A stretch of DNA of 64,000 nt from Caldilineaceae bacterium (GTDB lineage Bacteria > Chloroflexota > Anaerolineae > Caldilineales > Caldilineaceae), in assembly GCA_022823185.1 (NCBI GenBank), contig JAJDXQ010000030.1, forward strand, positions 1 through 64,000, in the 5' to 3' direction. The notes beneath the pieces are model-generated. The model did not search any database, was not told the origin of the DNA, and saw nothing but the letters and a program-made list of their open reading frames with translations. This document shows positions 1-64,000 of this stretch, one piece after another (position 1 is the first letter of the stretch; every line of letters starts with the position of its first letter). A program made the position numbers and the translations under genes.

Positions 1-153
1 GGACTCTCAATCGTATCAAATCGTCTCTATTCCGTCATCTTACCCATTTTTCAACCCAATTTAGATGCGATTGCCCTGGCTTAACTCCACCACCCCCTTA
101 ACGTCCTGCCCAAATCATGGTATAATTCCATGTACAAATGAGGAGAAAACCCC

Positions 154-342
154 ATGCCAGACAACAAGAGCGAACGACCTAAGAGACCTCGCGGCCGCCC
201 TCGCACACACCCGATGCCCGACGCCATCCCTGACACGCCAGTAAACGTCGCCCGCATCCTAATGACGACTAAACCTAAGAGGGAAGGAGAATGGCAATAC
301 CTCAAGGACGCTCCCCCCACTAGCCCTTACAAACGGCGATAG
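154..342 (+). CDS. small basic protein with AT-hook-like PRGRP core
   Basis: 62 aa ORF with SD-like 'gaggag' just upstream of ATG; N-terminus RPKRPRGRPRTHP contains the canonical AT-hook core PRGRP. Confidence 0.55.
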   Translation: MPDNKSERPKRPRGRPRTHPMPDAIPDTPVNVARILMTTKPKREGEWQYLKDAPPTSPYKRR

Positions 343-708
343 TGGCTCGCCAGTAAAGAAGGTTTGTTCGCATTGAAGTAGGATTCCCGCTGTTGATGCC
401 GCCGTTGCGAATATTCCACTCCCAGTAAGCCATGACCCAAAATACAAATACTCAATCAAACAACGCCACGGCGTTGGTCGCCATGCTCGCTCTCAAGGGA
501 GCCGTTGTGATTCTCTATTTCATCGTCACCTCTCCCAGTCCTTCGTATGTTCCGTGAACAGCGGGCCAAATTCATAAACAATGGCCAGGCCTTTGGAATT
601 CCTCTGACACTACCCCTCTCGTTCCACACATCTTGACACCTTGTTGATACTGCGCTAGATTTGGCATCCTATACAAGTTTGATCTTTCTATGAAAAAGAA
701 GCGTTGCC

Positions 709-2046
709 ATGATTTCAATTCTTTCAAAACCCAAAGAGCAAGTCGGAATTGACGACTTATGCGAACTTATCCAGATGAGAATCCCCGAAGGAGAGCAAAT
801 CGAGTACAAGAGGGAACTCCCCTTCAAAGATGACGGCGAAACCGATAACTGGTTATCAAACGGTAAGCTTGGAAACAGAGCGAAAGACAGCTTGATTAAG
901 GAAGTTATTGCACTAATAAACACTAGTGGTGGGGTCATCATTTTAGGTATAGGTCAGTCCGCCGATAAACCTCCAGTCGCCCAAAAAATTCAGCCGATTC
1001 CCCGATGTGCCGAATTAGCAGATGCTCTTACCTATCTGTTCCTAACCAGGATTGAACCTCAAATACCTCCCTTCGAAATCGTTCCCATAAAAACAGAAGA
1101 AGAAAATGGCGTAGTGGCAGTTCGTGTGAGAAAGTCTCAGAAAGCTCCACATCGGGATACCAAGACTCGCGAAAGCTACGTCAGGCGACATGATCAATGC
1201 AGAAAAATGTCTATGCGAGATATTCAAGACATGACAATGAATTCGGCGCGGGGACTTGAAGGACTTGAAAAACGATTCGAAAAACGAACGGATTTGTTCC
1301 AGAACGAACTTAAGTACCTCATCAACCCAGACGATGCATTTGGAATTCGTCTAACTGCAATACCACATGGGAGTGACGTTTGGTTCAATCGTGTCTATGA
1401 CAACTCTCGAATTCTTCCTCAGCTTGAATTCCGTCATCAGCAAGTGTTTGAGCACACCACTGATGGAAGAAAGGAGAAACTCAGAACCATCTTCGATAAC
1501 TGTGGATTCAATTGGAGGCCGGCTGTAAGAGCTGCTCGCGGCGATTCAGACACCACAGTTTTCGAGAGCAGACATGGACACGCTTCCCTTGCTACCAGGT
1601 TTAACTTCTATGTAGAGATTCACTGCGACGGCATGGTTGAACTGGGGTTAGTTGCGCATCATATGCACAGAGGAGATTGGAATTACTATGTGTCACCTGA
1701 CTTACCGGCTGTTCTCTTTGCCAACCTAGTCGCCCAAGTTCACCAAATGAGAATGATGGCAGGCACTCCTATGGCTGATTATGTCGTGGATGTTGCCATA
1801 CTGGTAAGAAAGTTTCCTAGATTGATGAACTCCGCAGGACCACAATTTGGTTTTCCAGTAGGAAAACTCGACCCTGGTTTTCATACGTTTCCTCGGTATG
1901 TATTGAATCATTCTGATGATTTTCTGGAAACACTAAACCTTTTCCATCGCGATTTCTACAATTCGCTCGGCCAAGACTACAATCGACAGCAATTTTCTCT
2001 AGTAATTGAGAACTGGCCATACAAGAGTTCGGTTCAACAAGAGTGA
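709..2046 (+). CDS. AlbA_2/Schlafen-type ATP-binding domain protein
   Basis: 445 aa; N-terminal E-x-x-x-x-EYKRELPF ... KEVIALINTSGGVIILGIG ... SYVRRHDQCRKMS pattern typical of AlbA_2 domains. Confidence 0.8.
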   Translation: MISILSKPKEQVGIDDLCELIQMRIPEGEQIEYKRELPFKDDGETDNWLSNGKLGNRAKDSLIKEVIALINTSGGVIILGIGQSADKPPVAQKIQPIPRCAELADALTYLFLTRIEPQIPPFEIVPIKTEEENGVVAVRVRKSQKAPHRDTKTRESYVRRHDQCRKMSMRDIQDMTMNSARGLEGLEKRFEKRTDLFQNELKYLINPDDAFGIRLTAIPHGSDVWFNRVYDNSRILPQLEFRHQQVFEHTTDGRKEKLRTIFDNCGFNWRPAVRAARGDSDTTVFESRHGHASLATRFNFYVEIHCDGMVELGLVAHHMHRGDWNYYVSPDLPAVLFANLVAQVHQMRMMAGTPMADYVVDVAILVRKFPRLMNSAGPQFGFPVGKLDPGFHTFPRYVLNHSDDFLETLNLFHRDFYNSLGQDYNRQQFSLVIENWPYKSSVQQE

Positions 2047-2050
2047 TTCT

Positions 2051-2518
2051 GTGCTAGAGAAAATAAACACTTATGGCTTCATCCTAATCGCCTGTATAAT
2101 CTTCTTTTTTCTAACGACCTCTATGCCTAAATGGGGTGTTGAACACACTCTTAGTGTCTTGTTGCAAGTACTCTATTGGGCAGGAAGTTCTTATCTCGCA
2201 TATCGCAAAGGAGAATCGGATGCCATAAGAGACATCCGGCGACAAGCAAGGGATAGATACAGGCGTCTAAGTACGTTACTCAAAATGATGATCGAGCTGG
2301 CTGAAGAAATGAAAGAGAAAGAATCAAACTTTTCACACGGAAGTCTTTACAATTCCAGCGATGATTTGCAAGAGAACCGAATGTTTCTCAAGGAAATTTA
2401 CAGGTTAATCTATTCTTGGGTGATGAATTTGAAAGACTGCCTCGCCTTTTGGGAGGATCTTGCTCCATCAGAAGTAGAAGAATTGCACAAGAACCTGTTC
2501 GGAAGGGACAAAGAATGA
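2051..2518 (+). CDS. hypothetical membrane protein (N-terminal TM segments plus charged/helical cytoplasmic part)
   Basis: ORF track begins at 2006; GTG at 2051, just after the stop of the upstream gene, is a likelier start. Two hydrophobic stretches (FILIACIIFFFLTT, LSVLLQVLYWAGSSYLAY). Confidence 0.6.
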   Translation: MLEKINTYGFILIACIIFFFLTTSMPKWGVEHTLSVLLQVLYWAGSSYLAYRKGESDAIRDIRRQARDRYRRLSTLLKMMIELAEEMKEKESNFSHGSLYNSSDDLQENRMFLKEIYRLIYSWVMNLKDCLAFWEDLAPSEVEELHKNLFGRDKE

Positions 2519-2904
2519 GAGAACTGATCTGCTGCCAAGTTGTAAGAGTGCTTTCAAATAGAGATCTGGTTATCAGCGCAGGCTCTTCACAAGGTGTAGA
2601 GGAAGGGATGCTATTTGACATTAGAGGCTACGTGGACATCGAAGACCCCGATACGGAAGAAATCCTTGAATCTCTACTAGTCACAAAGGTAAGGGTAAGA
2701 ATCTCGCAGGTGGGGAAGAAAGTGTCGGTTGCCAGCACATTTAGACAGACTCAGCCTAGTTTAGCAACAGCTTGGCTAAGCAGTGGATTTGTAGGGCAAG
2801 TGGAGACAATCAAATCTGACGACATTTCCAGAAATGATATTTGGGAAAAGGTCATCAGCATTGGAGATGAAGCAGTCCAGGTCACACAAGGAATACAGAC
2901 CTAG
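2515..2904 (+). CDS. hypothetical small beta-rich protein (FlgT-C-like 'SAGSSQGVEEGMLFDI' motif)
   Basis: ATG at 2515 overlaps the stop of the upstream gene (ATGA); 'DLVISAGSSQGVEEGMLFDIRG' motif. Confidence 0.6.
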   Translation: MRELICCQVVRVLSNRDLVISAGSSQGVEEGMLFDIRGYVDIEDPDTEEILESLLVTKVRVRISQVGKKVSVASTFRQTQPSLATAWLSSGFVGQVETIKSDDISRNDIWEKVISIGDEAVQVTQGIQT

Positions 2905-2969
2905 ACAACCTTTTTGCTACCCTTGATTCTCTGGATTGGATTGTCGGACTTTGCTTAGAGGGAAGATAG

Positions 2970-3194
2970 ATGTGGGATTCTTACATGGAATTCAGAATTC
3001 ACAAAAACAAGACGGTGGTAATAAGAAGACGGGTGTTATGGCTAATACTAATTTTCCTGTTGATGCTTGCTGCGACAACAACCGAAAGAGGAGACCTTAA
3101 GACACAGATTACCGATTCCTTGTCGAGTGCTGCCGGATATATGCATAGACAAGTCCTATCACCCCAACAATCGTCACACTGCCCAAGAAAGTGA
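2970..3194 (+). CDS. possible small single-TM protein
   Basis: 74 aa ORF with one strong TM segment (VLWLILIFLLMLAATTT); overlaps the 3' end of the opposite-strand gene. Confidence 0.3.
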   Translation: MWDSYMEFRIHKNKTVVIRRRVLWLILIFLLMLAATTTERGDLKTQITDSLSSAAGYMHRQVLSPQQSSHCPRK

Positions 3195-3483
3195 GCAACC
3201 CCTGCAACTGTTCTTCGGTTAGCCATCTCAGCCATATAGGCAGCATATAGTGCCAACTCAAAACGCCCATCGCTAAAGGAATAACAATTCTAGCAGCGAA
3301 GAGAATTACGTGGGCACTTTCAGATAGAGATTGCTTTAATTCATCCTCACGAATGCGGTCCCAGTGGTCAAGTTCAACTTTTTCATCCTGAATAGACTGT
3401 TTTACTCTTTCACGCAGGAAATCTTCAATGGATCGAGGCCGGAGGGGAGGCTGAGAACGTGGTTCATCATCTTCTTGGGCCAT
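3109..3483 (-). CDS. small two-TM protein, candidate toxin of a Panacea toxin-antitoxin pair
   Basis: ATG at 3483 lies 2 nt after the Panacea stop codon (3488-3486); two TM segments (VILFAARIVIPLAMGVLSW, GLLTFLGSVTIVGVIGLVYAYI) after a charged N-terminus. Confidence 0.65.
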   Translation of the reverse strand: MAQEDDEPRSQPPLRPRSIEDFLRERVKQSIQDEKVELDHWDRIREDELKQSLSESAHVILFAARIVIPLAMGVLSWHYMLPIWLRWLTEEQLQGLLTFLGSVTIVGVIGLVYAYIRQHSTRNR

Positions 3484-3485
3484 AT

Positions 3486-3956
3486 TCAATCCCTATTTGA
3501 CCTAAAATACTCCTCAAGAAGCTTGTTGGGTATGTGCTCACCCAGCTTATTGTTCTCCCGCATTTCATAGTAAGGGTTTTCAGATAGATACGTCTGTGCC
3601 ATCAAGTCAACAGGATCCAATTCGCCGTATGATTTATAGACCGCTTCAATTATTCTCCTTTCTTCCTGATCAAATTCCTCATTTGCAACAAACAATTTTT
3701 GTTCAATCGGATTGGATCCATAGTGAATCAATTCGTTTCGGATATCACGAATAACGGGGCCGTATCTTCCGACCTCAATCGGTTGTCGGAATAATGGTCT
3801 TCCATTGATTCCCAACATGTACCCATGACAAAAATACAACAGCCTGAGGAGATCTGGTTGATTTATTTTCTTCCCATCTTTGAGAATTAAATCCAATAGA
3901 TAATTCGCAACAGCCCTAGCGTCGTGATCAGGCCCATCGCTCTTTTGTTTATCCAT
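3486..3956 (-). CDS. Panacea (DUF4065, SocA-like) domain protein, candidate antitoxin
   Basis: ORF track start at 4322 is too long; ATG at 3956 (MDKQKSDG). LLRLLYFCHGYMLGINGRPLFRQPIEVGRYGPVIRDIRNELIHYG is a classic DUF4065 block. Confidence 0.85.
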   Translation of the reverse strand: MDKQKSDGPDHDARAVANYLLDLILKDGKKINQPDLLRLLYFCHGYMLGINGRPLFRQPIEVGRYGPVIRDIRNELIHYGSNPIEQKLFVANEEFDQEERRIIEAVYKSYGELDPVDLMAQTYLSENPYYEMRENNKLGEHIPNKLLEEYFRSNRD

Positions 3957-4251
3957 TTGTGCATTGGGTGGTGGGGTGACTACATCAATATTCCGAGTCA
4001 GGTATTTCGTTACTAGCCGCCAGCCTACTACAATCAGACTGCTTTGACAAGTCGAGGAAATCTTTGACCGACTGCTGGACGATATCTTTCTTGCCCGCTC
4101 CAATCTCTCTGACATACACAGATTAGGATTCGTTAAGTATAATGGTCGCTGAAAAACGGAGAGAACGGAAACTTCAGACTGAGTCATACACGCCCCCGCA
4201 CTTTTGCACAGCTTGTCACACATTAGCACTATTCTCTGAGTTTGGCCTTGT

Positions 4252-4920
4252 CTACTTTGGTATATAATTCCCAAAATTAAAGGTGCAGGTGCGGCGGTCT
4301 TTATAGCCGCCAAAAGCAGCATGCCAGGTCAACTGGTTGAAGATAATGACATCACCCGGATTTGAACTGAATACATAGCAGGGAATATCTTCACCGCTCA
4401 GGCCAGATTCTTCTAAGAACCGGGCCTTTTTGGGGCCAAACGTACTGCGCAATCCCATGCCATGAAGTTCTTCATGCAATGGATTTTTGTGCGACCCGGG
4501 AATGACACGCAATGCGCCGCGGTCAGCGGTTGTCGGTTGCAGATACATGACGTTCTTGATTGCCACTAGATGAAGATCGCTCCAATCCGGATGCCAATCG
4601 GTACTGTTCTCATAGCTGTTGGCGTTAGAATGGACGGGAACGGAATCTTCATCTATCAACTGTTCCGCGGGCAGATAAATGCGCGGGTCCTCAAGCAAGC
4701 TGGCAATAAAGGGGGTTTCTGGGGTCCGGTTACTCCAGTTGTTGAAAATACGTTTCTCTTCGGGATCGGTTTCCTTCAGAATGGATGCAAGGCGACGATC
4801 GAACTCTTCGTTTATCTTGTTCATCTCCTCGGGACTAAACAGATTTCTCCGGACCAGGAACCCGAAAACTTCAAATAGCCGGATCTGCTCTTCGGTAAGG
4901 CGATAGTCTTCCTGCGTCAT
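4252..4920 (-). CDS. phytanoyl-CoA dioxygenase family protein
   Basis: DWHPDWSDLH ... RGALRVIPGSHKNPLHEE ... GDVIIFNQLTWHAA: Fe(II)/2OG H-x-D ... H pattern of PhyH. Confidence 0.85.
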   Translation of the reverse strand: MTQEDYRLTEEQIRLFEVFGFLVRRNLFSPEEMNKINEEFDRRLASILKETDPEEKRIFNNWSNRTPETPFIASLLEDPRIYLPAEQLIDEDSVPVHSNANSYENSTDWHPDWSDLHLVAIKNVMYLQPTTADRGALRVIPGSHKNPLHEELHGMGLRSTFGPKKARFLEESGLSGEDIPCYVFSSNPGDVIIFNQLTWHAAFGGYKDRRTCTFNFGNYIPK

Positions 4921-5142
4921 AATTTTTCCTCGGCTGGCCTCAATCAACTTCCAACGCAAATCGGCTCGGCAGGCTTTTGCTCTGCCGAATTCTGCTGCAG
5001 TCTCTCAATCACAAGGAGGTATTATAGTCCGATATGCTTTTGGCACAACTCCCTGGGATTGACCGAGGATCCCTGCTCTTGCCCTATATTCCCTCTAACC
5101 TAAAATGATTTCGCGATCTGTCATACGGCACAGTGTGTCAAT

Positions 5143-5925
5143 CTATATATTTGGTTCCCTTAACTGCTGCAGCGCGGCCTCGGCGCCGGTGGAGACGAAG
5201 CCAAGGTCACCTCCAATCGTCAGCAGCCGCAAATTCGGCGCATACTCCTTTACCCATGCGATGCCGGCCTCAGCCCCGCCCAGCACATCCACCGGGAACC
5301 CTGCCGGAATGCCGTTGGCGTCCCCGGCGCGGACGATCCTCTGAATCGTGCTGATAAACGCCTCGCTCTCCCAGGCGCCGAAGATATCCATCGAAAGCGT
5401 AAGATCGTTGGGGCCGATGATGAAGCCGTCAATCCCATCGAGCGCCGCGATCTCTTCGATAACGTCGACGGCGCGATAGTGTTCGACCTGAACGAAGACC
5501 AATGTCTCGTCGTTGGCGGTGCTCTGGTAGGCGCGGTCATCGCCCCCGAACGACGGCATGAAAGGACCGTAGCCGCGCACGCCGTCGGGAGGATACTTGC
5601 AGCCGGCCACAGCGCGGCGGGCGTCGTCAACTGACTCGATCAGCGGGACGACGACCCCGTCTGCGCCGCTGTCGAGCGCCTGTTTTATTTCGTCGGGCCG
5701 GTTGTCCTTCACCCGTACCATCGCCACCGTCGGCGTCTCCCGTATCATCCACAAGACGTAACGCAGAGATTCCACATTCCGCGGCGAATGCTCCATGTCA
5801 ACGCTGATCCAGTCGAAGCCGGCTCGCGCCACCGTGCCCGCCACCAACGGATCGGTCGACACGGACCAAGTCCCGTAAACGGCCTCTCCTCCGTGCAGGC
5901 GCTTCTTCAGGTCCGAACCTTTCAT
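5143..5925 (-). CDS. HpcH/HpaI aldolase family protein
   Basis: FDWISVDMEHSPRNVESLRYVL ... VVVPLIESVDDARRAVAGCKYPPDGVRGYGP ... IDGFIIGPNDL. Confidence 0.88.
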   Translation of the reverse strand: MKGSDLKKRLHGGEAVYGTWSVSTDPLVAGTVARAGFDWISVDMEHSPRNVESLRYVLWMIRETPTVAMVRVKDNRPDEIKQALDSGADGVVVPLIESVDDARRAVAGCKYPPDGVRGYGPFMPSFGGDDRAYQSTANDETLVFVQVEHYRAVDVIEEIAALDGIDGFIIGPNDLTLSMDIFGAWESEAFISTIQRIVRAGDANGIPAGFPVDVLGGAEAGIAWVKEYAPNLRLLTIGGDLGFVSTGAEAALQQLREPNI

Positions 5926-5929
5926 GCCT

Positions 5930-6931
5930 TCATCTCCTTTGCAGTTGCCAGCGCGGCTTGACACTGTGGTTTACGTAAGAACGGGGCCAGCGGCCCTGGG
6001 CAAGATCCAGGACGGTCTCAACCGAAAAACGCCAGCTGTTATCCAGTGATTCATCGGAATAGCCGGCTATGTGCGGGGTGAAGACAACGTTTTGCAGGCT
6101 GAACAAGGGATTGTCTGCGGCCGCCGGCTCCTGCTCCAACACATCGAGACCGGCAGCTGCGATCCAGCCCTCGGTGAGCGCCCGCAACAGCGCCGGTTCA
6201 TCCACCACCGGACCGCGAGAGGTGTTGATCAGGATCGCGCGCGGCTGCATCATCCGCAGTTCACGCTCGCCGATCAGATGGTAGGTCCCGTCCATCAGTG
6301 GACAGTGAAGTGATACGAAGTCAGAGGCAGACAGAACCTGTTCCATAGAAGCCGCTTGCACGCCGTGCTCCGCCATCGTTTCGGCGCTCACATACGGGTC
6401 ATGGGCAAGGACGGTCATCTCGAACCCGCTCAGTTTGCGCGTTACCAGGCGGGCGATATGCCCGAATCCGATCAGCCCCAGCGTCTGTCCTTGCAGATGC
6501 CAGCCGGGGAAGGCGGCGTGCCGGTCCCAGATGCCTTTTCGCACCAACCGGTCCTGAATGGCGATCTGCCGCACGACCGCAAGCAGCAGCCCGATCGTAT
6601 GGTCTGACACGCCGTCGTTGAAGGCCTCAGGCGTGTTGGCAACGATGATTCCGCGCGCGGTGGCGGCGTCGATCGGTATGTTGTCGGTGCCGCTGCCGGT
6701 GCGGATGAGCGCGCCGCAGCGGGGAATATCGGCCAGGCTCTCGTCGGTGATGATATGGCTGCCGCCGAAGACCCACACGACATCGGCGTCTGCTGCGCAG
6801 GCCGCGAGCTGGGCACGCGTCTCACATTCCTGGAAAACGAACTCAATGTCATGGCTCGCCATGGTCTCGGGCACCCAGCCAGGCAGTTCCTCCGGGTCCA
6901 TGTGGACCATGGCTACTTTGAATTTCGTCAT
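5930..6931 (-). CDS. D-isomer specific 2-hydroxyacid dehydrogenase
   Basis: GQTLGLIGFGHIARLVTRKL, INTSRGPVVDEPALLRAL, FTPHIAGYSDES. Confidence 0.88.
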   Translation of the reverse strand: MTKFKVAMVHMDPEELPGWVPETMASHDIEFVFQECETRAQLAACAADADVVWVFGGSHIITDESLADIPRCGALIRTGSGTDNIPIDAATARGIIVANTPEAFNDGVSDHTIGLLLAVVRQIAIQDRLVRKGIWDRHAAFPGWHLQGQTLGLIGFGHIARLVTRKLSGFEMTVLAHDPYVSAETMAEHGVQAASMEQVLSASDFVSLHCPLMDGTYHLIGERELRMMQPRAILINTSRGPVVDEPALLRALTEGWIAAAGLDVLEQEPAAADNPLFSLQNVVFTPHIAGYSDESLDNSWRFSVETVLDLAQGRWPRSYVNHSVKPRWQLQRR

Positions 6932-7024
6932 GTTCTCTCCTAAGTGTGCGGTCCCTGGTCACGATTTGCCGTTCAAGGAGCCCTACGAATCAGTGTGTTG
7001 CTCCCCCATTAGGATCCTGCTGGT

Positions 7025-7990
7025 TTAGCGCACCAGTTCGGTGACCAGGTCGCCCGGCGGCTGCCCCGTAGCGATGCGCTCCACGTTTGCGACCGCGGCC
7101 TCCATCCGCCTGCGGGGCGTGTCCGGCGTGTATCCCGATGAATGGGGTGTGAGAAAGACATTGTCCAGCTGCAGCAACGGATGGTCCTGAGGCAGCGGCT
7201 CCTCCTCGAAAACGTCCAGCCCGGCTCCCTTGATCCGGCCCTGCTGAAGTGCCTCCACCAGCGCCGCCTCGTCGACCAGCTCACCGCGCGCGACATTGAT
7301 GAGGACTGCGTTCGGCTTCATCAACCCTAGGGCGCGGCGGTCGATCATTTGCCGTGTCGTCGCGTTCAGATGGACGTGAAGTGACAGATAGTCGACTTGA
7401 GACAGCACATGGTCCAGCTGCTCCGGCTGTCCCAGGAACTCGACGTGAAACTCGTCCAGCTCGGCCCGCGGGAAACTGACTGCGTCGATGGCCATGATGC
7501 GCAGTCCCAGCGGCCAGGCCCGTCGCGCCAGTTCACGCGCGCTGGCGCCAAAACCAATCAGTCCCAGCTTTTGGCCGGCCAGCTCTTCCACTAACTCGCG
7601 CTGCCAGCCAGCCGCTTGATTCTGTTTGAAGTTCTTGGCGAAACAGAGGATCCACATGAGCGCATGTTCGGCCAGCGGCACCGCGCTCAGCCGGCCGGGC
7701 GAATTGGCCAGCGGCATCCCCTGCTCCAGAAAGTAGGCCACGTCGACGTGATCGGTGCCGTTGGTCGTGACCTGCCACAGTTTCACGTTGGCGGCCAGGC
7801 CTGCGTCGATCAGGGCGCGTGTGCCAACGGCGCCGCCTGGGTCGACAACGACTTCCACGCCCTCGAACTGGTCAGCCATCGGCTTGTCGGGGTCGTAGAC
7901 CGCGAAGGGGTAGCGTCCTTCGATGGCTTTGACGAAATCCGGGTAGGCTCCGTCGAGTCCGGTTGACGCGCGCAGGTAGAGAACTTTCAT
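7025..7990 (-). CDS. D-isomer specific 2-hydroxyacid dehydrogenase
   Basis: GQKLGLIGFGASARELARRA, INVARGELVDEAALVEAL, LTPHSSGYTPDT. Confidence 0.87.
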   Translation of the reverse strand: MKVLYLRASTGLDGAYPDFVKAIEGRYPFAVYDPDKPMADQFEGVEVVVDPGGAVGTRALIDAGLAANVKLWQVTTNGTDHVDVAYFLEQGMPLANSPGRLSAVPLAEHALMWILCFAKNFKQNQAAGWQRELVEELAGQKLGLIGFGASARELARRAWPLGLRIMAIDAVSFPRAELDEFHVEFLGQPEQLDHVLSQVDYLSLHVHLNATTRQMIDRRALGLMKPNAVLINVARGELVDEAALVEALQQGRIKGAGLDVFEEEPLPQDHPLLQLDNVFLTPHSSGYTPDTPRRRMEAAVANVERIATGQPPGDLVTELVR

Positions 7991-8564
7991 GGTTGTTTTG
8001 CCTGGGTGTTGTAGAGAGTGAAAGGAACAGGAGCCTTCGATGAGTGAAAACGCCTCGCGTTCTAACGTTTTCCTGGGCAGCTTCTTCTTTGCATGAACTG
8101 CTCGAGTCCATCGGATGAGGTAATGAATTCCAAGTATAGGAGGTCAGTCGACCTTCGTCAACCGGGTGACAGAGAAAGAGGGCCTGTATTGGGGGGAAAT
8201 TTCTGCTGCTTGACCTTGAATCAGCAATATGCTATAACATCGAATACATAGGCAGGCTGTGTTGGTAACAGAGTGCGACCAATGATCGGGGTAAGTTTCA
8301 GGACGAACCGCCGTGCAGCATTCTTAGAAACAACAACTCGCTGTCTCTCAACCTCGCCCGGTATGTGGGTTATGCCACACAACAACCGAACACAGTCCTG
8401 CCAGGGCAGCGGCCTTGAACATGATCGGTACAGCATTTATACCGAATTGGGGCAGCGCACCAGCCATTTGAACGGTCGACAGGCGTAATGCGGACCGCGA
8501 CCCAGAATATCCTTTTTGGCGACAGCATTGTTCAGAAAGAACAGGAACAACGGGGGCGGCACCC

Positions 8565-9854
8565 ATGAGCAATATACCGATGACAAGACCGGAAGAGTTG
8601 CTGGCCTTCCACGACGGGAAGTTCCCCGGCAACGCATTTCTGGGCCTTGAAGGCGGCCGCGTCCTCTTCAGCAACGGCACGCACTTCTCCGTGAGCGCCG
8701 ATGGCGGCATAACGTGGAACGAGCCGTATGCGGGTCTGGACGAGAACGGCGAGCCGCTGACGCTAACGAACTGTTCGCTCGTGCAGCTTTCAGGCGGCGC
8801 GATCGGGATGGCGACAAAGCGGACGCGGCCGGGGACGACTCGGCTCTATGAGTCGCAGATGGTCTTCAGGCGCTCCGAGGATGAAGGGAGGACTTGGTCC
8901 CGTCTGACGCTGATGAACCACTGGATGCTGGCCGCGCATGCGCTCAACGACACGATGATCCGCACGCAGTCCGGCCGGATCATACTGCCGGTCTATTTTG
9001 GCATTGGGCAGGGCGGTTTTCACCAGGAGGGGGCGCCGTTTCCAGGCGGGTATGTAGATGGCGTCTTTGTTTCGACGAGCGCGCATTTCTACGATCCCCA
9101 CTTTACGGCCAGCTATGTGATCTACAGCGATGATGAAGGCGAGACGTGGCAGAAGAACAGCGACGGCGAGCTGCTCGTCATCATGGAGTACGGCGGGCGC
9201 TGGGAGCTGACCAACGAGCCGACGCTCGTGGAGTATGCCCCGGGCAAGCTGCTGATGATTCTGCGTACGCGCCTGGGACGCATGTACCAGGCCTGGTCGG
9301 AGGACGACGGCGACACGTGGACCCGTCCCGAACCGACGCAGCTGGCTGGCACGCAGGCCCCGGCCCAGATCCGCCGGTTCCCCGATACAGGGCATCTTCT
9401 CGTCGTCTGGACGCAGCAGAGCGAGGCGGAGATCAAGCGGGGATTGATACGGACGCGGCTGTCGACCGCGATCAGCCGCAATCAGGGCCGCATCTGGGAA
9501 CATTTTCAGAACCTGGAATCGATTCACGAATAGACGCATGTCGAACCCGGCCCTCTCTACACGGTCCGTCCGGAGGGAGCGTACGGGGCGCCGGGAGGAG
9601 CCGTCGTTTGCGACAGTGAGTCGGTTGAGCCGTTGCCGGAAGGGTATGGCATGTGGTCCTATCCGGCCGTGCATGTGGCGGAGGACCGGGTGTTGATTCA
9701 GTACAACCATTTTCCGCTTGACATGGCCGGACAGAGGGCGCGCGGGCACCGGTTAAAGGTACTTCCCCTATCCTGGTTTTACGGAGGCGGGGACCCGACG
9801 AGCGAGAATCCGACGCTTTCTCGGATAGAAGGGCACGTGCGGGGGGAGATTTAG
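8565..9854 (+). pseudogene. sialidase/BNR-repeat family protein interrupted by an in-frame TAG at 9531-9533
   Basis: 322 aa ORF (8565-9533) with Asp-box-like SADGGITW, SDDEGETW, SEDDGDTW; the same frame continues after TAG to 9854 with protein-like sequence THVEPGPLYTVRPEG...YGMWSYPAVHVAEDRVLIQYNH. Confidence 0.75.
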
Positions 9855-9927
9855 GCATTGATGGAAGCACGGCCTTTCGCAACACCGGCAGCCTTCAGTC
9901 TGGCGGCTCCGGGGGAGGAAGATTGAA

Positions 9928-11172
9928 ATGGCGCAGGAGATTGAGCTTGGCGGTCTGCGATTCACTGCAGGGACGCCGCGCATCGTGGCAGAAGGTCTCG
10001 GATTCTGCTGGTATCCGAGCATACGACGGTTTTCCACCGGCGAGTTGATCGTCTCCTACAGCAAGAACCCCGATTCGGGCGAAAACCTGACCAACGTCAA
10101 CGGGATCTCGCTTTCGAAGGACGAAGGCGCTACATGGACCCAGCATGCCGATGTTTCCGGCCTCAGCGGTCGGTTGAACATCAGTCTGGCGGACGGTTCG
10201 CTGGCCGGCCCCAACCAGCCGTATAAGCCGGATCCTCTCGGCCAGTGGCGCTCCTTCGTGGGCAACTATGGGCGGATCGAAAAGAGCGGCCAGCAGTACA
10301 CGGTCGAACTGTGGGGCGCACGCATTGAAGGTCTGCCGCGTGATGTGAAGGCCCGCACGGTACAGAGCCCTACGCGCTGGGCTGAGCTTTCGCCCTTTCT
10401 CGACATTATCGAACTGGAGCCGGGGCGCTATCTTTCCACAACCTATATGACTTTCGCCGGGGACTCGCGTTACAGCACTGTGGTGATGGTCTCGGAGGAT
10501 GAAGGCCGCAACTGGCAATACCTCTCCACCGTTTGCGGCGCGGAGGCCGGCGCCGATTCGTGGGAAGGCTTTTGCGAGGCATCGCTGGTGCGCCTGGAGG
10601 ACGGCGACCTGATGTGCGTTGGCCGCATGGGCGGCGGCCGCGATCAGCTGCTGGCGCGCGCCTACTCCGGCGACGAGGGCAAGTCCTGGTCCCCCATCGA
10701 CCGCCTGCCGGCTTGGGGCGTGCTGCCCGATGTCAAACGGCTGAGCAACGGCGCGCTGGTGATTTCATGCGGCCGGCCGGGCCTCTTCATCTGGATCTCG
10801 ACCGACCCGCGCGGCGAGCATTGGGAGCCGTTCGACCTCATGGCCCACCACAACGCCGAAATGGGCGAGGCCCATCAGATCAGCTCCGGCAAGTACGGCC
10901 TGGAGCCGGTCACCCGAGAACAGTACTACACCGTCCACCACAATTTCGACCTGCCGGACCAGACCACATCCTATACCTCGATGCTGGAGGTTGAGCCGGG
11001 CCGGCTGCTGATTGTTTACGACCGCATGCCCTACGGCTGGATGCCTGTGCCGACCGACGCAGAAGTTCGCAGCCGCATCCTGGCGCGTTATCCCACTTCC
11101 ACGCTGCCGCCGGACAGCATGACGCCGGACGAGCGCGAACGCATCTACCTGTTGGAGTTGGAATTGGGATAG
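9928..11172 (+). CDS. sialidase/BNR-repeat family protein
   Basis: 414 aa, SKDEGATW, SEDEGRNW, SGDEGKSW Asp-box motifs. Confidence 0.78.
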   Translation: MAQEIELGGLRFTAGTPRIVAEGLGFCWYPSIRRFSTGELIVSYSKNPDSGENLTNVNGISLSKDEGATWTQHADVSGLSGRLNISLADGSLAGPNQPYKPDPLGQWRSFVGNYGRIEKSGQQYTVELWGARIEGLPRDVKARTVQSPTRWAELSPFLDIIELEPGRYLSTTYMTFAGDSRYSTVVMVSEDEGRNWQYLSTVCGAEAGADSWEGFCEASLVRLEDGDLMCVGRMGGGRDQLLARAYSGDEGKSWSPIDRLPAWGVLPDVKRLSNGALVISCGRPGLFIWISTDPRGEHWEPFDLMAHHNAEMGEAHQISSGKYGLEPVTREQYYTVHHNFDLPDQTTSYTSMLEVEPGRLLIVYDRMPYGWMPVPTDAEVRSRILARYPTSTLPPDSMTPDERERIYLLELELG

Positions 11173-11360
11173 CGCTGACCCTGCAACCGCCGGCGGTCTG
11201 CCCCCACGCATAGGCGGGCAGATTCCGAAGAGTCGATTTGCCTGTTTGTTTTCGAGGACAGTCCTCGGTCAGGAGGAGACTATCGCCAAATGTTAACCGT
11301 GATTCACTGCAGATATACCGGCAAATAGGACGGTCACTGTAGATTTCAGGAGAAAAGACC

Positions 11361-13061
11361 ATGCAAAGCTCTGAATCAAACAGTTTCTCACGCCGCAACT
11401 TCCTCAAAGGGTCGGCCATCGCCGCTGCCGGCGGCCTTCTTGCGGCCTGTACGCAGACAGCCGCCCCTGCGGGCGAGGCGCCTGCCGCAGACGAAGCCGC
11501 GATGGAATCGGATCGCATGGGAGGCACCCTTGTCTTCGGTTATCCCCAGAAGACCAGCTACCAGGACCTGCTGGCAATGGAGCACAATGCCGGCAACAGA
11601 AGATACTACCTGGTCGGTCTGACGCACAACTGCCTGGTCAACATAAGCGCCGACTATACCACCTGGCTGCCCGAACTGGCGGAAAGCTGGGATTTTGAGG
11701 GCAATGACGCGACCTTCAATCTGCGCCAAGGCGTCAAGTGGCACGACGGCGAGCCGTTCACGTCAGCCGACGTGGAGTTCACGATCGGACGCCTTGTCGG
11801 CCATCCGAACGTCAACCAGTGGAACGGTGTGCGTCACTTCAAGGGCATCATCGAAGGCATGACCGAGTTTTCCGAAGGTGAGGCTGACGCGGTGACGGGG
11901 ATTTCAGCGCCTGACGACCATACAATCGTCTTTCACATGACCAACCCCTACCGCGCCGCTTTCCTTGAGAAGCTGCTCAATTTCCCCATCATGCCCAAAC
12001 ACCTCCTGAGCCAGTACCCGGAGGACCAGTGGGGCATCGACGAGCAGGGGCAGCAGGGCCTGAAGAACACGCCGTACGCCAAGCAGCAGGGCATTGGCAC
12101 AGGGCCCTTCAAGGTCAGCAACTACATCCCCGATCAGATCGTCGAGTATGAACCGTTTGACGACTACTGGGGCGGGAAGCCGCAACTGGACAAGCTGGCC
12201 TTTGTCCCTTATACCGATCAGCTGGCGATGGCCGCGGCGGTTGAGAAGGGCGAGTGCCACATTGCCATCCGCACGCCGCAGTCGGAGTACGAACGATTCC
12301 AGGCGATGGAGCATGTCGACATCGTGCTTAACCACGGCCCCAGCGCGTTCGCCTGGTATCACAACCTCCGCTACGTGCTCAACGACAAGCGGGTGCGGCA
12401 GGGCCTGAGCCTGGCGCTGGACCGCGAGCAGATTGCCAAAGACTTCTTCTTCGGCACGGTCGAGGGCGCCAAGGCGCCGCTATGGTACGGCGACTACGGC
12501 ATCAGCCCCGACTCGGCCAAGTGGTACGAGTACAATCCGGAAAAGGCCCGGCAGCTCCTGGAGGAAGGCGGTTGGGACTTCGATTACACGTTCCGCCTGG
12601 GGATGTCCTCGCTCTCAGCGACCTACGAGCCTCTCTATGCCATGTTACGTGAAATGTGGGATGCTGTCGGCGTAAAGACCGAGTTCCACGTCATGGCCGC
12701 TGAATACACCAACATCCTGAACAATCCTCCGCACGACTTCGATACGCTCTTCAGCGGTTATGGTTGGGGGCTGACGCCCGGCGGCTTCATCCACAACTTC
12801 ACCGATCCCCGCTGGGGAGACGTCGATGAGCAGGGCGTGTCGATGATCGATGAGCTGATCCTTGTGGAGGATCCGGAAGCGTTGCGCGAAGGCGCGCTGC
12901 GGCTGCAAGAGTATGCTGCCGATCTCCAGCGGCACTGTGTAATCGCCCAGGTTCCCGGCATTCACGTGATAAACAAGCGTGTGCAGAGCGGTTCGGTCGT
13001 TCCGGTCTACGGTCCCCGCACAAACTGGATCGACTGGGTCAACGTCTATATGGAAGCATAG
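11361..13061 (+). CDS. ABC transporter substrate-binding protein (family 5, peptide/opine type)
   Basis: Tat/lipoprotein-like leader SRRNFLKGSAIAAAGGLLAAC; NLRQGVKWHDGEPFTSADVEFTIGRL. Confidence 0.92.
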   Translation: MQSSESNSFSRRNFLKGSAIAAAGGLLAACTQTAAPAGEAPAADEAAMESDRMGGTLVFGYPQKTSYQDLLAMEHNAGNRRYYLVGLTHNCLVNISADYTTWLPELAESWDFEGNDATFNLRQGVKWHDGEPFTSADVEFTIGRLVGHPNVNQWNGVRHFKGIIEGMTEFSEGEADAVTGISAPDDHTIVFHMTNPYRAAFLEKLLNFPIMPKHLLSQYPEDQWGIDEQGQQGLKNTPYAKQQGIGTGPFKVSNYIPDQIVEYEPFDDYWGGKPQLDKLAFVPYTDQLAMAAAVEKGECHIAIRTPQSEYERFQAMEHVDIVLNHGPSAFAWYHNLRYVLNDKRVRQGLSLALDREQIAKDFFFGTVEGAKAPLWYGDYGISPDSAKWYEYNPEKARQLLEEGGWDFDYTFRLGMSSLSATYEPLYAMLREMWDAVGVKTEFHVMAAEYTNILNNPPHDFDTLFSGYGWGLTPGGFIHNFTDPRWGDVDEQGVSMIDELILVEDPEALREGALRLQEYAADLQRHCVIAQVPGIHVINKRVQSGSVVPVYGPRTNWIDWVNVYMEA

Positions 13062-13100
13062 CGGCGGTCGACTCTGACCACCTTCGATTAACAGATCACC

Positions 13101-13133
13101 GGTCCTCCGGGGACGTAACCGCCCCGGAGGACC
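13101..13133 (+). promoter_or_regulatory. intercistronic hairpin between substrate-binding protein and permease genes
   Basis: perfect 12-bp inverted repeat GGTCCTCCGGGG-ACGTAACCG-CCCCGGAGGACC. Confidence 0.8.
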
Positions 13134-13151
13134 AACAAACACTCTTCTGAT

Positions 13152-14120
13152 ATGTCAACCTACATTCTGCGCCGTATTCTCCTGGTCTTCCCGCTCTTGC
13201 TAGGCGTAACGATTATCAACTACACGATCTTCGCGCTGGCGCCGGGGGACCCGCTGTCGGCCATGATAGATCCTCTTGAGTTGAACAGCATGACGGAGGA
13301 GGATGTTCGAGAGGCGAAAGAGGCGCTTGGCCTGAACAAACCGATCCCCGTCCGTTATCTGCTCTGGCTGAGTCAGGCCATACGTGGAAATCTGGGCTAT
13401 TCGATCTGGTTTAACACGCCAGTGTTTGATGTGATGCTCCGCGCCCTGGGCAATAGCATGCCCGTCATGATCTTTGCACTGATGACATCGACCATTGCAG
13501 GGATCGCGCTTGGCATCGTCTCCGCCCTGAAACCCTATTCGCTTCTCGACAGCGTGCTGACCACATTCGCCTTCGCAGGCGTGGCTGTGCCCGGCTTCTT
13601 TTTCGCATTGCTCCTCATTTACGCCGTTGCAATTCGTATGGACCTTCTGCCAACCGGCGGCGTCACCACGCCGGGCCTGGAGCCCTCTTTCGGAGACCGG
13701 TTGGCCCACATTATTCTGCCGGGCCTCGCCCTGGCCTACGAGACCACCGGCAGCCTCCTGCGCTATACAAGGTCGAGCCTGCTGGAAGTACTGAGTCAGG
13801 ATTACATGACAACGGCGCGCGCCAAGGGCCTGGTGGAGCGCATTGTGGTCCTGCGGCATGGACTGCGCAACGCACTGCTGCCAATCATCACCATTCTCGG
13901 CCTGCGTCTGCCGTTCCTGTTTGGGGGAGCGGTCCTCATCGAGACAGTGTTCAACTATCCCGGAGTCGGTCTTACGATGGTACAGGCCGCCAACATGCGA
14001 GACTACCCCCTGATGATGGGCGGCGTGCTGCTGACTGCGATTCTGGTGCTGTTGAGCAACCTGATTGCGGACCTGTTCTATACCGTAGCCGATCCACGCA
14101 TTCGCTATGAAGAAGGCTGA
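13152..14120 (+). CDS. ABC transporter permease (DppB-like)
   Basis: MSTYILRRILLVFPLLLGVTIINYTIFALAPGDP ... RLPFLFGGAVLIETVFNYPGVG. Confidence 0.93.
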   Translation: MSTYILRRILLVFPLLLGVTIINYTIFALAPGDPLSAMIDPLELNSMTEEDVREAKEALGLNKPIPVRYLLWLSQAIRGNLGYSIWFNTPVFDVMLRALGNSMPVMIFALMTSTIAGIALGIVSALKPYSLLDSVLTTFAFAGVAVPGFFFALLLIYAVAIRMDLLPTGGVTTPGLEPSFGDRLAHIILPGLALAYETTGSLLRYTRSSLLEVLSQDYMTTARAKGLVERIVVLRHGLRNALLPIITILGLRLPFLFGGAVLIETVFNYPGVGLTMVQAANMRDYPLMMGGVLLTAILVLLSNLIADLFYTVADPRIRYEEG

Positions 14121-14125
14121 GGAAA

Positions 14126-15034
14126 ATGACAGTTAAGCAAGCGGAGCCTGAGCAACTCTTTGAACCGACGCGTCGCTCCGCGACGGCCACGCCGCGCGCC
14201 CGGTTCTGGCTCCGTTTTCGTCGCCACAAAATGGCCATGGCAAGCATGATCTTTCTGGCGATTGTGGCCCTGCTGGCTCTGGCCGCGCCCTACGTGACCC
14301 AGCATCCCCCGGAAAAGATTCACTCCGGCCTGACGCGCGCTGCGCCCAGCGCCGAGCACATCCTGGGCGGCGATGTGGCAGGACGCGATGTCTGGTCGCG
14401 TGTGGTATACGGTGGGCGCGTCTCCCTCTCGGTCGGGCTGGTTGCAGTCTCAATCTCAATCCTGATCGCACTGATATTAGGGTCGTTGTCCGGCTACTAC
14501 GGCGGCGCAGTCGACATGGCCATAATGCGCGTCACCGACGTTATGATGGTCTTTCCTCTCCTTATTCTGATCATGACCGTAGTGTCGGTCCTCGGCCCCA
14601 GCATCTACAATGTAATGGCGGTTATCGGCCTGCTGGGGTGGCCCACCTCCGCCCGTCTGGTGCGCGGGCAGATCCTGTCGGTGCGAGAATGGGACTTTGT
14701 CATGGCCGCGCGCTGCCTGGGCGTGCAGGACCGCAATATCATGTTCAAGCATATCCTGCCGCACGTGCTCGCCCCGCTGCTCGTGGCCGCCACGTTCGGC
14801 GTCGCCTCCGCCATCCTGACCGAGGCCGGCCTCTCTTTCCTTGGCCTGGGCGTGCTGCCGCCGACGCCCTCCTGGGGCAACATGCTCAACGGCGCCCAGT
14901 CCATCTACATCCTCGAACGCCACTGGTGGATCTGGGTACCTCCTGGAATGGCGATCCTGCTCACCGTGCTGGCGATCAACTTCATGGGCGACGGTCTGCG
15001 CGACGCCTTCGACCCCCGCATGAGTCTCGATTAA
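14126..15034 (+). CDS. ABC transporter permease (DppC-like)
   Basis: HILGGDVAGRDVWSRVVYGGRVSLSVG ... LTEAGLSFLGLGVLPPTPSWGNML. Confidence 0.93.
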   Translation: MTVKQAEPEQLFEPTRRSATATPRARFWLRFRRHKMAMASMIFLAIVALLALAAPYVTQHPPEKIHSGLTRAAPSAEHILGGDVAGRDVWSRVVYGGRVSLSVGLVAVSISILIALILGSLSGYYGGAVDMAIMRVTDVMMVFPLLILIMTVVSVLGPSIYNVMAVIGLLGWPTSARLVRGQILSVREWDFVMAARCLGVQDRNIMFKHILPHVLAPLLVAATFGVASAILTEAGLSFLGLGVLPPTPSWGNMLNGAQSIYILERHWWIWVPPGMAILLTVLAINFMGDGLRDAFDPRMSLD

Positions 15035-15071
15035 CCGGCGCCCAATCCTTTACATTCGATGAGGACCCAAT

Positions 15072-16820
15072 ATGAATGAGCGCCCTTTCCTGCTCTCGGC
15101 ACTGGTGGACTTTCCCGACGACTGCCAGCGATTCGAATTCACGGAGGAACTGCTGGCGCAGCTGGTGGACCGGCTGCAGTGGATGGGCGTGCGCCGCGTC
15201 TACTGGAACTATTATCACGATGGTCACTGGGAGTGGTTTAAGCACTACAAGCCGGAGGGGGGCGTGATCAGGACGCTCGACAACCTGGGCGATCCGATGC
15301 GGGCCGGTCGGCGCCTGGCGCACGAGCGCGGCATGGAGTTCTTCGCCGTGATCAAGCCCTATGAGAACGGGGTGAGCCACGCCAAGCCGCAGGCGGTTCT
15401 GGCAGATGAAGGGGTGACGGGGCTGCCTGGGATCGGGGGCTGCTACCATGTAGAGCCGTGGGTGCTGGAAAGGCCTGAGCTACGCGTACGGGCGCGGCAG
15501 GCGGATTTGCCGCGCGGGCTGGACGAGACGCCGGTCACGCGCATCCAGCTGAGGCAGAAGGATATGGCCCCGCTGCGCATCCGACCGCAGGACCTGGAGA
15601 TTTGGACGAGCGATGACAACAACGGCTATCGCAGACGCGATCTGGAGTTCAACGTCACGGAAGGCGTAGATACCTGTCCGCGCGACGTGGTCGATATTGA
15701 CGGCGACCCCGTCACCGGCAAAGGGGAAGAAATACGCGTTCTGGACATCTCCGGCCTCAATCTTCTGGACCCCTTCATCGCGGTTGCAACCGGTTTTGAA
15801 GACGGAGAGGGTACGTTTACCAACACCGCCGTGGAGATGATACGCGCATTTGGTCCGGACGACAGGCCCTTGCCGATCGTGGTCGCCAGCCATAAGGCGA
15901 TCTGGCGGCCGCAGCGGGACCTGCGCAGCGGCGACCTTGAGTACGACACGGGGTTGGGCTCCGCGGTTGTGCGCCTGGATGTATCAAACTCGGCCGCCGA
16001 GTTCAAGAACATTCTCACCTACGCGGACGACGTACCGGACGGGGTAATCGCATTTGCCAAGGGCCGCAACCGATACCTTTCCGGCTCCTTGTGCGAGGGC
16101 TACCCAGAGGTCGAGGCGTACTGGATGGACTGGGTCAGCGACTGCATCGCGGCCGGCGTTGACGGCCTGGACGTACGCATTTCCTGTCACAGTTCGTGGA
16201 CCGACTCACCTCAGATCTATGGTTTTAACCCGCCGGTGGCGGCAGAGTACGAACGGCGCTACGGTGTCAATCCCGACGTCGAGCCATACGATCCGGTTCT
16301 TTTGGGTGAAGTGCGGGGGGATTTGTACGACAGGTTTCTGCGCTCCGCCAAGGCGCGCCTGGCCGCGGCAGAGCTGCCGCTGCATCACCATATTGAACTC
16401 GAGTCCTTCCGACCGGACGCCTCGCCGTCGCGCGTGCGTTCCCGGCCCGGCAACATCACATTTCACTGGCGCCGCTGGCTGCGCACGGGTTTGACCGACG
16501 AGACGACGCTTTTTGGGCGCGCCTGGCCGCCCGAACGTCTCCTCAACGACGCCTTCGTGCAAAGCGTGCTGGATGAAGTGGCAGCGACGAGCGTGCCCGC
16601 GCACCTGAGCCTGCCAGTGAAAGTTTCGGGTACCGACGGCGGCCGGCTGGCCGAGCAGATCGAGTATACATATCGTTCCGGTCGGCTAGACGGCTACACC
16701 ATATATGAAACGGCTGCCCTCTATGACAGGCACGGGACGGGCTCCGACGGGCGACTGGATTTCCTGCCGGGTCTTACCGAGGCGGTGCGGGATCGCGCTG
16801 AGGAACTGGGCCTGCTTTGA
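15072..16820 (+). CDS. uncharacterised protein, possibly glycoside-hydrolase-like TIM barrel
   Basis: 582 aa full-length ORF inside a sialidase/ABC operon; VRRVYWNYYHDGHWEW, GVDGLDVRISCHSSWTDS suggest barrel strands; family not recognised. Confidence 0.6.
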   Translation: MNERPFLLSALVDFPDDCQRFEFTEELLAQLVDRLQWMGVRRVYWNYYHDGHWEWFKHYKPEGGVIRTLDNLGDPMRAGRRLAHERGMEFFAVIKPYENGVSHAKPQAVLADEGVTGLPGIGGCYHVEPWVLERPELRVRARQADLPRGLDETPVTRIQLRQKDMAPLRIRPQDLEIWTSDDNNGYRRRDLEFNVTEGVDTCPRDVVDIDGDPVTGKGEEIRVLDISGLNLLDPFIAVATGFEDGEGTFTNTAVEMIRAFGPDDRPLPIVVASHKAIWRPQRDLRSGDLEYDTGLGSAVVRLDVSNSAAEFKNILTYADDVPDGVIAFAKGRNRYLSGSLCEGYPEVEAYWMDWVSDCIAAGVDGLDVRISCHSSWTDSPQIYGFNPPVAAEYERRYGVNPDVEPYDPVLLGEVRGDLYDRFLRSAKARLAAAELPLHHHIELESFRPDASPSRVRSRPGNITFHWRRWLRTGLTDETTLFGRAWPPERLLNDAFVQSVLDEVAATSVPAHLSLPVKVSGTDGGRLAEQIEYTYRSGRLDGYTIYETAALYDRHGTGSDGRLDFLPGLTEAVRDRAEELGLL

Positions 16821-18031
16821 TGCCGGCGGCTACGTGTGCTGTAGCCGCCCGAGGGAAAGAACAGAGGGAGAAGATCTTGCCTCAGATCACGCTTGGCGAA
16901 CCGGTCCTGATCGACCAGGCCCCGGTCGAGTTAAGAGAGTGGGGACCCTGGCAGTTTCCGCATCTTGAACGCCTGCCCGATGGCCGAATCCACCTTGAAT
17001 TTCACGTCGAAGCGGACTCAGTCACCGCCTACGGGTTGCCTACCAGGCATGCGCTTTCCGGTGACGGCGGCCGGACGTGGGAAGCGGTTGAAAGCCGCGA
17101 TGCCCGTGGCGGGTTATCCTTGCCTAATGGAGATCGACTCCTGCCGGTGCAACTGCGATCCCGCCCCCGGGCCGAGGTGACGTTGCCCGAACCGGTGCTG
17201 GTACAGGAGGATGCGCCCAGCCGCATCACCCACATTTATCGAGCTGCCGACCTGGACGCGGATCTCTCAGGCTGGCGCTTCTTGCGTCAGCGCAGGGGCG
17301 AGAAAGACTGGATCGAAGAGACGGCCTCCGTGCGCATGCCAGGCGAAATCCGTATCGTCCGCGAGGGCATGTACGCCTTCTGGCCCTCGTTTCACCATGG
17401 CCGCTCCCAGATAGCGCCCGATGGCTCCATTTGGGAAGCGATTCACACGAAGCGAATCGTCGACGGCAAAGTGCAGCCAGCGAACAATATTCTCTATCTG
17501 CGGTCGGTCGATGCAGGATATTCCTGGGATGTTCTGAGCGAGATTCTCTACCAGCCGGACAGGAAGGCCGATCCCTACGCGGACCAACGGGACGGCTTCA
17601 CCGAACCGGAGTTCAACTTCATGCCGGACAGTTCTGTGCTGTGCCTGATTCGCACCCATGACCTCCTGGGAGTCGGCCCGCTCTATTGGTGCCGCTCCCT
17701 GGACGGCGGGCAGTCGTGGAGCCATCCGCGTGTATTGGACGACCGCGGCGTGTGGCCGCGCATGCTGACCCTGGAGAATGGGATAACGCTGGCGTCCTAC
17801 GGCCGGCCCGGGCTGTTCGTTCGCGCTACCGGGGACCCGGCCGGTCTCGAATGGGAGCAGAGGGTGGTGGTGGTCGAGCCAGCCGAGAGGCGCCAGGACA
17901 CCTGCTCCTACTCCGCCCTGCTGGCGCTGGACGAGAACACGGCGCTGCTTGCCTACTCCGACTTCAACTATCCTGACGCGCAGGGACAAAAACGTAAGAG
18001 CATCCTGGTACGCACGGTGACCGCGGACTGA
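16820..18031 (+). CDS. sialidase/BNR-repeat family protein
   Basis: ATG at 16820 overlaps upstream TGA (TTG at 16876 also possible); LSGDGGRTWEAVE, SVDAGYSWDVL, SLDGGQSWSHP motifs. Confidence 0.78.
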   Translation: MPAATCAVAARGKEQREKILPQITLGEPVLIDQAPVELREWGPWQFPHLERLPDGRIHLEFHVEADSVTAYGLPTRHALSGDGGRTWEAVESRDARGGLSLPNGDRLLPVQLRSRPRAEVTLPEPVLVQEDAPSRITHIYRAADLDADLSGWRFLRQRRGEKDWIEETASVRMPGEIRIVREGMYAFWPSFHHGRSQIAPDGSIWEAIHTKRIVDGKVQPANNILYLRSVDAGYSWDVLSEILYQPDRKADPYADQRDGFTEPEFNFMPDSSVLCLIRTHDLLGVGPLYWCRSLDGGQSWSHPRVLDDRGVWPRMLTLENGITLASYGRPGLFVRATGDPAGLEWEQRVVVVEPAERRQDTCSYSALLALDENTALLAYSDFNYPDAQGQKRKSILVRTVTAD

Positions 18032-18054
18032 GCGGTTTGCCGCGTGCCGCTCTT

Positions 18055-18975
18055 CTACGCGGGGCCATGTTGGTCGACCATCGCCCGCGTGGCCAGGGCC
18101 GTGACCGCGCCCAGGGCCCGGCAGGCGAATGCGCCGCATCTGTTGGCGAAGTGAACCGCCGAGGACAAGCTCTTGCCTTCGGCCAGGGCCACCGCCAGGC
18201 CGGCGTTAAAGGCATCGCCGGCGCCGGTGGTGTCGACGACCTCTACGGGTACGCCGTCCACCGTCTCCATGCCGTCCTCTGTCAGAATGAGAGCGCCCTT
18301 CTCACCCATCGTGACGATGAGATTGCCGACGCCGCGGGCGCGCAGCCGGCGGGCCAGCTCGACGGTGTCGGCGGGGTCGTCAGGGGCAAGGCCCAGAAGG
18401 ATGCGCAGCTCGGTCTCGTTGGGTGTGAGGTAGTCGACGTTCCGGAGGACGTTCGCGTCGAGGGCAGTGGCCGGGGCGGGATTGAGGATGGTTCGCACGC
18501 TGTGCTTCGCGCCCAGCTCCATGGCCCGCGCCGCCGCCGCGACCGGGATTTCCAGCACAGACATCACCACATCGCTGCATGCAATCTGCGCTTCGACCTG
18601 GTCGACGAAGGCGCTGTCCATGAGTTCGTTCGCGCCCATGTCGAGGATGATGCCGTTTTCTCCGTCGTGGTTGAGGATGATGAATCCGACGCCCGTGGCC
18701 ATCTCTGTCGTGCGCTGCAGGAAGCTCGCGCCGACACCCTCCTGGCCGTACAGATCGATCGCGATTTCCCCCAACCTGTCGTCGCCGATGATGCCGGCGA
18801 GGTGGGCCTCGGCTCCCAAGCGGGCGACGCCGACAGCCTGGTTGGAGCCTTTGCCGCCCGGCCCCATGTCGAAGTCGGAGCCGACGATGGTTTCGCCGAA
18901 AACGGGCATTCGTTGTGTCCGCAGGGTCATGCCGACGGCGAAGCTGCCGACAACGGTGATGACGGGCTTGGTCAT
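18055..18975 (-). CDS. PfkB-family carbohydrate kinase (ribokinase-like)
   Basis: start MTKPVITVVGSF at 18975; GPGGKGSNQAVGVARLGAE and VDTTGAGDAFNAGLAVALAEG signatures. Confidence 0.9.
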   Translation of the reverse strand: MTKPVITVVGSFAVGMTLRTQRMPVFGETIVGSDFDMGPGGKGSNQAVGVARLGAEAHLAGIIGDDRLGEIAIDLYGQEGVGASFLQRTTEMATGVGFIILNHDGENGIILDMGANELMDSAFVDQVEAQIACSDVVMSVLEIPVAAAARAMELGAKHSVRTILNPAPATALDANVLRNVDYLTPNETELRILLGLAPDDPADTVELARRLRARGVGNLIVTMGEKGALILTEDGMETVDGVPVEVVDTTGAGDAFNAGLAVALAEGKSLSSAVHFANRCGAFACRALGAVTALATRAMVDQHGPA

Positions 18976-19233
18976 GGGAAGGGTTCTCCTGTGCGGTTGC
19001 GCGGAATTGTGTACGCCAGCGGAGAGACAACGGCGGCTTGGCGAGGCGCGCATTGCCTGACCTCTGCGGAATTCGCGAATTCGAAGCCGAGGGTAACATA
19101 TTTCAGGAAGTGAGTAAATTGGGCAAGAGGTTGGGTGAAATTGACTGGACACCATTCGGCATAGCATTTATTATTGCAGAGAACCAACACATCCAGGCCC
19201 TCGACAGGCGGGCACACCCGAAATGACAAAAAC

Positions 19234-20235
19234 ATGAGATCGGTGATTTGCGTCCATGAACGATTTGACGCCGTTTGGCCGTTTGCCGGGGACTACTGGC
19301 GGGAACTCTGGCAAGAAGAGGGTTGTGAATTTTACCGCACCGTGGAGCCGGGGGCGCGTGCGCCGCGGATGACGCCAGACCCTGCCTCGGTGCAGAGGCT
19401 GGTCCTGCTCGGCCTCCCTGCCGGTGGTGAGGACTTGGCGCCATTTACCGCTCTGGAGGAGTGTTTTCACAGTTCGCATCGCGATGCGCCGACAGACGGT
19501 CTCGCCAAGGCCGCTGCGCGCGGCGTTCAAATCATTGCCCACCGCGTCGACGTTTACTGGGGGCAGTCGGTGGCCGAGTACGGACTGGCCCTTACGCTCT
19601 GCGGTCTGCGCCGCATCCCGCAGCTTTACGCCGCCATGCAACAGAGCGATGCGCCCTGGGAATACACACCGGCGGTGGGAAAGCCGGGGCAGCGGGGCGC
19701 CCAATTTGGCGACGATACGCGGTTCACCAGCGGCACGCTCAGCGGGAAGCGCGTGCGTGTGGTCGGGGCAGGCAACATCGGCGCCCGCTATGCTTCCTGG
19801 TGCGCCGCGATGGGGGCGGATGTCGCCATTTGGGATCCTTTTGCGCCCGATGCGACCTTTGCAGCAGCTGGCGCAAGGCGTTGTTTTCACCTGACGGAAT
19901 TGGTAAAGGATGCGGAAATTTTCGTGCCGATGCTGCCATTGAAGGAGGATACGCGCGGGCTTATAGGGAGTGACCTGATCGACAGGTTGCCCCGCGGGTG
20001 CCTGGTGGTACAGGTGACTCGGGCCCTCATTTGCGATACCGAGGCACTCTACCGACGCGTACTGGACGATGAACTCGCGCTTGCGGCAGACGTTTTTGAT
20101 GAGGAGCCGGTGGCGCTGGATTCGTCGCTGCTTGGCCGTCATAATATCGTGCATACCCCGCATAATGCAGGCCGCACGAAGGAGGCCAACCTGGCCTGGG
20201 TGGAGGATCAGGTAGCGCGTTTCAGACCGAGGTGA
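19234..20235 (+). CDS. NAD-dependent 2-hydroxyacid dehydrogenase
   Basis: GKRVRVVGAGNIGARYASWCAAMGADVAIWDPF; VQVTRALICDTEALYRRVLDDE; HTPHNAGRT. Confidence 0.82.
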   Translation: MRSVICVHERFDAVWPFAGDYWRELWQEEGCEFYRTVEPGARAPRMTPDPASVQRLVLLGLPAGGEDLAPFTALEECFHSSHRDAPTDGLAKAAARGVQIIAHRVDVYWGQSVAEYGLALTLCGLRRIPQLYAAMQQSDAPWEYTPAVGKPGQRGAQFGDDTRFTSGTLSGKRVRVVGAGNIGARYASWCAAMGADVAIWDPFAPDATFAAAGARRCFHLTELVKDAEIFVPMLPLKEDTRGLIGSDLIDRLPRGCLVVQVTRALICDTEALYRRVLDDELALAADVFDEEPVALDSSLLGRHNIVHTPHNAGRTKEANLAWVEDQVARFRPR

Positions 20236-20497
20236 TCTTTGTCTGCCGAATAAGCGCTGCGCAACCGCCGACGGGGGAGGTTTACTGGAAAGCGCCCGGG
20301 CGTATGCCATCTATTCCCAGTTCGCGTTTGGGAAGGGCGCCTCACAAACCAACGCGCGTTTCGCAGCGAGAGGGGGGAGAGGCCGATAAGACGGCGCCTC
20401 GCCGATTTTGGGTCGTAGAATACTGATCGAAGTGAACAGAGAGAAGTGATGGGAGGAAGTCCAGCGCCGCAGTTCCCATTAAAGGCAAGGAGCGCAG

Positions 20498-21334
20498 ATG
20501 GCCACGGATCTGGCAGCGAACGAGCGCATGGCGCGGCTGATGGAGCATGGTTTCTGCATCATCGAAAATGTGGCCGACGAACGGCTTTTGAACAGGACGC
20601 GGGCTTGCGTCGACAAGGCCCTGGCGGAAGTAGACCCCGAACGGCTGGCCACGAGCAAGTCCCCGGGCAGCCTGATCGATTCCAATGACTACCCTGAGCT
20701 AGCCGACCTGATCGGCAATCCCCGCGCCCTGGCCGAGCTCGACCGCATGGGGTTGAAGGACATCAAGTTCTGGAAGGCGGTGATCATCAGCAAACCGCCG
20801 GGCGGGCCGCGGCTCTACTGGCACCAGGACTGCCTGATGTGGCAGGACCCGCGGGCGTACAGCGATCGGCCGCCGATGATCTTTCTGATGTACTACCTGG
20901 AGGACACGACGCGCTGGAACGGCTGCCTGCGCTTGCTCCCCGGCACGCACCGCTACCGCCACATCCTCCACGACATGGGGGAGGCCCACACCAGGGAGAT
21001 CAACCGCATCGACGACCCGGACGATCCGCGGTTCCGCGACTATCCTGGCGAGGTGGATGTGCCGGTCAGGGCCGGCGATGTCGTGGTCGGGTATGCGCGC
21101 ATGTTCCACTCGGCGCACACCAACCATTCGGGCGAGAAAAGGACTGTGATAACGATATGGTTCCACCCGTTCTTTTCGGACTTGCAGGAACCGACGCAGA
21201 GTTGGATTCATGAATCAATGCACAGGCAGCACGCCGACTGGCCTCAGGACGCCCTCGCCAAGATCGAGCCGATGAATAGGAATCGGACGCCTGACAGGCG
21301 ATTGCGGTGGCCGCGATCTGTAGACCCAGGCTAG
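20498..21334 (+). CDS. phytanoyl-CoA dioxygenase family protein
   Basis: LYWHQDCLMWQDPRAYSDRPPMIFLMYYLEDTTRWNGCLRLLPGTHR ... AGDVVVGYARMFHSAHTNHS. Confidence 0.9.
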   Translation: MATDLAANERMARLMEHGFCIIENVADERLLNRTRACVDKALAEVDPERLATSKSPGSLIDSNDYPELADLIGNPRALAELDRMGLKDIKFWKAVIISKPPGGPRLYWHQDCLMWQDPRAYSDRPPMIFLMYYLEDTTRWNGCLRLLPGTHRYRHILHDMGEAHTREINRIDDPDDPRFRDYPGEVDVPVRAGDVVVGYARMFHSAHTNHSGEKRTVITIWFHPFFSDLQEPTQSWIHESMHRQHADWPQDALAKIEPMNRNRTPDRRLRWPRSVDPG

Positions 21335-21438
21335 TCGCGGTTCGGCTGCCCCCTTTGCAACGGCGCGCCGGTCGTCACGCCTGAAGCCGCCTTAATTGGC
21401 TTTATGTTGGATTCCAAACTCCCCACCAGGAGACAGTG

Positions 21439-22230
21439 ATGAAGATCCTGATCACCGGCATTGCCGGAAAGATTGGCCGTTATCTGGCGCCGGTACTCGC
21501 CCAAGACCACGAAGTCTATGGCATTGACCTTTTCCCCTCGGACTGGCCCAATGCCGCGCAGGTCGACCTCTGCGACGCGGAAGCGCTGCCGCCGATCTTC
21601 GAAGGCACGGAGGTGGTCATCCACCTGGCTGCCGACCCCCGCCATGAGGTCGAGATCGGCTGGGATGAGCTGACCAATCCCAACCTGATCGCCACTGCAC
21701 GCATGTACGACGCGGCGCATGACGCGGGCGTGCGCCGCGTTATCTTCGCCAGCTCGATGCACGTCATGGGCGCCTATGAGTGGGATGAGCCGTACCTGTC
21801 CATTCTCTCCGGCCGGCACGACGGCCTGGACCCGGACTCCATCCCACTCGTCAAAGGGGATGATCCGGGTAGACCGGACAGCCGCTACGGCGCGACCAAG
21901 ATCTTTGGCGAGTCATTGGGACGCTACTACACGGAGGGCGGCAACATCGACCGGCCGGACGTGCGTTCGATGGAGATCATTTGCGTTCGCTTGGGGACGT
22001 TGCCGGTGGCGGACCGCCCTGGCAGCGACTACCGCTCGCTGGTGAGCTGGTTCAGCTATCGGGATGCCGGCGGCTTCTTTCGGGCGTGCGTTGAACGGCC
22101 CGGTATCAGCTACGAAATTGTCTACGGCGCGTCGAATAACAGGTGGAAGATTTACGACACGCCCTACGCGTGGAAGCGGCTGGACTTCATGCCGGTCGAC
22201 AGGGCCGAAGACCACTGGCGCAAGGAATAG
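21439..22230 (+). CDS. NAD-dependent epimerase/dehydratase family, resembles uronate dehydrogenase
   Basis: MKILITGIAGKIGRYLAP; FASSMHVMGAYE; RPDSRYGATKIFGESLGRYY; YEIVYGASNNRWKIYD. Confidence 0.8.
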   Translation: MKILITGIAGKIGRYLAPVLAQDHEVYGIDLFPSDWPNAAQVDLCDAEALPPIFEGTEVVIHLAADPRHEVEIGWDELTNPNLIATARMYDAAHDAGVRRVIFASSMHVMGAYEWDEPYLSILSGRHDGLDPDSIPLVKGDDPGRPDSRYGATKIFGESLGRYYTEGGNIDRPDVRSMEIICVRLGTLPVADRPGSDYRSLVSWFSYRDAGGFFRACVERPGISYEIVYGASNNRWKIYDTPYAWKRLDFMPVDRAEDHWRKE

Positions 22231-22280
22231 ACAACTGCTTTCGGCCTGACCATTGGAATGGTATGGGAGGATAACAAATT

Positions 22281-23177
22281 ATGCCTATTGGATACGGCGA
22301 TTTTCGTTATGAGATTGACGATTCCTGGCCAAAGGTTCCGGAAGGGTGGTCGCTGGGTTCAGTACCGGATGTGGCGGTGGACTCGCGCGATCGAGTTTTC
22401 GTCTTCTGCCGCCACAAGCACCCGGTGGTGGCGTTTGAGGCGGAGACCGGGAACTTTATCACCTCCTGGGGTGAGGGCGAGTTCACCGAGCCGCACGGCA
22501 TTTTCATTGATTCCGAGGACTACGTTTGGGTTACAGACCGGCAGGAGCACGTTGTCACGAAGCACACGCAGCACGGCGAGAAGCTGCTGGAGCTGGGCCG
22601 GCGGGGTTGGGCGATGATGACAGTGACACCCTACGGCACGTCGTTGGACCCGCCGTTCAACATGCCGGCGGGCGTGGCCATCGCGGAGGACGGGTGCATT
22701 TTCGCGGCCGACGGATATGGCAACCGGCAGGTCCACCGATTTTCGGCGGACGGGGAGCTGGAACTATCGTGGGGCACGTCAGGGCTTGAGCCAGGGCAGT
22801 TTGCGCTGGTGCACAATTTGGGCATCGACACGCAAGGGCGTGTGTTGGTCTGTGACCGGGAGTCGAGCCGCATTCAGATTTTCGACCGCGAAGGCCAATT
22901 CGTCACGATGTGGGAGGATGTAAACGGGCCTGGCGATGTCTACTGCAGCCCAGATCAGCTTGTGTATGTGGCGGAGCAGGGCGGCTCCCTGGGCAAAGGC
23001 CCGGCCCCAATTGGGATATCGATTTTCCATGAGTCGGGCGAGTTGGTGGGTCGATTCAGGGGGCGGGAAACGGGACTGTTGATGCCTCACGGGATTTGGT
23101 GTGATTCGCGCGGCAACATCTTTGTAGCAGAGCTGGGAACTGAGGGGAACCGGGCGCGGAAGTTGGTTAAGATTTAA
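22281..23177 (+). CDS. NHL-repeat / 6-bladed beta-propeller protein
   Basis: GSVPDVAVDSRDRVFVFCRHKHPVVAFEAE; GEFTEPHGIFIDSEDYVWVTDRQEHVV; PAGVAIAEDGCIFAADGYGNRQVHRF. Confidence 0.85.
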   Translation: MPIGYGDFRYEIDDSWPKVPEGWSLGSVPDVAVDSRDRVFVFCRHKHPVVAFEAETGNFITSWGEGEFTEPHGIFIDSEDYVWVTDRQEHVVTKHTQHGEKLLELGRRGWAMMTVTPYGTSLDPPFNMPAGVAIAEDGCIFAADGYGNRQVHRFSADGELELSWGTSGLEPGQFALVHNLGIDTQGRVLVCDRESSRIQIFDREGQFVTMWEDVNGPGDVYCSPDQLVYVAEQGGSLGKGPAPIGISIFHESGELVGRFRGRETGLLMPHGIWCDSRGNIFVAELGTEGNRARKLVKI

Positions 23178-23185
23178 GGTAAAAT

Positions 23186-24199
23186 TCAGGCCGGGCGTTC
23201 CAATTCTGTTTTTCGCGCCCAAGCTTCGTCAATCATTTGAAACACGTCTCTGGCAGGATTGTATCCGAGGACGGCTCGCGCCTTGGCGATGCTCAGTTCC
23301 CAGTGGACAACCTTTGAGACAGTCACCTCGACGTAGGGCCAGCCGGTCACTTTAGAAATATATTTCAGCAGTTCATCGTGGGCGAACGGATGTCCCGCCA
23401 TGAGATGGAAAACGTTGCCCACAGCGACCTCTTTCTCCAAGAGCAGGAGCAACCCTTCGGCCAGATTTCGGGGATCATTAACCATTTCCGTCGCGGCTTT
23501 GCCTTGCGGGTCATAGGCGATCACAAGGGTAGGGTCGCGGGGATCCAGGTCTCCCAAGTTTTCGACAGTCTCTTGCTCTTCAGGTGACAGGCTCGGCCTG
23601 GATTTCAGAAGGTTCAGGAATCCGGGCAGGTAGAGTTTGTCTGCCCAGATCGACGTGTGGTCAAGAAGCTCATCGCAGGCCAGCGTTACACCAAAACGGG
23701 GAATCGTCACTGGCAGTCCGCAACGCCGCATGTAGTTCCAGCACATATCCTCGCACAGGATCTTGCTCATTCCATACGGATCGTCGTTGATACGGGGATG
23801 CTGTTCGTCCACCGGCAGATAGAGGGCGCCGTTGGGGTTCCAATAAACATTGTCGGTGCTGGCAAGGACGAACCGTTTGATCCGGGTTGCGTGAGGGACG
23901 AGGGTTTCCAGCAGATTGTAAGTACCGACTACATTGGTGGCGAAGATTTCATCTGAGGTGCGGCCCTGGGGCAGATGGGCGCCCAGATGGTAGACCGCGT
24001 CGACTCCCTCCACAGCAGGTTTCAGGCTGTCTCTTTCTGTGAGCTGCCCTTCCACGATTTCGACGCCCGGTCCTTCAATCCGCGCCCGCAGAGGATCTGC
24101 CGGGATCACGAGGGCGCGCACCTGATGGCCATGTCTCAGGAGTTCGGCAACAAGGCGGCTGCCGATGCGTCCAGTTGCGCCGGTTACTAGGATCTTCAT
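23186..24199 (-). CDS. NAD(P)-dependent epimerase/dehydratase (extended SDR)
   Basis: MKILVTGATGRIGSRLVAELLRHGHQVRAL; DAVYHLGAHLPQG; YGMSKILCED. Confidence 0.88.
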   Translation of the reverse strand: MKILVTGATGRIGSRLVAELLRHGHQVRALVIPADPLRARIEGPGVEIVEGQLTERDSLKPAVEGVDAVYHLGAHLPQGRTSDEIFATNVVGTYNLLETLVPHATRIKRFVLASTDNVYWNPNGALYLPVDEQHPRINDDPYGMSKILCEDMCWNYMRRCGLPVTIPRFGVTLACDELLDHTSIWADKLYLPGFLNLLKSRPSLSPEEQETVENLGDLDPRDPTLVIAYDPQGKAATEMVNDPRNLAEGLLLLLEKEVAVGNVFHLMAGHPFAHDELLKYISKVTGWPYVEVTVSKVVHWELSIAKARAVLGYNPARDVFQMIDEAWARKTELERPA

Positions 24200-24262
24200 C
24201 GTTCACGCTCCAAAGTCGAATGAGAGGCGTATCGGGGAGAGGACTCCTCCCCAATTATCATT

Positions 24263-25168
24263 TCAGCGTTCGCGCAAGGTCGGATCGAGCAGGTCTCGGA
24301 GACCATCGCCTAGAAGATTGAAGCCGAGCACGGAGATGGCAATGGCGATGCCGGGGAAGACCGACATCTCCGGATGCGTATTCAGGTACTTTCGCCCGCC
24401 GGCCAGAATCGCGCCCCATGAAGGGGCCGGCGGCTGGGCGCCAAATCCCAGAAATGTCAGGGCCGCCTCGCTAAGAATGGTCCAGGCAAGCCCGATCGTA
24501 ATCTGGACGATCACCGGGGCTGCGGCGTTGGGAAGCAGATGGCGCAGCATTATTCGCAGGTTGGAGACCCCGACGGCCCGCGCGCTTTCAATGTAAGGAA
24601 GTTGTGACACGGCGATCACCGCGCCGCGCGTTACTCGACAGAGAATCGGCACATAGATGACGGCGAGCGCAATGATCAGGTTCTGCGTGGACGGCCCAAG
24701 CAGGACCGAAATGGTCAGGGCCAACAGGAGACCGGGAATCGCGAACATCAGATCGATGAACGCCATGATGCCGTTCTCGACAGGCCCGCGCAGAAAGCCG
24801 GCGGCGATCCCAAGCAGTAGGCCGACCAGGCCGGACAGTGCCATCGACAGAATGGCGACGAGCAGGCTGAACCGCCCCCCGTAAATGATCCTGCTGAAGA
24901 GGTCGCGTCCCAGGTAGTCGGTGCCAAACAGATGCTCCGCGCTCGGGCTGGCAAGCATCTGGCTGAAATCCGCCTCGAAAGGGTCGTTGGTCGCGAAGAA
25001 GGGGGCGAAGACCGACGTGATGATCAGCGCAAGGGTAATGATAAAGCCGACCACGAACAGACGGTGACCGCCTGCACGGCGCAGGAAACGTTGCAGCGGT
25101 TTTCTCGTCGTAAATGTCCGTTCTTCTTCCGCGCTACTGGTAGCGAATTCGCGGATCGAGTTGGCCAT
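24263..25168 (-). CDS. ABC transporter permease (DppC-like)
   Basis: start MANSIREF at 25168; HLFGTDYLGRDLFSRIIYGGRFSLLVA; LSEAALTFLGFGAQPPAPSWGAIL. Confidence 0.93.
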   Translation of the reverse strand: MANSIREFATSSAEEERTFTTRKPLQRFLRRAGGHRLFVVGFIITLALIITSVFAPFFATNDPFEADFSQMLASPSAEHLFGTDYLGRDLFSRIIYGGRFSLLVAILSMALSGLVGLLLGIAAGFLRGPVENGIMAFIDLMFAIPGLLLALTISVLLGPSTQNLIIALAVIYVPILCRVTRGAVIAVSQLPYIESARAVGVSNLRIMLRHLLPNAAAPVIVQITIGLAWTILSEAALTFLGFGAQPPAPSWGAILAGGRKYLNTHPEMSVFPGIAIAISVLGFNLLGDGLRDLLDPTLRER

Positions 25169-26081
25169 AGAGCAGGTCCACAACAAGATTGACGAACACG
25201 AATGCAGTCGAGTAGAGAAGCAATACACCCTGAAGCACAGGCAGGTCCCGGTTCAACAGAGCGCGCACCGTCAACTGACCCAGACCCGGCACGAAGAACA
25301 TCTCCTCGATAAGGACCGTCCCGCCCAGCAGATAGCCCAACTCCAGGCCAATGACGGTTACGATTGGAATCGCGGCATTCTTGAGGCCATGTCGCCAGAG
25401 TACTTGCCTTGGGCGGAGCCCCTTGGCGTGCGCCACCCGCATGTAGTCGCGACTGAGAACCTCAAGCACTGCCGAGCGCACGACGCGTGTCATCACCGCC
25501 GCCAGCGGCAGCGCGAGGCTCACAGTTGGCATAACCATGTGCAGCAAGTTGACGCCGAGGCCGTCGCTGAAAGGTTTATAACCGGAAGGCGGAAGCCACT
25601 GCAGGCGTGCGGCAACGACCAGAATCAGAATCGTGGCAATCCAGAAGTTCGGAATCGAGATTCCGAGTTGTCCAAATTGCATCGCCAGCAGATCAACCCA
25701 AGTTCCGTTGCGGGCAGCCGCCAGGATCCCCAAAGGAATCGCGATCGAAAGCCCCAGCAGGATCGTCAAAGCGGCCAGTTCAACGGTTACGGGAATTCGC
25801 GATTTCACCAGATCCCAGACAGGGTACCCGCCCAACAGGGAATTGCCCATGTCTCCCCTGAGGATATCTCCCAGCCAGTCGAAATACTGAACGTGGAGTG
25901 GACGGTCAAGCCCCAGGAACTGGCGCATCTTTTCGGCCGCTGGCGACCCTGCGCCCACAGTATCGAGCAATACGAGCACAACGTCGCCAGGGAGCGCGTG
26001 CATCAGCAGAAAGACGAGGGTCGCCACCGCCCAGACGGTCAGCACGGCTCGAATCAGACGGCGACCCAAAAATCGCGCCAT
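25134..26081 (-). CDS. ABC transporter permease (DppB-like)
   Basis: MARFLGRRLIRAVLTVWAVATLVFLLMHALPGD; YLLGGTVLIEEMFFVPGLG. Confidence 0.93.
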   Translation of the reverse strand: MARFLGRRLIRAVLTVWAVATLVFLLMHALPGDVVLVLLDTVGAGSPAAEKMRQFLGLDRPLHVQYFDWLGDILRGDMGNSLLGGYPVWDLVKSRIPVTVELAALTILLGLSIAIPLGILAAARNGTWVDLLAMQFGQLGISIPNFWIATILILVVAARLQWLPPSGYKPFSDGLGVNLLHMVMPTVSLALPLAAVMTRVVRSAVLEVLSRDYMRVAHAKGLRPRQVLWRHGLKNAAIPIVTVIGLELGYLLGGTVLIEEMFFVPGLGQLTVRALLNRDLPVLQGVLLLYSTAFVFVNLVVDLLYGQLDPRIRYQ

Positions 26082-26162
26082 ATATGGTCGTCTCCTCTTT
26101 CACAGTTTGGAAATGCCACTTGGGCGCGGCGAGCCACAGAAGGGAAGACACGCCGCCAAACG

Positions 26163-26199
26163 GAGGACGCATCCCCAGACTTCAGGGAGATGCGTCCTC
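26163..26199 (-). promoter_or_regulatory. intercistronic hairpin between substrate-binding protein and permease genes
   Basis: perfect 11-bp inverted repeat GAGGACGCATC ... GATGCGTCCTC between SBP stop (26220) and permease start (26081). Confidence 0.75.
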
Positions 26200-26219
26200 T
26201 TGGATAGGACTGAACCCGG

Positions 26220-27824
26220 TTACCGGTCCAGCCAGACGTACTTCAAGAAGCGCACGGTGCCCAGACCATCTACCTGATAGTCCATGACGTCCGGGTGCAT
26301 GCCCATTCGATCGTCATAGGTGAAGAGGTAGATGAGTGGCCATCCCGCCTCATACCCGATGGTCAGCGCCTCGGTATAGAGTTCCCGGCGCCGGTCGGGA
26401 TCGGTTACCGTGCGCGCCTCTTCGACCAGTACGTTGTACTCGGGCATGTCGAAGTTGGGCGCAAAGCCGTGCGCCACGCCCTCAGGATGCATGATACCGT
26501 AGAAGATATCGTCCGGGCTGGAAGCGTAGAGGCCCTGCAGGGCGGCGGTGAACTCGCCCTTGTAGACCTTCTCCACCCACACCGCGTGGTCGGTGGCCAG
26601 AAGATTGAATTGTATCCCCAACTCGGCAGCGCTGATCTGGAGGATCTCGGCGATCTGACCTTCATCCGAGGCAGCGCCGTAGAAGTTGAGGTCTACTTCG
26701 AAACCGTCCGGATAGTTGGACTGGGCCAGGTATTCCTTCGCCTTCTCGATGTCAGGTTCCTTGAAATACTCGATTCCAGTGTAGTACTGGCTGTTCGGAG
26801 GCTGAGGATCGCCGGCGAAATAGCGATTGCAGCGGCCAGCCGTATAGACATCGCACATGACCTGCCGGTCGACAAGATGCTGCAACGCCTTCAACACATT
26901 GGGGTCGTTAAACGGCTCCCGCCCTATATTGAAGGTGAACATGAAGAAAATGCCGGTGTCGCCTGTAAACAGCTTGTACTCCTGCTGGGTCAGAGATTCC
27001 CAGGAGGCGCCGGGCACCATCATGATGAAGTCGACCGCGTCAGAGGAAAGGTTGGCCGCGCGTGCGGCGTCGTCGAGCAGATAGGACATGCTGATTCCAT
27101 CCAGGTAGGGTACGCCCTCCTCCCAGTAGTCCTCATTTCTGACCAGCTCGGTCTTGACACCGGGTTCGAACTCCTGCAACTTGAAAGGTCCCGTGCCAAT
27201 ATATTCGAACGGCTCCTTCTCAAATGTGCCAGCAGGCATGACCAGCACGGCCGGCCTGCCAAGCACATCCAGGAATGGGCTGTATGGCTCCTTAAGCGTC
27301 ACTTTGACGGTGTAGTCGTCGACAGCCTCGACGCTTGCGACCGGCGACAGCCAACCTGCATACGCGGAGATCGATTCATCCATCGCGTGTTCAAAGGAGT
27401 AGACGACGTCCTCGGATGTCATCTCCTCACCATTGTGGAACAGGACGCCTTGACGCAGATTGAAGATATATTCGGTGTCACTGACGGCCTCCCAGGACTC
27501 GGCCAGGGACGGGTTGTTGTTGTACCCCGAGTCCCAATACAGTAGCCCTTCATAGATCTGGTGGAGGATGTTCCACTCGGTCGCGCCATGAAGTCGTCCG
27601 CCCCAAGGGTTGATCACGGTTGACGCCTGCGCCTGGCCGAACTTAAGAATTCCTCCGTACTTGGGCCCTCCCTCATCGGCCGGAGCGGCCTCTTCCGATT
27701 CGTCGGCGGCGGCCTGTTGGGCGCCGCTGTCCGTCGGGGCCGCTGGAGCACAAGCCGCCAGCAGGGCAAGCACCATGATTAGTCCGAGAATCGTGGTGGC
27801 AATGGAGAGATTTCGCCTTCTCAT
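26220..27824 (-). CDS. ABC transporter substrate-binding protein (family 5)
   Basis: start MRRRNLSIATTILG at 27824; lipobox LALLAAC; FNLRQGVLFHNGEEMTSEDVVYSFEHAMD. Confidence 0.92.
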   Translation of the reverse strand: MRRRNLSIATTILGLIMVLALLAACAPAAPTDSGAQQAAADESEEAAPADEGGPKYGGILKFGQAQASTVINPWGGRLHGATEWNILHQIYEGLLYWDSGYNNNPSLAESWEAVSDTEYIFNLRQGVLFHNGEEMTSEDVVYSFEHAMDESISAYAGWLSPVASVEAVDDYTVKVTLKEPYSPFLDVLGRPAVLVMPAGTFEKEPFEYIGTGPFKLQEFEPGVKTELVRNEDYWEEGVPYLDGISMSYLLDDAARAANLSSDAVDFIMMVPGASWESLTQQEYKLFTGDTGIFFMFTFNIGREPFNDPNVLKALQHLVDRQVMCDVYTAGRCNRYFAGDPQPPNSQYYTGIEYFKEPDIEKAKEYLAQSNYPDGFEVDLNFYGAASDEGQIAEILQISAAELGIQFNLLATDHAVWVEKVYKGEFTAALQGLYASSPDDIFYGIMHPEGVAHGFAPNFDMPEYNVLVEEARTVTDPDRRRELYTEALTIGYEAGWPLIYLFTYDDRMGMHPDVMDYQVDGLGTVRFLKYVWLDR

Positions 27825-28233
27825 CTCTTGGCCTCCTGTTGTCGTGCATGAAATTGACGAGTGGAAACGAAAATTCAGGTACCGGGGGAGACAATATAAT
27901 TTTATTTCATTTTGAATGAGTCGGTCAAGTCTGTTTTTGCAGCCTGCTTGCAAACCGGAAGCGCCAATACGCCGCTTGCCCACTTTATGTGTATCCGTTC
28001 GGGGACCATAGATTTAACTAGGTGAACCGCATTGGAAAGTGTGGGCGACGGGCCAGAAGATGGAACTGTGGGCGCCCCGAGCAATCACTGTCCTTCGCTC
28101 TCAGTCGGAGCCCAGGATGAACAAACGGTGGTTGAAGTGGAAGGGAATACAGAGGGAATGGATGGGGAAAGCAGAGAAGCGGCATTGGATCGGGCAAAAT
28201 TCGACCTTGCACCGGACTACATTGGCCAGCCGT

Positions 28234-29355
28234 TTACTTGGGCCCCCATGCTCGGTACGCCCTGATCATATCGATCAGCAGCGCGATTTGGGCGCGGCCG
28301 GTAGTAGCGGGCGTGCGGGGCGTTTGACCGTTCACAATACAGTCGTGGAAGTGGATCAGTTCGAGCTTGAAGGCCTCCTCGTATGAGGCGGTGGTGGTGG
28401 ACTCGCGGTAGCGGCTCCCGTTCATCCGCCACTCTTCCACTACTGTGGCGGCGTTTTTGAGGAAAGGGCTGGGGAAGACGATCGACACGACGCTGTCCGG
28501 CGCGTAGACGGTCATGGTCTCGTCGAAAAGGCGCAGATTCGGGACTGCGGTCGTCTCTACGACGCAGCGGAGGCTGTTGGAATAGGCCAGAATCGAGACG
28601 ATGGCCCCGCCCCCGTTCCAGATATCGGTGGACACGACCCGCTCCGGCAGGCCGAAAGCGGCATCCAGTATGTAGATGTCGTGAATCAAGAGCCCCAACA
28701 TCTTTCCGTAGGCGCGCAAGACCGGTTCGGGCTGGGCGCCGATGGCGCGTTGCAGGCTGTCCTGGTGGAGTTGATTCATGCGGTTCTTCTCGTGCGCGTC
28801 GATGTCATCCACGCGCACGATGTCATAGTGCTCAAGGAACAGGTCGTTGGGCCCGTTGACATCGTGGAGGCGGATCAGATTGGGGTTCTGCATCTGCCGG
28901 ATGCGTTCGCGGCCGGCCAGGTAACCGGGGTCGTAGATCTTGTGATGGCCGAGCATGGCCACGCGTCCGCTCGCCGCGTGCGCGTCCAGCAGTTCATCGG
29001 CTTCGTCGAGGTTGTTGCACATCGGCTTTTCAATGAAGACGTGCTTGCCGGCCCGCAGCGCGTCGGTCGCCGGCTGGGCATGGTCTCGTGTCAGCACCAT
29101 CACCGCATCCACGTCGGCGCGATCCAACATTTCGCGATAGTCCGTAAATGTATGCCGAATGCCGAACCGGGCGGCAACGGCTTGTACCGTGCCAGGGGAA
29201 AGATCGCACAGGGCCGTAACTTCGAAACGGTCCGGCATCTCGAACAGATGCGGCAGGTGCATCACCTGCGCGATCATTCCGGTACCGATTAACCCGATTT
29301 TGACTGGCTTGTTTCCCACAGTCTGACTCCTGTGCTCGGCGGAACGCGCCACCAT
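28234..29355 (-). CDS. Gfo/Idh/MocA family oxidoreductase
   Basis: VKIGLIGTGMIAQVMHLPHL; DADAVMVLTRDHAQPATDALRAGKHVFIEKPMCNNLDEADEL. Confidence 0.92.
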   Translation of the reverse strand: MVARSAEHRSQTVGNKPVKIGLIGTGMIAQVMHLPHLFEMPDRFEVTALCDLSPGTVQAVAARFGIRHTFTDYREMLDRADVDAVMVLTRDHAQPATDALRAGKHVFIEKPMCNNLDEADELLDAHAASGRVAMLGHHKIYDPGYLAGRERIRQMQNPNLIRLHDVNGPNDLFLEHYDIVRVDDIDAHEKNRMNQLHQDSLQRAIGAQPEPVLRAYGKMLGLLIHDIYILDAAFGLPERVVSTDIWNGGGAIVSILAYSNSLRCVVETTAVPNLRLFDETMTVYAPDSVVSIVFPSPFLKNAATVVEEWRMNGSRYRESTTTASYEEAFKLELIHFHDCIVNGQTPRTPATTGRAQIALLIDMIRAYRAWGPK

Positions 29356-29410
29356 GTAACACGGTTCGCGTCTTCCGCCTGGGATGCGATGCTACGCGGT
29401 CCAGCCATTC

Positions 29411-30627
29411 TCAGAACGTAGCGACGAAAGCCTCTACGCTGAGTTCCGCCGGGACCTGGTCGAAATAGTAACGAGTCTCCTCACCCTGGAAGCCCGGCGC
29501 CCACTGGTCTTCATCAGCCTGCAGCAGATCGTCGACAAACTTGAAGCGCGCCCACAGCTTGCCGGCTTCCTTCTGTGTGAAGCGGTTGGCGAGCGGCCTG
29601 CCCCACTGAAGAGTCGTGGGATGGATGCTCTCAGCCCACAACCGTTCCTGCTGGGGCAGGGTGTCGAAGTTTGGACTCTTCAGGTGATGGATGCGTTTGG
29701 CGCTCTTGCTCAGGAAGATGGTTGAGAGCAGGCGGCCGTTTTCGCCGCGTCCAGGATGCAGCCTGTCCAGAGCGGCCTGTATGCCGTGCCGTCGCCGTCG
29801 ACTACCGCCCGCAGCGCCGCCTCGATCTGCTCGAACTTCTGGGTGCTTCGCCCGTTCCACCGTCGGAAGGACTCTTGTGACGCACGAGAAAGATGCTCAA
29901 GGAAAGGCAGTTCCTTGTGCGTGGTGAACTCCGAGAAGCCGCCGTGGATTGTGCGCCGCATTTTGGCGTTGTAGCGGCTGCCCCAGTGCAGAAGGGGCAA
30001 GATGTAGGCGACCCCATCGCCGGCCGCGAGATGGGTCTGGACAGCGCCAGGCAAGGGCGCCCGAGCGTCTTCAGTCATGGCCGCGTTTTCCTCGGCGGTG
30101 TTGAGCCGGGCATGGCTGCCGGGGACGACCCAAAGGACGTTGTCGTCGTAGAGCGGGAGGTTCCACTGCACGTAACGGGGGCCATTCTCGAGATTGTCGT
30201 CGGCGTAGGCCCGGAGCGGCGCGGTGTGGGGCGGGTAGAAGTCACGGTGCCAGCCGCGATGACCACCTGTTTCGTGGTCGCGTACCGGATTGCACATGAG
30301 CATCATCTCGGTGACGGCAGCGTCTTCCACGCCGAGCAGGCGGCTGCTCACCCCTTGCATGTTTTCATGCAACCAGATCTCAACCGCGCCTATGGTCTGC
30401 GCATCGATCTGGCTCGCCAGTAGTCCCAGATTGAGACGCGGCTGCGCGTGGGTCTCCCATACGCCGCCGGGCGGGTCGTCCGGTCCCCGCTCGCGCGCCC
30501 AGATCTCCTTTTGCCGCTCGACGAGAAGCTCATAGGCCCGACGCAGACCCCCCAGTTGGCGCGGCGGAATGACCCCCCGCAGGATCACGTATCCCTCTTC
30601 CAGAAACTGATCGCGACTGAATTTCAT
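29411..30627 (-). pseudogene. phytanoyl-CoA dioxygenase family gene split by a frameshift near 29780-29800
   Basis: 305-aa ORF 29710-30627 holds PhyH motifs (GGHRGWHRDFYPP, LPLYDDNVLWVVPGSHAR); protein-like C-terminal sequence (IQAALDRLHPGRGENGRLLSTIFLSKSAKRIHHL...) continues in another frame to 29411. Confidence 0.7.
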
Positions 30628-30715
30628 GGCTGTACCCTCTTGAGCCTCATCCCAGAAAGTAGGTTCCCGATCTGACTGTTTTTAGCGCTGAGAGCTTTTT
30701 GTCGACCGCGTCAGG

Positions 30716-31534
30716 CTAACTGATTACCCGGCAGGTGGCGTGCAGTCTGCGTCCTCTCTCCGAAATCTTTTCGAACTCGGCCTGTGTCATTTCGATAGGC
30801 ACGCGCTGGTTGAACCAGGGGAGTGAGTAGCAGATCACCAGCTCCGGCCGCGCGTGATCAGAGCGATTAGGCGTGCCGCGGTGAAGCGTACGGGGGTCCT
30901 GGATCCAAAGCGTTCCCTTTCTGAGATTGAGGCGGCGCCGGGAGGGGAAGTCGCCTGCCTCCAGTACGTCATCGTATCGGTCCTCCATGGCCGGGTCAGC
31001 GAGATACTGCGTACATGGCAGAATTTCGAAGCTGCCATTTTCCTCGCAGGTGTCAACCAGGGGGAACTTGACTCCAAAATGGGGGCAGACTTCGAGACCA
31101 ACGTGCGGCGCCAATTTGGAAATGCCGGCGTCGCGATGCCACCTCTGGAATTCGCTGCCCGGATAGGGGTTGTTCGAATGATAGCAGGTGATGCGATAGT
31201 CCTCAGTGCCCCAATAGCGGTCCAGAAAGTTGAGCAAGACCGGATTCTCGTAGATCTCCGGGTCGGCGAACGGCTGCTCCCAAGGGATGTAGAGCGTGTA
31301 GCGATTGACCACTTGCAGGCGCCCCTCGAAGACAAGGCGGTCATCGCTGCGTGCGTGCAGGTCCACACCGCCGGCAGGATTGCCGTGCGTTCGCACTCTC
31401 TCCAGGTAGGGAAGAAATGCCTCCCTGATCCGGTCGATCTTCTCTACCGGAATCAGGTCTTCGAAAAGCACATAGCCGTTGATACGAAGCTCTGCCAGTT
31501 TGAGATCGAGGTCATATTGGTTTGACGACGCCAT
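30716..31534 (-). CDS. phytanoyl-CoA dioxygenase family protein
   Basis: FQRWHRDAGISKLAPHVGLEVCPHFGVKFPLVDTCEENGSFEILPCTQY; LWIQDPRTLHRGTPNRSDHARPELVICY. Confidence 0.87.
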   Translation of the reverse strand: MASSNQYDLDLKLAELRINGYVLFEDLIPVEKIDRIREAFLPYLERVRTHGNPAGGVDLHARSDDRLVFEGRLQVVNRYTLYIPWEQPFADPEIYENPVLLNFLDRYWGTEDYRITCYHSNNPYPGSEFQRWHRDAGISKLAPHVGLEVCPHFGVKFPLVDTCEENGSFEILPCTQYLADPAMEDRYDDVLEAGDFPSRRRLNLRKGTLWIQDPRTLHRGTPNRSDHARPELVICYSLPWFNQRVPIEMTQAEFEKISERGRRLHATCRVIS

Positions 31535-31628
31535 GATCAGGTCCTTCTTCGGAGCGGGCTTACAGTTTACGGGGGACTACCCGGCCTGCCTGCAGCAGTC
31601 GCAGCGTTTGCCCCAGTTCTGATTAATA

Positions 31629-32492
31629 TCAGTCAACGGGCACACGATAGGATGTCTCTTGGATCTTTTCGTGGTCTGACGAGCGTGCAAGTTCCATCGC
31701 CCGCTCGGTAACCGGCAGATAGTAGTGCGTTTCGGCGTTCATGGAGATGAATCCCTCCGCGTAGGCAACGCCGCCGGACATCCCGAACGCGCCGTCGCTG
31801 GTCTCGATGCGTTTGCGGGCGTAGGTCCCCCCGTAGCCCTGGCTGACGAGGCAGTCGAGGGCGGCGAGCTTTTTGTCGACGACATCGGTGATGTCGATAA
31901 AGACATCGTTGTAATACCCGCCCTCGGACTGCCAGACCTGGCGGGGAATCGCGGCCGCGCCGGTGCCGAAGAAAAAGACCTGGGCGGCCTTGTGCGGCGG
32001 ATTGCGGTCGCCGGGGTCTACGCCGGATGCCAGTGAGAGAGCATGGAGGACGATTTGCCCGGCGATGGCATGCGGATTGGTAAGGCCGTCGCCTTCTTTG
32101 GGGAAGTGGGTCAGGACAATGTCCGGTTTCAGTTGACGAAGGAGCCGCGCCAGCCGCCTGACAGCCTCGTCAGTGACGAGCAGGACCGCATCGTCGGCGC
32201 CGAAGAAGTACACGTCTTCAACGCCCAGCAGGTTGCAGGCTTCGCGGGCTTCTTCCGCCTTGACATCGGACCGCTCCGCCATGAGGGACTGCAGTTCGTC
32301 GGCCTCAGGCACTTCGCTGCGATGATGCATTTCGTCACTGATGACCTTATCATGCACACGCGCGCCGTGCGTGAGAACGACACAGCCGACATAGTCGCCG
32401 CGCGCGGCGTGATGGGCCATTGTCCCGCCCGATTGATCGAAAATGTCAGCGGGATGAGCGCCGACGGAGAGAATGCGAAGCGGCTGGGACAT
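31629..32492 (-). CDS. PIG-L (LmbE-like) deacetylase family protein
   Basis: LRILSVGAHPADIFDQSGGTMAHHAARGDYVGCVVLTHG; KPDIVLTHFPKEGDGLTNPHA. Confidence 0.87.
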   Translation of the reverse strand: MSQPLRILSVGAHPADIFDQSGGTMAHHAARGDYVGCVVLTHGARVHDKVISDEMHHRSEVPEADELQSLMAERSDVKAEEAREACNLLGVEDVYFFGADDAVLLVTDEAVRRLARLLRQLKPDIVLTHFPKEGDGLTNPHAIAGQIVLHALSLASGVDPGDRNPPHKAAQVFFFGTGAAAIPRQVWQSEGGYYNDVFIDITDVVDKKLAALDCLVSQGYGGTYARKRIETSDGAFGMSGGVAYAEGFISMNAETHYYLPVTERAMELARSSDHEKIQETSYRVPVD

Positions 32493-32718
32493 GGGTCATG
32501 CCTCCTGGTTGTTGTGGGCGTTCTGATCAGCCTAAGTATAGCCTAGAAACGCACGAGAAGTGAGGGGACAAAAATAGGGGAAAGTGAAATTGTCCTGTCC
32601 GGCGCGCTGGGTTTTGGCGCTGCGCGGTCTCGGTTTGTCGCCGCTCGGAAAAGCTCGTAATCGTCTCCTCCTGCTAAAACGCGCGGCCGGCCGAAAGTGA
32701 CAGTGTCTCGCCCTGAGT

Positions 32719-34230
32719 CTAAATCGGCCAGATTGCGTCCATCTCCCACGCCTCCAGGGAGTGTAGGGTCGCATTTCCGCCCAACGAGAAGACTTGCACG
32801 CCGAGGCTGTCAGGCCGCGCCGGATAGATGCGCTTACCCAGGTAAAAGCCGCCCTCTGCAAAGACCTCAACGACACTGCGATCGACGAAGACGCGCAGCT
32901 CGATCTGCTTGCCGTAGGCGTGCCTGATGGTACAGCGCTGCGACTCCCGGTTCTTGACCCCCTGACTGACACTCGAGCGGGTAACGTCCAGGACCAGCAA
33001 TCTGTCAGGGCTCAACATTTCCTGAGGCTGCGTTGAATCATTGGGATTGACGTTGAAGCGGACCATCGTCTGTTCCGCGCCGTCGGGCGAACAGCACACT
33101 TTCAGGCCGAACTCCTCTGCGCTCTCCCAACTGAAAACCGCCCGGAGCTCAAGCCGGTTGCCGCGCACGCCGTCAAGGGTTACCGTCGAATCTCCCGCCA
33201 GGCGGAGGTCGGACGTTTTTACAGGGTTGCGGCGCAGCGCCTCCAACTCCTCAACCGGGCTCATGAGCAACTCGCCCTCTTCACCCAGTGAGAGCGCCAT
33301 CGGCAGGGCCATAATGCCCGACCAACCCGATGCCCGCTGAATGTGGCCGTAACGACCCTCGGACAGCCTGCCAAAGAGCACGCGACGGCCGTTACCGTCC
33401 AGCAGCGTTTGGCACTCATTCAGGATGCCCGTCCTGTTGGAGAAACCGGTCTCGCCGTAAGCCTGCCTCCCGTACCTTGTGGGGGTGAATCTTTGGTTCT
33501 CATAAATCCCTGTATAGTACTGCGGCCCGCGACTGTGGCTGGCGAAGAGCAGCACATGCCTGTCGCCCAGAGGGAAGAAGTCGGGCACAGCACAGTCCTC
33601 ACCTGTTTCAGTGTGCTTGCCGCCTTCGTAAAGAGGATGCAGGTATTCCCAGTGCACCAGATCCTTCGACCTGTACAGAAAGGCCCTGTCCGGCTCAAGG
33701 CCGTCAAATGACGCCTGGCCGGTGTTACCCGTTAACGCGTAGTAGGTGTCGCCCTCGATCCAGGCGCAGGGAGCGCCGTCTACTATATAGTCGTCATCAG
33801 GGCCCTGTGTCGGGATGACCGGGTTCGCCTCCAGTTTTTCCCATTCGACCAGCATCTCATCCTGACTCGTGGCGAGGCAGATCCCGCCCCGCACGCCATG
33901 GTAGATGATGGTCGGAACGCCGTCCATGTTGACAAAAGCCGTGCCGCTATAGCAGCCGTCCCGGTCGTAGGGGTCTTCCGGCGCGAGCGCGATCGGGAGG
34001 TCCTGCCAGTGCACAAGATCTTCGCTGACGGCATGACCCCAGTGAATCGTTCCCGTTGCGCCGCCGTGGTAAGCGTCGTAAGGATTGTTCTGATAAAACA
34101 GATGATACTTGCCCTTCCAGAAGATCGTGCCGTTCGGGTCATTCAGCCAGTTGTGCGGGGCCAGGAAGTGATAGGCCGGGCGATACGGGTCGGATGCCAG
34201 TTTCATGCGGTTCAGTTCCGAGGCATTCAT
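32719..34230 (-). CDS. glycoside hydrolase family 32 protein (sucrose/fructan hydrolase)
   Basis: start MNASELNR at 34230; HFLAPHNWLNDPNGTIFWKGKYHLFYQ hallmark, YRSKDLVHWEYL, GED(C)AVPDFF, C-terminal RVFVDRSVVEVFAEGG. Confidence 0.94.
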   Translation of the reverse strand: MNASELNRMKLASDPYRPAYHFLAPHNWLNDPNGTIFWKGKYHLFYQNNPYDAYHGGATGTIHWGHAVSEDLVHWQDLPIALAPEDPYDRDGCYSGTAFVNMDGVPTIIYHGVRGGICLATSQDEMLVEWEKLEANPVIPTQGPDDDYIVDGAPCAWIEGDTYYALTGNTGQASFDGLEPDRAFLYRSKDLVHWEYLHPLYEGGKHTETGEDCAVPDFFPLGDRHVLLFASHSRGPQYYTGIYENQRFTPTRYGRQAYGETGFSNRTGILNECQTLLDGNGRRVLFGRLSEGRYGHIQRASGWSGIMALPMALSLGEEGELLMSPVEELEALRRNPVKTSDLRLAGDSTVTLDGVRGNRLELRAVFSWESAEEFGLKVCCSPDGAEQTMVRFNVNPNDSTQPQEMLSPDRLLVLDVTRSSVSQGVKNRESQRCTIRHAYGKQIELRVFVDRSVVEVFAEGGFYLGKRIYPARPDSLGVQVFSLGGNATLHSLEAWEMDAIWPI

Positions 34231-34547
34231 ATTTGATTCGGTCAGAGGTGCAACTCCTTTCGCGGCCGGGGTTGCGGCAGACTCTGAAAAGAGGGTCGGT
34301 TGGCCGGTTGAGCAGAGGATAGTAAAGGCAGCGAGCACACCTGTTGGAGTGCTCGCATCGAGTATTCCCGGTTGCTCACGTTCAGGCTGACCATGACCAC
34401 GGTTTCCTCGCGGAGTCTTCGTGCGGTCTCTTCGGGGGCTGTGGTCATCATTTTCTCCACCGCAGACTCAGTTTTGCGGCAATCCGGAGCAGTTTCCCGG
34501 CATAGAGCTTCGGCCCAACCGCAAGCCATTATTCACTTGCAAGTTGC

Positions 34548-35660
34548 CTACTCAAACCGGTCCGGTCGGAACTGGTCGAGAGGGTAGTCGGTAATCCCTT
34601 CGGACGCCAGATCGGCAAGGATTTTTCCCACAAGAGTCGAAAATTTGAATCCGTGCCCCGAAAATCCCGCGGCGACCAGCACGTTCGGATTACCAGGGTG
34701 CGCGCCGATGATGAAGTCCCGGTCGGGCGTGTTTGTATACATGCAAGTCCCGCCTTCGACGTAGGTGAAACCGGCGTCAGGCATCATGGCTTCGAGCCAT
34801 TTCTGCAGGTCATCCCGCTTACCCAGATCGAGCTGTCGGTCGACCCGGCCGGGCGAGGTCTCAACGCCGAGGCCATCGTCGGCGGTCTTTACGCCCGGAC
34901 CGTAGTCGGGAAAACCGTAGAATTTAGTTTCCATGTCGCCAAAAACCGGCAGGCGGCCGGGCTGATAGGGGGCGCGGTTCTTCGGTCGGAAGTAGAACTC
35001 CTGCTGGCGGGTCACGCGTAACGGCAGCGAAAGATCTGCGAGGAGTTCAGAGGCCCACGGGCCGGGCGAAATGATCAGCCTGTCGCAGCAAAACTCGCCA
35101 GCGGAAGTCTCCAACAGGGGCGTTTCCCGGCTGATATCGACACGGTGGACGCGGACCTGCTCGTGTATAGTCGCGCCGGAGCGCTGCGCCTGTTTCAGGT
35201 GCTCCAGGATACAGCGGCCCACGTTCAGAAGGCCGGCCTGGGCGGTGAAACAGGTGACGGTGTCCGGGGGCAGACGCAGCGCAGGATAGCGGTCGGCAAC
35301 CTCTTGAGGCGTCGGGCGTTCAATCGGTCTGTTGAACGACTCCATCGCCTCGGCTGTCCGTTGGATGTCCTTGTTGCCGGGGCGGGCAAAGTAGAGCAGT
35401 CCCGTGAAGTGCATCAGCTTCTCTTCAGCGAGGGAGTCCAGCTCCTGCCATAGCGGGATGGTCGCCTCCGCGAGCTCAATGTAGCGCGGATGGGGATAGA
35501 TGTCGCGGAAAATCCTGGAGAAGCCATGTGAGCTGCCGAGGGCGTGGCCGAGCTCGAACTGTTCGATGCCTTCAGCAGGCACGCCGCGGCGGGCCAGGTG
35601 ATAAAGGGTAGCACTTCCCATAGCGCCCAGTCCGACGACGAGAATTCTTGTGTTGCGCAT
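34548..35660 (-). CDS. FAD-dependent oxidoreductase, N-methyltryptophan oxidase/sarcosine oxidase-like
   Basis: RILVVGLGAMGSATLYHLARRGVPAEGIEQFELGHALGSSHGFSRIFRDIY; FSGHGFKFSTLVGKILADLA. Confidence 0.9.
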   Translation of the reverse strand: MRNTRILVVGLGAMGSATLYHLARRGVPAEGIEQFELGHALGSSHGFSRIFRDIYPHPRYIELAEATIPLWQELDSLAEEKLMHFTGLLYFARPGNKDIQRTAEAMESFNRPIERPTPQEVADRYPALRLPPDTVTCFTAQAGLLNVGRCILEHLKQAQRSGATIHEQVRVHRVDISRETPLLETSAGEFCCDRLIISPGPWASELLADLSLPLRVTRQQEFYFRPKNRAPYQPGRLPVFGDMETKFYGFPDYGPGVKTADDGLGVETSPGRVDRQLDLGKRDDLQKWLEAMMPDAGFTYVEGGTCMYTNTPDRDFIIGAHPGNPNVLVAAGFSGHGFKFSTLVGKILADLASEGITDYPLDQFRPDRFE

Positions 35661-35928
35661 GGCATTTTGTTCCGATAGATGGGGTGTGAATGGGTTCCTG
35701 TTTGGGGCACGGAAACCGGACCTGACTTTGGAAGACTGGTGTGATTATATCGGAACGGTTAGCGTCGTTCAAGCGCCGAACAGGTAAAGACGTGTGCAGT
35801 CCAAAATGGGGGCGAACTTTCATACGCCTCCGGCAAAGACTTAGATGAAGCCAGTTCGCGTCCCCAAGCAAACCAGGTGTCGTGCTCTCTGACCACTAGC
35901 CACTGACCACTGACCAACGCCGTCCTGT

Positions 35929-35947
35929 GCGGGGGGATTCCCCCCGC
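35929..35947. repeat. short perfect GC hairpin in intergenic DNA
   Basis: GCGGGGGG-ATT-CCCCCCGC, directly after a CCACTGACCACTGACCA micro-repeat. Confidence 0.5.
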
Positions 35948-36149
35948 AACGCCCCCCTTCAACAACATGCCTCACCCACCGGTGCGCCCTCTTCCCAGCC
36001 GTGCGCCTGTCCGGCATTGTGCCCGCCGCCGACCTGATACGTTTCGGAGAATGACCGAATGGCTCCAGCGGTTAAAGGTTGGGCGCGCATGGCACCCAAA
36101 ACAGAGGACTCTTGGCATGAAAATCATGCTGCACCGGTCCCGTCCATTC

Positions 36150-36300
36150 CTCAGTCTAAGTTCCTTGTACAGGTGACGGCACGAATAACCGAACGTGCCT
36201 GATTCAGACAGCCGCAGTTCGAAAGTCTGGGATGCGCCCGGCAGGAAACTATCCTCTTGCACGGTCGCAGTAGTGACGTTATGCGCCCCCCCTTGCTTGT
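36150..36300 (-). pseudogene. cupredoxin-like gene remnant
   Basis: minus-strand frame reads GAHNVTTATVQEDSFLPGASQTFELRLSESGTFGYSCRHLYKEL, resembling a plastocyanin/cupredoxin core (HNVT ... GT-Y-C--H); ORF then degenerates. Confidence 0.5.
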
Positions 36301-36401
36301 CACTACCTGAGGACTCGCCGGAGCTGGCAGACGCAGTCGGGTGATGAGAACCTGGCCGAAACTGAGGCGGCGTCGCATGTGGGACGGTGCATGCCGTCTA
36401 T

Positions 36402-37346
36402 TCAGTTGTCGATGCCCAACATCCGGCGCGTCTGATCTATCGTGGCGACGCCCCGACCCAGGTCGTTGGCAATACGCGCAATACGCTCCACCATCTGGGC
36501 ATTGCTCTGCGCCAGCTCGCCGCGCTGGTAGTGGATGCAGTCCTCCAGCCCGGTGCGCACATGGCCGCCCAGGAGCATTGCCATCACATTTACATGGAGC
36601 TCTTCCAGACCCAAGGCGCAGGTCTGGAAGAGGGAATCTTCAGGCAAGTTACGCACCATGTAAAGAAAACTGTCCATACTGGTGTTGATGCCGCTCTGCT
36701 GTCCGAAGACCAACTGCAGGAAATAGGGCTTGTCGAGCGCGTCGCGCTGGATGAGGTAGTCCAGGATATCGAGGTGCCCTGGGTGGTAGAGAAAGACCTG
36801 CGGTTTAATGCCGCGTTCCCGCAGACGGTGAGCCGTGCGTTCCGAGTCGTCAAAAGTGGCGAGAGTAACCTTGCTGGGCCCGCTGTCGCCGCCCGTGTAG
36901 GCCGCGCCGCCGCGAAAGGTCATTGGCCCGGGGTTGAAGGCCATGATGTCGGGGCCGGCCTCGATAGGCGCGGACTTGTAGTGGTGGGCCGTTCCAACGA
37001 AATCGCTGCCTGCGGTGGTGAGATCGGCGAATCCTTGCGAATTGTCCACCAGGATCTGCGGCGTTTTGGCGCGCATCAGTTCGTTAATCTCGCGATAACG
37101 GTCCGCCTCATGCGATGCCTGGGTCGGGTCTTCGGCCTGGCGGGCGTGGATGTGGATGATGGTTGCGCCGGCCGCAAAAACCTCGGCCGCAGCATCGGCC
37201 TGTTCTTCGGCTGTAACCGGCATCGCCGGGTTCTCGCTCTTCTGATGCCCGCCCGTCACGACCGCGCTGATGATCACCGGCGGCATGCCCTCGCGGACCC
37301 GCCTGACATACTCGCGTTGATTCGTGTAATCCCAGGTAATGTCCAT
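36402..37346 (-). CDS. 3-keto-5-aminohexanoate cleavage protein / BKACE (DUF849) family
   Basis: PVIISAVVTGGHQKSENPAMPVTAEEQADAAAEVFAAGATIIHIHARQ; GGHVRTGLEDCIHYQRGELAQSNAQMVERI. Confidence 0.92.
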   Translation of the reverse strand: MDITWDYTNQREYVRRVREGMPPVIISAVVTGGHQKSENPAMPVTAEEQADAAAEVFAAGATIIHIHARQAEDPTQASHEADRYREINELMRAKTPQILVDNSQGFADLTTAGSDFVGTAHHYKSAPIEAGPDIMAFNPGPMTFRGGAAYTGGDSGPSKVTLATFDDSERTAHRLRERGIKPQVFLYHPGHLDILDYLIQRDALDKPYFLQLVFGQQSGINTSMDSFLYMVRNLPEDSLFQTCALGLEELHVNVMAMLLGGHVRTGLEDCIHYQRGELAQSNAQMVERIARIANDLGRGVATIDQTRRMLGIDN

Positions 37347-37357
37347 TGAAGCGCCTC

Positions 37358-38446
37358 TCAGTTCGGAACGATTACGCCCTTGATGAATCCGTCCAGCTCG
37401 ATTTGACCTCCGGCCGCACGCACAGCCCTTTCTGCCTCCTCCAGCGGAAAACGGTGCGTGACCATTTTCTCGATGGGATAGCGACGCGACTCGACGATCT
37501 TAATCGCAGCCTGCACGGCAGGCGTATCATGCGTATTCACCCCCTGAACGCGCAGCTCTTTGATCGGGATCTTGCTGGGAACGACGGCAACCTCCTGGTC
37601 GCCGGTGTTCGAACCGACGACGACAACGCCCATAGGCCGCGCCAGGTCCAGCGCCAGGGGAAATGAAGCCGTGGCTCCGGTCAGGTCCACGACAAGATCG
37701 GCTAGCACGCCGTCGGTGAGCTCAAGAACGGCTTCGACCGGTTCGTCATGGTCGAGATTGATGGTGTGTGTCGCGCCGAACTGCCTGGACAGCTCGAAAC
37801 GGTGTTCGTCCCGCGTCAGCCCAAGCACGATGATCTTCGACGCCCCGGCCTCGTTGGCCGCCAGGATTGCGGCCAGGCCTTGCCCGCCCGGCCCGATGAC
37901 AACCACGTTATCGCCAATGGCAACGCCGCCCTTCGTGCGCACCCAGCGCAGCCCGTTGCCGATGTTGGCACAGGTCATTGCCGCAGCCTCCGCAGGCACA
38001 TCGCCGGCAATGCGGTGCACGCGCGAATTGGGAGCCAGATACATGTACTGGCTGTAAGCCCCCCATAGGTGCGGCGGCACACTGGATGGCGTCGTCCCGC
38101 CGTAGCCCTGATGCTCTTTGCAGAAACGGTACTCGCCCAGCAGGCACCAGCGGCAGTGCCCGCACCCAAACAGGTGCTCGACGATAACGCGATCACCGAC
38201 CCCGACGCCCCAGCGCGCCGCGGCTCTGCTCCCCAGTTGCTCAATGTGCCCGACGAGCTCATGTCCCATGATGAGCGGAAATCGCTTTGGATCGGTCCAG
38301 CTGTAGATGCGGGGATCGCTGCCGCAGACGCCGCACATTTCGACTTTGAGCAGTCCGTCGTCCTCACCGATAGCCGGAAGGTCAAAAGACTGGATCTCCA
38401 TTGTCCGCGTGGCTACGACAACGGCCGCGTCTACTTTGCTCGACAT
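37358..38446 (-). CDS. zinc-dependent alcohol dehydrogenase (MDR family)
   Basis: CGVCGSDPRIYSW, GHELVGHIEQLG, structural zinc cysteines CGHCRWCLLGEYRFC; GDNVVVIGPGGQGLAAI. Confidence 0.9.
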   Translation of the reverse strand: MSSKVDAAVVVATRTMEIQSFDLPAIGEDDGLLKVEMCGVCGSDPRIYSWTDPKRFPLIMGHELVGHIEQLGSRAAARWGVGVGDRVIVEHLFGCGHCRWCLLGEYRFCKEHQGYGGTTPSSVPPHLWGAYSQYMYLAPNSRVHRIAGDVPAEAAAMTCANIGNGLRWVRTKGGVAIGDNVVVIGPGGQGLAAILAANEAGASKIIVLGLTRDEHRFELSRQFGATHTINLDHDEPVEAVLELTDGVLADLVVDLTGATASFPLALDLARPMGVVVVGSNTGDQEVAVVPSKIPIKELRVQGVNTHDTPAVQAAIKIVESRRYPIEKMVTHRFPLEEAERAVRAAGGQIELDGFIKGVIVPN

Positions 38447-38514
38447 GCCGGACCCTCCATAGGCGGAGCAGAGCCTCCCAGGTGAATGCAAATGGCTCTG
38501 CGACCTGAATAGCC

Positions 38515-39615
38515 TTACCCCGAAGTCAGGTCGAAGATGACCTTCAACATCCCTGCCGCGCCTTCGTCGATTAGCTTGTAAGCCTGAGGCGCTTCTTCCA
38601 GGGAAAAGCGATGCGTAATCAGACCGCTGACGTCCAGCCTGCCGGTGTGGAGGAGCTTAATGATTACATTGTGCACGCGAATGATGTCCCAGCGGCGATG
38701 GTAAAGTCCGCTCTCAGGGTTCTCGGGTGGAAGACGATACCCTCCGCTGCGTGAGTGCAGGATCTGCCCGGCGCTGCGGCAGAACTCTTCGCCGAGATAG
38801 AGGTCGTCGGCGGGGCCGTCATACATGCCCACGGCGACGACCTTGGGGAAAGGCGTGCCGCAGTGCATGGCCAGTCCGATACCGCCGGTCCGTCCGGAGC
38901 ACTCGAAACAGACGTCGGCGCCCGGGCCGCCGAGGATTCTTTTCACCTCGCGCCCGACATCGCCGTGGCTGGGGTTGAGAGCGTAATCGGCGCCAAGCCG
39001 TTTCGCCGTTTCCAGCCGTTCATCGAGCAGGTCGATCGCGATGACGGGGTCTGCGCCCGAAAGTTTGCACAGCTGCATGGTCAGCAAACCGACTACACCT
39101 TGACCGACAACCACTGCACTCTCGCCGATTCGCACCGGTCCCACGAGTACGGCGTCCAGCGCGACAGTGCCCAGACTGATGAAAACGTACTTTTCCAGGT
39201 CATCGTCGGGAGGCAGCGCGTAGGGAAAGACGCTAACGCCCACACCGCGGGAGGTTGCCCCGACCTTTGCCTGGTCCAGATTGAAGTTCCTGGTTTCTCG
39301 ATGGTGCGCCGAGCCCGTCACGACGTCGCCGACCGCGAGTTCATTCACCTCCGAACCAACCTCCACCACGCGGGCAACATCCTCGTAACCGTAGGTGAAG
39401 GGGTGTTTCATCGAACGCCCCTCCGTTACGAAGCCGTCCGGCTCCACGCTGCGGCCATGCCAGACGGCTTCACCGCGATAATGGGAACGCTCGGTGCCGT
39501 GGCTGATGCCGGAATAGAGATTGGCGACTTTCACGTCCCTGCGACCAACGGGCGCGTCGTCATATTCGCCAATTTCTACCTGCCGGGGACCGACAAACAG
39601 GACTTCCTTCGGCAT
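38515..39615 (-). CDS. zinc-binding alcohol dehydrogenase family protein (MDR)
   Basis: GISHGTERSHYRGE; GYEDVARVVEVGSEVNELAVGDVV; IGESAVVVGQGVVGLLTMQLCKLSGADPVIAIDLLDERL. Confidence 0.88.
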   Translation of the reverse strand: MPKEVLFVGPRQVEIGEYDDAPVGRRDVKVANLYSGISHGTERSHYRGEAVWHGRSVEPDGFVTEGRSMKHPFTYGYEDVARVVEVGSEVNELAVGDVVTGSAHHRETRNFNLDQAKVGATSRGVGVSVFPYALPPDDDLEKYVFISLGTVALDAVLVGPVRIGESAVVVGQGVVGLLTMQLCKLSGADPVIAIDLLDERLETAKRLGADYALNPSHGDVGREVKRILGGPGADVCFECSGRTGGIGLAMHCGTPFPKVVAVGMYDGPADDLYLGEEFCRSAGQILHSRSGGYRLPPENPESGLYHRRWDIIRVHNVIIKLLHTGRLDVSGLITHRFSLEEAPQAYKLIDEGAAGMLKVIFDLTSG

Positions 39616-39621
39616 AGGCTG

Positions 39622-40425
39622 TTACGGAGCGAACCCGCAGGTCAGGCCGCCGTCGACGAGGAGATTGACGCCGGTGATGTATTTGGCCTCGTCAGACGCC
39701 AGGAAAAGCGCGGCGTAGGCGACATCCCAGGCGTCTCCCATCTTTTTCATTGGGCACAAGTTGTCGCGCTGTCTGATCATCTCTTCGACGCCCTCGTCGG
39801 AATAGGCATCCTGGAGGCCTTGGGTGATGAAGGGTGTATTCATCAGGCCGGGGAGGACACAGTTGGCTCGAATGCCCTTCTGGGCATATTGCATGGCGAT
39901 GTTCTGGGTGAGCTGGTTGATGGCGCCCTTGGAAGCATTGTAGGAGACGCTAGGATAGCCGGTGTAGCGGATACCAGCGATGGAGGAGATGTTGACGATT
40001 GCCCCACCTCCTTGCTTCTCCATGTGAGGGATACAGAACTTGCAGGTCAGAAACATTCCCTTCACGTTGACGGCCATCAGCCGGTCCCAGTTTTCCTCAC
40101 TGATTTCAACGGGGCCGCCCACTTCGATGATACCGACGTTGTTGTGAAGGATATCGATACTGCCATAGGTCTCGATGCAGGCCTCGGCCATCTGTTCCAC
40201 AGCCTGGGAGTCTGTCACATCGGCCTGAAAGACCAAGCACTCTCCGCCCTCCTGCTCGATGACGGCCTTAGTCTCGTTGGCGGCCTCCAGGTTGTAATCA
40301 ACGAGAAAGACACTCGCCCCTTCGCGGGCATAGAGTGCAGCCGCGGCCTTCCCGTTTCCCCAGCCGGGGCCGACCGAACCGGCGCCGGTTACAATGGCAA
40401 CTTTTCCTTTTACTCGGTCTGTCAT
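39622..40425 (-). CDS. SDR family oxidoreductase
   Basis: GKVAIVTGAGSVGPGWGNGKAAA; SVSYNASKGAINQLTQNIA; YITGVNLLVDGGLTCG. Confidence 0.93.
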   Translation of the reverse strand: MTDRVKGKVAIVTGAGSVGPGWGNGKAAAALYAREGASVFLVDYNLEAANETKAVIEQEGGECLVFQADVTDSQAVEQMAEACIETYGSIDILHNNVGIIEVGGPVEISEENWDRLMAVNVKGMFLTCKFCIPHMEKQGGGAIVNISSIAGIRYTGYPSVSYNASKGAINQLTQNIAMQYAQKGIRANCVLPGLMNTPFITQGLQDAYSDEGVEEMIRQRDNLCPMKKMGDAWDVAYAALFLASDEAKYITGVNLLVDGGLTCGFAP

Positions 40426-40613
40426 TGGTACCTCATACTTGGTGTGCTATATCGATTGTGATTGCATTGCCGCAGGAGCAGTTTGCCCATGAGACGCAGA
40501 CTCAACGCCACGCCAACCTACACCGCGAATATGCCTCAGAACGATTGGCGCGTCAAACAAGAGTCCTGAGTCTCTGAAAAGCTGTTTGAGTGAGGTCTTA
40601 GTCTTCACGAACG

Positions 40614-41468
40614 CTACTTCACAGCGCCAAAGGTCAGACCGCGCGTGATATAGCGTTCAAGCAACAGACCGGCGACTGCGACGGGCAAAATACTGAAAAT
40701 TGCAATCACAGCCATATTCCAATATTCGGTGCCTGCTTGGATGCTAGTCTGCAGTGTGAGATAGAGAGGGAGGGTAACAGCTTTGTTAAACATAAAGGTC
40801 AAGGCAAACAAGAACTCATTCCAGGAGCCGATCATCACCAGGACAAAGGCGGTGACAAATCCGGGCGCGGAGAGGGGAATTGCAATCCGAAACAGGACAC
40901 CTAAGCGATTGCAGCCGTCGATCAGCGCGCTTTCTTCAATTTCAACAGGCAACGAACGAAAGAAGTCGCGCATCATCCAAACGACAAAGGGAATACTGAA
41001 GGCACAGTAGACGAGGACGAGTCCTTCTCGCGTATCCAGCAGCCGCAACGTGCGGAACAGTATCAGAAATGGAATGAGAAGGACGGCTGGTGGGAACATG
41101 CGCTGAATCAGGAAACCGAAGGCGATGCGATCGTTGTTAAAAGGGCCGGCTCGAAACGGAAACCGGGCCAATGCATAGCCGCCGGCACCGCCGATTACAG
41201 TTGAGATCGTTGCTGTGGCCAGAGCAACAACGACACTGTTAACAAAAGGACGGCTATTGGCCAGCCCCTGCAATACAAAGACATCGTAGAAAGCAAGTAA
41301 ACTCGGTTGAAAGTCTACCCAGGGGATATACGTAGCCCCGCGGTTGATGGCTTCGGGTCTCTTGAAGGCAGTGATAAATAGCCAGTAAGTCGGGATACCC
41401 ACAACAAGAGTCCAGGTGACCAGGATAATATAAGCGATGACACGTCCGACCAGACGTTCTCCCGCCAT
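40614..41468 (-). CDS. carbohydrate ABC transporter permease (MalG-like)
   Basis: GGYALARFPFRAG; EESALIDGCNRLGVLFRIAIPLSAPGFVTAFVLVMIGSWNEFLFALTF EAA loop. Confidence 0.93.
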   Translation of the reverse strand: MAGERLVGRVIAYIILVTWTLVVGIPTYWLFITAFKRPEAINRGATYIPWVDFQPSLLAFYDVFVLQGLANSRPFVNSVVVALATATISTVIGGAGGYALARFPFRAGPFNNDRIAFGFLIQRMFPPAVLLIPFLILFRTLRLLDTREGLVLVYCAFSIPFVVWMMRDFFRSLPVEIEESALIDGCNRLGVLFRIAIPLSAPGFVTAFVLVMIGSWNEFLFALTFMFNKAVTLPLYLTLQTSIQAGTEYWNMAVIAIFSILPVAVAGLLLERYITRGLTFGAVK

Positions 41469-41481
41469 TCGAGCAGTCCTC

Positions 41482-42432
41482 CTAATATGAAACCCTCACC
41501 CATTTGCGGGTGGCGAACAAAACCAGTGCCGTAAAGACAGCCATCAATATCAGCAGCAGATAAGAGGCAGCTGAGCCAAATGCGATATCACCACCCTTCA
41601 CGCCCGTCCGAAAAACGGTCAAGGTTACGGACTCGGTCGCCTGGCCAGGCCCTCCCCCGGTCAACGAGTAGATGATGTCCACGACTTTGAACGCATCCAA
41701 CCCGCGAATCAGGACAGCCGTGAGTGCTACGGGGCCCAGGAGCGGTAGTGAAATGAAACGAAAACGCTGCACTGCGGTGGCGCCATCGACAACGGCAGCT
41801 TCGAATGGTTCCTGGGGCAGCGATTGCAGACCGGCCAGAAACATCAGGATCATAAAGGCCGTGTGCTGCCAGACATCTACTAACACGATAGTGATCTTTG
41901 CCATAAAGGGATCGCTAAGCCACATTATCCTGGGAAACCCAAGGCCCATTAGAACGTCATTGATGGGGCCAATGTCTTCCTGCAACATCAGTTTTCCTAT
42001 CAGAAATACAACCGCGATAGGATTAAACATTAGTGGCATCAAGAAGAAGACACGAAAGAAGGTTCGACCAAATGTCGCCGCGTTAAGCGCCAGAGCAACT
42101 GTCATACCTAGCAGAAACTCCAAAGGCAAGGCCAGTCCGACAAAGAAAATGGTGTTCCAGGTCGTCGTATGGATGTAGCTGCTGGTTAGTACCGACGCCC
42201 ACATCTTGAATCCGATGAAATTGATCGGAGCGTTCAGGTTAAACAGGTGCCAGTCGGTGAATGAGGCCGCCAAAGTAAACATGAACGGAAAAATCAACAG
42301 GGCTATGACCGCTATTGTGGCAGGCAGAATGAGAATCCACTTGAAAATCACATCCGGAATGCCCTGACTCGGACGCTTACTGTGCGAATCAGCCATGGCT
42401 TGTTTGGCAGTAGAGTTTTGCTGCATAGTCAT
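41482..42432 (-). CDS. carbohydrate ABC transporter permease (MalF-like)
   Basis: start MTMQQNS/MQQNS; AAVVDGATAVQRFRFISLPLLGPVALTAVLIRGLDAFKVVDIIYSLTGGGPG. Confidence 0.93.
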   Translation of the reverse strand: MTMQQNSTAKQAMADSHSKRPSQGIPDVIFKWILILPATIAVIALLIFPFMFTLAASFTDWHLFNLNAPINFIGFKMWASVLTSSYIHTTTWNTIFFVGLALPLEFLLGMTVALALNAATFGRTFFRVFFLMPLMFNPIAVVFLIGKLMLQEDIGPINDVLMGLGFPRIMWLSDPFMAKITIVLVDVWQHTAFMILMFLAGLQSLPQEPFEAAVVDGATAVQRFRFISLPLLGPVALTAVLIRGLDAFKVVDIIYSLTGGGPGQATESVTLTVFRTGVKGGDIAFGSAASYLLLILMAVFTALVLFATRKWVRVSY

Positions 42433-42451
42433 CCCTATCAGAGGATGGGTC

Positions 42452-42480
42452 GGGGATGACAGCTGCGTGCTGCCATCCCC
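42452..42480 (-). promoter_or_regulatory. intercistronic hairpin between substrate-binding protein and MalF-like permease genes
   Basis: GGGGATGACAGC-TGCGT-GCTGCCATCCCC, 11 of 12 bp paired. Confidence 0.75.
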
Positions 42481-42491
42481 ACTTTGAAAAA

Positions 42492-44012
42492 TCAATCCAG
42501 CCCGAGGTGCGTCCTGTAGTTGTCCCGCTGCTTTTCTGGCCCGCCAAGGCGGTCTGTGATTGCGCTCCATGCCTCGGCCGCTTCATTCAGGGAATTCTCT
42601 GGGCTGGCCTCTCCAGCCAATGCCTTTGACACAGCCAACTCCAGCGCATCCCGGTACTGAGTCCAACCGGGCATCCGCAGATTCAGAACCAAATTGGGAT
42701 GCGTCATCGTTTCGTTTAGCGCCCTCAGATAGGTAGTGGCACTGCGCTCGGTGAAGCCGGCGATTTCTATCCAGGGTTCGATGTCAGCAATATCACTGAT
42801 GCGGATGGGATTCTTGAATCCCTGGAAGGCAAACGTGTTGCCCATCTCCTTGTTGGTGAAGTGCTTCGCCAAGGCCCAGGCGGCATCCTCGTTCTCGGCG
42901 CCTTTGGCAATTGAAATTTCCCAGCCGCCAAAGGCCAGCGATGGGGCAAAATTTATTTCAGATCGATTTTCCCACTGTCCCGAGCCGGCGTTGTAAACCT
43001 CGTAGGAGCCAGGCAGGACCGAGTAGGAAGACTTGCCTGCGGCTAACGAGCCTTCACGGTGCATGGCGACACCATCCCAACCCACATTCATCGCCACACG
43101 CAATGCCTGAGACGCTTCAATCACATCACCCCAGCCCATTGAAATCATCCCAGGGGGACCGAACTGCATTTCATCCTTCCACTCGGTGAGACCTCGCACA
43201 AATGCCGGGCTGTTGATTCGCGGCGCTCCTGTCTCGACGTCGAAGAAATAACCTGGGTCATCCGGATGTTTCCCGTAGGCTGTACAGCGTGAGGCGAAGC
43301 CCCAGAATGCCGTATCCCCTCGTTTCATCATATGCGCAAAGCCATAGTTCGGATCGCCATCCCCGCTCCAGTCCCATCCGGTGAAGAATTCGGCGTAGTC
43401 GCGATGCTCCTGCCACGTCTGCGGGCCCCTGTCCGGATTCAGATCATAGCCGTACTCACCACTAAAATTCGCCTGATTGTCGGGATCGTCCATCAGACTG
43501 TGGAGGAACATCATGTGATGCGTATCACCGTCATGGGGCATTCCATAGATTACGCCATTCCAGGCCAGGACCTTCTCCCTATAAACTGGCAGCACATCAT
43601 CCCATGCCATTTCCGGATCATTAAGAAGATCCTCCGGCACCGGAAGGGCCAAATCGTTCCCCCAGATATCGGCCGCTGCATTATTGGGTATGGCCAGTAA
43701 ATCGGCGAAATAGGTATTGGTTGCCACAGCTTGCATCAGCTTATCGGTGATTTCCTGTTGCTGGAAGGTGGCAACATTCAACTCCATACCCGTCTCTTCC
43801 AGAAACTCCTCATAAAGCGGCTTCGTGTTCTCCCACATCCAAGGCATACCAGCGGCGGATACGGTCTGCCCTTCAAACGGTCTGCTCGGAGGCGCAGAAC
43901 CTGACTCCACGGGCGCGACCGGCTGCTGGCATGCGGCCAGCATGGCAACTCCGAAGGCGGAGCCGGACCAGCGCAGAAAGTCTCTTCGGCTTACTCTTGC
44001 GGACATGTTCAT
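42492..44012 (-). CDS. extracellular carbohydrate-binding protein of ABC transporter
   Basis: SRRDFLRWSGSAFGVAMLAAC leader; ITDKLMQAVATNTYFADLLAIPNNAAADIWG; family 1 SBP style. Confidence 0.88.
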   Translation of the reverse strand: MNMSARVSRRDFLRWSGSAFGVAMLAACQQPVAPVESGSAPPSRPFEGQTVSAAGMPWMWENTKPLYEEFLEETGMELNVATFQQQEITDKLMQAVATNTYFADLLAIPNNAAADIWGNDLALPVPEDLLNDPEMAWDDVLPVYREKVLAWNGVIYGMPHDGDTHHMMFLHSLMDDPDNQANFSGEYGYDLNPDRGPQTWQEHRDYAEFFTGWDWSGDGDPNYGFAHMMKRGDTAFWGFASRCTAYGKHPDDPGYFFDVETGAPRINSPAFVRGLTEWKDEMQFGPPGMISMGWGDVIEASQALRVAMNVGWDGVAMHREGSLAAGKSSYSVLPGSYEVYNAGSGQWENRSEINFAPSLAFGGWEISIAKGAENEDAAWALAKHFTNKEMGNTFAFQGFKNPIRISDIADIEPWIEIAGFTERSATTYLRALNETMTHPNLVLNLRMPGWTQYRDALELAVSKALAGEASPENSLNEAAEAWSAITDRLGGPEKQRDNYRTHLGLD

Positions 44013-44566
44013 CCTCCTCTTCAACAAAATGAATTGTACAGGCCAAGGCAAGATAGTCGAGATAGACGAGTTGGGGGTAATGAACCGTTACGCTGACAAA
44101 GTCAAGTCTGGGTACGAAAGATTGAGTGACGCTGGGCTGCTCATGGTGTTTTCAGAGTGCATACCTAGAACGGAATCATGCTTCCCTTGAATCGTGAAAG
44201 CACCACCCCCTTTTCAACGAGGAAACCGCGATAGGCGGCATTGGCCGGGGACCGGGATTGACGGAGGAAGATCGTTTATCCAAAATCTAACACAACTGCT
44301 CCATCTAGTCAATCATATTTTTTTGAAATCCGCCATCGTTTCTTCAGATCGATAGCAAAGGATCGCGCTGTCGCCAGCGAGTTGGTGGGCCGTCACATTA
44401 CAGCAGAATCAAAAACAGAGGGTTGTTCAAGTAAGGGATCGAACCGTGCAGATTCTTCGCTACACGAATTCGAAATGGGCTTCGAGGTAGAGGTCCGCAG
44501 CCTCTAATTGCGCGGAAGTGTGTCTATCGGGGCTACAACCGCTTCGAGCACGGGATGTGCAAGGTA

Positions 44567-45073
44567 TTAGTCCACCGCTCTGATACTGTTTAACGCTGCC
44601 CGCGCCACGCTCGCCCAGGATTCCGGGAGGTTCTCGCTCAGCCACTGGATTTTTTTCTCAGCTCTTGTTTCTTTGAACTCGCCGAGTTGCCGAATGACTA
44701 CCTCGGCCAAGCCGGGCCGGGCAGGATAGCGGTCTGCGGCGATATGTGTAGGCAACCGGTCCAGAATGTCAAGCAGGTGCAGACGGATTTCTTCCGTGTC
44801 TGGCGAGGCTATCCACGCTATACGCGTATATCCCTTTTCAGCATATTCGCTGTGGTCACTTCGCATTACCGGTCCGATTGGAATCGGATCGCGTTGGGGT
44901 CTGCGGTGGGGATGGTTGGCGCAGTAGGTCCAGAAGGGGTTCTCGATCGGGACATGCCTGATCTCGCAGTAGGGTTCCAAGTCGTTGTTGGACGACTCGG
45001 GGTAGCCCTTCTCGCCGCGATTTTTGCCATTGAACCAACAGGTCCCACAGCAGTCGGAGCCTCCGTTGGGCAT
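44567..45073 (-). CDS. hypothetical Cys-rich conserved-looking protein
   Basis: 168 aa with CCGTCWFN ... YCEIRHVPIENPFWTYCANHP possible metal-binding cysteine cluster. Confidence 0.6.
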   Translation of the reverse strand: MPNGGSDCCGTCWFNGKNRGEKGYPESSNNDLEPYCEIRHVPIENPFWTYCANHPHRRPQRDPIPIGPVMRSDHSEYAEKGYTRIAWIASPDTEEIRLHLLDILDRLPTHIAADRYPARPGLAEVVIRQLGEFKETRAEKKIQWLSENLPESWASVARAALNSIRAVD

Positions 45074-45099
45074 GTACCTTAACTCCTCTTGTTGGGGTC

Positions 45100-45138
45100 A
45101 AAAAAAGAGGCGAAAGTGGTCAGATAGCCACTTTCGCC
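45100..45138 (-). terminator. rho-independent terminator of the 827-aa lipoprotein gene
   Basis: minus strand: GGCGAAAGTGG-CTATCTGA-CCACTTTCGCC followed by TCTTTTTTT; 36 nt after the stop at 45174. Confidence 0.92.
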
Positions 45139-45173
45139 AGTGAACTGTTTCAAGCCGGTTGATGCCAGGACAG

Positions 45174-47657
45174 TTACTCCTGATTCAGTTCGGCGGTTAC
45201 GTCCAGCTGCGCGCCGACGATCAGAGGCAGGAGTTCTTCGGCAAACAGGGCGGAGACATTGGGATCTGCGAGTATATTTGCGATATCTTCTGGAAGGAAT
45301 GGCGCGGCCAGATCCAGTGTACGGAGGATGGACGGCGAATCATAGTGGACTGTGAGGAGAACCACTTCGTCGGCGACGACATTCAGCTGATTGGCAGACG
45401 AGGTCAACTCCAATTCGGAGACCTGCAGACCGTCGTAAAGGATGGAGGCGATGTTGGCGGGCAGGGCCGGCAGGTTGACGCCGTTCTCCTGCAGCTGACT
45501 GGCGGGCACACCGGCCACAGATTTGATTACCGAACCTTCCAGCGTGAGCCCGAGCCCGAGAACGGGCCGGTATTCGGCATCGATGTCGGGGGGTTCCATG
45601 CGGACGGCGGTTACGTCGAAGGCGGGCGCCATTTCTATTCCTGCAGCGCCATCAGCCGCCGGAATGGAGAGGGCGACGCCGATATCGGTCTTTTGGAGGA
45701 ATTCAAGGCCAACGCCGAGCATGCCAGGCGGGATGGGAAGCAGTTCGGTTACGACGCGCTGGAGGGTATCCAGGGACTGGTCTGTCCAGGAGATTACAGG
45801 CAGGTGGCCGCCGTTGGAGGCCAGATAGAGGCTGGCGTCGATGATATTGAGATCGAGCCTCTGGATACCGAGGCTCTGCATATCGGTGATAAAGCGGGGT
45901 TGCAAGATGGACTGGCTGCCGAGAGGGATGCCCATGACGGCGAGCGAGCCATCTGCCTTTACCTCAACTGGCAGCGAGGCCAGCCTGGTTTCGGGGGCTT
46001 CCTGTCCTGCCAGGGAGAGCTGTACATCAAGTCCGTTTGAGATGACGGGGGGCAGGTGGGGCAGGTACTGGCTGATTGCGCCGATGATGGCGACATCTTC
46101 CTCAAGGGAGGAGACGACGACGAGGAGCCGGTTGAGCGCGGCTTCGTCGTACTGTATGGTGAGCAGGCTGCCGGAATCGACGACGAGATCGATGCCGCCG
46201 GCGGACGTGGTGAGCTGCAGCGTGTCCGAGCCGACGCCGCCGACGATATTCATTACGGTTGGCGGCAGGCTGACGGGCGGCAACAGGCCCATCAGGTCGG
46301 CAAGGGAGATGCCGAGGGCCGAAGTAACGAAGCCGTCGCTGTCGATGGCCGCGCCAATCTTGAGGGCCGGTTCTACGCCTTCGGGCGCGGCTGCGAAGTC
46401 GGGGGCGCCCACGTCGAATTCTTCGCTGAAGGTCATCCCGTCCAGCGCGGGCAGGTCCAGCGAAAGGCCGATATTCGTTTTGGCGAGGAGACCGCGCATA
46501 ACGGTAAGGCCGACATCGACCATGCCTGGCGACACGCCCAGGAGGTCAACGGCGACGTCACCGATCGTGTCGAGGGAGGCGTCAGTCCAGAGTATGGCGG
46601 GCAGGGATTCCTGGTTGAGCGCCAGGAAGAGGCCGCCCGACTGGATACTCAGGTCCAGCTTTTGGGCGTTCGTCGCGCTCAGGATGTTCAGTATGTCTGT
46701 AGGGACGACCGGTCCTACTAGATCAAGAGGGATGCCAAAAGCGCCCAACGAGCCATCTTCACCGATGCTGACCGGGATGGTCGGGAGCATTGTTTCGGCG
46801 GCCGGTTCACCGGTAAAGGAGACGATGATATCGAGGTCTGCGCCCTGGAGTTTGGGCAGGACTTCACCGATCATGCCGCTCATGGAGGCGTCGACGAAGG
46901 CGCTGACGATGGGCATCAGATTGTCGAGGCGTTCGGAATCGTAGGCGAGGCCCGGCAGATCTGTGTTATCAAGGGCGAGGTCGATGCCATTGGGTTGGGT
47001 GGCGAGGGAGAACTGTTCAACGCCGACCGCGGTCAGGATTTGGAGGGCCATCGGCGGGAGCGCCACGCCTAGCGAGGCTCCGAGGGACTGCTCGATTTCA
47101 GATAGGGGGATGCCTTCGAAGGAGGCCTGCCCTTCAGCGTCGAAGGCGAGGCTGGCAAACTGGAGGGGCCCGATGGTGGTTTCGGAGGCGCTCTCTGATG
47201 AGACAAGCTCTTCGCCCTGCCAGTAGGGGATGTTCTGGCCGGCAGTGGGCAGAATGATGATGGCTCCGAGGCCGACTCTGCGCAGCCAGGGCAGCGCGGA
47301 CGCTCCGACTTCGGCGCCGGCCACATTGGAGAGGATGTCTCCAACGAGTTCGGCTGATTCGTCACTCCATTTCAGATAGGGGAGAGGTTCTCCGTCGGCA
47401 TGCAAAAAGACGCCGTGATAACCGATGCGCACCTCAAGGACGTCGACACCGGCAACGGAGAATTGATCCAGCATAGGTTGCTGCAGGATGGCTCCCATAC
47501 TGAAGCCAAGCACAGTGCCGTTGCCGTTGGCATCAACTCTGATTGGAACTGACGGGAGGTTGAACCAGGTAGAGCCGCCCTCGCCGCCGCCATTACAGGC
47601 GCCCAGCACCAGGATAAAGGCCAGGATTACAATAAATTTGCGGAGTAAGGCCGGCAC
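45174..47657 (-). CDS. repeat-containing putative lipoprotein
   Basis: signal peptide with lipobox LVLGAC; several ~80-aa internal modules (G-I-P-L ... L-L-V---LP-I-WTD-SLD) spanning the protein. Confidence 0.8.
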   Translation of the reverse strand: MPALLRKFIVILAFILVLGACNGGGEGGSTWFNLPSVPIRVDANGNGTVLGFSMGAILQQPMLDQFSVAGVDVLEVRIGYHGVFLHADGEPLPYLKWSDESAELVGDILSNVAGAEVGASALPWLRRVGLGAIIILPTAGQNIPYWQGEELVSSESASETTIGPLQFASLAFDAEGQASFEGIPLSEIEQSLGASLGVALPPMALQILTAVGVEQFSLATQPNGIDLALDNTDLPGLAYDSERLDNLMPIVSAFVDASMSGMIGEVLPKLQGADLDIIVSFTGEPAAETMLPTIPVSIGEDGSLGAFGIPLDLVGPVVPTDILNILSATNAQKLDLSIQSGGLFLALNQESLPAILWTDASLDTIGDVAVDLLGVSPGMVDVGLTVMRGLLAKTNIGLSLDLPALDGMTFSEEFDVGAPDFAAAPEGVEPALKIGAAIDSDGFVTSALGISLADLMGLLPPVSLPPTVMNIVGGVGSDTLQLTTSAGGIDLVVDSGSLLTIQYDEAALNRLLVVVSSLEEDVAIIGAISQYLPHLPPVISNGLDVQLSLAGQEAPETRLASLPVEVKADGSLAVMGIPLGSQSILQPRFITDMQSLGIQRLDLNIIDASLYLASNGGHLPVISWTDQSLDTLQRVVTELLPIPPGMLGVGLEFLQKTDIGVALSIPAADGAAGIEMAPAFDVTAVRMEPPDIDAEYRPVLGLGLTLEGSVIKSVAGVPASQLQENGVNLPALPANIASILYDGLQVSELELTSSANQLNVVADEVVLLTVHYDSPSILRTLDLAAPFLPEDIANILADPNVSALFAEELLPLIVGAQLDVTAELNQE

Positions 47658-47964
47658 GAGCCGCCTCCTTATGGGTGCGTAACAAAGAAAAGCAGATAAG
47701 AACCAGCGACGCGCCGCGGGCGCGTCGAGCGAACACAGTATGGCACCGTTATATCACGATTGATTTGGAAAGACAATGCCGAAAGTTTCGCTCTGGTCGA
47801 ATTGATGTGTCGACTCTATGAATACAGTGCGTATTGGTCCGCGACGGCCCGGTTTCGGATTCATCTTAATCAGAAGGGCCGCCGAATCTTGTGGGCACTT
47901 TCCAAGGTTACCACACATCTTACAATAGGTCATATCGAGACACAAAACCGGCATTTGGGACGGG

Positions 47965-48197
47965 GGAACGGCAACATCTCTTGATCCACGGAGGGACACG
48001 GATTTTGTCTGAACGGGGATTTGGGGGGATTTTTGGGATTAGGGGGATGGGGCGAACGGCAACGGCGAACGGCAACATCTTTCTGGTCCACGGAGGGGTA
48101 CAGATTTTGTCTGAACGGGGAGTTGGGGGGATTAAAGGGATTAGGGGGATGGGGCGAACGGCAACATCTTTCTGATCCGCGGAGGGACACGGAAAAA
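47965..48197. repeat. tandem G-rich ~89-bp repeat (two units plus partial third)
   Basis: CGAACGGCAACATCT..GATCCACGGAGGGACACGGATTTTGTCTGAACGGGGATTTGGGGGGATT..GGGATTAGGGGGATGGGG repeated. Confidence 0.9.
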
Positions 48198-48507
48198 GGC
48201 ATGGTGAAGGGCGGGGGTATGGGTGGCGGGGCAAAATCAGGCGGGGCAGGATTGGCGCAAGTTTGAGGGCGCCTTTGGGCATTCACGATGAGGCCTGCAG
48301 CCCGCTTTTCCGGGCTAACCGAAATCCGGGCTGCGCCATTTGGGACACAGAATGGTAGACGGGCGGCCCGCCGTAGTTAAGGGCGGGGACGGATACATCG
48401 TATGCCGCCGTTTCAGCGCCGGCGACTTCAGACTGTGAAATGACCAGGCGAGAGGATTGGGGCGCACGGGCCTGGAAGAGGCTTGCCTGGCGCCGGATCC
48501 CGTATGC

Positions 48508-50253
48508 TCATTTTTCGTGCGGCATTTGGGCGCGTGCGCGCAGCGCGGACAGCATGGCATCCTGTTCGTTCCAGGGGTACTCGGTCTCCCCATAGCACAT
48601 GCTGCGTTCGTGTCCCTTGCCAAAGGAGGCCACGACGTCGCCTGCGCGGGCCATCGCCACGCCAAAGCGAATTGCCTCGGCGCGGTCGGGCACGACGGCA
48701 ACCCGGGCCGAAGGAGACGGTGACGTTGTATGCGATAGTTCGCGAGGGTCGTACGGGAAGCTGTGCTGGCCGCTTGCGCTTTCGGTGGGGGGCTGGACTA
48801 CGTCCTGAATGCCGGCCGCGATTTCCCGGTTGATTTCCGCCAGGTCTTCGGTACGGGGGTCTTCGGCGGTGATGACGGTGAAATCGGCCAGGCGGCCGCT
48901 GACCTGCCCCATCAGCCGCCGTTTGCCGCGGTCTCGAAGGCCGGCGCAGCCAAAGATCGCAATCAGGCGTCCGGACCCACTGCTGGCATCTTTGGCGACA
49001 AGCGGTCGCAGCGTTTCCAACGCCCGTTCGAGGCTGGCAGGGGAATGGGCGAAGTCGACGACGGCCAGAAAGTCCTGGCCGCAGTCCATACGCTGCATTC
49101 GGCCCAGTACGGAGTTGAGAGAGGCGACGCCCAGCCGAATCCGCTCTGGGGAGATGCCCAGGCCGAGAGCGACTGCCGATGCGCAGAGAATGTTTGACAC
49201 ATTGAACTCGCCGATCAGCCGGGTCTCCATGGGGATGGCTCCGCCCCACCAGACAAGCTCGAAGCGGGTGGCATCGGGCAGATACTGGATCTTGCGGGCG
49301 TAAACGTCAGCAGCTGGATTGGCGGCGCTGTAGGTGTATGAGGAGACGGCGGGGGAATCGGAGCGGGCGCGCTCTTCGGCCAGCGCGTTCTGCAGGTGCG
49401 GGCAGCTGCTGTCGTCGAGGTTGAAGACGGCGACACGGGGAACGCCAGGCTTTGGCAAGGACCGAAACAGGCTCCGGAAAAGCAGAAACTTTGCCTCCCG
49501 ATAGGCCTCAAATGTGCCGTGAATGTCGAGGTGTTCGTGGGTGATATTGGTGAGCGCGGCCGCATCATACTCGACTGCCGCGACGCGCTTCTGATCGAGC
49601 CCGAAGCTGGTGCTTTCGACAACGGCGAAGCGGCACTCCGCTGAACGCATTTGCGCCAGGAATTTCTGCACTGTCGGCGCATTGGGCGTTGTCACGTGAA
49701 GGCCGGTCTCCTGCTCGACGGAAGCGATGCGCGCGCCGACGGTTGTGATGACGCCCACGCCGGCGGAGCGGCAGAGGATCGCCTCCAGCAGGGAGCAGGT
49801 TGTTGTTTTGCCATCGGTGCCGGTCACGCCGATTACGGTCTGGGCACGGCTGGGGAAATCGTAAAAGGCTGCGCTGAGCCAAGCCAACGCCTCCCGGCTG
49901 TCGTTCACCTGGATATAGGGCGTCTGTGTTTGCTGCGGCCACCAGCCGCGTTCTTCCAGCCGGACGAGGGGGTGGCTGCCCACGATGGCGGCGGCGCCGG
50001 AGGCAACGGCCCGGGGAATGAAGCGGTGGCCGTCGGTCTGCAGGCCCGCGATGGCGACAAACAGCGAGTTCCGGCGGACTTCCCGGCTGTCATCGGTGAC
50101 TTGACTTACTGCAAGGGGGGGAGCTTCCGGGTCTCCGGCAACGCGCAGCGCGTCCGGAAGCCGGGCCAGCAGGGCGGTCAGAGTTTTCTCCTGGCCGGTC
50201 ACTTGCGCGGGGCGCCCGGAGGCGGCGGCCGGTTTGGAAGCGTTCGCCGTCAT
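48508..50253 (-). CDS. murE: Mur ligase family protein, UDP-MurNAc-tripeptide synthetase (MurE-like)
   Basis: VIGVTGTDGKTTTCSLLEAIL; TNITHEHLDIHGTFEAYREAKFLLF; TAEDPRTEDLAEI. Confidence 0.85.
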   Translation of the reverse strand: MTANASKPAAASGRPAQVTGQEKTLTALLARLPDALRVAGDPEAPPLAVSQVTDDSREVRRNSLFVAIAGLQTDGHRFIPRAVASGAAAIVGSHPLVRLEERGWWPQQTQTPYIQVNDSREALAWLSAAFYDFPSRAQTVIGVTGTDGKTTTCSLLEAILCRSAGVGVITTVGARIASVEQETGLHVTTPNAPTVQKFLAQMRSAECRFAVVESTSFGLDQKRVAAVEYDAAALTNITHEHLDIHGTFEAYREAKFLLFRSLFRSLPKPGVPRVAVFNLDDSSCPHLQNALAEERARSDSPAVSSYTYSAANPAADVYARKIQYLPDATRFELVWWGGAIPMETRLIGEFNVSNILCASAVALGLGISPERIRLGVASLNSVLGRMQRMDCGQDFLAVVDFAHSPASLERALETLRPLVAKDASSGSGRLIAIFGCAGLRDRGKRRLMGQVSGRLADFTVITAEDPRTEDLAEINREIAAGIQDVVQPPTESASGQHSFPYDPRELSHTTSPSPSARVAVVPDRAEAIRFGVAMARAGDVVASFGKGHERSMCYGETEYPWNEQDAMLSALRARAQMPHEK

Positions 50254-52112
50254 AGCTCGTCGGTTCCGGAACCTCCGTCGCGGGCGAACGAAATCCCGGC
50301 GACCAGCATCAGCAGGAAAAAGACTGCAGCGCCGCCAACCCAGATCGGCGGGATCCGGGTGAGATTCCGGTTGAGATTGCCTGGACTCACAGCAGTGGAT
50401 GTCGCGGTTGGCGCTGGCTCCGGTCCGGCCGCTGAAGTGGTTGGCGCGCTGGTCGGCGTACTGTCAGTCGAAGGCGGCGGCAGTGGTGTCTGGGTCTGGA
50501 TTGGGCCAACCGCGGGGGCGTTGGGATCGGGCGTTGGGGTTGACGTAGCGGCGATTTCAGGGGTGGCTGCCGGCCCTTGTGAACTTCGCTGCGGCGCAGG
50601 CGTACAGGTAGGCACGGGCGTAATTGCAGGGGCATTGGGGTCTGGCGTCGCGGTTGAGGTACCGGTCGCTGTAGGCGTATCGGCAGGGGCATTGGGATCG
50701 CGGGTGGCTGTCGGCGTACTGGTGGACGCGGGCGGTCCGGTTTGGGCATCGGGGACGACGATATCGGTCAGCAGACAGGGGGATGTCGCGCCTTCGGGCG
50801 GCCCGTCGGGATCGCTGGTGACTGTGGCAGTTGGTGTGGCCGAAGGCGCGTTGGGATCAGGGGTGGCGGTGATGGCCGGCGTTTCCGTGGGCAAGACGGG
50901 AACAGGAGTCGCGGTGGAGGTAGCCGTTTCGGTTGTCAGGGGCGCAACCGTGGACGTTGGCGACAGAGACGGGGTTGGGGTTGGCGCTCGGGGCAGCTGG
51001 GCCGGATCCAGAGGCGTAATCTGGGCCGAAGACAGGAACGTTGCGCTGCTGTCGAGCGTACGGAGGACGCCATCCTGTTCTGTGCCGGCGTAGGTGACGC
51101 CCACGAAGGTCGAAGAGGAGGCGAGACGGAAGACCGGGTTGGTATAGGCGGCGCCATTGACGGGCACGCGGGTCCAGTCCGGAACGCCTTGCGTCCATAG
51201 CCCGACATTGGTGCCAACTACGACGCCCTGGCCGCTGACGGCCAGGTCGTAGATGACGACACCGGCGGGGAAGGCTGGGTCCTGCAGCCAGTTTTCGCCA
51301 TCGTCGCTCAGGTACAGTCCGGAGGCGAAGGTGCCGACATAGAGACGGCCACCGAGTTTTGTCATGCCGCGTGCGATGATGCCCGCCGGCAGGTTGACAC
51401 GTTCCCAGTTTTGGGTTCCTGAAGCGAGGCGCCAGACGCCATCATGGGTACCGGCAAAGAGTTCGCCTTGCCTGTCTGCAAAGGCGCGCACGCGCAGCGC
51501 GCTGCCGGACAGGCCCTCGCTGTACCATTCCCAGCTTTGGCCGCGGTCCAGGCTGCGCACAACGCCGTCGTGGCGCGTTCCGGCGTAGAAGACGGTTTGG
51601 CCGTTTTCAATGCGGGTGTAGAGGCGGCCGATGCCGCTATTTGGGGAGAGGACCTGTTGGATTGAGGACTCCTGCCGCCAGGACAGGCCGCCGTCTTCGC
51701 TGATGAAGAGATTGCCGACACCGCCGTCGGCGGCGAGGACGAAGTTGCCGTCCTGTGGATCGAAACGGATGGAGGCGACAGAGGTATCGGGAGGGAGTTC
51801 GGCGTTGGCGCGGCTCCAGGTGTGGCCGCCGTCGTCGCTGCGGTAGATTCCGGCGGGCACGGGGACGTTTAGTGTGCCGGCGACGATGATACTGGCGTCA
51901 TCGGGTGAAATGTCCAGGCCGATGATGCTGTTCGAGAAGGGCACGAAGCCTGATTGGGCGAAGATTCGGCTGCCGGAAAGGGCGAGCAGCGCCGTCAGAA
52001 CCAGGAGAAGCGGCCACAGTCGCCGATGGACGGATGAAGCATTGGATGCGGATTCAGAGCGGTGTGGACCGCGCGGTTTTTGCTGGTGACCAGCCTGCAT
52101 AGACCCTCCCAA
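50250..52112 (-). CDS. surface-anchored beta-propeller (BNR/YCF48-like) protein with Pro/Thr-rich linker and C-terminal TM
   Basis: SDDGGHTWSRA, SEDGGLSWRQE, SLDRGQSWEWY, SDDGENWLQD blades; DPNAPAxTPTAT repeats; C-terminal WVGGAAVFFLLMLVAGISFARDG; 4-nt overlap with the murE-like gene. Confidence 0.85.
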   Translation of the reverse strand: MGGSMQAGHQQKPRGPHRSESASNASSVHRRLWPLLLVLTALLALSGSRIFAQSGFVPFSNSIIGLDISPDDASIIVAGTLNVPVPAGIYRSDDGGHTWSRANAELPPDTSVASIRFDPQDGNFVLAADGGVGNLFISEDGGLSWRQESSIQQVLSPNSGIGRLYTRIENGQTVFYAGTRHDGVVRSLDRGQSWEWYSEGLSGSALRVRAFADRQGELFAGTHDGVWRLASGTQNWERVNLPAGIIARGMTKLGGRLYVGTFASGLYLSDDGENWLQDPAFPAGVVIYDLAVSGQGVVVGTNVGLWTQGVPDWTRVPVNGAAYTNPVFRLASSSTFVGVTYAGTEQDGVLRTLDSSATFLSSAQITPLDPAQLPRAPTPTPSLSPTSTVAPLTTETATSTATPVPVLPTETPAITATPDPNAPSATPTATVTSDPDGPPEGATSPCLLTDIVVPDAQTGPPASTSTPTATRDPNAPADTPTATGTSTATPDPNAPAITPVPTCTPAPQRSSQGPAATPEIAATSTPTPDPNAPAVGPIQTQTPLPPPSTDSTPTSAPTTSAAGPEPAPTATSTAVSPGNLNRNLTRIPPIWVGGAAVFFLLMLVAGISFARDGGSGTDEL

Positions 52113-52183
52113 AAAGGGGCGCCGGAGAGGTAGACTTAAAATTATACGTCAGACAAACTATAGCACAAAAGCCATTGTGGTTG

Positions 52184-52340
52184 CGGGGGACGGGGATTTG
52201 GGACGGGGATTTTGTCTGAACGGGGATTTGGGACACGGATTTTGTCTGAACGGGGATTTGGGGGGATTAAAAGGATTAGGGGGATGGGGGAAACGGAAAC
52301 GGCGAACGGCAACGGCTTTTGATCCACGAAGGGACGGGGG
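52184..52340. repeat. second copy of the G-rich repeat family, same orientation
   Basis: two GATTTTGTCTGAACGGGGATTTGGG units then GGGGGGATTAAAAGGATTAGGGGGATGGGGG ... CGAACGGCAACGGCTTTTGATCCACGAAGGGACG. Confidence 0.9.
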
Positions 52341-52487
52341 GCCTCTTTCGGAGGCGGCGGTTGTTGTGAATCCTGGCCGGTTGCGGGGTATGATGTAAGT
52401 CCTTATCCTTGTGCATGGAAGAGCTGCGGCGGCCCTGAAAAGGGGGCGGCCATTCGGTGCAATCGCAACCTGTTAAAGGAGAGAGAG

Positions 52488-54392
52488 ATGCAAAGCCCGG
52501 CACGGCGCGCCATCCTGATTGGTATGGACGGCGCCAGCATGGAACTGGTGATAAACATGGTAAACGGGGGCCACATGCCCCATCTTGGCAAACTGATGCA
52601 ACGCGGCGTGCATCGCCCCATGATTGGAGTATTTCCGACTTTGACGCCCCCTGGGTGGACGGCGACGTCAACCGGCGCGTGGCCGGGCAATCACGGGGTA
52701 ATGGATTTCAACATCCGCAAGCTGGGGGCGCCGCTGGATGAGACGGTCTGGGGCATCAACACCGAGCTCTCGCGGGCGGAGTATTTGTGGAATACGGTTG
52801 AGCGGGCGGGGGGCACGCCGCTGCTGGTGAAGTGGGAGATGTCGTGGCCGCCGACGGTGACAAGCGGTGTTCAGGTGGAAGGGACGGGGCCTGGCGTCTC
52901 CAACCACCACCAGATTGCCGGGTATCACCTGTTTGTGGCCGGCAAGTGGCAGCGACGGAAGATTGGCGGGCAACGCGATCCGGAGACGCTTGACCCGAGC
53001 GCTCTGCAGACCGGCTCGGACGTTGACCCGGTAACGATAGAGGACGCCGTGGATTGGAAGGAGATGCCGCGTTCGAGCCGCCCGCCCAAAGAGGTGGCGC
53101 TGACGATTCAGCCTCTGGCCCGGGGCCGCGACATGATGTTGCGAGGAGAGGAGGGCACCCCTAAGACCTTTTACGGGCTGATCTACGCGTCGGGTGACGA
53201 CGGCTACGACCGTGTGCGGGTCTGCCGGTCGCGCGACGGGGGCAGCGCGGTGGCTGAGCTGGGCGTAGGCGATTGGAGCGACTGGTGGTTGGACCAGTTT
53301 GAGATAGACGGTGAGGCGCTGGACGGCTATGTGCGGCTGAAGCTGGTCAATCTGACTTCGGATGCGGACGCCTTTGAGCTGTTCGTCCCGCAGATCTGGC
53401 CGAGCGGCGGCTACACGGAGCCGGCGAGCGCGGCGGAGGAGATTGACCGGCATGTTGGCAATTTCCTGCAGAACCCGGCCAGGGACGCCCTGGGGATCAT
53501 GGATGACGACACGTATTTTGAGCTGCTTGACTTCCATCACGAGCGCCTGGCGGATGTGGCCGACTATCTCACCAGCAGCCGTGAAGATTGGACGACGCTC
53601 TTCATCGAGACGCACGCGTCGGACTATACTAGCCACTTTTTCCTTGGCCAGGCTGAGGAGTTTGGCGGCGCGGATGAGGAGACCCGCAAACGATGCATGG
53701 ACGGCGTGATCCGGACCTACAGTTCAATCGACGACATGATTGGCCGCGTGGCGAGCATTGCCGACGAGGAGACACTGATCTGTCTTGTTTCTGATCATGG
53801 CGGCACGCCGAACCAGTACAAGGCGGTCGAGATCGAGGATGTCCTGGAAGAGGCCGGGTTCCTGGTCTACAAGGAGGAGGACGGGAAGAGGACGGTCGAC
53901 TGGTCGCGTACGCGGGCGGCAGCGGTGGGCCTGGTGCATGTGTTCATCAATCTGGAGGGGCGGGAGCCGACCGGGATCGTCGCGGAGGAGGCGTACAAGG
54001 AGACCCAGCTGGAGCTCATTGCGGCGCTGCATGCCTACAAGGACCCTGTCACCGGGCGTCATCCATTTGCTTTGGCGCTGACGCGGGAGGACGCGGAGAT
54101 GGTCAACCTTTGGGGCGACACGGTGGGAGACGTGGTCTACGCGCTGCGCCCTGAGTTTGACGGCGCGCACGGCAAGCAGCTGCCCTCGGTCAGTTTCGGG
54201 ATTGCCGGGCAGCACTGCACCTTCGTTCTGGCCGGTCCTGGTGTCAAGGAGGGTCTGGCGCTGCAGGGGCAGGTGCGGGCCGTTGACGTTGCGCCAACGC
54301 TATGTTACCTGCTGGGTTTGCCGATGCCGCGCAACGTGGAGGGCGGCGTCGTGTACGAGGCATTGACCAATCCCGACTGGCATCTTGGTTAG
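52488..54392 (+). CDS. alkaline phosphatase family protein (type I phosphodiesterase/nucleotide pyrophosphatase-like)
   Basis: AILIGMDGASMELVINMVNGGHMPHLGKLMQRG ... VFPTLTPPGWTATSTGAWPGNHGVMDF; LVSDHGG; SFGIAGQHCTFVLAGPG. Confidence 0.9.
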   Translation: MQSPARRAILIGMDGASMELVINMVNGGHMPHLGKLMQRGVHRPMIGVFPTLTPPGWTATSTGAWPGNHGVMDFNIRKLGAPLDETVWGINTELSRAEYLWNTVERAGGTPLLVKWEMSWPPTVTSGVQVEGTGPGVSNHHQIAGYHLFVAGKWQRRKIGGQRDPETLDPSALQTGSDVDPVTIEDAVDWKEMPRSSRPPKEVALTIQPLARGRDMMLRGEEGTPKTFYGLIYASGDDGYDRVRVCRSRDGGSAVAELGVGDWSDWWLDQFEIDGEALDGYVRLKLVNLTSDADAFELFVPQIWPSGGYTEPASAAEEIDRHVGNFLQNPARDALGIMDDDTYFELLDFHHERLADVADYLTSSREDWTTLFIETHASDYTSHFFLGQAEEFGGADEETRKRCMDGVIRTYSSIDDMIGRVASIADEETLICLVSDHGGTPNQYKAVEIEDVLEEAGFLVYKEEDGKRTVDWSRTRAAAVGLVHVFINLEGREPTGIVAEEAYKETQLELIAALHAYKDPVTGRHPFALALTREDAEMVNLWGDTVGDVVYALRPEFDGAHGKQLPSVSFGIAGQHCTFVLAGPGVKEGLALQGQVRAVDVAPTLCYLLGLPMPRNVEGGVVYEALTNPDWHLG

Positions 54393-54448
54393 CGCCCGCG
54401 GATCGGAGACAGGGGAGAGATGGATCTCCTCTGTTCCCCGGAGTCGAC

Positions 54449-54862
54449 TCAGTATTCGTCGTCGTCGATCTCACCGGCGGGCATCTCGATGTCCACGATC
54501 TGGCCCTGGTCGTCGATGATGACGCGGAAGCCCATCATGCCGAGCCATTGCCGCGACTGTTCGGGGATCGCTTGCCCGACGGCTTGGTCGATGTTGTCGA
54601 TCGATGATTCGACCGCGGCCTTTGTAAAGATGTCGTCCTTGCCCATCATATCCAGTACGCCGCTCACAGCCAGGTCCCGGTGCTGATCCACCTGTCCTTT
54701 GAGGAAGTCGAGCACCTGTTGATCGACCTGGGCGGCGTCGATGTGGCGCAGAAAGCCATCTTCATCGACGACATAGCAGGCGCGCTCGCCCACATGCTTC
54801 ACTTGCGCCACTTTTCGGCGTTCATCGAACACAAGCCCCTCAAACATCGCCGAATTTGCCAA
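54449..54862 (-). CDS. conserved-looking hypothetical protein
   Basis: 137 aa ORF in a gap between convergent genes with coding-like composition; no family recognised. Confidence 0.55.
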   Translation of the reverse strand: MANSAMFEGLVFDERRKVAQVKHVGERACYVVDEDGFLRHIDAAQVDQQVLDFLKGQVDQHRDLAVSGVLDMMGKDDIFTKAAVESSIDNIDQAVGQAIPEQSRQWLGMMGFRVIIDDQGQIVDIEMPAGEIDDDEY

Positions 54863-55021
54863 GTTTCTCTCCAGATTCAGTATTCCGAAATCAATCGTCC
54901 GATCGCAGCGCGTTGAATGCTGCTCTCTTCCGTAACCGGAGCAGCGCTGCGTCGATGCGCGCGGGCCGCCAGAGGATCGCGCACTGCGGTCTGGCAGCCT
55001 GGGCCTTCGTTTGTTTCCAAG

Positions 55022-55804
55022 TCATTGCAGAGCTGCGCGGCTGGCGAGGAATTCGCGGCTGCGCCGGATGCTGGCGACGGGATCTTTGGGCAGATCGTGT
55101 TCGACGACGTAGCACACAGCGCCGGCGGCGCGGCAGGCCGGCAAGATGTCGTCCCACTCAAGCGTGCCATAACCGACATCGGCGAGGCCCATTTGATCTT
55201 CGTTCTGGCCTGCCGGGGCCAAATCTTTGGCGTGAATGTGGGGACAGCGGCCGGCGTATTTTTGGACGAGCTCCAGGGGCGAGGCGGCGCCGGCGGCGAT
55301 CCAGGCCAGGTCGGGCTCCCAGAACAGGTTTTCCTCATCGGCATTGTTCAACAGCCAGTCGATGGCCCTTGCGCCGTCGAGCCGTTCCATTTCGAAGGCG
55401 TGGTTGTGGTAGCCCAGCCGCATCCCCTCGGCCCGGCAGCGCCGCCCCAGTTCGTTCAGGGTCTGGCCGAAGGCGCGCCAGACTTCGGCGCTGGCGGCCT
55501 GACGAACTGCGGGATCAGGCATGGGGAGGATGAGGCAGTCGTTGCCGACGGCGCGGTGAAAGGCGATTGTGGCGGCGAAGTCGTCGGCAAGGGACTGGTA
55601 GGGTACGTGAGCGGACACGGCCTGCAAACCGTGCGTCTCCAGAATGGCTTTGGCTTCTTCACCGCTATGACCGGGCAAGAAGATGAGCTCGACAGCCTGG
55701 TAACCGGCGGAGGCGGCTGCGGCCGCGATGTCGGCAAAGCTGTCGGAGAGATGGCGCAGGCTGTAGAGTTGTACGGCGATGGATGGTTTTCCGTTGGCGC
55801 TCAT
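55022..55804 (-). CDS. sugar phosphate isomerase/epimerase family (xylose isomerase-like TIM barrel)
   Basis: IAVQLYSLRHLSDSFADIAAAAASAGYQAVELIF; MRLGYHNHAFEME; HIHAKDLAP. Confidence 0.88.
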   Translation of the reverse strand: MSANGKPSIAVQLYSLRHLSDSFADIAAAAASAGYQAVELIFLPGHSGEEAKAILETHGLQAVSAHVPYQSLADDFAATIAFHRAVGNDCLILPMPDPAVRQAASAEVWRAFGQTLNELGRRCRAEGMRLGYHNHAFEMERLDGARAIDWLLNNADEENLFWEPDLAWIAAGAASPLELVQKYAGRCPHIHAKDLAPAGQNEDQMGLADVGYGTLEWDDILPACRAAGAVCYVVEHDLPKDPVASIRRSREFLASRAALQ

Positions 55805-58269
55805 AGGTAGATTTCTCCTGCTGTGGCACGGCGCAGCCGTTCGGTGAGACCGCTGTAGCGCTGGGCCACCTGGTCGTTGCCTACGGCGATGCCGATCGCT
55901 CTTGGTTGTCCGACAAGCACGACCAGCCGCTTGGCGCGCGTGACAGCCGTGTAAAGTAGGTTGCGCTGAAGCAGCATGTAATGGCTGGTGAGAACCGGGA
56001 TCACGACAGCCGGGAATTCGCTGCCCTGGCTTTTGTGCACGCTGATGGCGTAGGCATGGACCAGTTCGTCCAGCTCCTGAAAATCGTAGGCAACTGTGCG
56101 GCCATCGATTTCGACCAATACCTGCTGTTCTATCAGGTCGACATCTTTAATATAGCCCATATCGCCATTGAACACATCTTTGTCATAGTTGTTACGCATT
56201 TGCATCACCCGATCCCCGCTCCGGTAGACGCAGTCTCCGAAACTGCGCTCCCTGCTGTTGGGAAGGGACGGATTGAGCGCCTGTTGGATGGTCCGGTTGA
56301 GGGTTGTGACGCCGGCCGCGCCGCGGTGCATGGGGCTGAGAACCTGAATGTCCTGCGGGGGGATGGCGAAGCGGCGCGGGATGCGTTCCTGGACGAGCTC
56401 CACGCAGAGTTCTGCCGCGCGTTCGGGCTCTTCGGCGCGGAAGAGGAAGAAGTCGTTGGTTTCGGTCGCCTCTTCGGCTGCGGTCCTTGTCAGGACGGGC
56501 ATCTGGCCGCGGTTGATACGGTGGGCGTTCTCGACGATGTAGCTGCCGGCGGCCTGGCGGAAGATCGTGTCGAGCCGGACGACGGCGGCGGGGCAGCGGT
56601 CAGCAGAGTGGAGATTCCGGGTCTCGTCGTTTTCCTGTTCAATGGCTGCGATCAGGTCTTTGAGGACATTGCCCGCGCCAACGCTTGGCAGCTGATCGAT
56701 GTCGCCCACCAGGAGCAGCGACATGCCTGCGGGGACTGCCTTGAGGAGATGGTTTGTGAGGATGAGGTCCAGCATGGAGGACTCATCCACGATCAACAGG
56801 TCGCCGGAGAGGGGGTTCTCCTCGTTGCGCTTGAAGGAGAAGCCGGCGGCGGGCTGGAACTGAAGCAGCCTGTGGACCGTTTTGGCTGGACGGCCGGTCG
56901 TTTCGGAGAGGCGCTTGGCGGCGCGGCCGGTGGGCGCGGCAAGGATTGCTCTGGCGCGGACCTGCTCGCAAAGGTGGATGATGGCGCGGACAACGGTTGT
57001 TTTGCCTGTACCCGGGCCCCCCGTGAGGACGGTCAGCCTGTTGGTGAGGGCAGTATGGACTGCTTCTTGCTGACGCGATGCCAGGCGGAGGGGGCCCTGA
57101 TGATCGGTGAGTTGGGTCTGAAGTTGGGCGAAGACCAGATTCCAGTCCTGTTTTTGGAAGGATGCGAGCGGGCCGGACGGGGCTGAAAAGGGGGCGCCGC
57201 CGCGGCCGCGCATCAGCCGCGCCAGCCGGTTGCTGACGCCGACTTCGGCGTAATACATTGGCGTCAGGTAGACGGCGCGATCGTTTTGCAGCAGGCTCTC
57301 GACCTGTGCGGGGGACGGACTGTCGGAGGCGCGGCGGCCTTCGCGCAAGAGGGGCAGAGGTTGCGGGCTTGACGGCTGGAAGATTTCGGCCACGGCCCAT
57401 TGCAGCGCTTCAGCCTCTTCGCCGGGCCCGGCGGCGAGTTTTACGCGGTCTGACGCTTTCAGGCGGAGCAGCCCGGCTGCGGTTTTTTCTTTCCCGACGT
57501 GCAGGAGCGCGTCAGCTTTTTCGATCAGCTCGGCACCTGGGAGGAAGACATGGCCCTCGTCAGCGGCGCGATTGAGCGTATACTCGACGGCGGCGGCGAC
57601 GCGCTGGGGCGCGTCACGGGGGATGCCCAGGGCTTGCGCGATCTCGTCGGCAGTCTGGAAGCCGATGCCAAAGATGTCTTCGGAGAGCCGGAAGGGGTTT
57701 TTTTGGATGGTTTCGATGGCGCTGTCACCATACCGTTTGTAGATTTTTGCGGCGAGGTTGGCGCTGACCCCGCGGCCCTGGAGGAAGATCATCACCTCCT
57801 TGATCGCTTGCTGTTCGAGCCAGGCGGCTTTGATCATCGAGATTCTTTTGCGGCCGACTCCGCTGACTTCGGACAGGCGTTGGGGATGGTTGTCGATGAT
57901 GTCCAGTGTTTCGGGACCGAAATGGGCGACGACGCGTTTGGCCGTCACAGGACCGACGCCTTTGATCAGGCCGCTGCCAAGGTATTTTTGGATGCCGGCT
58001 ACGGTCGCGGGCAGGACCGAACGCATGCTGACGACGGTGAACTGTTTGCCATACTGGGGGTGCAGGTCCCAGTGTCCGTTGAGCTCGACGGCTTCGCCTA
58101 CGTTAACACCGACCATCGCGCCCACGACCGTTGCCTCTTTTTGCCAGTGAGGCAGGTGACGGGAAGGCTGTTCCAGCGCCAGTTTGGCGACTGTATAGCC
58201 GTTTTCTTCATTGTGGAAGGTGATGCGCTCGATGACGCCGCGCAGCAAATCTTGCATTTCGCCGCTCAT
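55801..58269 (-). CDS. recD2: RecD2-type ATP-dependent DNA helicase/exonuclease
   Basis: start MSGEMQDLLRGVIERITFHNEENGYTVAKL at 58269; Walker A LTGGPGTGKTT; LLIVDESSMLD; GDIDQLPSVGAGNVL; AYAISVHKSQGSEFPAVVIP. Confidence 0.94.
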   Translation of the reverse strand: MSGEMQDLLRGVIERITFHNEENGYTVAKLALEQPSRHLPHWQKEATVVGAMVGVNVGEAVELNGHWDLHPQYGKQFTVVSMRSVLPATVAGIQKYLGSGLIKGVGPVTAKRVVAHFGPETLDIIDNHPQRLSEVSGVGRKRISMIKAAWLEQQAIKEVMIFLQGRGVSANLAAKIYKRYGDSAIETIQKNPFRLSEDIFGIGFQTADEIAQALGIPRDAPQRVAAAVEYTLNRAADEGHVFLPGAELIEKADALLHVGKEKTAAGLLRLKASDRVKLAAGPGEEAEALQWAVAEIFQPSSPQPLPLLREGRRASDSPSPAQVESLLQNDRAVYLTPMYYAEVGVSNRLARLMRGRGGAPFSAPSGPLASFQKQDWNLVFAQLQTQLTDHQGPLRLASRQQEAVHTALTNRLTVLTGGPGTGKTTVVRAIIHLCEQVRARAILAAPTGRAAKRLSETTGRPAKTVHRLLQFQPAAGFSFKRNEENPLSGDLLIVDESSMLDLILTNHLLKAVPAGMSLLLVGDIDQLPSVGAGNVLKDLIAAIEQENDETRNLHSADRCPAAVVRLDTIFRQAAGSYIVENAHRINRGQMPVLTRTAAEEATETNDFFLFRAEEPERAAELCVELVQERIPRRFAIPPQDIQVLSPMHRGAAGVTTLNRTIQQALNPSLPNSRERSFGDCVYRSGDRVMQMRNNYDKDVFNGDMGYIKDVDLIEQQVLVEIDGRTVAYDFQELDELVHAYAISVHKSQGSEFPAVVIPVLTSHYMLLQRNLLYTAVTRAKRLVVLVGQPRAIGIAVGNDQVAQRYSGLTERLRRATAGEIYL

Positions 58270-58419
58270 GGGTGTTAGGGTAACAGAATGGGATGGCCCA
58301 ATCAAGGGAAGCCCATTCAATTTGCGAACCCCACAGGACAGTTTAACAGGGTAGTTGACGCGCCCATTACCGGCGCCCTTCTCAGTAAAGAAAGGACGCG
58401 GGACCACCGCGGATAGCAA

Positions 58420-60342
58420 ATGGAAGAGAGTACAGGATCGTTTACGCCCCTATTGATCGTCATCGCGCTGGCATTTTTTGTACCGCTCTTGCTCACGCGC
58501 TTTGAGCGGCTGCGGCTGCCCATTGTCGTCGGCGAGATACTGGCGGGAATCGCCATCGGCCGGAGCGGTTTCGGCTGGGTGACGCACGAGGATCAACTGC
58601 TAACGCTGTTGGCGGAGTTTGGCTTCGTCTTTCTGATGTTTCTGGCAGGCATGGAGATTGATTTCGCCAGTCTCAATATCGAGCTGCCGGGGTCTTCAGC
58701 CGAGGGCAAGGCGCATGCAGGGATTGGAAAAGCAGGAGGCCGACGCAGCCGCAAATGGGGGCCGCTATCGACAAGCGCATATAGTTTCCTGCTGACCCTG
58801 GCGCTTTCCACGATCGTCGGGGTTGTGCTTTTGCGGATGGGTCTGGTCAGCAATCCATGGATGATGGCGCTGATCATGTCGACGACGTCGCTGGGCGTGG
58901 TCATGCCGGTGCTCAAGGAACAGGAGCTGATTCGGGGCCGCTTCGGCCAGACGATCCTGATTGCCGCCCTGATCGCGGACTTTGCCACCATGATTCTGAT
59001 CACGGTGGTGGTGGCGACAGTGTCACACGGATTGACCCTGGACATTTTGTTGATCAGCGTGTTGTTTGTGGTCTTTTTCCTGTTTTACCGCCTGGGGATT
59101 ATTTCGTTGAACCGGGTGGAATCGCTGCGGCGCACGCTGGAGGATCTCAGCCATACGACGGCGCGCATCAAGATCCGGGGCGCGTTCACGATCATGTTGC
59201 TATTTGTGGTGCTGGCGGAGGTTCTGGGCGCGGAGATTATACTGGGCGCATTCATGGCGGGCGCGATGCTCTCGTTGCTGTCGACGCGTGAGGATTTGGA
59301 GGCGATGCATCAGTTGGAGGCGGTTGGGTTCGGGTTCTTCATCCCCATCTTCTTCATCATGGTGGGCGTGGATTTCAATCTTGGCGTCCTGCTTGGGTCG
59401 ACCGATGCGCTGCTGTTGCTGCCGTTCCTGGTCCTGGCGGCTTTTGTGGTCAAAGTAGGACCGGCGCTGCTGTTTCGGTTTCAGTTTACGTGGCGCGAGA
59501 CGTTTTCGGCCGGCTTCCTGCTCTCTTCCCGTCTTTCATTGATAATTGCCGCATCGGCAATCGGCCTCAATTTGGGGATCATCAGCGAGTCGGTGAACAC
59601 GATGATTATCCTTGTGGCCATCGTGACCGTCAGCGTCGCCCCCTTGATTTTCAGTCGCATCGTCCCGCGAACTGAGGAAGAGACGGTGCATCCCGTGGTT
59701 GTATTCGGAGCGGAGAGATTGGGACTCCAGGTTGCTGAACAGCTGAGGGGCCACAACGAGCATGTCGTCATCGTGGACGCGGACGCCAATCTGACGGCGA
59801 GGGCGCGGAGACGCGTGTCGAAGGGGATTGAGGTGCTGCAGGCGGATGTGGATGAAGAGGGAGGGAGGCTTGCCGAGCACCTGGACCTTGCCGACACCGT
59901 TGTCGTTACGATCAGCGACACGGACCGCAACCGGCACGTTTGCCACGTGGCGCGCACGCGGTATGGAATCAGCCACATTGTGACCCTTGTAAGAGAGACC
60001 AACCGCCTGTTGGAATTTGAGGCGCTGAACGTGACCGTCTTCAATCCTTCGTTGGACCAGGCCGCGCTGCTCAGTCTACTGGCGCGCAATCCGGACATTT
60101 ACGACCTGCTGACCCGGACCGATGACAACAAGGAGGTTTCGGAGGTCTGGGTCCACAATCACGGGTACGATGACATGGCGCTGCGGGAGCTCCCTTTACC
60201 CGGTGACGTACTGATCCTGTCGATTCGCCGCGACGGCGAGTTTATCGTGCCGCGGGGCAACACACAGCTGACATACGGAGACCATCTGACGCTGGTCGGC
60301 ACCTTCGATCATCTGCATGACGCGCGGGCGCTGTTTGCATGA
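58420..60342 (+). CDS. cation:proton antiporter (CPA2) with C-terminal TrkA-N/TrkA-C-like domains
   Basis: PIVVGEILAGIAIGRSGFGW; multiple TMs; HPVVVFGAERLGLQVAEQLRGHNEHVVIVDADAN; DHLTLVGTFDHL. Confidence 0.88.
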   Translation: MEESTGSFTPLLIVIALAFFVPLLLTRFERLRLPIVVGEILAGIAIGRSGFGWVTHEDQLLTLLAEFGFVFLMFLAGMEIDFASLNIELPGSSAEGKAHAGIGKAGGRRSRKWGPLSTSAYSFLLTLALSTIVGVVLLRMGLVSNPWMMALIMSTTSLGVVMPVLKEQELIRGRFGQTILIAALIADFATMILITVVVATVSHGLTLDILLISVLFVVFFLFYRLGIISLNRVESLRRTLEDLSHTTARIKIRGAFTIMLLFVVLAEVLGAEIILGAFMAGAMLSLLSTREDLEAMHQLEAVGFGFFIPIFFIMVGVDFNLGVLLGSTDALLLLPFLVLAAFVVKVGPALLFRFQFTWRETFSAGFLLSSRLSLIIAASAIGLNLGIISESVNTMIILVAIVTVSVAPLIFSRIVPRTEEETVHPVVVFGAERLGLQVAEQLRGHNEHVVIVDADANLTARARRRVSKGIEVLQADVDEEGGRLAEHLDLADTVVVTISDTDRNRHVCHVARTRYGISHIVTLVRETNRLLEFEALNVTVFNPSLDQAALLSLLARNPDIYDLLTRTDDNKEVSEVWVHNHGYDDMALRELPLPGDVLILSIRRDGEFIVPRGNTQLTYGDHLTLVGTFDHLHDARALFA

Positions 60343-60460
60343 GTTTGGAGAGCATCACGGGGACAGCCGCGGGACGAACCCGGCGGGCGCCGGATTCACA
60401 GTTTGGCGCTTGGATGCTGGGTGAGGGAAGACCGGGGGTCTTGGGGGAACTCGGACGCAG

Positions 60461-60988
60461 TTACGATGGCTGTGTGTGAGCGGCGCCCTGCGAGCCGTTG
60501 GCCTGTTGCCAGCGTGCGTGCGCCTTGCGTACGACCAAGCGTGTGGCCTCCTCCATGGGAAGGTCGCCCAGGCGCTGGACGGAAACCCAGGCGACGTCGT
60601 CAACGTCATCGGCGGCGGCGATGTTGCCGCCGAGGAAGCGGGCCCAGAAGTCGATCACGACATAGTGATAGCGGATGCGCCCGTATTCGTCGCGATGGAT
60701 GGGCTCGAAGAGGTCGAGCAGCTCGACGATTTCGATTTCGGCTCCGGTCTCCTCGCGAACCTCGCGCGCGACACCGGCGCGCACGGGTTCGCCCAGGTCC
60801 AAGAGGCCGCCGGGCAATGCCCACATTCCCTGAGCAGGCGGGCGGCCGCGTTCAACCATCAGGCTGCGCCCTTCGTTGTCGAGAACGACGGCGGCCACGG
60901 CCACCAGCGGCGCGGGGGGATATTCGCGATTGATGGTCACGGGGAAGGTTGCGCTGGTCCGGGCGTTCTCGTCTTTCACGTTTAACAC
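60461..60988 (-). CDS. NUDIX hydrolase
   Basis: GGLLDLGEPVRAGVAREVREETGAEIEIVELLDLF matches the Nudix box. Confidence 0.94.
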   Translation of the reverse strand: MLNVKDENARTSATFPVTINREYPPAPLVAVAAVVLDNEGRSLMVERGRPPAQGMWALPGGLLDLGEPVRAGVAREVREETGAEIEIVELLDLFEPIHRDEYGRIRYHYVVIDFWARFLGGNIAAADDVDDVAWVSVQRLGDLPMEEATRLVVRKAHARWQQANGSQGAAHTQPS

Positions 60989-61776
60989 CAGGTCTCGATG
61001 AGGGCGGGCAGTTCGGGCAGCTCTTCGATGACCGCGTCGGGCACGATACTGTCGACCAGGCGTTGGTCCTCGGCCAGGGGGATCATGCGGCAGAGTACGG
61101 TAAGGGCGCCGATGGCCTGGCCGCCGGCGACGTCGTGTTTGAGGCTGTCCCCGACACAGACGATTTCATAGGGTTCTGCGTCCCAGCGTTGGAGGGCGAC
61201 GTCGTAGATTTGTTGATCGGGTTTGCGCCATTCGACGGCGGCGCTGCTGAGGCAGACATCGAGGAAGGGGCGCAGGCCGGTATAGTCGACGATGCGTTGG
61301 AAGATGCGGTCGCTGGCGTAGTTGGCGATGACGGCCAGCGGGAAGCCGGCGGCGTGCAGCTGCTGGAGGAGCTCGAATGCGCCGGGCATCGGTTCCCAGG
61401 CGGTCATTTCGGGCGCGTAGAAGAGATCGACGGCGCGGCGCAGGACGTCTTCGTTCATGCGCGAAGCGGGATAGCCGACGAACTGCAGCAGGAAACTGAG
61501 TGTGTCGTCGGCGGTGTGTTCTTCCTGTTCGTCGTCGGATTTGGTTTCGGCGAAGATTCGGGCTTCGATAAGGTGGTCCTGGAATTCGTCGGGCAGGTCG
61601 GTCATGCCGGTGGAGCGCATATAGGCGACCGCGGTCCGCGCGCCTTCGCGCATCAGCTCACTGAGAGGGCGGTTGAGCCGCGCGAGCGTGTTGTCGAAGT
61701 CGAAGATCAGTCCTTGAACGAGCTTGCGGGGGCGAAGCCGGGCGGGTTCGCCGCTGAAGAACTGTGACTGGGGCAC
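60982..61776 (-). CDS. HAD family hydrolase
   Basis: GLIFDFDNTLARLNRP; AVIANYASD; EWRKPDQQIYDVALQRW; IVCVGDSLKHDVAGGQAIG. Confidence 0.92.
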   Translation of the reverse strand: MPQSQFFSGEPARLRPRKLVQGLIFDFDNTLARLNRPLSELMREGARTAVAYMRSTGMTDLPDEFQDHLIEARIFAETKSDDEQEEHTADDTLSFLLQFVGYPASRMNEDVLRRAVDLFYAPEMTAWEPMPGAFELLQQLHAAGFPLAVIANYASDRIFQRIVDYTGLRPFLDVCLSSAAVEWRKPDQQIYDVALQRWDAEPYEIVCVGDSLKHDVAGGQAIGALTVLCRMIPLAEDQRLVDSIVPDAVIEELPELPALIETWC

Positions 61777-62082
61777 TGTGTTCTGCTACTTCCGTTGCCA
61801 GATTGAGGCCGAATTGAGAGCGGGAACCGTTCAGGATGCGGAGAGGTTTCGCAGCCGCTTATGCGCCTAAGTATGCGGAGTGGCGGCCCTGGATGTCAAA
61901 TCGGCGCGGGGGTCTATTGGCAGGCGAAGCGGGTTCAGGGCGTTGGGCAGAAGGCTCGCCGAACTTTATCCCGGTATGTGGATTGCAGTGCCAGGGCGTG
62001 CTATACTCGGCACTTATCGCGGTTGTCGCGCGTTTCATCCGAATGGGGGCAGATAAGCCTCTCACAAAGTGATGTCAGGACG

Positions 62083-62976
62083 ATGCCTTATTCATTGAAG
62101 ATTGGTTCCATTCCGTGTCATATTGTCAGTGACGGGCGCCAGCTGGTAGACGGCGGGGGCTTTTTTGGTCTCGTGCCGCGGGTGCTGTGGGAGCGGGTTA
62201 TCCGCCCGGACGACAAGAACCGCATACCTGTGCAGATGCGGTCGCTGCTCATACCGACATCAGCGGGGTTGATCCTGTTGGACCCTGGCCAGGGAGACAA
62301 GCTTACGGGCAAGGACCGGATGATCTTTGGCATGGACGACAGCAGCCAGCGCCTGGCGGCTGATCTGGGCCGCGTCGGGTTCAGCCCGGAGGATGTTGAT
62401 TTCGTGTTGATGACGCACCTTCATGCGGACCATGCCGGCGGCTGCACCAGGTGGAGCGATCCCGCCGATCCGGAGAGCGAGATCGTCCCCTCTTTTCCCA
62501 ACGCCCGTTATCTGATACAGCGCATTGAGATGGCCGAAGCGGCTTTCCCTAATGAGCGGACGCGGGGAACCTACTTCCCAGAAAACTGGGAGCCGCTGTG
62601 GCGGACCGGCCAATTGGAGATTGTGGACGGGGATCAGGAGCTGGCGCCCGGTGTGCGGTCGGTAACGGCGCCGGGGCATACGGCGAGCATCCAGGCGGTG
62701 TGGGTTGAGGACGGGGGCGAGTCGTTGTTGTTCCTGGGGGACGCGTGCAGCTGGGCGGCGCACATGGACCGGCTGGCGTGGGTGCCGTCGTTCGACCTCG
62801 ACCCGATGCGCAGCATAGAGGGCAAGCGCAATCTGCGGAGAGAGGCTTTGGATAAGGACGCGCTGCTGGTGTTTCAGCATGACGGCCAGATTGTGACCGG
62901 GCGGCTGCGTCCCGGGCCGCGTGGGCCTGTGGTGGAGCCGGAGATCACGGAGGAGGCCTGGCCGGGCGGAGCGTAA
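62083..62976 (+). CDS. MBL-fold metallo-hydrolase
   Basis: ATG at 62083 (ORF track start 61861 is too far upstream); LMTHLHADHAGG; VTAPGHTASIQAVWVEDGGESLLFLGDA. Confidence 0.92.
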   Translation: MPYSLKIGSIPCHIVSDGRQLVDGGGFFGLVPRVLWERVIRPDDKNRIPVQMRSLLIPTSAGLILLDPGQGDKLTGKDRMIFGMDDSSQRLAADLGRVGFSPEDVDFVLMTHLHADHAGGCTRWSDPADPESEIVPSFPNARYLIQRIEMAEAAFPNERTRGTYFPENWEPLWRTGQLEIVDGDQELAPGVRSVTAPGHTASIQAVWVEDGGESLLFLGDACSWAAHMDRLAWVPSFDLDPMRSIEGKRNLRREALDKDALLVFQHDGQIVTGRLRPGPRGPVVEPEITEEAWPGGA

Positions 62977-63135
62977 CGCAGGTTGCGATATCCGTGCTTT
63001 GCGGGCGCCTGGCTTCGCATTCCCGATGGACCGGAGACTTGAGCCGGGGCGTGCTGCGCTTGCAGGTAGCCGCGCTGGATGAGCGATACGACTGCGTATT
63101 GGAATTGCGGGGAGACAGATTCACAGGAAGAGGCT

Positions 63136-64000
63136 ATGCCCTATACATTAAAAATAGGTTCGATACAGTGTCATATTGTCAGCGACGGCCAGCAGTTGAT
63201 CGACGGCGGCAGTTTCTTTGGTCTCGTGCCGCGCGTATTGTGGGAGCGGATCATTCGTCCGGACGAGAAGAACCGGATCCCGGCTCAGATGCGCTGCCTG
63301 CTGGTTGAGTCGCCGGATGGGTTGGTCCTGGTGGACACGGGCCAGGGAGACAAGATAAGCGCCGAGTACCGGCGCAGGTTTGGCATGGACGACAGCAGCC
63401 GGCGGTTGGAGGCGGATATGCGGCGGGTCGGTTTCGGGCCGGAGGATGTCGATATCGTGCTGCCGACCCATTTGCACGCGGACCATTGCGGCGGCAATAC
63501 GCGCTGGAGCGATCCGTCCGATGCGGGGAGCGAGGCGGTCGCCACCTTTCCGAACGCCCGTTACCTGATCCAGCGCCTGGAGATGGCTGAGGCGACATTC
63601 CCCAATGAACGCACACGGGGCCATTATTTTCCTGAAAACTGGGAGCCGCTGCGGGGTACGGGGCAGCTGGAGATTGTGGACGGGGATCAGGAGCTGGCGG
63701 CGGGTGTGCGGTCGGTTACGGTTCCCGGTCATACCGCGGGTATGCAGGTTGCGTGGGTCGAAGACGGCTGTGAATCGCTCCTTTTTCTGGGAGACGCGTG
63801 CAGTTGGGCGGCGCACCTGGAGCGGCTGGCGTGGGTGCCGGCCTTTGACCTGGAGCCGATGCGCAGCATCGAGGGGAAACGCAATTTACGGCGAGAGGCG
63901 GAGGAGAAGGACACGCTGCTGGTATTCCAGCATGACAGCCAGGTTGTGACCGGGCGGTTACGGCCGGGCGCGCGGGGGCCTGTTGTGGAGCCGGAGATTC
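63136..64000 (+). CDS. MBL-fold metallo-hydrolase, tandem paralog, truncated by window end
   Basis: ATG at 63136 opens a frame MPYTLKIGSIQCHIVSDGQQLIDGGSFFGLVPRVLWERIIRPDEKNRIP ... PTHLHADHCGG ... to the window end; absent from the ORF track because no stop is reached. Confidence 0.92.
   Translation, partial: MPYTLKIGSIQCHIVSDGQQLIDGGSFFGLVPRVLWERIIRPDEKNRIPAQMRCLLVESPDGLVLVDTGQGDKISAEYRRRFGMDDSSRRLEADMRRVGFGPEDVDIVLPTHLHADHCGGNTRWSDPSDAGSEAVATFPNARYLIQRLEMAEATFPNERTRGHYFPENWEPLRGTGQLEIVDGDQELAAGVRSVTVPGHTAGMQVAWVEDGCESLLFLGDACSWAAHLERLAWVPAFDLEPMRSIEGKRNLRREAEEKDTLLVFQHDSQVVTGRLRPGARGPVVEPEI

Follow-up and report, generated by a model that had tools for sequence, protein, structure and literature searches.

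A Panacea gene paired with a small predicted membrane protein at the start of a Caldilineaceae contig: a probable PanAT toxin-antitoxin module

Kurata et al. named the Panacea domain and validated nine PanAT toxin-antitoxin pairs (PMC8832971). Three of the toxins, validated in 2022, are membrane proteins. They come from E. coli, Bartonella apis, and Helicobacter, and the report describes them as halting transcription, translation, and replication together. It gives strong depolarisation and raised permeability for the E. coli and Bartonella toxins. It also gives a common layout for the validated membrane clusters T3 and T12, with a charged N-terminus and a C-terminal transmembrane region (PMC8832971). 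A standalone Panacea neutralises the Bartonella membrane toxin directly, and the substitutions Y56A and H120E abolish neutralisation (PMC10440598).

We compared with these systems a gene pair from a Caldilineaceae bacterium. The pair lies near the start of the window, by which we mean the whole stretch of 64,000 nucleotides that was analysed. It contained the following features.

3486 to 3956, minus strand: panA, a standalone Panacea gene (SocA_Panacea, formerly DUF4065) of 156 aa, predicted antitoxin.
3109 to 3483, minus strand: panT, predicted toxin, 124 aa, with a charged N-terminal part ahead of a two-helix membrane hairpin.
3217 to 3255, minus strand: the inter-helix loop of panT, residues 77-89, WHYMLPIWLRWLT, from the alignments.
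3490 to 3494, minus strand: AGGGA, a Shine-Dalgarno-like sequence within the end of panA, read from the sequence.

The panA gene starts with an ATG at 3956 and ends with a TGA at 3488-3486. The ATG of panT is at 3483, 2 nt past this stop codon, and an alternative start, the TTG at 3489, shares bases with the stop. The AGGGA is 6 nt from the ATG, which makes the ATG at 3483 the better start. The initial annotation had claimed a Panacea (DUF4065) gene, a 2-nt spacing or an overlapping TTG, and a partner of about 125 aa with two transmembrane helices, and it gave no strand. Each of these was recovered. The Panacea gene matches Pfam PF13274 (SocA_Panacea) with 47.6 bits against a gathering cut-off of 25.7 (E=3.6e-12), both start codons are present, and the 124-aa partner contains two hydrophobic stretches (best 19-residue Kyte-Doolittle means 2.09 and 2.15, starting at residues 57 and 96). 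The two genes share the minus strand. Upstream of panA the pattern scan did not exceed chance and gave no promoter or operator. A small open reading frame at 2970-3194 on the plus strand overlaps the 3' end of panT by 86 nt on the opposite strand. This overlap is probably chance or a convergent end.

The panA gene is the sole Panacea copy in the genome. It also matches phrog_1281 in PHROGs (E=2.2e-28), and its structure model had a best E of 2.7 against the PDB. It has QTYLSENPYY in place of the LTH..GTPW stretch common to most relatives, with Tyr where most relatives carry the His of the LTH motif. It also has EVGRYGPV where relatives have EAWRYGPV, with Gly for Trp. These residues suggest that its toxin interface may differ, and they give a way to probe how Panacea fits different toxins. 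As a lead only, the conserved LTH His may correspond to H120 of the Bartonella antitoxin.

The panT protein has a strongly charged N-terminal region (charged fraction 0.46 over about residues 1-56). Its AF2 model, built from seven sequences, contained a helix at 19-80, a break, and a helix at 90-122. The pLDDT was about 80 over the hairpin and 66.8 overall, with a pTM of 0.36, so only the hairpin layout of the model is usable. The model contained the N-terminal helix region and the hairpin and no further domain. The charged N-terminus followed by a C-terminal hydrophobic region is the layout of the T3- and T12-like membrane PanT, and it is kept across the panT family. Helix 2 has moderate hydrophobicity only in most relatives (0.94-1.47), and it may therefore lie along the membrane. 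In 11 aligned sequences, conservation across the family peaks in the loop pattern WHxxxP...WLT/S. H78 and P82 are invariant, and W77 and W87 are nearly invariant. From the charge pattern, with the charged N-terminal region and the positively charged C-terminus inside, this loop is predicted to lie at the outer face of the membrane.

The partner had not been recognised as a named toxin family, and the libraries agree. No match to panT was retrieved from Pfam, NCBIfam, PADLOC, PHROGs, or the sequences of the PDB. The few weak library matches of panT or its relatives were all below every cut-off. The best match of the hairpin among viral structures had an E of 7.8.

Relatives of panT were retrieved from the window's phylum, Pseudomonas, Bacteroidota, phages, and viral contigs. 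A search with panT alone across 399 genomes of the same phylum recovered two full-length relatives, with 32% identity in one genome (G294) and 27% in another (G157). Both start within the stop codon of Panacea (ATGA overlap). Searches of phage records based on Panacea recovered relatives in about fourteen Pseudomonas aeruginosa phages and in Halomonas phage H4907. Scans based on the partner recovered relatives in three Pseudomonas genomes, one further genome of the class of Pseudomonas, two viral contigs, and one Flavihumibacter assembly; another genome from the same phylum as Flavihumibacter contained two copies. The pattern scans used a subset of three panT sequences, the five-sequence alignment being too diverse. 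A tblastn search of phages and plasmids with the window panT gave no match, and viral contigs scanned with a Panacea profile gave none either. Weak partner-profile matches in longer proteins (E 1e-4 to 0.1; about 0.003 to 0.007) were discarded: the majority extend over a single helix or a portion of the protein, and the ones examined are without Panacea.

The annotation of one Pseudomonas phage (MK510977) misses the Panacea gene at 1504-1977 on the plus strand. In its place it calls a short reverse-strand open reading frame at 1732-1929, and it lists the downstream panT as hypothetical.

The initial annotation had proposed a survey of gene neighbourhoods and had named partner homologs without a Panacea neighbour as evidence against a pair. 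All 13 intact panT copies with readable upstream DNA have a Panacea gene directly upstream on the same strand. The gene order is the same at all 13 loci, with gaps of -29 to +9 nt, of which -29 and -20 rest on uncertain start codons. Ten of these loci (G294, G157, L046, L092, L093, L094, L095, L096, L102, and L103) were found without Panacea as bait, some of them with profiles that include phage relatives; they amount to fewer than ten independent events, given the close relatedness of L096 and the three Pseudomonas copies. A further copy (L104) lies at a contig edge and is outside the 13 counted. The sole relative without a Panacea gene nearby (L031; contig C108 of G294, 1513-1800, minus strand) is truncated and ends just before helix 2. 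This is as expected if the toxin survives without its antitoxin only when broken, though the case is a single one, from a fragmented assembly.

The tree distances of panA and panT are correlated (Mantel r=0.66, 13 loci, with 0 of 5000 permutations as high). The correlation was r=0.41 (p=0.016, 9 loci) with near-duplicates removed. Panacea is rare in the window's phylum, with 44 genes in 36 of 399 genomes, so the probability of chance adjacency is negligible. The panT gene of the Pseudomonas relatives is under purifying selection (dN/dS 0.04-0.24). This selection, and the same arrangement kept by distant panT relatives in other phyla, argue that the pair is not a chance one.

Among the 44 Panacea genes surveyed, the panT family is downstream in three, namely the window, G157, and G294. 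A distant and weaker match to panT follows Panacea at one more locus (L052), with E=1.7e-6 for the first profile and 3.6e-4 for the wider one. The other Panacea partners in the phylum are different membrane proteins (for example at L049, L055, L063, and L079) and several soluble kinds. This diversity is the partner swapping described for Panacea.

One soluble Panacea partner of about 138 aa was seen outside the phylum, in E. coli and Pseudomonas phages and an E. coli plasmid (L105, 1284-1706; L045, 1931-2350; L041, 1921-2334). Its start region has F-S-F, and it ends in W-x-D-R-(E/D)-F. Partners that follow Panacea at two loci of the window's phylum (L064 and L066) resemble it by eye.

We consider it probable that the pair is a PanAT toxin-antitoxin module, with toxicity and neutralisation taken by analogy from the studied PanAT systems. 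The upstream panA would encode a standalone Panacea antitoxin of the type II kind. The downstream panT, which appears to be translationally coupled to panA, would encode a small membrane protein with a cytoplasmic charged N-terminal region and a two-helix hairpin. The hairpin of free panT would insert into the inner membrane, the membrane potential would collapse, and growth would stop. Panacea would bind the cytoplasmic N-terminal region and the helix that precedes the membrane segment and so keep panT harmless. The module may serve in abortive defence against phage, or in its own maintenance, on accessory foreign DNA. Membrane depolarisation is the most likely action of panT, by analogy with the tested toxins. 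A phage-defence role we infer more weakly. The related pairs in temperate phages and the foreign DNA at this locus were counted for the module. Ten candidate systems of one bioinformatic survey that were without toxicity in E. coli count against it (PMC10440598).

The initial annotation had offered a candidate membrane-acting toxin-antitoxin pair whose toxin might be new. The pairing and the architecture bear out the candidate pair. The novelty is limited to a sequence family at most, because Panacea neutralising small membrane toxins is already established (PMC8832971, PMC10440598).

The module may also act without a leak of its own, with panT directed at a membrane-bound target such as division or respiration proteins. 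We regard this as fairly unlikely. It has a precedent in the PanA-paired toxFtsL of D9, which has FtsL-like features and blocks division without rapid growth arrest (PMC10440598), and the conserved loop motif of panT could be a recognition site. The model of panT contained no extra domain for such a role, and the small-hairpin PanT toxins tested to date depolarise the membrane (PMC8832971).

The DNA around the pair has a different origin from the rest of the window. It contained the following features.

1 to 4273, no strand: a foreign stretch with panA and panT and an SLFN_AlbA_2 gene cluster, delimited by G+C and absence from congeners.
4273 to 4274, no strand: the right-hand end of the foreign stretch, within the 3' part of phyH, placed by the homology breakpoint.

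The G+C content is 44.9% in the first 4273 bases and 60.4% in the rest of the window. All other window segments of the same length have a G+C of 0.53-0.64, and the first segment is outside this range. Its tetranucleotide profile is equally distinct. A search of 16 congeners retrieved neither the pair nor panT. Nine congener loci are homologous to the window, and in each the homology sets in at window position 4273 or 4274. The window phyH (phytanoyl-CoA dioxygenase family; 4252-4920, minus strand) has its 3' end truncated by the foreign stretch. It ends in NFGNYIPK, whereas the congeners run on with NFYGTPRTPEAVESMRKVVEHIPE... and have a longer C-terminus at all nine loci. The left end of the stretch is beyond view, as the contig starts there. 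We read the first 4273 bases as foreign DNA that was inserted or replaced the native sequence; the alternative is an assembly chimera.

Such a chimera would have joined 4.3 kb of another organism to this contig, and the pair would not belong to the genome of the window. The stretch is at the contig start with an abrupt change in G+C, and the displaced phyH flank of the congeners was not found elsewhere in the assembly. Accessory islands look alike in this respect, and the neighbouring SLFN_AlbA_2 gene has a relative with 52% identity in one congener (L113), a point in favour of an accessory island that circulates within the genus. We consider the chimera improbable, and the biology of the pair would be unchanged by it.

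The SLFN_AlbA_2 gene is at 709-2046 on the plus strand (E=2.2e-14). Small open reading frames that overlap or are closely spaced follow it on the same strand (2006-2518, 2416-2904, and the frame at 2970-3194), and one of them contains a strong hydrophobic stretch. The cluster is convergent with the pair. It had no match of note in PADLOC and is possibly a second accessory or defence cassette.

It is distinctly improbable that panT is non-toxic and serves as a membrane anchor or receptor for Panacea, with Panacea as a membrane sensor or regulator. Panacea has been proposed as a sensor (PMC10440598), and a binding function would also fit the position of the most conserved panT residues in the inter-helix loop. 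Against this, standalone Panacea elsewhere pairs with unrelated toxins, including validated membrane toxins (PMC8832971), and the diverse Panacea partners in the phylum fit neutralisation better than a fixed anchor. A SocAB-like type VI system, with Panacea as an adaptor for the proteolysis of a replication toxin, has very little chance of being right. In its favour, panA scores 70.2 bits on the NCBIfam SocA model (NF047745). This is far under the curated equivalog cut-off of 190, on which SocAB identity was rejected, and the partner of panA is a membrane hairpin without a family match.

With the pair read as a PanAT module, Panacea-neutralised membrane toxins were known already, and the addition is a family without a match in the libraries searched. 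We tentatively suggest that the panT family, marked by the WHxxxP...WLT/S loop, is one of undescribed Panacea-neutralised membrane toxins in at least three bacterial phyla and temperate phages, and that its loop may do damage by a mechanism distinct from known PanT. Among the validated membrane toxins, the sequence comparison covered E. coli PanT, and the family may yet belong to the Bartonella cluster T12/D11 or to one of the other predicted PanT clusters. The relatives, which include short Pseudomonas proteins, one of them of 119 aa, are a set suited to tests in E. coli. The presence of relatives in temperate phages of Pseudomonas aeruginosa and Halomonas makes the family a candidate for prophage-encoded exclusion. 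The general picture of Panacea systems is unchanged.

The described systems differ in how closely they resemble the pair. The type VI SocAB of Caulobacter crescentus has the antitoxin domain family in common with the window panA. The pair differs from it in missing the SocA equivalog cut-off and in having a membrane hairpin as the partner. The Helicobacter PanAT contains a membrane PanT with C-terminal transmembrane helices, as predicted for the window panT (PMC8832971). The N-terminal part of this toxin is described there as coiled-coil-like, and the likeness is one of architecture. The Panacea partner in H. cinaedi prophages (L108) is a different protein from the window panT. Panacea partners that are membrane hairpins were also seen in Paracoccus phage Psul1 (L038, 1952-2437) and on a Shewanella plasmid (L042, 1983-2381). 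Pairwise BLASTP finds the plasmid protein similar to E. coli PanT (E=4e-7), and the phage protein resembles this toxin by eye only.

The PanAT of Bartonella choladocola (formerly B. apis) belongs to T12/D11. Its Panacea contacts the disordered N-terminus of the toxin and the helix that precedes the membrane segment, as given in PMC10440598 and PMC8832971. The window pair is predicted to have the same architecture.

The E. coli PanAT (PanA WP_000287252.1, cluster T3) has, like the window, the standalone Panacea first and the small membrane protein second (PMC8832971). It is prophage-borne, with PanA and PanT annotated in phage PhiR47_1. Its PanT, of 182 aa, carries a long extension at the N-terminus and lacks the WHxxxP...WLT loop, and the window panT has 124 aa. 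No BLASTP similarity was found between the window panT and WP_000019186.1, and the hhalign probability was 0.4%; the toxin compared comes with the same PanA accession and is a neighbouring record of the validated one, WP_000019185.1, to which it may not be identical. The window panT appears by its sequence to be outside cluster T3 and to be built like the membrane PanAT pairs.
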